Below, piece by piece: positions 1 through 32,892 of a stretch of DNA of 32,892 nucleotides (the stretch's first letter is position 1; every line of letters begins with the position of its first letter). The notes under the pieces were generated by a model. That model was not told the DNA's origin, did no database searches, and saw only the letters and a list, made by a program, of their open reading frames with translations. Made by a program: the position numbers and the translations under genes. This DNA is from Bacteroidota bacterium (GTDB taxonomy: Bacteria; Bacteroidota; Bacteroidia; AKYH767-A; 2013-40CM-41-45): contig PLYJ01000208.1 in the NCBI GenBank assembly GCA_003151745.1, positions 1-32,892 of the forward strand, written 5' to 3'.

Positions 1-11
1 ACTATTATATA

Positions 12-179
12 ATGGCTAATGGTATTACTTTGTTCTATGGCAAAAGTGAAGAAAAACAGCCAAAGCAATATCCCGAAATAAAAGTCAAATTGCCCAATCA
101 CATGAGTTTTGATGAGGCAATGCGAAGGATTGTAAGGGTTAAACCGCCTAAAGACGATAAGCCGAACGAGATTTGTTAA
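12..179 (+). CDS. Small hypothetical protein (55 aa, or 3' end of a longer ORF truncated by the window edge)
   Basis: ATG at 12 reads MANGITLFYGKSEEKQPKQYPEIKVKLPNHMSFDEAMRRIVRVKPPKDDKPNEIC* with stop at 177-179; the frame is open to the window edge. Confidence 0.4.
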   Translation: MANGITLFYGKSEEKQPKQYPEIKVKLPNHMSFDEAMRRIVRVKPPKDDKPNEIC

Positions 180-252
180 TATCTCTTTTTGGCATCAAAA
201 ACGCCTCTTTTCTAAGTTAGGTTAGCCAAGTATATAATTGCCGGTTTTCTGA

Positions 253-648
253 TTATGAAAGGTGTTTTCTGATCAAAGTGGCTGTTTCTTCCATTACTTC
301 CTTAGAAAAACTTAACTTGGGATTGGCAAAGTTCATATCAGCCATCTTGTTGATGGGAATTAGATGGATATGAGCGTGCGGCACTTCCAGTCCTATGACG
401 GTAATGCCAATTCGCTTACACGGAACTGCCTGCTCCACAGCCTTCCCTATGCGCTTGGCAAAGTGCCAAAGCCCCTTGTGGAGATCATCGTTCAGATCAA
501 AAATGTAGTCGGTTTCTTGTTTTGGAACAACCAGCGTGTGCCCCCTCACAAGAGGGCTAATGTCTAGAAAAGAAAAAAAGTTCTCGTCCTCTGCAATTTT
601 ATAGCAGGGAATTTCTCCGTTTATGATTTTGGAAAAAATGGAAGACAT
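253..648 (-). CDS. HIT family protein (histidine triad nucleotide-binding/hydrolase)
   Basis: 131 aa; N-terminal SIFSKIINGEIPCYKIAEDE and C-terminal histidine triad VPHAHIHLIP are typical of the HIT family. Confidence 0.95.
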   Translation of the reverse strand: MSSIFSKIINGEIPCYKIAEDENFFSFLDISPLVRGHTLVVPKQETDYIFDLNDDLHKGLWHFAKRIGKAVEQAVPCKRIGITVIGLEVPHAHIHLIPINKMADMNFANPKLSFSKEVMEETATLIRKHLS

Positions 649-729
649 TTTTATTTCGGATTTCGAATTGTGGATTTAGGATTGATGAGGGTCTTAATCC
701 GAAATTTAAAATCCGCAATCCGCAATTTT

Positions 730-1203
730 TTATCTGCTTATTTCAATAACCTCCAGTTTCAATGTTCCGGAAGGCACCTGCACTTCGGCAACATCACCGA
801 CTGACTTGCCAAGCAGTCCTTTACCTATGGGAGAACTAACTGAAATTTTTCCTGATTTCAAGTCCGCTTCGCTTTCAGTGACCAGCTTGTAAGTCATCGT
901 TTGTCCATTACCTATGTTTTTGATCTTCACAGTGGAGAGAACGAGTGCCTTTGAATTATCCAATTTACTTTCATCCACCAGCCGTGCATTGCTGAGCATC
1001 TCTTCCATTTTAGAAATTTTCAGTTCCAGCATGCCTTGTGCGTCCTTTGCAGCATCGTATTCTGCATTTTCCGACAGATCTCCTTTATCCCGTGCTTCCG
1101 CAATCTGTCGTGAAATATGCGGGCGCTCAACATTCCTCAAATGATCCAACTGATCTTTTAGCTTCTGCAATCCCTCTTCGGTGAAATAAGATATGTTCGC
1201 CAT
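730..1203 (-). CDS. greA: Transcription elongation factor GreA
   Basis: 157 aa; ISYFTEEGLQKLKDQLDHL, RDKGDLSENAEYDAAK and C-terminal SPIGKGLLGKSVGDVAEVQVPSG match GreA. Confidence 0.97.
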   Translation of the reverse strand: MANISYFTEEGLQKLKDQLDHLRNVERPHISRQIAEARDKGDLSENAEYDAAKDAQGMLELKISKMEEMLSNARLVDESKLDNSKALVLSTVKIKNIGNGQTMTYKLVTESEADLKSGKISVSSPIGKGLLGKSVGDVAEVQVPSGTLKLEVIEISR

Positions 1204-1335
1204 TGTTATATAATTCCTTCTTATGAGTTGATTTGAAATAAGTGAAAAAAGTAGGGAGTTGATAGCTGGGAGCTTGGAAATGACTTCCTTGCTCTCTGCT
1301 CCTGACTCCCTACTTTAAGAGTACAAATATAAATA

Positions 1336-2391
1336 TTATAAATTAAATCGTGCTCCCAGGCTGTGCGTTCCTGAAAACGGGTCTGTTGCTCTGTAGGAGT
1401 AATCTATTCCAAACGTCTTACCCGATTTCCCAAAAGGAATTTCAACGGTAAAGCCGGCAGTCGGACCTGTTGAAGAAGTGGTGCGAAGCGTGCTGTCAAA
1501 AATATTGTTTTCGTAAGTAAATCCGCCGCGAAGCATGAAATATGTTTTGAAACCATACTCAAGGCCGAGGTGAAACTGATCATTTGAAAAAGAATTGGAG
1601 GTAAAGGCAGCGGCAATAGTAAGACGATTCGCAGCTAAGAATTTAATGTCATACGATGCGCCGATGTTTATCAGCGAAGGCATTTCAAAATCCTGCGACC
1701 GGTTTGAAACAGTTAGTCCGTAAGGCTGCAGTCCATTCGGAGTCAGGTTGGCACGAAAGGATAAACCGTCACCAGTGAACGTGAGAGGAGCGCCAACATT
1801 GCGCAGGGATATTCCGAATTTAATATTGTCTTTATCGTTATTATTTCCTGTTACATATTGTATGCCGGCATCAAAAGCAATTCCGCTGGCAGATACGTTA
1901 GAAATGCTTTCGTTGACAAGTTTCACGTTAATGCCGCCATATATACTATTGGAAAACGCTTTTGCATAGAACAGGTTCATGTTCAGGTATTCCGGGTTGT
2001 AGGTGCCCAGTCCACCATCGGGCTGACTGGTAGTGGTGACAGGAATATCACCAAAATTCATAGACATAATGCCAAGCCCGATCACGCTCGATTCATTGAT
2101 ACGCTGTGAGAGTCCGAATGCATTGATCCGGATGCCAGATCCCTGAAGATAATCGGTGCTGGAGAAAATTACCTCTGTGTTTTTAGTGAAAGCCGCTCCA
2201 GCTACATTCAGGAATATACTTTCCAAACCTCTGATGCTACCACTATTTGCATCCGCCCATCCGGAAGAACGCGCCCACGGGTTAATGAGCAACTCCGTAG
2301 CGCCTGCCTGCCCTGCACGCTCAGGATTACCTGCCATTACGGAATTTGTCAATAAAAATAATACACCGGCAATAATAAATGATCTATTCAT
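1336..2391 (-). CDS. PorV/PorQ family outer-membrane beta-barrel protein
   Basis: 351 aa with signal peptide; RAGQAGATELLINPWARSSGWADANSGSIRGLESIFLNVAGAAF is characteristic of PorV-like/UPF0164 proteins associated with type IX secretion. Confidence 0.85.
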   Translation of the reverse strand: MNRSFIIAGVLFLLTNSVMAGNPERAGQAGATELLINPWARSSGWADANSGSIRGLESIFLNVAGAAFTKNTEVIFSSTDYLQGSGIRINAFGLSQRINESSVIGLGIMSMNFGDIPVTTTSQPDGGLGTYNPEYLNMNLFYAKAFSNSIYGGINVKLVNESISNVSASGIAFDAGIQYVTGNNNDKDNIKFGISLRNVGAPLTFTGDGLSFRANLTPNGLQPYGLTVSNRSQDFEMPSLINIGASYDIKFLAANRLTIAAAFTSNSFSNDQFHLGLEYGFKTYFMLRGGFTYENNIFDSTLRTTSSTGPTAGFTVEIPFGKSGKTFGIDYSYRATDPFSGTHSLGARFNL

Positions 2392-2484
2392 ATTTATAAT
2401 ATATCTTCAATTAATAATTAATAAGGAATAATGAATAAATAATCAGTAATGAGCTTTATTACTTATTCATTATTCCCTATTTCT

Positions 2485-5400
2485 TTAGAACGTATCCAGA
2501 TCAATTGGCCGGATTACGCCAAACCATTTAATGACTCGTTCTCCAAGACTACCTGCATCTATATGTATGATATATACTCCCCCGGCAACAGGAACGCCAG
2601 AGCTATTTTTAAGATCCCAGTCAACAGAAGTTTCCGTATTGGCGCTGCTATTGTTAACTGCTTGTGAAATGACTCCCTCAGTAAGATCTGTAGAAGAAGG
2701 AATACTGCGAATGAACCTCCTGACAAGCAAACCGCTTGATGTGAAAATGGAAATAGTACAATTGTTCGGCAGGTTTACAATCTTAACCCTGTTATCAAGT
2801 TGGTTCCTTTCATAAGACGAATAAGAATAATAAGGATTCGGAACAATATTAATAAGGTCAAGAGCGGATTTTGCTACGGCGGTTTGATTTGTCTGCGCCT
2901 CCTGGCCGGTTGTACTGAACGTGTAATAAGGTATTCCCAAGCTATTTATATCCTTTGGACTATAGGTGGTGGCAACATTGTAATTTCTATATGCCTTGGC
3001 AACACGCAGTCGAATTTTTACATCCGATTCTAACAGACTATGCCCTGTTGCCAATAGTGGAATGCTTACCCACATGCAATCCCGCCAGGCATTACCCTTA
3101 ATAATTCTTTTACTTGTTGATTTCTCCCCCACGTGCACTGCTGAATCCAGTCGGGTCTTAAGCAAACTGCAATTATCATAAGCTACCGTAATGGCACCCT
3201 TGACGCTGCCTTTTCCCATCACGTATATGTAATGCTTTCCTCCAAATAACACGTTGCCAAACTGGCTATATGTATTAGGAGACGGGTTAAATAACATGTC
3301 CTTGCCATTATCAGCCTCGAGATAGCTGCCTTCACCAAACATAATGTTGAGACGCTCGCCTGTTTCGAGATTGACTGCATACCCCGGGAACCAACCCATT
3401 CCTGTTGGGCTAATATAATCTGAAGCGTTCGGATCAGATGGATTAGAAGTACCACCCTGAGCAACTGTCAATCCGTTTTTGTCAACCGATGCATGTTGTC
3501 GCGGATCACCTTTTTTGGCGCCTCCCTCGGAAAGGGTACTATCGGATTCTTCTTCAATTACAACGCTTCGTGACCATAGGTTTTTATCACCCGTAATAAC
3601 AACATCAACACTTGCCAATGAATCCAATCTCAAAGCAAGTGAGTGGGGAAATGAGTTATATGTAGGTCCGTCACCAACGTCAGAAACGAGACGGAATGGA
3701 GCCCATGTACCCCCAATGACTTTTTCATAAACCTGCGCAGGATCATCATTAGGAGAATAATCAGGAGGGGGAGGAAGATTGGGACAAGTTGCTACGCAAG
3801 TATCAGTGCCTGCTAATATCCAATTTTGGGCACTTCTATCAACATCAGCAACTCCTGAAAGCCACTGCTTATTATTATCAGCGAATGTCATTGTCCCCTC
3901 CAGGAAACCATTATTGGCAGATGCAGAATCAGGTGCACTATTGCCTGCCATCGCCAACACCTGATGAATATTTACTTTTATCCCCCATTGAGGGAATATT
4001 TTTTCACTACTGCCGACAATGGTTTGATCTGATGAATCAGTAAATCCGCTTGCCATTTCTGTTATGTACCATTTGGAACTGACAGAAGTATTTTGTAAAT
4101 AAACGGTGAAATCATGATTGCCTACGGCCACAGGATCATAGATGGAAACACTAATTGGACCGGCACCTGATTGATAAATAGGTTCATTAACGCGGTAGTT
4201 AGTAGCATTAGATAAAGCCTCGTTAATGCTTGCCTGCGTCATATCGAGCACTAAACCACCATTGCCTTGTCCTTCAATTCGCTGAATCATGGGTGCATCG
4301 CCATAGCTTGAGTTTAGCTGTAACCCTCCATTCTGCGGATCGGGGATGTGCGGAATGGCAGTATAAGTAAATACATTTCGCCTGCCTGAAAGGTAAGGAG
4401 TGTTGTGACCGTCATTCGGGTGTAATGGATCGATGCTTACTTCAGATGCATTATAGGCATAAGCAATCACGGTAAAATAATATGTTTGATGATTGATGAG
4501 CGTTGCTGAAGTGCCTGATGCAAAAGCATCTGTCTTAATATCAAATGTATGCTGAAGACCTAAGTTTGCACCATCCACTTCATCTGTCGGCACGAATGCG
4601 TTGAGGGTAGGATTAAAAACCTGGTTCACAATCTGGGTAATAGAATCTTTAATATCGCACTGAGCCACCAATCTTGCCTTATCGGGATTGCCAATATCGG
4701 TAATGCTTACGGAGTTATTTGCAAACTGAAATATTTGATATCCCTGGAAATGGTAGGCGGTATCAGTTGATGTTCTGATGAAAGGATCTTTCTCAAGATA
4801 ATTTGTTTCTATGGAGTCATTGGAATATTGCCCCGCCTTAATAGAAAGAATAAGCTCGTTGTTTAATTCGCGGATAGCCATATCCGGCGCATCAGGTCCG
4901 TTGGTAATGGCAAAGCAATTATTAAACAGAGCCTGCGCTTTATCATCGGCAAGTTGCATGAGGGGAATAGATGCTGTGGGGCCGCCTGAAGTAGTTCTTG
5001 CCCAAACAAGACCTGTAGTAATATGATTAACAGCGCCTGGTTTGAGTGTAAACTTGCCGGCAGATTGTAAGAAACGGCGGTCACCGGGAATATCTCCTGC
5101 AGTTTCCTCCGACCAGGGAGGTTCGGCGGGTCCGTTATTTTTTCCAAGTCCTGTTCCCCAATTGGTGGGATCAGAAGTACCCGGAAACATAAAGTCGGTA
5201 CGAACAGAACCTCCGTGACCGTTACCGCCATACGTCATCGGTGTTCCATCCCTCCAGATTCCCTGCAAATAGTTGTAATAATCCGTCGCCGTAAATGGAT
5301 TTCCTGTAACTGTGAAATCGTTACTGTAATACACAAACTGCGACATGATAATCTCTTCCCCCGGCTCATCTATTCTCCCGTTGCGGTTGTTATCTATTCC

Positions 5401-6438
5401 ATCATTCGGATCGGCTAATGGCCCCTCGAAGAATGCCTGCCCTATGCAAGGGGGATTGGAGCCATAACCAAACGTGCCGGGATCAAAAGCTTCTCCGTTA
5501 TACTGATAACCCAGCCCTCTTCCCACATCACAACCAACATAATCATCAAAGGCATAACCAAGATCAACATCGTTCCAGGCTCCAAACCAAGTGTCATTAA
5601 CGGTAGAACTGGAACGGTTAATGACTGTGTAATTGTAAAAAGTACAATTGTTAATTTCATCATTGGTTTGAAAACAAAATGCCTGGGCGCGGACTTCAAG
5701 ACCAATAGGCGCTCCGCCTGTTTCTGTGTGAATATTGCCTTCATCGTTAAATACCCACCATATATTCTGATCACCAAACAGGTGACCGCAGGTAGGATGC
5801 AGAGAAAGATCAAAATCAGGATAATCGCCGGAGTAAGGATCATAAATGCCGTCATTATTAACATCATGAAAAGGAGCTAAAAAGTGTCCTTCATTCTTGC
5901 TTGCATCTCCATTGCCCGGCCAACTGATAATGTCCGCAGGAGGAGTATATATTCCAGTTAATTTACCTGTGAAGTGATCAACAAAGGTCTGCACATCGCT
6001 ACGTAAAAGCTTCCAGTGACGATCATATTTGAGACATTCATTTGCGTCTGTGCTGACCGTGGCTGTATCCAAAGGTCCAGGCCAGTAATCACTTCCCGAT
6101 TGGCGGTATGTTTGTGCTGCTAATTTCAAATTACCGCTGTTGTCCTTTCCACCAACCCAGATAGCGGCAGCAAAATCAGATGTTTTGCCCGATCCTTTTG
6201 GAATTTCATAACGCGCAATGTCATTGACAAGATCCCAAAACATATCGCCGTTCATCAAAATAGGAGCACGTACATTATTTAAATCAATGTTTACTATATT
6301 TGTTGACTTAGCACAACCCGCAGCAAACCCTCCTCCCGGATTAATTTTACGTTGCTCTCCTATATTATCTTTTGCAAATACGGTGGTCGCAGATGCTATC
6401 AGCATGGCTGCAACAAGAATAAGATTTATTTTTTTCAT
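2485..6438 (-). CDS. Large secreted surface protein (1317 aa) with a C-terminal T9SS-type sorting-like beta domain
   Basis: Signal peptide MKKINLILVAAMLIASATTVFA; Asp/Asn-rich segments such as DVNNDGIYDP and NDGIDNNRNGRIDEPGEE; C-terminus NLPNNCTISIFTSSGLLVRRF...DWDLKNSSGVPVAGGVYIIHI resembles T9SS target domains. Confidence 0.8.
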   Translation of the reverse strand: MKKINLILVAAMLIASATTVFAKDNIGEQRKINPGGGFAAGCAKSTNIVNIDLNNVRAPILMNGDMFWDLVNDIARYEIPKGSGKTSDFAAAIWVGGKDNSGNLKLAAQTYRQSGSDYWPGPLDTATVSTDANECLKYDRHWKLLRSDVQTFVDHFTGKLTGIYTPPADIISWPGNGDASKNEGHFLAPFHDVNNDGIYDPYSGDYPDFDLSLHPTCGHLFGDQNIWWVFNDEGNIHTETGGAPIGLEVRAQAFCFQTNDEINNCTFYNYTVINRSSSTVNDTWFGAWNDVDLGYAFDDYVGCDVGRGLGYQYNGEAFDPGTFGYGSNPPCIGQAFFEGPLADPNDGIDNNRNGRIDEPGEEIIMSQFVYYSNDFTVTGNPFTATDYYNYLQGIWRDGTPMTYGGNGHGGSVRTDFMFPGTSDPTNWGTGLGKNNGPAEPPWSEETAGDIPGDRRFLQSAGKFTLKPGAVNHITTGLVWARTTSGGPTASIPLMQLADDKAQALFNNCFAITNGPDAPDMAIRELNNELILSIKAGQYSNDSIETNYLEKDPFIRTSTDTAYHFQGYQIFQFANNSVSITDIGNPDKARLVAQCDIKDSITQIVNQVFNPTLNAFVPTDEVDGANLGLQHTFDIKTDAFASGTSATLINHQTYYFTVIAYAYNASEVSIDPLHPNDGHNTPYLSGRRNVFTYTAIPHIPDPQNGGLQLNSSYGDAPMIQRIEGQGNGGLVLDMTQASINEALSNATNYRVNEPIYQSGAGPISVSIYDPVAVGNHDFTVYLQNTSVSSKWYITEMASGFTDSSDQTIVGSSEKIFPQWGIKVNIHQVLAMAGNSAPDSASANNGFLEGTMTFADNNKQWLSGVADVDRSAQNWILAGTDTCVATCPNLPPPPDYSPNDDPAQVYEKVIGGTWAPFRLVSDVGDGPTYNSFPHSLALRLDSLASVDVVITGDKNLWSRSVVIEEESDSTLSEGGAKKGDPRQHASVDKNGLTVAQGGTSNPSDPNASDYISPTGMGWFPGYAVNLETGERLNIMFGEGSYLEADNGKDMLFNPSPNTYSQFGNVLFGGKHYIYVMGKGSVKGAITVAYDNCSLLKTRLDSAVHVGEKSTSKRIIKGNAWRDCMWVSIPLLATGHSLLESDVKIRLRVAKAYRNYNVATTYSPKDINSLGIPYYTFSTTGQEAQTNQTAVAKSALDLINIVPNPYYSYSSYERNQLDNRVKIVNLPNNCTISIFTSSGLLVRRFIRSIPSSTDLTEGVISQAVNNSSANTETSVDWDLKNSSGVPVAGGVYIIHIDAGSLGERVIKWFGVIRPIDLDTF

Positions 6439-6516
6439 CGTTGTTGGGAATTGAGGTAATAAGGGTAATTAAGGTCACCCCTAATTACCTTAATTACTAT
6501 ATATACCTTTATCATA

Positions 6517-9500
6517 TCAATCGAAATTAAGCTTTATTCCAAAATTCATTCTTCTTGGCAAACTATAATTACCGGGATTGTTTACTGCAATGGCAAACAA
6601 ATCACGGAAGGAAGCAGGATTAACCTGCTGAGCAATAGAAGCCTGCGACGATGCAGCTGACAAATAACCATTATCATTCGGGTTACCTGTAGCGCGGTAA
6701 ACAGCAATGACATTTTGCGTGTTTAGTAAATTCTGAACCTGAATGTAAGCGTTAACATAATATCTTTTTTTACCCTTACCCTCTCTTTCCTTACCTACCT
6801 TGAGCACAAAGTCGCGATCCAGCTTTGCATCCATGCGGTATGTCCATGGCAGGCTCGAACCGTTTATGCTGCCGGCAAGGGTTGTTCGTTCAGCTAACCC
6901 GCTGATCACATCAGCGGTTATATTGCTCTGCGCTGTATAAGGAGTGCCTGATCCGGCACGGAATACGAGATTAAGCCCGGTGTTAGCAAGGAACTGCTTG
7001 CCAAACCACATAGGGCCATTGTAATCTTTACCTTCTGCATAACGATAATCTATGGAGCTGGTAATGGTATTGCGCTGGTCAAAATTGAGCGGCATGGGTG
7101 TACGCAGGTTGGGAATGCCGGCTGCAATTACGTTGAACTGAGCACCGGGATTGGAACCTGTACCATCAGCAAATTGAAGGGTATAGTTCGCTGTCATTCG
7201 TATGTTTCCTGTTCTGCGCAGGTCATAAGACAAAGATAATCCTTTAACAGTACCAAAATCCTGGTTGCCATAGGAAATGTAATTAATAGGAAAAGCTCCG
7301 TTAACCGCTACCACCTCAATCATGTCGCGCAGTTCTTTATAATAAGCCGAGATGGATAATGCCGAACTTCTTGTCAGCGCTTGTTTGAAACCTAACTCAT
7401 AATCCGTGGTTCTTTCCGGTTTCAAAGCAGGATTAGGAAGACCGCCGCCGGCAAGTGTTTCAAAAAACAAATAGTCAACAGGGTTAAACTGCGATGAAGA
7501 AGGCGGACGCTGCGTCAGCACATCATAGTGAGCAAAAAATAATGCTTCATCAGAGATCGGAAAAGAAAAGGCAATGCGCGGCATATAATTTACCTGCGGC
7601 GTATATTGCGTAAACGCATCTGCTCTCACCGTCTGGTTGGCGAAATCACTCGGATTTATCAGGTAAGGTTGTATAACTCCGTTAGTAGTAATGGGAGATT
7701 GTGAAATTAAAGAATAATCGGCAATGGCATTTCCATTTGCATCGTAAAACTGGTCGCCGCTGCGATAGCCAACAACGTTGGTCGGGGTGTTTACATCATT
7801 CACATAAACAGTAGCGCTTGACGGTATATTACTCGGCACATTAGCATGAACAGGGAGTAACCCTGAAGCAACTTCACCGGCAGTGTGCGCTGAATAAAGC
7901 AGGTATTTATCTTTTAATACAGGCTGGTTTGCATCATACCTGTCCACACGCAAGCCAATATTAAAGTTAAGGTCGTTGTAGGCAAATTTATCCTGTATAT
8001 ATCCGGCAACATAATTAGGCTGGAAAGCGCCGATACTGCGGGTATAATTATTGCCCGCGTCTTTATTGGTAAGAAAATTACTTAAGCTGACATTGCCGCT
8101 GGTGGCATTGCCCAGATAATCATACCCGTAATAGCTAACATAAGAATTACCATTGTTCAATAACTCATCAGGCGTAAACATGTTCAGCGAAAAAGTGGAT
8201 GGGTCGTAAGAATCAATATCAATTAACTGATTGTAAGGAATGCCAAGCTTGTCGCGAACGTTTTCAAAAAATCCTTTCACGGGCAATCCGTCAACCGTTT
8301 TGGGTACGTATTTCTGATCGTAGTTGATCGTATTCTGGAAAACGCTGTCCTGGTTAATGACAGGATGTGGATTAGCAAAATCGAGTTGTTGATTATTGAA
8401 ATTGCCCAGCTGCCGTGCCAGCGTCCACAGTCCGCTTGGAGAAGTGCTATATCCGCGGTCAATGCGCTGCTCGTACTCCATTCCGATTACAATGGAGTGA
8501 TTCTTTATATCTGCTGAACCCTGCGCGGTAATACGGTATTGCTGGTTGTCAGCTTTAGAATATCCATTGGGTTGGCGGCCAGGCGAACCCCACAGTGAAT
8601 ACACACTTAATGGAATTCGGTTATCACCGTTAATCAATCCTCCTTGTTGAGGAATGTCAGTTATTGTAGTGTAATAATCAACTAAGTTTCCGTTCACAAT
8701 CGCAGATTTAGCCGGAGCCAAGGCATAGTAATCGGAAGTATAATTAGACATGACGGCGTTGATACCGGAAGGCGTAAAGGTTACGAGCGTATCCTGAACG
8801 CTGGTTTGCACGTTGGCCTGAACCAGGTTTCCCTTATAATGGGCAGTGTCCGTTTGCTGATAAAATGGCGCCCTGTATGTTTTGAATTTCCCCACATAAC
8901 CATAATCGAATAAGTTATCCTGATGATCGGCGCTTTGACTTATTCCATTATCATCGGTGTAATCAAACTGGATGGAATAAAAAGCATTCTTAACAGCGGA
9001 TGATGATTTTTCGCCGGAAGTATAATTACTGAATTTCTGTGTCAGCCTGGCAAACATCCTGTAGCTATTGCCGATGCTTTCCGGGTTCTTATCATAATTA
9101 AGTAAAGAATAGATATATGTAAAAGAACGGTTATCGTCATGTGTAAACGAACCGCCAAGCGTAACGGTAACATTGGGAGCGGGAATAATGTCAATCTTGC
9201 CGGACAGATTAATGTTCTGATCGGCGACATTTGCATGTGCGTTTACATGATTCAGATCATTGTATGTAAGAAAATCAGCGCGTTGGTCAAAGCCGGAAAA
9301 GGATTGGGATTTTACCAGTGGATGAACTTCAAGGCTGGAAAGCACATCAGGCTTTATTATATAGGTGCCAATCGCTGAAGGAATGGGGTCGCCGTTATAT
9401 TGATACTCGCCTGAAATAAAGAAACCGGCAAGAGAAGATGATTTTCTTCCAGATGTATCCCTCTTCATGATGATGGGACCGGAAAGATTGAATCCCACTA

Positions 9501-10245
9501 AATTGCTATTGTAATCATCAAATAGTTTGGAAGTGTATGCTTCAATGCCACCGAAATATTCTTTCGACGGCCCGCGTGTTGAAATGCTGATAATTCCTCC
9601 CGTTGCATCTCCGTATTGGGCAGGCACACCACCGGTGATAACCGTTACCTGCTCTGTGCCTGACTGTGGAGGACTGTATGAACCGCTAAGCTTAATACCA
9701 TCCACATAATATGCCGTTGCATCGCTTCTTGAACCGCGAATATTAAGAGCCCCGCCAACATCCTGCTGATATATACCTGCCGTGGTTGAAGCAATACTAT
9801 TTACATCACGCGTAGGTGCATTTTTAATTTCTTCCTGTGTAACGGTAGTCTGTGTGGTGGTATTGCCTTTATCTATAAGAGGAATCTTATAACTAACCAC
9901 TTCCACCGCTCCGAGTTCAATTCCCTTATTTAACTCGAAGTCTGAATAGGCAGCATTTTCAACTGAAACAATAACGCCTGTACGCTCTGATGGATTATAA
10001 CCCACGTAAGAAACTTTCACGTTGTATTTGCCGGGAGCTAACGGCTTGATAGAATATTTTCCGTCTATATCCGTTTGATTCCCACCCACCACTGTACCGT
10101 TCGATTCGGCAGTTACTGTAGCAAAAGGCACACCTTGCTTCGTCTCCTTGTCAATAACTTTTCCCTTGATTTCACCGGTCTGTGCAAAGCCCACAGTGGC
10201 AGTAAATATAAAAAGCGCCAGCGATAAGTAAAGCTTACGTCCCAT
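6517..10245 (-). CDS. TonB-dependent receptor with N-terminal carboxypeptidase-regulatory-like domain
   Basis: 1242 aa; signal peptide, GEIKGKVIDKETKQGVPFATVTAESNG domain, plug motif ALNIRGSRSDATAYYVDGIKLSG, C-terminal barrel strand RRMNFGIKLNFD. Confidence 0.93.
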   Translation of the reverse strand: MGRKLYLSLALFIFTATVGFAQTGEIKGKVIDKETKQGVPFATVTAESNGTVVGGNQTDIDGKYSIKPLAPGKYNVKVSYVGYNPSERTGVIVSVENAAYSDFELNKGIELGAVEVVSYKIPLIDKGNTTTQTTVTQEEIKNAPTRDVNSIASTTAGIYQQDVGGALNIRGSRSDATAYYVDGIKLSGSYSPPQSGTEQVTVITGGVPAQYGDATGGIISISTRGPSKEYFGGIEAYTSKLFDDYNSNLVGFNLSGPIIMKRDTSGRKSSSLAGFFISGEYQYNGDPIPSAIGTYIIKPDVLSSLEVHPLVKSQSFSGFDQRADFLTYNDLNHVNAHANVADQNINLSGKIDIIPAPNVTVTLGGSFTHDDNRSFTYIYSLLNYDKNPESIGNSYRMFARLTQKFSNYTSGEKSSSAVKNAFYSIQFDYTDDNGISQSADHQDNLFDYGYVGKFKTYRAPFYQQTDTAHYKGNLVQANVQTSVQDTLVTFTPSGINAVMSNYTSDYYALAPAKSAIVNGNLVDYYTTITDIPQQGGLINGDNRIPLSVYSLWGSPGRQPNGYSKADNQQYRITAQGSADIKNHSIVIGMEYEQRIDRGYSTSPSGLWTLARQLGNFNNQQLDFANPHPVINQDSVFQNTINYDQKYVPKTVDGLPVKGFFENVRDKLGIPYNQLIDIDSYDPSTFSLNMFTPDELLNNGNSYVSYYGYDYLGNATSGNVSLSNFLTNKDAGNNYTRSIGAFQPNYVAGYIQDKFAYNDLNFNIGLRVDRYDANQPVLKDKYLLYSAHTAGEVASGLLPVHANVPSNIPSSATVYVNDVNTPTNVVGYRSGDQFYDANGNAIADYSLISQSPITTNGVIQPYLINPSDFANQTVRADAFTQYTPQVNYMPRIAFSFPISDEALFFAHYDVLTQRPPSSSQFNPVDYLFFETLAGGGLPNPALKPERTTDYELGFKQALTRSSALSISAYYKELRDMIEVVAVNGAFPINYISYGNQDFGTVKGLSLSYDLRRTGNIRMTANYTLQFADGTGSNPGAQFNVIAAGIPNLRTPMPLNFDQRNTITSSIDYRYAEGKDYNGPMWFGKQFLANTGLNLVFRAGSGTPYTAQSNITADVISGLAERTTLAGSINGSSLPWTYRMDAKLDRDFVLKVGKEREGKGKKRYYVNAYIQVQNLLNTQNVIAVYRATGNPNDNGYLSAASSQASIAQQVNPASFRDLFAIAVNNPGNYSLPRRMNFGIKLNFD

Positions 10246-10745
10246 TTTTTACTTATTAAATTTAAGTTAAAATATAATTAATGAAGTGCGTAAAAGTATA
10301 AATGAAATGTTAATTACCAAAACTACGCAAATATTTTTTGCATGATCCTTTTAAAGTGAATGTATTTTATTTTAAGATAGACCCCCATCTATCAATCTTT
10401 CCACAAAAGTCTAAGTTGATTTTTTATTAATACTTTACTTGCAATTGCTTAGACAACATAAAGGTAGATATTTTTCAAATACTTCCAAATTTTAACTTTT
10501 CATCACTGGCCTGATGTGCATTTATAATGTTTCATATTCATCGTGCCTTGATGAATATTGTTAACGAAAGATGGTTACTAAACAATTATTAACAATGAAT
10601 AGAAAGCATTATTTAATTTCTATTTTTGCCCGTCATAAGATAAATTGTTGAATGATTGATTTGTTGAATTGGAGATTAAATTCAATAAATCAATTATTCT
10701 ATAAATCAACAAATAGAGAAGTATGAAATCAACAAATAGAGAAGT

Positions 10746-13700
10746 ATGCGATTAACAACTCTTGAAATAAAAGGATTCAAAAGCTTCGGTGATAAGGTCA
10801 CCATGCACTTTGATAAAGGTGTAACTTCTGTTGTGGGGCCTAATGGCAGCGGCAAGTCGAATGTAGTGGATGCCATCCGTTGGGTGCTTGGCGAACAGAA
10901 GACAAGAATGCTGCGTTCAGAGAAGATGGAAAACATCATCTTTAACGGAACAAAAACACGCAAGCCATCGAACCTTGCTGAGGTGTCCATGTCGTTTGAA
11001 AACACAAAGAATATTTTACCTACTGAATATTCAAATGTAACCATCACGAGAAAACTTTACCGCAGCGGAGAGAGTGAATATTTCCTCAACAATGTTCCCT
11101 GCCGCCTCAAAGACATCACTGATCTTTTCCTTGACACAGGCATCGGTCCTGATTCGTATGCCATCATCGAGTTGAAGATGGTGGACGATATTTTAAATGA
11201 TAAAAACAATTCCATCAAGCTTCTTTTTGAAGAAGCCGCCGGAATATCGAAATACAAAATCCGCAAGAAGCAAACCTTTGCCAAGCTGGAAGAAACAGAA
11301 GCCGACCTGAACCGTGTGAATGATTTATTGTTCGAGATTGACCGCAACATGAAGCTGCTTGAAAGCCAGGCAAAGAAAACGGAACGTTATTATAAAATAA
11401 AAGAGCAATATAAAGAACTAAGCACTGAGCTTGCCATCCTTCAGCTTGCAGGCAGCAAAGTAAAATTTGAAGAACTGCAAAAGCAGGAAGAGCAACAGCA
11501 CGATGATAAAGTAAAAGTAGAAGCGCAGATAAGCGAACTGGAAGCTTCCGTGCAACAACAAAAGTTAGACACGCTTAATAAGGAGAAGGAATTATCGGCT
11601 GCGCAAAAAGAACTGAATGAAAAGATCAGCACCATTCAGCAGTATGAAAATGATAAGAAGGTAAGTAATGAAAAGCTGAAATATTTACAGGACAAAGAAA
11701 CCTCTCTCACCACGCAATTAAATAATGACAAGACTTCACTCATTCAAACACAAGATGGTGTGAAGCTGATTGAAGAAGAAAAGTTTAATGAGGAGCGTGT
11801 GCTGCAGGATGTGGCAAACCGTCTTGAAGAGCTGAGAACAGTGGTGGAAGAAACCCGCAACCGCCATGTGCAGATGCAGGCGGATATCAATCATCTCACG
11901 CAGGAAGCACAGGCCATACAGGTTTCAACGCATGAGTCGGAAAAGAATTATGCTGTAGCCCAGGCAAAGAAGGAATCGCTGCAAAAAGAAATTGAGCGAC
12001 TGACTACAGACACTGAAAGCAAAGAAAAAGAATTAGAAGAAACAAACCAAAGTCGGCAGTCGCCAGTCGCCAGTCAGCAGTCAGCAGTCAGCAGTCAGCA
12101 GAAGCAGGAGGCGGATATGCATAGTGCCACTGCCACTGCCAACTCTCTTGATGAAGCGCTGAAGAAAATAACAGAAGAAATCATTGACGAGGGCAGAAAG
12201 CTTGATTCAAAGAAAAACGAATACCAGCTTACTAAATCACTCATTGATAATCTGGAAGGCTATCCTGAGTCGCTTCGCTTTTTAAAGAAGTCGGGAACGG
12301 TTGCTAACCAGGCGTTGCTTTTGTCTGACGTGATCTCCTGCAAACAGGAATATAAAACGGCTATCGAGAATTACCTGGAAAGCTACATGAATTATTTTGT
12401 AATAGATAATGTGGAAGAAGCCAGCCGTGCCATCAACCTGTTGAGTGAAGCATCGAAAGGACGCGCTAACTTTTTCCTTCTTTCTGAATTTAAAAATCCG
12501 CAAGCTGTAAATCCTTCACAAATTAATAATTGCATTCATGCATTGGAGATCATTGAAACGGACAGCAAATATCTTCCGCTCATCAATCACCTGCTGCATG
12601 ATGTATATATTGTAACCGGCGACCAGGATAACACACCTCACCTTCAATCGCAAAACACGGACAACATCTTCATTTCGCAAAACGGGAAATACTGCAAGAC
12701 ACGACATGCGCTTAGTGGCGGATCAGTAGGTTTATTTGATGGTAAGCGCATCGGCCGTGCAAAGAATCTTGAATCGCTTTCAACAGAAATCGAAACGCTT
12801 CAAGCATCATTAGAAGGAATAACGACGAAGCGTGACAACATTCAGAAATCACTGAAAGAAAATAAAGCAGAGCTGGAGCGTCTCTCTGCTTCGCGCAATG
12901 CATTACAAAAAGATTTATCTAATCTCACCGGACTGTTATCATCGTTGCAAAGCAAGACAGAACAGCTTGCTTCCATCATCAGCAACAATCAGCGTATAGT
13001 CGCAGACTTGCAATCTCAACTGACCGCTATCAGCCCCCCCGCCCCCCCGAAGGGGGGAGTTGAACACCATCAGGGGGATGGAGAAGCTGAAGCCCCCCTT
13101 TGGGGGGATGGGGGGGCTGCTTTGCGCGCGCAGTATGAAAGAGTGGCAGCATCGCTAGCCGCGCTGCAAGCGGAGTTTACTGCTTTGAACGAAACATTGA
13201 ACACACAGAGCAACGATTTCAACCAGCAGAACATTCAGTATGTGCATCAGCAGAACAAGATTGCCAACTTCACACGGGATATAAATTACAAGCATGATCT
13301 GCTTGAGACCTTGCAGAAAAATATCGAAACCAATTCTGCAGAACTTGAAAAGGTGCAACAACAAACACAAGAGTTAGTAGGCAGCTCGGTTGATTTCGAT
13401 GTGCAGTTGCAAACCATGTACGGAGAAAAAGAATTGCTCGATCAAAACGTAACCACTGTCGAAGCGGATTATTTCAAAATGCGCGGTGCGATTGACGAAA
13501 TAGATAATACCATTCGCCAGTTGCGTCAGCGCAAAGATAATTGCGATGCATTGCTGCAAGCTGTGAAGGATCAGGTAGGTGAATTAAAGTTGTTGCTCAA
13601 CTCGATGAAAGAACGCCTCAGCGTTGAGTTCAATATTGCTATTGAAGAAATTCTTGAACGCGACCCTTCACCCGATTGGACGGAAGAAGGACTGCGCGAA

Positions 13701-14342
13701 AAAGTAAACAAGCAGAAGAATCAACTTGACAACTACGGCCCCATCAACCCGATGGCTGTGGAAGCATATAACGAAATAAAAGAGCGTCACGATTTCATCA
13801 TTGCGCAGCAGCTTGATCTTGCAACTGCAAAGGCATCGCTGCTGCAAACCATTGCCGAGATTGATGCAACGGCGAGAGAGAAATTTATGACTGCGTTCGA
13901 TTCCATCCGCGCCAACTTCATTAAAGTATTCCGCTCCCTCTTTACGAATGACGACACCTGCGATCTGATATTGATGAATCCCGAAAACCCGATTGAAAGC
14001 GACATCAACGTCATTGCGCAGCCAAAAGGAAAGAAACCTTTATCCATCAGCCAGCTTTCGGGAGGAGAGAAAACGCTTACAGCTACTGCGTTGCTATTCG
14101 GTATATATCTTTTAAAACCCGCGCCTTTCTGTATCTTCGATGAGGTGGACGCGCCGCTTGATGACAGCAACATTGACAAGTTCAATAACATCATCAAGAC
14201 GTTCAGCAACGAATCGCAGTTCATCGTCATCACACACAACAAGCGCACCATGGCTGCCACAGACATTATATACGGCATCACCATGATTGAGCAAGGCGTT
14301 ACGCAGGTAGTGCCGGTTGATTTGGCGGAGATGGTGGAATAA
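10746..14342 (+). CDS. smc: Chromosome segregation protein SMC
   Basis: 1198 aa; Walker A GPNGSGKSNVVDAIRWVLGEQ, long coiled coils, hinge near GYPESLRFLKK...SGGSVGLFDGKRIGR, signature LSGGEKTLTATALLFGIY and Walker B FCIFDEVDAPLDD. Confidence 0.97.
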   Translation: MRLTTLEIKGFKSFGDKVTMHFDKGVTSVVGPNGSGKSNVVDAIRWVLGEQKTRMLRSEKMENIIFNGTKTRKPSNLAEVSMSFENTKNILPTEYSNVTITRKLYRSGESEYFLNNVPCRLKDITDLFLDTGIGPDSYAIIELKMVDDILNDKNNSIKLLFEEAAGISKYKIRKKQTFAKLEETEADLNRVNDLLFEIDRNMKLLESQAKKTERYYKIKEQYKELSTELAILQLAGSKVKFEELQKQEEQQHDDKVKVEAQISELEASVQQQKLDTLNKEKELSAAQKELNEKISTIQQYENDKKVSNEKLKYLQDKETSLTTQLNNDKTSLIQTQDGVKLIEEEKFNEERVLQDVANRLEELRTVVEETRNRHVQMQADINHLTQEAQAIQVSTHESEKNYAVAQAKKESLQKEIERLTTDTESKEKELEETNQSRQSPVASQQSAVSSQQKQEADMHSATATANSLDEALKKITEEIIDEGRKLDSKKNEYQLTKSLIDNLEGYPESLRFLKKSGTVANQALLLSDVISCKQEYKTAIENYLESYMNYFVIDNVEEASRAINLLSEASKGRANFFLLSEFKNPQAVNPSQINNCIHALEIIETDSKYLPLINHLLHDVYIVTGDQDNTPHLQSQNTDNIFISQNGKYCKTRHALSGGSVGLFDGKRIGRAKNLESLSTEIETLQASLEGITTKRDNIQKSLKENKAELERLSASRNALQKDLSNLTGLLSSLQSKTEQLASIISNNQRIVADLQSQLTAISPPAPPKGGVEHHQGDGEAEAPLWGDGGAALRAQYERVAASLAALQAEFTALNETLNTQSNDFNQQNIQYVHQQNKIANFTRDINYKHDLLETLQKNIETNSAELEKVQQQTQELVGSSVDFDVQLQTMYGEKELLDQNVTTVEADYFKMRGAIDEIDNTIRQLRQRKDNCDALLQAVKDQVGELKLLLNSMKERLSVEFNIAIEEILERDPSPDWTEEGLREKVNKQKNQLDNYGPINPMAVEAYNEIKERHDFIIAQQLDLATAKASLLQTIAEIDATAREKFMTAFDSIRANFIKVFRSLFTNDDTCDLILMNPENPIESDINVIAQPKGKKPLSISQLSGGEKTLTATALLFGIYLLKPAPFCIFDEVDAPLDDSNIDKFNNIIKTFSNESQFIVITHNKRTMAATDIIYGITMIEQGVTQVVPVDLAEMVE
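12051..12099 (+). repeat. 7-bp tandem repeat inside smc, (AGTCRSC)x7
   Basis: agtcggc agtcgcc agtcgcc agtcagc agtcagc agtcagc agtcagc: seven contiguous heptamers, encoding SRQSPVASQQSAVSSQQ. Confidence 0.95.
13031..13119. repeat. GC-rich inverted repeat within smc
   Basis: Left arm cagccccccc gcccccccgaaggggggag and right arm agcccccctttggggggatgggggggctg are near reverse complements; encodes SPPAPPKGG...APLWGDGGAA in frame. Confidence 0.95.
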
Positions 14343-14387
14343 AAATCCCGTTCAACGTTCAACGTTTTTCAGTTCAATGTTTCTGTG

Positions 14388-14420
14388 CCGTCAGTCCCGC
14401 ACGTGCGGGATTCCTGACGG
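14388..14420. repeat. Stem-loop just after smc containing GTCCCGCACGTGCGGGAT
   Basis: ccgtcag tcccgcacgtgcggga ttc ctgacgg: outer stem CCGTCAG/CTGACGG plus inner palindrome TCCCGCACGTGCGGGA. Confidence 0.9.
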
Positions 14421-14436
14421 TTAGCTATAAAAAGTG

Positions 14437-14454
14437 TCAGGTTGGGAAACCTGA
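14437..14454. repeat. Hairpin TCAGGTT-GGGA-AACCTGA
   Basis: Perfect 7-bp arms with 4-nt loop; similar to the longer CAGGCAGGTT-TCCC-AACCTGCCTG hairpins at 17522 and 22510. Confidence 0.85.
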
Positions 14455-14568
14455 ATTCTATGATATTCACAAGTGATATTTAAAATATTTTTCTGATATT
14501 TGTAATGTTATTCGAAGAGGAATCGGGCAATGCAGAAGTGCAACCCGCCACCACAATAAATGACCCAA

Positions 14569-14860
14569 ACCATGCACGTGGTAAACTTTACTATGCATGT
14601 GGTATTCTTTACCATGCACACGGTAAACCTTACCGTGATCCAGCAATCCTTACCATGCACGCGGTACTCTTTACTGTGGTCATGGTAAACTTTATCCTGC
14701 ATGGGGCGCTCTTTACTATGCACGTGGTAAACTTTACCGTGAACGCGGTACTCTTTACCGTGCATGAGGTAAACCTTGCCGTGCCGCGGTAAACCTTACC
14801 ATGTATATGGTAAACTTTACTATGCATCTGGTAAACCTCACCATGCATGTGGTAAACCCC
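14569..14860. repeat. 14-unit tandem array, consensus ACCATGCACGTGGTAAACTTT (12 units of 21 bp, 2 of 20 bp)
   Basis: Units segmented by eye from accatgcacgtggtaaacttt (14569) to accatgcatgtggtaaacccc (ends 14860); 12x21+2x20=292 bp exactly fills the interval. Confidence 0.97.
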
Positions 14861-15073
14861 ATCGAACTTGCCTTTTTTAGTGTTTTTTGCACATTTTATG
14901 GCATCTTTACCCCATAGGATTCAAGATTATTATGGAGAATTCAGGTTATTTTAGGCTCAAATCCAACGGGGTGCCCCCTTTTGTTAACATCAATTGTATA
15001 ACTATAGAAGGCAAACTCAGGCAAGGCACTAATTAGACCTACGTTTGGCCCGTCATAAACAGACATCCAAATC

Positions 15074-15751
15074 ATGAGACCATCCATAGCAATAAACCTT
15101 GACAACGAAGATTACGCCGGCTGGGCAAATCTTGCCAACAGAACCGTATCTGGCATTTCTGGTAATGCGTCGTTCACAACGCCAAATCCGGCATTAATTA
15201 CCGTTTCTGCAGCGTCCGCAGCAGTTACTACTGGAATAGCCGTGTGGGGGCCGGTAGGCAATCGCGGAAGCCATGGTTCCTTGGTTGATCTTAGAAGTAA
15301 AACATTAACTCTTGCTCATCTGGTGCGTTCGTTAGCCGCTTATGTTATGTCAACCGCTGCTGTTTTAGCAGGAGATGATGACACGCTCATGGCAGCAATA
15401 ATTACCAGCTCCGGGTTTACTCTTAAAAGAACCGGTGCGCCCGTGGGAGCCTTGCCCATGGTGCAAAACTTTCGTCAAATTGTTTCCACCACGCTGCATC
15501 CCAGCCAGGGAGAAGTGGCATGGACGCTGCCCCTTGGAGTAACCGCCAATAATGTTGACTTCTTCAAAGTGTTGAGAAGCACCGGCACCAGCCTCGCTGC
15601 CGCCGTTGTAATCGGCTATCCCTCCGACACCAAATTTATTGACACCAACACCACCGGCGCTGTGGTTATATATAACTACTGGTGCATTCCTGTTGCTCAC
15701 GGGCATGATGGCGTGCCTTCCGCAATGGTTACTATAACTCTGGCTGCATAA
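15074..15751 (+). CDS. Hypothetical protein with probable C-terminal fibronectin type III-like domain
   Basis: 225 aa; ISGNASFTTPNPALITVSAASAAV...ALPMVQNFR...GEVAWTLPLGVTANNVDFFKVLRSTG...YPSDTKFIDTNTTG...YNYWCIPVAHGHDG has FnIII-like strand spacing; no signal peptide seen. Confidence 0.7.
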   Translation: MRPSIAINLDNEDYAGWANLANRTVSGISGNASFTTPNPALITVSAASAAVTTGIAVWGPVGNRGSHGSLVDLRSKTLTLAHLVRSLAAYVMSTAAVLAGDDDTLMAAIITSSGFTLKRTGAPVGALPMVQNFRQIVSTTLHPSQGEVAWTLPLGVTANNVDFFKVLRSTGTSLAAAVVIGYPSDTKFIDTNTTGAVVIYNYWCIPVAHGHDGVPSAMVTITLAA

Positions 15752-15772
15752 TTTTTATAGTTATTCAAAAGG

Positions 15773-15802
15773 AAACCCCGATGGCGATGGCTGCCGGGGT
15801 TT
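15773..15802 (+). terminator. Rho-independent-like terminator after the FnIII-like gene
   Basis: AAACCCCG atggcgatggctgc CGGGGTTT followed by T-rich sequence, 22 nt after the stop. Confidence 0.8.
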
Positions 15803-15882
15803 TGGTTTTTAGCCACAAAAATAAAAAGTCCGTTAGACAATTTAAAGCTATAAATTGATAAAAAAGCCTATTGCGTTTTTCC

Positions 15883-15900
15883 ATCCCGTACGTACGGGAT
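15883..15900. repeat. 18-bp perfect palindrome ATCCCGTACGTACGGGAT
   Basis: Read directly; one of four close variants in the window. Confidence 0.95.
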
Positions 15901-16062
15901 CCGTTTTATTAACGCATTGCGTTTTTTCATGTTATCTTGAAATTTTATATTAATTTGGCAACTTGTACTTCGTTGATATATTTGTTGTGCGCAACTGTAC
16001 CGCGCAATGAATGACCGACATACTAACTTGACAAAGTGGAATAAACAACCGATAAAAACCAT

Positions 16063-16557
16063 ATGAACATTTCTCTAAAACCACATATTTTAATAAGTCA
16101 CTTTATTCCGGGATTTGTTTTCATAGTAATGAGCTTTAGCTCATATATGAACTGGAAAATTAATCTTATTGTTGCAACTTTAAAAGACACACCAAATACT
16201 AATATTATCATTGTGAGTTTCGTCTCAATTATCATTGCATTTTTAATAGGTGAAGTGTTTGATTCGTTGCGTGATTTATTGGAAGAATTTCCATTAAACA
16301 AAATATTCAGTGAGGTAAATTGGGATTTCTTTTTTAACGCAGACAAAGAGAAAATTGAAAAACTGAATGAAAGCTATTTTACATGGTATGTATTTAATTT
16401 GAATAGTAGCTTATCATTAATCGGGGCATTATTATTTACCACTCTATTCATAAATAATCCACCATTTAAAATATGGGCAATAGTAGTTATAGCATCATTA
16501 ATTCTTTTTATTGATGGAATTATTTTAAGAAAGGAAATTGCAAAACATACAAAGTGA
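16063..16557 (+). CDS. Small integral membrane protein, hypothetical
   Basis: 164 aa with several hydrophobic segments (FIPGFVFIVMSF, NIIIVSFVSIIIAFLIGEVF, LSLIGALLFTTLFI, IWAIVVIASLILFIDGIIL); stop overlaps the next start. Confidence 0.7.
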   Translation: MNISLKPHILISHFIPGFVFIVMSFSSYMNWKINLIVATLKDTPNTNIIIVSFVSIIIAFLIGEVFDSLRDLLEEFPLNKIFSEVNWDFFFNADKEKIEKLNESYFTWYVFNLNSSLSLIGALLFTTLFINNPPFKIWAIVVIASLILFIDGIILRKEIAKHTK

Positions 16558-16943
16558 AAAACAAAAAATTACTTCCGCATTATAAAGTTTATACAAGGCT
16601 TAAACCATCTAAAATTAGTGGTGTTGGTGTATTCGCTATCCGTGATATTAAAAAAGGGACTGCAATCTTTTACAACGATGAAGAAAGCGAGATGATATGG
16701 GTTGATAAGAAAAGGGGAAAGAAGTTGCCCAAAGAAATCAAAAAATTATATAAAGATTTTTGTGTTCTTAAAAAAGGGAAATATGGTTGTCCTGAAAATT
16801 TTAGTTCACTGACAATAGCTTGGTATCTTAATCATTCAGAAAAACCAAATGTTTTTTCAGATAAGGATTATAATTTTTACGCTTCGAGAAATATTAAAAA
16901 AGGAGAAGAATTAACAGCAAACTACAATACATATAGCGAATGA
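16554..16943 (+). CDS. SET domain-containing protein
   Basis: 129 aa; SKISGVGVFAIRDIKKGTAIF, AWYLNHSEKPNVF, NFYASRNIKKGEELTANYNTYSE are SET-fold motifs; GTG start overlaps the upstream stop (GTGA). Confidence 0.85.
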   Translation: MKNKKLLPHYKVYTRLKPSKISGVGVFAIRDIKKGTAIFYNDEESEMIWVDKKRGKKLPKEIKKLYKDFCVLKKGKYGCPENFSSLTIAWYLNHSEKPNVFSDKDYNFYASRNIKKGEELTANYNTYSE

Positions 16944-17608
16944 TTAACATGATATTTCGTACTTTTATTATTGTTGCTCTATATGCTGCGACAACGACAA
17001 GTATATCCTTTGCACAATCAGGTGCAGCAGAATTGATAAAGAGTGGCAATGCGAAGGTTGCAAATAATGATTATAAAGGTGCCCTAAATGACTATAACAA
17101 AGCTATTGCATTATCACGCAGTCCAATTTGTTATTATGACAGAGGAGACATAAAACAGATGATGGGCGATAATAAAGGAGCTAAGCTTGATTTTGATTCT
17201 GCAATTATTTTAAAACCTAACTATGCAGAGGCTTATTGTAATAGAGGTATTTCTAAAGAAGAACTTAAAGATTATACTGGGGCAATAAAAGATTATAATA
17301 AAGCTCTTGAATTAAAGCCCAATAACTCACTGATATATTTTAATCGAGCAATAGCTAAGGATAGTTCTAAAGATTTCAAAGGTGTGCTTGAAGATTGTAA
17401 CAATGCAATTAAGTTTAATAAAGATTATGCGGAAGCTTATAATAATCGTGGGGTTCTTAAATATGAAGAATTTAATGATAACGAAGGCGCATTAAATGAT
17501 TTTAATAAGGCTATTTTTGTGCAGGCAGGTTTCCCAACCTGCCTGTTTTGTTTTCTTCAACTAAAACCGGAGAGCGGGAGTGCTGTGAAGAAGTTTGTTA
17601 AAGAATAA
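16940..17608 (+). CDS. TPR-repeat protein, C-terminus altered by a repeat element
   Basis: 222 aa; signal peptide, then repeated YNKAIxL...YCNRGISKEELKDYTGAIKDYNKALELKPN; after NKAI it runs into IFVQAGFPTCLFCFLQLKPESGSAVKKFVKE encoded by the 144-bp repeat. Confidence 0.85.
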   Translation: MINMIFRTFIIVALYAATTTSISFAQSGAAELIKSGNAKVANNDYKGALNDYNKAIALSRSPICYYDRGDIKQMMGDNKGAKLDFDSAIILKPNYAEAYCNRGISKEELKDYTGAIKDYNKALELKPNNSLIYFNRAIAKDSSKDFKGVLEDCNNAIKFNKDYAEAYNNRGVLKYEEFNDNEGALNDFNKAIFVQAGFPTCLFCFLQLKPESGSAVKKFVKE

Positions 17609-17656
17609 ACCCGGTTCAAAGTTATTTAGTTCAAAGTTCAAAGTTTGGAAAACATT
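17513..17656 (+). repeat. Left copy of 144-bp direct repeat flanking the RM island
   Basis: Identical to 22501-22644 except G17550/A22538; contains hairpin CAGGCAGGTT-TCCC-AACCTGCCTG at 17522-17545. Confidence 0.97.
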
Positions 17657-18013
17657 TTTGTGGCAGAATCATTCATAACAGAGCAAAGCCCCTATCCTTT
17701 GAGCTCATGGCTTTCACATGTTTCGTTGTACGAAGATTATATAATTGATTTCATCATTTATCCAAGCTATACACTACAATCCATTGCATGTAATTTCGCT
17801 TTCCATCCTAATTTCGTAGATAATTATTTTAAGCTTAATAAAGTTTATAAATTATGGATTACCGACGTGAAGGATGATGGAATGAGCGTGTTACCTTTAG
17901 AAGTAGGCAAGGTTTTTAATACAAATATTAAATGGGATAAGCCGATTGAAGCGGACATTGAATTATTTAGAAGAACGAACACGGAGAGTGAAAAGCCATT
18001 ACAATTAGCTTAA
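17645..18013 (+). CDS. Hypothetical protein, possibly 5'-truncated at the repeat junction
   Basis: 122-aa ORF whose predicted TTG start lies inside the 144-bp repeat; unusual start suggests truncation. Confidence 0.45.
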   Translation: MENIFVAESFITEQSPYPLSSWLSHVSLYEDYIIDFIIYPSYTLQSIACNFAFHPNFVDNYFKLNKVYKLWITDVKDDGMSVLPLEVGKVFNTNIKWDKPIEADIELFRRTNTESEKPLQLA

Positions 18014-18104
18014 TTTTCATCAACGCACATGACACTTTAACTACACCACTTAGAAAGTGTTGAAAACTTTTTAATAATAAAATTTCACAATAAAATTTAT
18101 TGCG

Positions 18105-18112
18105 TAATTTTG
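18105..18112 (+). promoter_or_regulatory. Putative Bacteroidetes-type -7 promoter element TAATTTTG for the RM operon
   Basis: Matches TAnnTTTG and is followed by dyad GACAA-TAT-TTGTC at 18113-18125; no clear -33 box seen. Confidence 0.4.
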
Positions 18113-18142
18113 GACAATATTTGTCAAGATACATTATTGCCC

Positions 18143-18466
18143 ATGATTAAGGTTGAAACATTCGGAGAAAAGATCAGAACTCTAAGAGAACAAAATGAAA
18201 TGCCTTTAAGAAAACTTGCTGCGCTACTTGACCTTGACCAGTCAACATTAAGCAAGATTGAGCGAGGTGAACGCAAAGCAAACGCAGATATGATTGAGCG
18301 ACTTGCCAAAATTTTCAAAGTAAATAAGAAAGAATTACAAGTAAGTTTTGTAAGCGACCAAGTAGCTTACAATCTACTCGAAGAAGAATTTGGGAAAGAA
18401 ATTTTAGAAGTAGCAGAACAAAAAATAACTTACTTTAAGAAAATACGGAAATCAGCACATGTTTAA
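18143..18466 (+). CDS. XRE-family HTH regulator (possible controller protein of the RM operon)
   Basis: The ORF track starts at TTG 18110; ATG 18143 gives MIKVETFGEKIRTLREQNEMPLRKLAALLDLDQSTLSKIERGERKANADMIERLAKIF, a canonical HTH_3; overlaps the methylase gene start by 8 bp. Confidence 0.88.
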   Translation: MIKVETFGEKIRTLREQNEMPLRKLAALLDLDQSTLSKIERGERKANADMIERLAKIFKVNKKELQVSFVSDQVAYNLLEEEFGKEILEVAEQKITYFKKIRKSAHV

Positions 18467-19343
18467 CGAAGCCATTGATATAACCATAAAAACTCAAAGA
18501 ACCACTTTTGCGAAAACGCAAAAGCTATTTCCCGAGTATGACAGTCGCAAACCTTTTTTAAAATGGGCAGGCGGAAAAAGTCAATTAATACCTGAACTTG
18601 TAAAATACATTCCAAATAAATTTAACAGTTATTTAGAACCGTTCATCGGAGGAGGCGCACTATTTTTCTATTTGAATCATAATGCTTCCGTAATATCCGA
18701 TTCCAACGAAGAACTTATTATCACTTATCAAGCAGTAAAGGATAATGTCAATTCTATAATTGATATACTTGACGGCTTTGTTAATGAAGAAACCTTTTTT
18801 TACCAAGTGAGATCACTTGATCCGCACACATTAAATCTATCTGAACGAGCAGCGAGATTAATTTACTTAAACAAAACCTGCTTTAATGGACTGTATAGAG
18901 TTAATAAGAAAGGAATATTCAATGTTCCATATAACAAAAGAGATAGTGAGCAATTCTACAATAAAGAAACATTGATAAACGCCAGTAGGCGTTTACAAAA
19001 TACAACTATCATCCATTCTGATTATAAAGCTGTTTTAAAAAAGCACACAAGGAAAGGAGACTTTGTTTTTTTAGATCCTCCTTATCAGCCAATGAGTAAA
19101 TATTCCGATTTCAAAAGATATACTAAGGAATTCTTTTACGAAAAAGATCAGAAAGAATTATTTATTGTATTCAAAGAATTAGTTGATAAAGGTTGCTTTG
19201 TAATTCTTACAAACTCAAATCATCCCTTGATCACAGACCTTTATAAGAATTTTAGAATTGAGGTAATAGAAACAAGGCGGTTAATAAGTTGCGACCCCAG
19301 CACACGAACAGGAAAGGACATTATTGTTTTAGGCGGAATTTAA
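18459..19343 (+). CDS. DNA adenine methylase (Dam/M.DpnII-like, D12 class)
   Basis: KPFLKWAGGKSQLIPELVKYIP, LEPFIGGGALFFYLN and DFVFLDPPYQP are motifs X, I and IV of alpha-class N6-adenine methylases. Confidence 0.95.
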   Translation: MFNEAIDITIKTQRTTFAKTQKLFPEYDSRKPFLKWAGGKSQLIPELVKYIPNKFNSYLEPFIGGGALFFYLNHNASVISDSNEELIITYQAVKDNVNSIIDILDGFVNEETFFYQVRSLDPHTLNLSERAARLIYLNKTCFNGLYRVNKKGIFNVPYNKRDSEQFYNKETLINASRRLQNTTIIHSDYKAVLKKHTRKGDFVFLDPPYQPMSKYSDFKRYTKEFFYEKDQKELFIVFKELVDKGCFVILTNSNHPLITDLYKNFRIEVIETRRLISCDPSTRTGKDIIVLGGI

Positions 19344-19346
19344 CTT

Positions 19347-20390
19347 ATGCAATTAGAGATAGAAAACTTTGCAGATCAGTTTCAATATTTCCCAGGCACA
19401 CGTTACATGGGAAGCAAGAATAAAATCATTCCTGACATTTGGCAACATTTGAGTAAACTTGATTTTGAAAGTGTATATGACGCTTTTGCAGGGAGTAATG
19501 TTGTAGGATATTTTCTTAAATGCCAAGGAAAGAAAGTAATCACAAATGATTTTCTTTCTTTTAGCCAAACATTCTCAAAAGCAATAATTGAAAATTCCTT
19601 TGTGAAGCTTGACAAGAGTGATATAAAATCTCTTTTAAAGAAAAACAAGAACAACGGATTCATAAGCGAAACGTTTCGCGATATTTTTTTCTCCGAAGAA
19701 GAAAATGAATTTCTTGATAGAGTGAGGAAGAATATTTCACAACTTGACAACGAATATAAAACTTCATTGGCTCTGGCTGCATTAGTAAGGGCTTGCATGA
19801 AAAAAAGGTCAAGAGGTATTTTCACATTTGTAGGTGAAAGATACAATGACGGAAGGGCTGATATGAAAAAATTATTGGAACAGCATTTTTTAGAAAGTAT
19901 TGAAATATTCAATCAGGCAGTATTTGAAAACGGACAAGAGAATATTTCATTAAATGAGAGAACGGAAAAACAAAATGTCAAAGCAGATTTAGTTTACTTT
20001 GACCCTCCCTACTTCACTCCAAAATCTGATAATGATTATTTAAGAAGATACCATTTTGTGGAGGGCTTAGTAAGAAATTGGGAAGGAATCACTATACAAG
20101 AACATTCAATAGTAAAAAAGTTTGCGAGCTATAAATCTCCCTTTGCAAAAAAAGAAACTACCTATACAGCTTTTGAAAATTTATTTCATAAATTTCAAAA
20201 TTCAATCATTGTCATTTCATATTCTTCAAATTCATTTCCTGCAAAGGATGAATTGACAGCTATGTTAAGTAAGTATAAATCAAAAGTTGTAGTACATGAG
20301 ATTGATCATACATACTCTTTCGGAAATCAAAATCATAAAATAGGAAACAAAAACAATCGCGTAAAGGAGTATTTATTTATAGGTTTGTAG
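19347..20390 (+). CDS. Second D12-class DNA adenine methylase
   Basis: RYMGSKNKIIPDIWQHL, VYDAFAGSNVVGYFLK, DLVYFDPPYFTP; 3 nt after the first methylase. Confidence 0.92.
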   Translation: MQLEIENFADQFQYFPGTRYMGSKNKIIPDIWQHLSKLDFESVYDAFAGSNVVGYFLKCQGKKVITNDFLSFSQTFSKAIIENSFVKLDKSDIKSLLKKNKNNGFISETFRDIFFSEEENEFLDRVRKNISQLDNEYKTSLALAALVRACMKKRSRGIFTFVGERYNDGRADMKKLLEQHFLESIEIFNQAVFENGQENISLNERTEKQNVKADLVYFDPPYFTPKSDNDYLRRYHFVEGLVRNWEGITIQEHSIVKKFASYKSPFAKKETTYTAFENLFHKFQNSIIVISYSSNSFPAKDELTAMLSKYKSKVVVHEIDHTYSFGNQNHKIGNKNNRVKEYLFIGL

Positions 20391-20391
20391 C

Positions 20392-21426
20392 ATGAAAATT
20401 CCAAGTGACGAAATACCGCAAGCAGATGTAATTGAAGATGTAATCAAAACTGTTATTTGCATAGCCAAAGGCGGAGAAACTTTTCAAGATATTGCAAAAG
20501 CAATAGGTAAAGTTGAACGTCAGGGAAGATATTATCGTAAAGCAGCGGAAATAGTTGGATTTGTTGCTACTCCTACAAGAAACCATTCTGTTTTAACTCC
20601 GCTCGGAAAACAGTTAGTAAAATCAAATCCAACTCTTACCAATCCCCTTTTTCTTCAAGGTGTATTGAGTGCAAGAATCTTCCAAAGGATAATTCCTTTC
20701 CTTGAATTATACAAGACAGACGGTGTAACAAGAGAAGAAATTGTTGATTTCATAATTAGCGTTGCAGATATTTCAGGAGATTCAACGGCTCCAAGAAGAT
20801 TTAGTTCCGTAGTATCGTGGCTTGATACTCTTAGAATAATTGAAAAGAAAAACGAAAGCTATTTTCTTTCCACAACTTTGATCAATAAAAAAATTCCACT
20901 ACTTCAATTCACAGAAATTGATGAACCAATTTTACCAAGATCAAGCAACCTGAACGAATACAAAACAGTTGAAATGAGAACTGCCAAAGCGCATGACACT
21001 ATTATTTCCTATCGTGATTTGGCAGCCACTGAAAGAGCAGACAATGCACATCGTAAATTAGTAAACCTTGTTGCAACGAGGGTAAAAGCTACAGGAGCAA
21101 TTCCAAGATACAATCAACTAATTGACCTTGCAACAAGGCATCAAGACGATGATTACATTTTTGAAATGAAATCATTAACGGAAACAAATGTAAAAAGCCA
21201 AGTAAGAAATGGACTTAGTCAGTTATTTGAATATCGTTACTTACAAAACCTTCCTGATGCTAAATTGATACTTGTTGTTGAAACTCCATTACCATCTAAA
21301 ACTAAATGGATGGTTGATTACATGGAGGAGGACAGAGATGTACTTTTGGTTTGGGATGGAGATGATCAACTTTATGGAACAAACGAAACGAGGGAGAAAC
21401 TCGCATTTTTAAATTTACAGCCATGA
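20392..21426 (+). CDS. Putative type II restriction endonuclease (winged-helix-like N-terminus, PD-(D/E)XK-like C-terminus)
   Basis: 344 aa in operon with two adenine methylases; C-terminal NQLIDLATRHQDDDYIFEMKSLTETN...QVRNGLSQLFEYRYL fits D...ExK followed by a Q-rich helix. Confidence 0.8.
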   Translation: MKIPSDEIPQADVIEDVIKTVICIAKGGETFQDIAKAIGKVERQGRYYRKAAEIVGFVATPTRNHSVLTPLGKQLVKSNPTLTNPLFLQGVLSARIFQRIIPFLELYKTDGVTREEIVDFIISVADISGDSTAPRRFSSVVSWLDTLRIIEKKNESYFLSTTLINKKIPLLQFTEIDEPILPRSSNLNEYKTVEMRTAKAHDTIISYRDLAATERADNAHRKLVNLVATRVKATGAIPRYNQLIDLATRHQDDDYIFEMKSLTETNVKSQVRNGLSQLFEYRYLQNLPDAKLILVVETPLPSKTKWMVDYMEEDRDVLLVWDGDDQLYGTNETREKLAFLNLQP

Positions 21427-21439
21427 AAGCCAACGCACA

Positions 21440-21507
21440 TTGCAAGCACCTTTTTATTTTTTCCTCTACTTATTTTTAAAGAAGAAAAAATAAAAAGGAG
21501 CTTGCAA
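21440..21507. terminator. Long hairpin, likely bidirectional terminator after the RM operon
   Basis: 24-nt arms TTGCAAGCACCTTTTTATTTTTTC (21440-21463) and GAAAAAATAAAAAGGAGCTTGCAA (21484-21507), 23/24 paired. Confidence 0.8.
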
Positions 21508-21588
21508 GCCCACGCACGCGACACAGCGTAACGGAGAAAGTGCTAACTTGCGACGGCACAGCTTCGATTGAGAAACGGGCTGGCGATA

Positions 21589-22232
21589 ATCGAGTGGACA
21601 GCCCCACCTGAATGAACAGGTGGGGAGTGCCCCTCACACCACCGTGCGTATGGGTCTCGTACACGGCGGTTTGTTAAGCATGAGTACAATCGCTCTTTTC
21701 ACCAATTGCACTTTGTTTCTTTTATAACAAGGCTGCTAAGCGCGAAGCTTAAAGCTCCTTATTGCATTAGAAACGACTTAACATTCAGTCCTTCGCTGGC
21801 TTGTGAGACCGTCCGATTTATCTTCGGCTCGTAACTACCAACTACTATGACCTCTGCTGACTTCTATTGAAACTCCCTATTGCTTTCGGGAATTGTTGCT
21901 TCGATTGTCGCGCCAATCTTAGTCAACCTATCAACAGACCTCCCCCGGTAAGACAAATATCCTTCGGTCAATCGCTGCTGCATCTACATGATGAATGGTT
22001 TGTAATCTTGGGGCTTTAGTATGATGTGCTACCTCACCCGATTCATCATGCCTCTATATACAGTTTCTGTACGTCAGTACCGACCTTTGCAGTCTCGCTT
22101 ACTTCAGTGCATATCTCACGACAAACCACCTTGCGACTTGCTAATGCTTCCTCAATTTAAGAGGCGCATAAGAGACTTTCACTCTCTGGATTATTCTATT
22201 TGAAAGAACTATATTTGCCATTCAGGGCACAC
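21589..22232 (-). mobile_element. ORF-less group II intron (about 644 nt, ends approximate)
   Basis: Reverse complement begins GTGTGCCCTGAATGGCA; has ...TTACCGGGGGAGGTCTGTTGATAGG...AGAAGTCAGCAGAGGTCATAGTAGTTGG...GAAGGACTGAATGTTAAGTC (recalled as typical upstream of intron RTs), then a domain V-like hairpin and domain VI ending CCACTCGAT. No RT ORF. Confidence 0.8.
21638..21670 (-). ncRNA. Group II intron domain V
   Basis: Minus strand ACCGCCGTGTACGAGACCCATACGCACGGTGGT folds as the domain V hairpin; domain VI with candidate branch A lies directly downstream. Confidence 0.8.
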
Positions 22233-22237
22233 ACAAA

Positions 22238-22366
22238 AATATTAAATGAAACAGGAAAAAGAGGGGGCTTTATTGGTAATCAAAGTGAAGTGCTATCTAT
22301 ATACATTCGTGCGAGGGAGAGAGAATCGCATTTTAATCCCCCTCTTTTTCCTGCTTCATTAATATT
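22238..22366. repeat. About 30-bp imperfect inverted repeat beside the intron 5' end
   Basis: AATATTAAATGAAACAGGAAAAAGAGGGGG (22238-22267) versus CCCCCTCTTTTTCCTGCTTCATTAATATT (22338-22366). Confidence 0.9.
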
Positions 22367-22473
22367 CCAGACGTTATCGGATATGCTAACCGCTTCGATT
22401 GAGCGAAACAGCATATTCAAACGGGGAAGCTGAAAACCGAACAGAGTAAGCGGAAAAATAAAATCAAAACAAT

Positions 22474-22596
22474 ATGAAAAAGTTAATCTTCGTAATAGCG
22501 ATTTTTGTGCAGGCAGGTTTCCCAACCTGCCTGTTTTATTTTCTTCAACTAAAACCGGAGAGCGGGAGTGCTGTGAAGAAGTTTGTTAAAGAATAA
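22474..22596 (+). pseudogene. 40-aa ORF: foreign signal-peptide start fused to the repeated TPR C-terminus
   Basis: MKKLIFVIAIFVQAGFPTCLFYFLQLKPESGSAVKKFVKE*; from IFVQ onward encoded by the right copy of the 144-bp repeat. Confidence 0.55.
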
Positions 22597-22644
22597 ACCC
22601 GGTTCAAAGTTATTTAGTTCAAAGTTCAAAGTTTGGAAAACATT
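22501..22644 (+). repeat. Right copy of 144-bp direct repeat flanking the RM island
   Basis: 143/144 identical to 17513-17656. Confidence 0.97.
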
Positions 22645-22835
22645 GAACTGAGTAACTTTGAACCTTGAACTTTTTTTAGTTTGTTTTCCGAGAGCATTTC
22701 TTTTGTAAAAAATAAAATGCTTTTATTTGCGCCCGATTAAAAAATGAGTTCAAAGTTCAATGTTCAAAGTTTAGCGCCATGTTCGGGCACAAACTTTGAA
22801 CTGAAAAACTTTGAACATTGAACTAAAAAAAAGGA

Positions 22836-25298
22836 ATGGCAAAAAATTTAGTGATAGTAGAGTCTCCTGCAAAGGCAAAGACGATAGAAGGATATCTTGG
22901 AAAGGATTATACGGTGAAGTCAAGCTACGGGCATGTGAGGGATCTGGTGAAGGCAGGCATGGGCATCAACATCGAAAAGAATTTTGAACCAACATACGAA
23001 GTGCAGCCGGATAAAGAAAAAGTAGTGGCTGATTTAATAAAGTCAGCGAAGGGTGCAGACATTGTGTGGCTTGCAACGGACGAGGACCGCGAAGGAGAAG
23101 CCATCTCCTGGCATTTGTTTGAAGCGTTGAAGCTGAAAGAAAAAAATACCCGACGCATTGTTTTTCATGAAATCACGAAGCGGGCAATTCTTGCTGCAAT
23201 AGAAAATCCACGCAAGATTGATAAGCACCTGGTTGACGCACAGCAGGCAAGACGCGTGCTTGATCGCCTCGTTGGTTTTGAATTGTCTCCCGTGCTTTGG
23301 AAAAAAGTAAAGCCGCAGCTTTCTGCAGGCCGCGTGCAATCTGTTGCGGTAAGATTAATCGTTGAGCGTGAGCGCGAGATAGATTCTTTTAAGATTACCT
23401 CTTCTTATAAGGTAGTTGCAGTATTTGAGATAAACGGTAAAACGTTTAAGGCGAGTGCCGCACGTGCGGCATTTAAGACAAAAGAAGAAGCGGAAGAATT
23501 TCTGAAGAGCTGCATCGGTGCAAACTTCACGGTGAAAAATCTGGAAGTGAAGCCGGGCAAGAAATCTGCTTCAGCGCCGTTCACTACTTCCACGTTGCAG
23601 CAGGAAGCAAGCCGTAAGCTGGGTTATTCTGTTGCTCAAACGATGCGCATTGCACAGAACCTGTATGAAAGCGGAAAGATTTCATATATGCGTACGGACT
23701 CGGTGAGCCTGTCGCAGGAGGCATTGAATAATGCTGAACAGGTGATTCGTGCTAATTATGGAAAAGAGTATGTGAACATCCGTCAATATAAAACAAAGCA
23801 GGCATCAGCGCAGGAAGCACACGAAGCCATTCGCCCCACAGACATGGCAGTGGAAACAGTTGACGGCGACCAGCGCGACCAGCGTTTATATGATCTGATA
23901 CGCAAGCGCACATTAGCATCGCAGATGGCTGATGCTATCTTAGAAAAAACGGTTGTTACGATTTCTTCTTCCAAATCAGATGAAGAGCTGGTTGCAACGG
24001 GTGAGGTAATTAAGTTCGATGGTTTCCTGAAAGTATATATGGAAGGCACGGATGAAGAGGAAGATGATGCACCGGAAGGAATTATTCCTGCTATGAACAT
24101 CGGCGACAAGCTCGCCTTGCAGGAGGCCTCTGCCACAGAGCGGTTCACGCACCCTTCTGCGCGCTTCACGGAAGCAGCGCTGGTAAAGAAGCTGGAAGAG
24201 TTAGGCATTGGCAGGCCTTCTACTTATGCGCCTACTATCTCGACGGTTCAAAAGCGCGGATATGTGGTGAAAGAAGAACGCGAGGGAAAAGAAAGACCAT
24301 ATCTTGTAATTACTTTGAAGCATGATAAAATTTCCCGCGAAACAAAAACAGAAATAACGGGAGCGGAAAAGAATAAGCTGTTTCCAACAGACATCGGCAC
24401 GGTGGTGACTGATTTTCTTGTGCTCAATTTTAAAGATATCCTCGATTATAATTTCACCGCTTATGTGGAGAAGGAATTTGATGACATTGCAAACGGTGAG
24501 TTGAAATGGAATAAGATGATCGAGGAATTCTATGCGCCTTTTCACAAGACGGTAGAGAAAACAGAGAAGGAATCGGAGCGGGCAAGTGGAGAACGGATTC
24601 TTGGCAAAGACCCTGCAAGCGGTTTAACGTTGTTAGTGCGTGTTGGACGTTTCGGCCCGATGGCACAAATAGGAACGCCGGAAGAAACAGATAAGCCGAG
24701 ATATGCCAAGGTGAGAGCTACACAGCGCTTGGAAACAATTACATTCGAGCAAGCGCTTGAGCTTTTCAAATTGCCGCGCACCATTGGTGAATTTGAAGAA
24801 GCGCCTGTTGCTGTTTCCATCGGACGTTTCGGACCGTATATAAAGCACAAGGACATATATACATCGCTCAAAAAGGAAGACGACCCTTATACTATAACAT
24901 TTGACCGTGCAGTTGAATTAATTGCAGAAAAGAGAAAAGTGCAGGCGGAACGGCTTATTAAGGCTTTTGATGAGGATAAAGAGGTGCAGGTATTGAACGG
25001 ACGTTTTGGACCTTATATAACTGTGAAAGGAAAAAACATAAAAGTTCCGAAAGACCGTGATCCAAAATCATTGACATTAGAAGAGATTTACGAATTGGAA
25101 AAGAATGCTCCGGAACCAAAGAAATGGGGAAGAAAAAGCTTTGGAAAGAAAACATTTGGAACTGAAGCGGGGCAAAGCAATAAAGGAGCCGCTAAAAGAA
25201 TTCCGATAAAATCAAGACCGGAGCCTGTTAAAAAAGCAGCGGCAAAAAAGAAACCGGCTGCAACGAAGAAACGGACAGCGAAGAAAAAAAGCAATTAG
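22836..25298 (+). CDS. topA: DNA topoisomerase I
   Basis: 820 aa; MAKNLVIVESPAKAKTIEGYLG, ATDEDREGEAISWHL, SAGRVQSVAVRLIVEREREI, SYMRTDSVSLS, GRPSTYAPTISTVQKRGYV; lysine-rich tail. Confidence 0.98.
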   Translation: MAKNLVIVESPAKAKTIEGYLGKDYTVKSSYGHVRDLVKAGMGINIEKNFEPTYEVQPDKEKVVADLIKSAKGADIVWLATDEDREGEAISWHLFEALKLKEKNTRRIVFHEITKRAILAAIENPRKIDKHLVDAQQARRVLDRLVGFELSPVLWKKVKPQLSAGRVQSVAVRLIVEREREIDSFKITSSYKVVAVFEINGKTFKASAARAAFKTKEEAEEFLKSCIGANFTVKNLEVKPGKKSASAPFTTSTLQQEASRKLGYSVAQTMRIAQNLYESGKISYMRTDSVSLSQEALNNAEQVIRANYGKEYVNIRQYKTKQASAQEAHEAIRPTDMAVETVDGDQRDQRLYDLIRKRTLASQMADAILEKTVVTISSSKSDEELVATGEVIKFDGFLKVYMEGTDEEEDDAPEGIIPAMNIGDKLALQEASATERFTHPSARFTEAALVKKLEELGIGRPSTYAPTISTVQKRGYVVKEEREGKERPYLVITLKHDKISRETKTEITGAEKNKLFPTDIGTVVTDFLVLNFKDILDYNFTAYVEKEFDDIANGELKWNKMIEEFYAPFHKTVEKTEKESERASGERILGKDPASGLTLLVRVGRFGPMAQIGTPEETDKPRYAKVRATQRLETITFEQALELFKLPRTIGEFEEAPVAVSIGRFGPYIKHKDIYTSLKKEDDPYTITFDRAVELIAEKRKVQAERLIKAFDEDKEVQVLNGRFGPYITVKGKNIKVPKDRDPKSLTLEEIYELEKNAPEPKKWGRKSFGKKTFGTEAGQSNKGAAKRIPIKSRPEPVKKAAAKKKPAATKKRTAKKKSN
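23456..23471. repeat. 16-bp perfect palindrome TGCCGCACGTGCGGCA inside topA
   Basis: Read directly; encodes AARAA within KTFKASAARAAFKTKEEAEEF. Confidence 0.85.
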
Positions 25299-25389
25299 CT
25301 GATTTGAAAATTTAAAGATTTGAAAATGAACAAAGGCAACCTGATCGCATTCTCAAATTCTCAAATTAACACATCTTCAAATTAACATC

Positions 25390-26565
25390 ATGGATATTTC
25401 TGCTTACTTCAAGCCGCTTGATCAGTTTAAGTTTGCTTCGGAATCGGAGGATAGTAAGTCGTCCCGTATGTACGGGATTATTGAAAAGTATGTAGAGGAA
25501 GATAAATTTCCTGATTGGACTGAAGCCAATATTGCAATCATCGGAGTGCCCGAACAGCGCGGAGCAGTGAACAATAAAGGTTGTGGTAAAGCTCCCGATT
25601 TTGTCCGTGCAAAGCTTTATGAGTTGCGGCAGGCAAAATATCCTTACAAGATTGTTGACCTCGGCAATCTCATCAACGGACATTCTCTTAACGATACATA
25701 CTCAGCTCTTGCAGGCATTATGGCTGAATTGCTCAAAAGCAATGTGATCCCCTTGATTATTGGAGGCAGCCAAGACCTTACGTTTGCACAGTATAATGCC
25801 TACCAACAATTAGAGCAAACGGTGAACATTACCTGTGTTGATGCCTTCTTTGATTTAGGAACTACAGAAGAAAAAATTCATTCGCATTCATACGTCGGCA
25901 AAATCATTTTGCAGGAGCCGAACTTTCTTTTCAACTTCAGCAACCTTGGTTATCAAACTTATTTTGTAGGTCACAACCAGGTTGATCTGATGGAGAAACT
26001 TTACTTTGATGCTTATCGCCTTGGGCAAGTGAGAAAGGACATGGAAGAAGTGGAGCCGATTATCCGTAATGCTGATATTGTCAGCTTTGATATTACTTCT
26101 GTGAGATTCTCCGATGCACCCGGCAACGGCAAAGCATCACCGAATGGTTTTTATGGTGAAGAGGCCTGCCAGATTGCCCGCTATGCCGGCATCAGTGATA
26201 AGCTAAGTTCTATTGGCTTTTATGAAATAAACCCCGATCTTGATAAGCACGGACAAACAGTTCATCTGGTGGCGCAAATGATCTGGTATTTCATAGAGGG
26301 CTTTTATAATCGTAAAAAGGATTTGCCCCTGGTTAACAAATCAGCATTTACGAAATATCGCGTAGCTATAAAAAATTCCGAGCACGAAATTGTTTTCTTT
26401 AAAAGCAAAAAAAGTGAACGTTGGTGGATGGAAGTCCCTTATCCCAGCAACAAAGCAAAGTATGAAAGGCATCACCTTGTACCTTGCTCATATAAAGACT
26501 ATGAAACCGCCGTCAACCAGGAACTTCCTGAACGCTGGTGGCAGGCATTGCAGAAGCTTAGTTGA
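25390..26565 (+). CDS. Arginase/formimidoylglutamase-fold family protein, probable pseudoenzyme
   Basis: 391 aa; IAIIGVPEQRGAVNNKGCGKAPDFVRAKLYEL and PLIIGGSQDLTFAQY fit the ureohydrolase fold, but metal-ligand motifs are degenerate. Confidence 0.82.
   Translation: MDISAYFKPLDQFKFASESEDSKSSRMYGIIEKYVEEDKFPDWTEANIAIIGVPEQRGAVNNKGCGKAPDFVRAKLYELRQAKYPYKIVDLGNLINGHSLNDTYSALAGIMAELLKSNVIPLIIGGSQDLTFAQYNAYQQLEQTVNITCVDAFFDLGTTEEKIHSHSYVGKIILQEPNFLFNFSNLGYQTYFVGHNQVDLMEKLYFDAYRLGQVRKDMEEVEPIIRNADIVSFDITSVRFSDAPGNGKASPNGFYGEEACQIARYAGISDKLSSIGFYEINPDLDKHGQTVHLVAQMIWYFIEGFYNRKKDLPLVNKSAFTKYRVAIKNSEHEIVFFKSKKSERWWMEVPYPSNKAKYERHHLVPCSYKDYETAVNQELPERWWQALQKLS
25461..25478. repeat. GTCCCGTATGTACGGGAT palindrome within the arginase-like CDS
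   Basis: Same family as 14394-14411, 15883-15900 and 29176-29193; encodes SRMYG in frame. Confidence 0.9.
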
Positions 26566-26741
26566 TGTGCGGATGTGATGATGTGCAGATTCGCAGATTA
26601 ATCCACGTATAACTAAATCTGCACATCTGCTAATCTACACATCGAAAAAAATTTGTTTATGTTTTTATTTTTTCGTTACTTTACGACCGCTAAAAAAAAT
26701 AAGCTAACCCAACACCCCAATAACATCTGTAATACAAGCGT

Positions 26742-27668
26742 ATGAAAAAACTATTTATACTTATTTCTCTCGCGTTTTTAGCGTTGAATGTTTCCGCGCA
26801 ACAGGATCCACAGTTCAGCCAGTTTTGGTTTACACGCATGGCAATCAATCCCGGTTATGCAGGCGCTAACGGCGCTTACTGCGGAACGCTGATATACAGA
26901 GATCAATGGGCAGGATTTGGAGGAGAGCCTAAAACATTACTTTTTTCGTTGGATGCTCCTGTATATATCCTGCACGGCGGTCTCGGACTTGTAGTTAGCT
27001 CCGACCAGCTTGGCTTTAATACCAATCGTGACTTTAGTCTTTCTTATGCCTACCGCGCACAGATCGGTAACGGCAGACTTGGTATCGGTTTAAGCGCCGG
27101 CTACTACCAGCAATCTATTGACGGAAGCAAATTTATATTCAATGATCTTGGAGATAACAGTATTCCTACTGCCAATGTAAGTGCAGGCACATTTGACCTG
27201 GGCTTTGGCGCTTATTATAACACGGATAATCTGTATGTCGGTATTTCAAGCCTGCATCTCCAGGAAGGGCAAATTTCCTTAGCCACAATTAATGGAACAA
27301 CAAAAACCAAGCTGGCAAGACATTATTATCTGAATGGAGGATATACATTTGAGCTTACGCCTACCCTTGATCTTAAACCTGCCATTTTGGTTAAAACAGA
27401 TGCTGCTTCCACGCAAGCCGACATTAATGCTGACGTAGTTTACAATAAGCAGTTCTGGGGTGGTTTATCTTATCGTCTTCAGGACGCCGTTGTCATTAAT
27501 CTCGGCCTTCAGATTACAGAGGATCTTAAGCTCGGGCTTGCATACGATCTGACAACTTCTGCCATTAAGACTTATAGCAGCGGCTCCTACGAAGTGGCTA
27601 TTAATTATTGCCATAAATTTATTATTGTAAAACCTAAGACATTCCATAAAACTGTAAGATTTCTATAA
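26742..27668 (+). CDS. PorP/SprF family type IX secretion membrane protein
   Basis: 308 aa; QQDPQFSQFWFTRMAINPGYAGANGAYCGTLIYRDQWAGFGGEPKTLLFSLDAPV is the PorP/SprF signature; upstream of gldK. Confidence 0.93.
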   Translation: MKKLFILISLAFLALNVSAQQDPQFSQFWFTRMAINPGYAGANGAYCGTLIYRDQWAGFGGEPKTLLFSLDAPVYILHGGLGLVVSSDQLGFNTNRDFSLSYAYRAQIGNGRLGIGLSAGYYQQSIDGSKFIFNDLGDNSIPTANVSAGTFDLGFGAYYNTDNLYVGISSLHLQEGQISLATINGTTKTKLARHYYLNGGYTFELTPTLDLKPAILVKTDAASTQADINADVVYNKQFWGGLSYRLQDAVVINLGLQITEDLKLGLAYDLTTSAIKTYSSGSYEVAINYCHKFIIVKPKTFHKTVRFL

Positions 27669-27827
27669 TAATTGTTCATTTCTGTCGTTTTATCAAATTA
27701 TATTTGATCTGAAACAATAGGCAGTAATAAGCGTTACAATAATTCGCTCTGATATAAAATAAATTCAACTATCTGTCGTTAATAGAGTCAGGAAGCAAAA
27801 TTTAAGGTCACTAAAAACAAAATCAAA

Positions 27828-29111
27828 ATGAAATACCTGAGGGCTAATTGGAAACTCATTCTTGCTTATACGGTTGCCGGAGTGATGGTGTCCGGATGCG
27901 GCGGTGGTAATAAAGGCCAGCTTACCGGTGTTCCTCACAGAGAGAAATGGTTCCAGGAAGAGCCATTCGGAATGGTTTATATTCCTGCAGGTTCTTATCT
28001 GATGGGTCCAAGTGACCAGGATGTTCCTTATGCTTTAGTAGCGCAGAGCAAGTCCGTGACCATTCCTGCTTTCTATATGGACCATACAGAGATCAGCAAC
28101 AATCAATATCGCCAGTTTGTGTATTGGGTGGAAGATTCATTAGCTCACCGGTTGATCGGGGGCGACCATTTACTGGAGGAAGGCGATTACGGCGAACGTA
28201 TAAACTGGAAGAAGAAAATTAATTGGGAAGACGAAGCTAATGCGGACGCACTTTCCGAGCTTTTCTTACCTGAAACAGAACGTTTTTACAGGAGAAAAGA
28301 AATTGACACCCGCAAGCTTAATTTTGAATATTACTGGATTGACCTTAAAGCGGCGGCAGCCCGTGAAAACAGGGAGCAAGGACAGAAAGACCGTTCCGTG
28401 TTCATTATGAAGGATGTTATTAATGTTTATCCTGATACGTTGGCATGGATTCATGATTATACGTATTCTTATCATGAACCGCTCACCAATATGTATTTCT
28501 GGCATCCTGCTTATGATGATTATCCGGTAGTTGGAGTAAGCTGGAAACAGGCAACAGCATTCTGTATCTGGAGAACTCAGTTGCATAACAGTTATCGTGC
28601 GGATCATGGAGAATCCTTTGTTCAGAATTATCGTCTTCCTACGGAAGCGGAATGGGAATATGCTGCAAGAGGAGGTATGGAATTATCTCCTTATCCATGG
28701 GGCGGTCCATATATAAGAAACAGCCGTGGTTGCTTCCTGGGCAACTTCAAGCCGATGCGCGGCAGATATGAAGATGACGGCGGAGTATATACCGTGAAGG
28801 TTACTTCCTACTGGCCGAATGATTATGGCCTTTACAATATGGCAGGAAATGTTTCCGAATGGACGAGCAATGCTTTTGATGAATCCGCTTACAGTTTTAC
28901 GCACGATGTAAGCACGGATTATACATACGAAGCCAAAGACGGTGATGCACCGGCATTGAAAAGAAAAGTAATAAGGGGGGGATCATGGAAAGATGTTGGT
29001 TATTATCTACAAACCAGCACACGTTCTTATGAATACCAGGACACGGCGAAGTGCTATATCGGCTTCCGTTGTGTAATGAGTTTTCTGGGACGCGATAAAG
29101 CCGATTACTAG
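27828..29111 (+). CDS. gldK: Gliding motility/T9SS lipoprotein GldK
   Basis: 427 aa; lipobox VMVSGCGGG; FGE-sulfatase motifs MVYIPAGSYLMG, YRLPTEAEWEYAARGG, NMAGNVSEWTSNAF, VIRGGSWKD, YIGFRC; syntenic with gldL. Confidence 0.95.
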   Translation: MKYLRANWKLILAYTVAGVMVSGCGGGNKGQLTGVPHREKWFQEEPFGMVYIPAGSYLMGPSDQDVPYALVAQSKSVTIPAFYMDHTEISNNQYRQFVYWVEDSLAHRLIGGDHLLEEGDYGERINWKKKINWEDEANADALSELFLPETERFYRRKEIDTRKLNFEYYWIDLKAAAARENREQGQKDRSVFIMKDVINVYPDTLAWIHDYTYSYHEPLTNMYFWHPAYDDYPVVGVSWKQATAFCIWRTQLHNSYRADHGESFVQNYRLPTEAEWEYAARGGMELSPYPWGGPYIRNSRGCFLGNFKPMRGRYEDDGGVYTVKVTSYWPNDYGLYNMAGNVSEWTSNAFDESAYSFTHDVSTDYTYEAKDGDAPALKRKVIRGGSWKDVGYYLQTSTRSYEYQDTAKCYIGFRCVMSFLGRDKADY

Positions 29112-29175
29112 GCTTTTCCATCATTTAGTTTTACGTATTGAATTTTTTCATTCTTTTGCATTTAGGATTCATTTA

Positions 29176-29193
29176 ATCCCGTAGGTACGGGAC
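29176..29193. repeat. ATCCCGTAGGTACGGGAC palindrome between gldK and gldL
   Basis: Read directly; same family as 14394, 15883 and 25461. Confidence 0.92.
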
Positions 29194-29256
29194 TATTTAT
29201 ATCTATTTATTAAATCAATTGTCTAACCTTTAACAAATCAAAAAACTAATTCAACT

Positions 29257-30066
29257 ATGGGAATTACTGAAATAACACAGGGTAAAAAATTCAAAACGGT
29301 CATGGCGCGCCTTTACGGATGGGGTGCTTCTATAGTAATCATTGGAGCGCTATTCAAAATTCAGCATTACAAAGGTGCTGGTGCTGCTCTTATGATAGGT
29401 CTTGGTACTGAAGCAGTAATATTTTTCTTTTCTGCTTTTGAATCTCCGCATGAAGAAGTGGATTGGTCGCTGGTTTATCCTGAATTAGCAGGAATGCAGG
29501 ATGATGATCCTGAAGCAAGAAAAAGAAAGAAAGCAACCAAGGATCCCATCGCACAGGAATTGGATCGTTTGATGGCTAATGCTAAAATTGGCCCTGAATT
29601 GATTCAAAGTTTCGGGACAGGGTTAAAATCATTGAGCGAGAATGCAGGAAGAATGGCAGACCTCACTGATGCAACTGTTGCGACAAAAAATTATGTCAAG
29701 AATGTTGACGATGCATCGCAATCGGTGAGTACGTTGAGCCAGTCCTATGCAAAAGCGGCAAAAGCAGCAGAAGCAATGGGTGCCTCGCAGGAAGATGCGA
29801 AAGTATATAGCAGCCAGGTTGTCCAGGCGGGAAAAAACCTTGGAGCACTAAATGCTATTTATGAGTTACAGTTGCAGGACAGCAATGAGCATTTAAAACA
29901 AACAAGTAAGTTTTATGAAGGTATTAACGGTTTAATGGCGAATTTGAATTCTTCTCTTGATGATACAAAAAGATACAAAGAGGAAATCGGAAAGCTTTCA
30001 CTCAACCTTTCAAAACTTAATACTGTTTATGGTAATATGCTTAGCGCAATGAGTGTTAACAAATAG
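29257..30066 (+). CDS. gldL: Gliding motility/T9SS inner-membrane protein GldL
   Basis: 269 aa; two N-terminal TM segments (ARLYGWGASIVIIGALFKIQHYKGAGAALMIGLGTEAVIFFFSAFE), PHEEVDWSLVYPEL, C-terminal coil. Confidence 0.96.
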   Translation: MGITEITQGKKFKTVMARLYGWGASIVIIGALFKIQHYKGAGAALMIGLGTEAVIFFFSAFESPHEEVDWSLVYPELAGMQDDDPEARKRKKATKDPIAQELDRLMANAKIGPELIQSFGTGLKSLSENAGRMADLTDATVATKNYVKNVDDASQSVSTLSQSYAKAAKAAEAMGASQEDAKVYSSQVVQAGKNLGALNAIYELQLQDSNEHLKQTSKFYEGINGLMANLNSSLDDTKRYKEEIGKLSLNLSKLNTVYGNMLSAMSVNK

Positions 30067-30132
30067 TATATACCCTGACCAACAAATAACATAAACTCAA
30101 TCTAGTTCTTAACCTAAAACGTATTGTAAATT

Positions 30133-31803
30133 ATGGCACAGGGAAAATTATCACCCCGGCAACGAATGATCAACATGATGTACCTGGTGTTGACAGCCCT
30201 CCTCGCGCTTAACGTGAGTAAAGAGATCATCAATGCTTTTGTTACCGTCAATGATAGTTTGGAAATATCGAATATGAACGCGGAGGATAAAAACAAATTA
30301 ACGTATGCAGCTTTCGACAGGGCTATGCAGATTGATCCTAAGAAGTATGGAGGTGTGAACAGCAACGCGCAGAATATTAAAAAAGCATCGGATGAAATGG
30401 TAACCTATCTTCAAAATATCGAGGACACCCTCATCAGGCTTGCAGATGGATTAAAACCGGAAGAGAAAACTCCGGCACTTCGTGATATGGAGCTGAAAGA
30501 TAATTGGGATATTCCAACAATGATTATGTGTGGTTCCGAGAATGATGGAAAAGGAAAGAAAGCCTCAGAAGTCAAACAAAAAATTGAAGATCTGAAAGCC
30601 ACACTTCTCAAAAATCTTCCATCCCAATATCAAGCTGATTTCAAACAACGCCTTGACCAACTATTGGGCACTCATGATCCGGATCCAAGTAGTGCAGAGT
30701 ATAAGGAGGACGATAAACGCACTTGGGAAATGTCAAAGTTTTACCACAGCCCTGTTGTAGCTGCTGATGCCATATTAACCAAATTTCAAGGAGATGTTCG
30801 AAATGCTGAATCGCAAGTTATTGGTAAATTGTATTCTTCAGTGAATGAAAAAATTGTTTCATTTGACTTGCTTAAGCCAATCGTAAAATTCCCATCAAAC
30901 TATATATTGCTTGGAGGGGAATATGATGCAGATGTTTTCATAGGAGCAAGCTCCTCAACAATGGATCCTGAAGTATATGTTGGAGCAACAACCAACGCTG
31001 TGAATGGAAACCCGGGAAACAAATGCGTTGGTTGTAATACCAAGCTTCCTATTGATCCTGTATCAAGAATGGCTAAGTTTACGGACAAACCTTCTTCAGA
31101 AGGTGAAAAAAAGTGGAGCGGCGTTATAGCAGTTAAGCAGCCTGATAATACTTATCAATATTATCCATTTGAGGAGTCCTATATAGCCGCAAAACCAAAC
31201 TATACTATATCTGCCGATAATATGAATGTGCTTTATATTGGTCCTGATAATCCGATTACCATTTCCGTTCCCGGTGTTCCATCCGAGAAAGTAAAGCCAT
31301 CTGCAAGTGGCTGCGGCGTTGTTTTAAAACCATCTCCTACAGCAGGTAAAGGACATTATATAGCAACAGTTACCTCTTCTGGCGAAGTAAAAGTTGCTGT
31401 TACTGCTGAAATTAATGGCAAGGAACAGGCGATGGGTCAGCCATATACATTTCGCGTTAAAAAAGTCCCGACTCCTGTTGCAACGGCAAACGGCACCTAT
31501 CATAGTGGTCCCATTAATAAAGACATTCTTTCTGTATCTAACATAATACCCGTTATGGAGGGCTTCGATTTTAAGTTGTATTATGCTGTAACGGGATTCA
31601 AGATGACAGTCGTTCAAAAAGGCAAAGATCCGATTATGGATTTGTCATCTGACAATAGCCAGCTTACAGATAAAATGCGCAATGCGATTAAGTCACTTCA
31701 TCCCGGCGATAAAGTATATATCGAATATATAAAAGCACGAATGACAAGTGGAACTGATCTCGGTCCACGATCGTTAGAACCATTGTCATTTACTATAAAT
31801 TAA
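30133..31803 (+). CDS. gldM: Gliding motility/T9SS protein GldM
   Basis: 556 aa; GKLSPRQRMINMMYLVLTALLALNVSKEIINAFVTVNDSLE is the conserved GldM N-terminus; follows gldL. Confidence 0.97.
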   Translation: MAQGKLSPRQRMINMMYLVLTALLALNVSKEIINAFVTVNDSLEISNMNAEDKNKLTYAAFDRAMQIDPKKYGGVNSNAQNIKKASDEMVTYLQNIEDTLIRLADGLKPEEKTPALRDMELKDNWDIPTMIMCGSENDGKGKKASEVKQKIEDLKATLLKNLPSQYQADFKQRLDQLLGTHDPDPSSAEYKEDDKRTWEMSKFYHSPVVAADAILTKFQGDVRNAESQVIGKLYSSVNEKIVSFDLLKPIVKFPSNYILLGGEYDADVFIGASSSTMDPEVYVGATTNAVNGNPGNKCVGCNTKLPIDPVSRMAKFTDKPSSEGEKKWSGVIAVKQPDNTYQYYPFEESYIAAKPNYTISADNMNVLYIGPDNPITISVPGVPSEKVKPSASGCGVVLKPSPTAGKGHYIATVTSSGEVKVAVTAEINGKEQAMGQPYTFRVKKVPTPVATANGTYHSGPINKDILSVSNIIPVMEGFDFKLYYAVTGFKMTVVQKGKDPIMDLSSDNSQLTDKMRNAIKSLHPGDKVYIEYIKARMTSGTDLGPRSLEPLSFTIN

Positions 31804-31824
31804 TACTAAAATAAGGAGGTACTA

Positions 31825-32694
31825 ATGAAAAAGTTTGTGTTATTGATGGCTCTATTCAGCATTGCTGCCTTGAGCGGATTTGCTCAGACCGGAACCGTTC
31901 TTGACGGTGCTTATGTAAAAGAACATACTGCATTAAGGAGAGTGGTTCCTTACGCCTATTTGCGTGAAGCAGATGTGATGTGGTCAAAACGAATCTGGCG
32001 TGTTATTGATATCAACGAAAAGATCAATCTTCCGCTTAAATATCCGGCAAGTAAAAGTGTCCGTGATCGTAAAAGTTTAATTGATCTGCTGATGGATGCC
32101 GTTGAAGAAGGAACTTTAACAGCTTACAATCCTGTTGGAGAAGCCGGCACACCGGATGATGAATTTACTCTTCCAATGACCCAGGATGAACTCAAGAAGG
32201 TTGGTGGTTCCCATACTGATACTATCCAAAAGGCACGTCCTGATCCTCCGTATGATACTTATGATACTACCATCACCATTACATTTTCCCGTGACAATGT
32301 AATGGGATACCGCCTTAAAGAAGATTGGTTTTTTGACAAACAACGTTCTGTTATTGAACCCCGTATTATTGGTATCGCTCCAATGATTTATGCAGTTAAC
32401 GAAAAAGGGGAACGAAGAGAAGGAAATTTGCAACAACCGCTTTTTTGGGTTTATTATCTTGAAGCGCGAAAATTGCTTGCCAATGCCGAAGTGTTTAACC
32501 GTGAAAATGATGCAGAACGCAGATCATTTGAAGATATATTTGAGAAACGAATGTTTAGCAGCTACATCATTAAAGAGTCAAACGTATATGACCGTAATAT
32601 TTCAGCATACGTGCAGGGCCTGAACGCTTTGCTTGAATCAGATCGCATTAAAGATGACATAATTAACATGGAGCATGATCTTTGGGAGTATTAA
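31825..32694 (+). CDS. gldN: Gliding motility/T9SS protein GldN
   Basis: 289 aa; VPYAYLREADVMWSKRIWRVIDINEKINLPLKYP is the GldN signature; follows gldM. Confidence 0.97.
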   Translation: MKKFVLLMALFSIAALSGFAQTGTVLDGAYVKEHTALRRVVPYAYLREADVMWSKRIWRVIDINEKINLPLKYPASKSVRDRKSLIDLLMDAVEEGTLTAYNPVGEAGTPDDEFTLPMTQDELKKVGGSHTDTIQKARPDPPYDTYDTTITITFSRDNVMGYRLKEDWFFDKQRSVIEPRIIGIAPMIYAVNEKGERREGNLQQPLFWVYYLEARKLLANAEVFNRENDAERRSFEDIFEKRMFSSYIIKESNVYDRNISAYVQGLNALLESDRIKDDIINMEHDLWEY

Positions 32695-32717
32695 TCCCAT
32701 TCTTGTTTAATGAAATT

Positions 32718-32746
32718 AAATCCCGGCCTTATCGCCGGGATTTTTT
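32718..32746 (+). terminator. Rho-independent terminator after gldN
   Basis: AAATCCCGGC CTTATC GCCGGGATTT followed by TTT. Confidence 0.92.
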
Positions 32747-32892
32747 ATTTTAATGGTTTCCTATAAAATAATTCACTTGCTTTTAGCGTTCTATCAGATA
32801 TATTCTTAAACCTTTAAATCCGAAGAACGATGAAAACATTCATAGTAATTCTGTTTGGTTTTATGGGATTATACTAATCGCTAATATAAAAC

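What the first reader, a model, noticed from the sequence alone, without database searches (positions are those of the whole stretch)
14569..14860. Self-complementary 21-bp tandem array (14 units), palindromic in register on both strands
Consensus ACCATGCACGTGGTAAACTTT has two interleaved dyads: ACC-ATGCACGT-GGT and, across unit junctions, GGTAAA-C-TTTACC. The array therefore reads almost the same on both strands. The period is 21 bp (two turns of B-DNA), so the dyads would lie on one helical face. Units 4 and 11 are 20 bp; they break the heptapeptide frames (+ strand shifts from HARGKLY to TMHAVLF at unit 4 and stops just after unit 11), arguing for a DNA- or RNA-level role. Early units roughly alternate GGTAAAC with GGTACTC/GGTATTC, hinting at a 42-bp higher-order period. 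The array sits about 210 bp upstream of the FnIII-like orphan gene. Candidate roles: operator/centromere-like array or structured RNA.
Basis: partly seen in the sequence, partly recalled or inferred. Interest (0 to 1): 0.85.

Follow-up and report, generated by a model that had tools for sequence, protein, structure and literature searches.

The report
Dispersed 21-bp palindromic repeat array
A 290-base non-coding tandem repeat between two genes of an uncultured Bacteroidota is one of an estimated 140 or so arrays in that genome, most with a repeat length that is a multiple of 21 bases (two turns of the DNA helix) and mostly palindromic; at least one array family is carried by a small mobile element, so this looks like an extreme version of the minisatellite-carrying mobile elements known from Porphyromonas.

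Summary
In detail: window 14569-14857 is 14 units of ACCATGCACGTGGTAAACTTT, units 4 and 11 are 20 bp, and self-complementarity far exceeds column shuffles (z 5.9). It is not a lone operator or centromere. About 13 related copies are dispersed in the same genome, most sharing a right flank; none was found in 60 relatives, ~85,000 other species or viral contigs. In 944 kb of this genome 32 of 54 tandem arrays have a period that is a multiple of 21 (P ~1e-28). The 47 arrays studied form 26 sequence families; 32 are significantly self-complementary. Four same-family relatives sampled have none, but an order-mate has them with other sequences. One family is a 502-bp element with 17-bp terminal inverted repeats (a MITE); those repeats recur in that order-mate's genus and not in the array-free relatives. 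No coding signal, no compensatory pairing, few indels. Best reading: MITE-type, non-coding minisatellites like BrickBuilt/PgRS of Porphyromonas gingivalis, here greatly multiplied and locked to two DNA turns. What causes the lock is unknown; phased protein-DNA contacts are inferred. Terminal repeats of the window's own family were not found.

The parts
14569..14857 (+). array of 14 units, consensus ACCATGCACGTGGTAAACTTT, 21-bp period; dyads TTTACCA-N6-TGGTAAA and GGTAAA-C-TTTACC
14632..14651 (+). unit 4, 20 bp (one base missing), breaks any reading frame
14778..14797 (+). unit 11, 20 bp (one base missing)
14866..14908 (+). conserved right flank ('tail') ACTTGCCTTTTTTAGTGTTTTTTGCACATTTTATGGCATCTTT, shared in diverged form by most dispersed copies (C118, C192, C127, C206, C12, C81, C190, C257)
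14909..14973 (.). inverted-repeat module ACCCCATAGGATT..AATCCAACGGGGTG after the tail, also at C118 and C81 and absent from other copies, so a separate insertion or variant end
14388..14420 (.). small palindrome CCGTCAGTCCCGCACGTGCGGGATTCCTGACGG, also just upstream of the related array at C206; probably an unrelated small repeat
10746..14342 (+). left neighbour: chromosome segregation ATPase SMC (PF02463, PF06470)
15074..15751 (+). right neighbour: FnIII-like orphan, ~57 places in this genome, no Pfam match

Best explanation
The array is the interior of one copy of a dispersed, non-coding, MITE-like intergenic element: a minisatellite of 21-bp dyad units with a conserved flank, present at about 13 places in this genome. 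It is one of some 26 sequence families of the same architecture. Shown: dispersal, intergenic position, non-coding status, 21-bp lock, register self-complementarity, scarcity of indels, and, for one family, terminal inverted repeats that bound a constant 502-bp element. Inferred: copies were spread by a transposase acting in trans on the ends; the arrays then changed by substitution and some whole-unit duplication; the strict 21-bp phase is kept because alternating half-sites every 10.5 bp must stay on one face of B-DNA for a protein (host architectural protein or transposase) to bind cooperatively. Effects on neighbouring genes (promoter, terminator or insulator activity, as reported in part for BrickBuilt) are possible and untested.
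For: Related arrays in the same genome at C118, C192, C262, C127, C135, C162, C190, C206, C12, C81, C257 and others, most with the same tail. 32 of 54 arrays in 944 kb have period 21n, P 1e-28 (1/21 null) or 3e-14 (1/7 null). 26 sequence families among 47 arrays. Self-complementarity p<0.05 in 32 of 47 and in 7 of 11 arrays of other genomes. Family 1: five copies 81-88% identical, no gap in a 451-bp aligned block, 17-bp TIR GACCTCTTTCATAATTC with 36 genome hits against 0 for the reversed control, paired at spans of 502-503 bp or 142-226 bp. The TIR also recurs in three order-mates of genus g12 (one of which, G014, was sampled and carries 21-bp arrays) and is absent from the four array-free family relatives. 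Non-coding. Few indels.
Against: No TIR or target duplication was found for the window's own family; only a tail is widely shared. No autonomous transposase with the family-1 TIR was found in the fetched sequence. No A-tract-type curvature above column shuffles. The 21-bp lock could also reflect an unknown mutational mechanism. Open frames are slightly more common than column permutations predict (39 against 32.6 of 47), perhaps a dinucleotide effect, not resolved. Genome G063 (L230) has one 42-bp array and no TIR.
Confidence: 0.66

Rival explanations
1. A phased protein-binding array with a host function (nucleoid organisation, insulation or segregation): half-sites in alternating orientation every 10.5 bp bound cooperatively, with mobile elements only as the vehicle.
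For: 21n lock in 26 sequence families and in a second genus; few indels; dyads at consensus level without base-pair compensation, as expected for independent half-sites.
Against: Unit sequences are unrelated between families, so no single sequence-specific protein fits; four same-family relatives sampled (372 kb) lack such arrays, so the arrays are dispensable.
Confidence: 0.17
2. A structured RNA: transcripts of the array fold into strings of 21-nt hairpins or one long hairpin that act as terminators or stabilisers.
For: Fold z-scores -6.5 on both strands; T-rich tail to the right of the array; [quoted passage not shown]
Against: Local pairing is no better within a unit than with neighbouring units (0.506 against 0.507-0.516) and the central reflection is not special in most arrays; A-form RNA has about 11 bp per turn (22 nt per two turns; own knowledge); no Rfam match in the array.
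Confidence: 0.1
3. Purely mutational minisatellite: palindromic 21-mers arise and expand by hairpin-assisted slippage, with no function and no mobility.
For: Explains dyads without compensation; higher-order periods of 104, 125 and 146 bp suggest in-place segmental duplication.
Against: Does not explain the exact 21-bp lock, the shared flanks, the TIR-bounded constant-length family or the scarcity of indels.
Confidence: 0.12
4. Decayed or active genes for 7-residue repeat proteins (21 bp = 7 codons).
For: Most arrays have at least one open frame (39 of 47).
Against: Chance expectation is 32.6; codon-phase test p<0.05 in 1 of 47; in family 1 the third codon position of the longest frame is the least variable (171/168/138); the window and C192 arrays have stops in all frames; within-array indels are 1-2 bp.
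Confidence: 0.03

Closest known systems
BrickBuilt MITE of Porphyromonas gingivalis (PMC4596501)
   Same: Bacteroidota; intergenic; direct repeats without spacers inside a leader/tail element; predicted long stem-loops; species-restricted sequence; both TIRs intact in only 4 of 19 copies.
   Different: One family of 23-nt repeats, 19 copies, widely varying repeat number, IS5-like TIR (GAGACCTTTGCA type). Here some 26 families, all in multiples of 21 bp, an estimated 140 arrays per genome, and no TIR defined for the window family.
MITE464/PgRS of P. gingivalis (41-nt tandem repeats; as described in PMC4596501)
   Same: MITE with an internal tandem repeat of about two times 21 nt.
   Different: 41 rather than 42 nt, one family; sequence not compared here.
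Drosophila Foldback (FB) transposons (own knowledge)
   Same: Mobile elements whose self-complementary parts are built from short tandem repeats.
   Different: Eukaryotic, with long terminal inverted arms; here the symmetry is unit-wide and the central reflection is mostly not special.
Plasmid centromeres and iterons, e.g. F sopC with 43-bp repeats each holding a 16-bp inverted repeat (own knowledge)
   Same: Direct repeats with a dyad per unit and helical phasing.
   Different: Here scores of chromosomal arrays with unrelated unit sequences and no adjacent partition or Rep gene at the window array.
REP palindromes (PMC3733652)
   Same: Small intergenic palindromes in many copies.
   Different: REP superfamilies carry GTAG or CGTC tags; the window unit has no such tag and forms a 14-unit array.

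Membership tests
MITE-borne minisatellite (BrickBuilt/PgRS kind) | direct repeats without spacers, intergenic, multi-copy, non-coding | tested here: met
MITE-borne minisatellite (BrickBuilt/PgRS kind) | shared leader and tail around the repeats | tested here: inconclusive
   tail shared by most copies; left flank shared only between subsets (C118/C192, C127/C262, C135/C162)
MITE-borne minisatellite (BrickBuilt/PgRS kind) | terminal inverted repeats | tested here: inconclusive
   met for family 1 (17 bp, paired); not found for the window's family
MITE-borne minisatellite (BrickBuilt/PgRS kind) | target-site duplication and a trans-acting parent insertion sequence | tested here: inconclusive
   TA on both sides at some sites only; no parent IS in the fetched sequence
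MITE-borne minisatellite (BrickBuilt/PgRS kind) | sequence homology to BrickBuilt or PgRS | not tested
   unit lengths differ (23 and 41 against 21 and 42); their sequences were not compared
CRISPR array | unique spacers between repeats | tested here: not met
   contiguous 21-bp units, no spacers
Centromere or iteron array | one or a few sites next to a cognate ParB/Rep-type gene | tested here: not met
   neighbours are SMC and an FnIII-like orphan; about 13 dispersed copies of this family alone
Repeat-protein gene | frame preserved and third codon positions freer | tested here: not met
Structured RNA with conserved helices | compensatory base changes | tested here: not met
   (consensus-level dyads only)
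REP (GTAG/CGTC superfamilies) | tag tetranucleotide at one end of the palindrome | tested here: not met
   unit consensus ACCATGCACGTGGTAAACTTT holds neither on either strand (tag definition from the abstract of PMC3733652)

The most novel reading that the evidence does not exclude
A sequence-independent, geometry-dependent class of DNA element: mobile elements have seeded an uncultured Bacteroidota genome with well over a hundred arrays whose only common features are a two-turn (21-bp) period and dyad symmetry, read by a phase-sensing protein that organises or insulates the chromosome.
Probability: 0.15. Interest if true: 0.85.

Novelty: new variant of a known kind. Interest (0 to 1): 0.56.

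Why it matters
Bacterial minisatellites are usually few per genome with arbitrary periods (own knowledge). Here an estimated 140 arrays in one genome, in some 26 sequence families, share one period that fits the DNA helix, plus dyad symmetry, and a second genus repeats the pattern with other sequences. That turns a vague question, whether mobile-element repeats are shaped by DNA geometry, into one that can be tested by binding assays, chromatin methods and strain comparison, and it supplies a sampled set of arrays to do it with.

Tried and rejected
Protein-coding repeat: rejected by codon phase, stops and 1-2 bp indels. Local hairpin selection: no unit-specific compensation. One long hairpin: the central reflection is no better than others in most arrays; in the window it is (0.56 against 0.32), because the two 20-bp units lie at mirror positions 4 and 11, which has about 1 in 13 odds by chance (and own estimate). 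A-tract curvature: not above shuffles. Link to the FnIII-like family: of the 30 loci examined, about 5 had a 21-bp array within 1.5 kb, near the ~3 expected from array density. Conservation elsewhere: pattern GGTAARSYTTACC-N8-GGTAARSYTTACC has no hit in ~85,000 other species or IMG/VR. Bacteroidota -33/-7-like promoter pattern: not in the array. Autonomous partner of the family-1 TIR: one 1459-bp pair of TIR-like sites at L142 3762-5220 holds short hypothetical ORFs and an assembly gap, no evident transposase. An early belief that L190 and L208 came from two genomes was corrected: they are one genome (identical hit coordinates).

Full report
TRF places a 21-bp array of 13.9 copies at 14569-14857. 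Unit by unit there are 14 units, of which units 4 and 11 have 20 bp. Aligned with its own reverse complement in register, the array matches at 56%, against 38+-3% when the unit's columns are permuted (z 5.9). The 42-bp order is weak here.

The array is not alone. A three-unit probe finds matches on five contigs of the same genome and none in 60 relatives. The palindrome GGTAA..TTTACC finds further copies, and reading them shows about 13 loci between unrelated genes; several lie at contig ends, so some may be two ends of one copy. Most share the sequence just right of the array. C206, C12 and C81 carry a diverged unit, TTATCGCGTACCAGAATAACC, with the same tail; at C206 the array begins with units of the window type. 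An exact-pattern scan of about 85,000 other species and of IMG/VR found nothing (the window's own genome is left out there).

The same genome holds many other arrays of the same geometry and different sequence. In 944 kb (60 stretches: 40 taken by contig number, 20 from long contigs) 54 arrays score at least 80 and 32 have a period that is a multiple of 21, most often 42; P is 1e-28 against 1/21 and 3e-14 against 1/7. A few of the longest periods (147, 189) look like coding repeats, leaving about 29, or roughly 140 per genome by extrapolation. The 47 arrays studied in detail, some of them fetched because they belong to the window's family or lie near FnIII-like genes, form 26 sequence families at the similarity used. 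In 32 of 47 the self-complementarity exceeds column permutations at p<0.05; median z is 3.

Relatives. 372 kb from four genomes of the same family have no such array. Of 346 kb from 20 further genomes, one order-mate, G014, shows five of its six arrays with period 21 or 42 within 20 kb. A second stretch of that same genome, reached through SMC (L208), shows four more (identity of the genomes), and one of those is itself dispersed there. L230, a Sphingobacteriales MAG, has one. Of the 11 arrays from other genomes, 7 are self-complementary at p<0.05. The nearest named SMC matches are uncultured Bacteroidetes MAGs at 56-64% identity, then Sphingobacteriaceae.

Family 1 gives the best anatomy. Five copies, 81-88% identical, align over a 451-bp block without a gap and most end sharply. 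Their ends are inverted repeats GACCTCTTTCATAATTC / GAATTATGAAAGAGGTC. With two mismatches the 17-mer has 36 places in the genome and none for its reversed control; pairs span 502-503 bp or 142-226 bp. That is a MITE. Its interior is a run of 21-bp units, several with a 16-bp dyad such as TGATTACAGGTAATCA (read). The same 17-mer recurs in G014, G017 and G021 (one genus) and in G059, where it lies at many contig ends, as multi-copy insertion sequences do; the four family relatives shown to lack arrays have none. Array presence and TIR presence thus agree in the genomes where both were looked at with some depth; L230's genome, with a single array, has no TIR.

It is not a gene. Stops lie in all frames of the window array. 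Among 47 arrays the codon-phase test is significant in one. In family 1 the third position of the longest frame varies least, and homologous pairs show no consistent third-position excess. Fully open frames occur in 39 arrays against 32.6 expected by column permutation, a mild excess that I attribute to dinucleotide bias without proof.

It is not shown to be a folded RNA. Folding is strong on both strands (z -6.5), as any such consensus must give, but pairing within a unit is no better than with the next unit, and for most arrays the whole-array reflection is no better than others. The dyads are a property of the consensus. That is what independent half-sites, or a palindromic founder unit, would leave.

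What stays unexplained is the lock on 21. Indels are scarce: most family pairs show none inside the aligned block beside 22-59 substitutions each, window against C192 shows three short ones beside 94 substitutions, and window against C118 has larger gaps. 21 bp is two turns of B-DNA, and seven codons; the codon reading fails, so helical phase is the likelier reason. Curvature is not raised, which leaves protein contacts on one face or an unknown copying mechanism.

Known relatives. BrickBuilt of P. gingivalis is a MITE with 23-nt tandem repeats, leader, tail, IS5-like TIRs, intergenic placing and bidirectional promoter activity measured in E. coli; PgRS/MITE464 has 41-nt repeats (PMC4596501). 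By anatomy the present elements resemble these. Membership of the window copy is not proven, because its own TIRs were not found. The number of families, the common period and the recurrence in another genus are new as far as the searches of the held literature went.

Noticed in passing
window 15074-15751 and 56 other places of the genome: An FnIII-like orphan gene family with about 57 places in one genome and no Pfam match, several copies broken by stops; a strikingly amplified orphan family.
   Followed up: partly
window 21953-22125 (-) and 22420-22452 (+): Rfam matches: group II intron D1-D4-3 (RF02001) and DUF805b RNA (RF02914).
   Followed up: no
G059, many contig ends (C9:1, C53:2, C59:2, C61:2 and others): The 17-bp terminal repeat of the family-1 MITE lies at the first bases of many contigs, as expected of an active multi-copy insertion sequence that may be the parent element.
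   Followed up: partly
window 14388-14420; L012 about 8027-8072; L085 left of its array: A small palindrome around TCCCGCACGTGCGGGA recurs near arrays and elsewhere; looks like a separate REP-type repeat.
   Followed up: no
window 18110-21426: Two adjacent D12-class adenine methyltransferase genes preceded by a helix-turn-helix-like gene and followed by a DUF7226 protein: possibly a restriction-modification cluster.
   Followed up: no
L104 336-477; G000 C156 17871-18029; C128 799-1024 and 1186-1411; C196 11022-11245: Short (142-226 bp) elements with the family-1 terminal repeats, probably smaller MITEs of the same group.
   Followed up: partly
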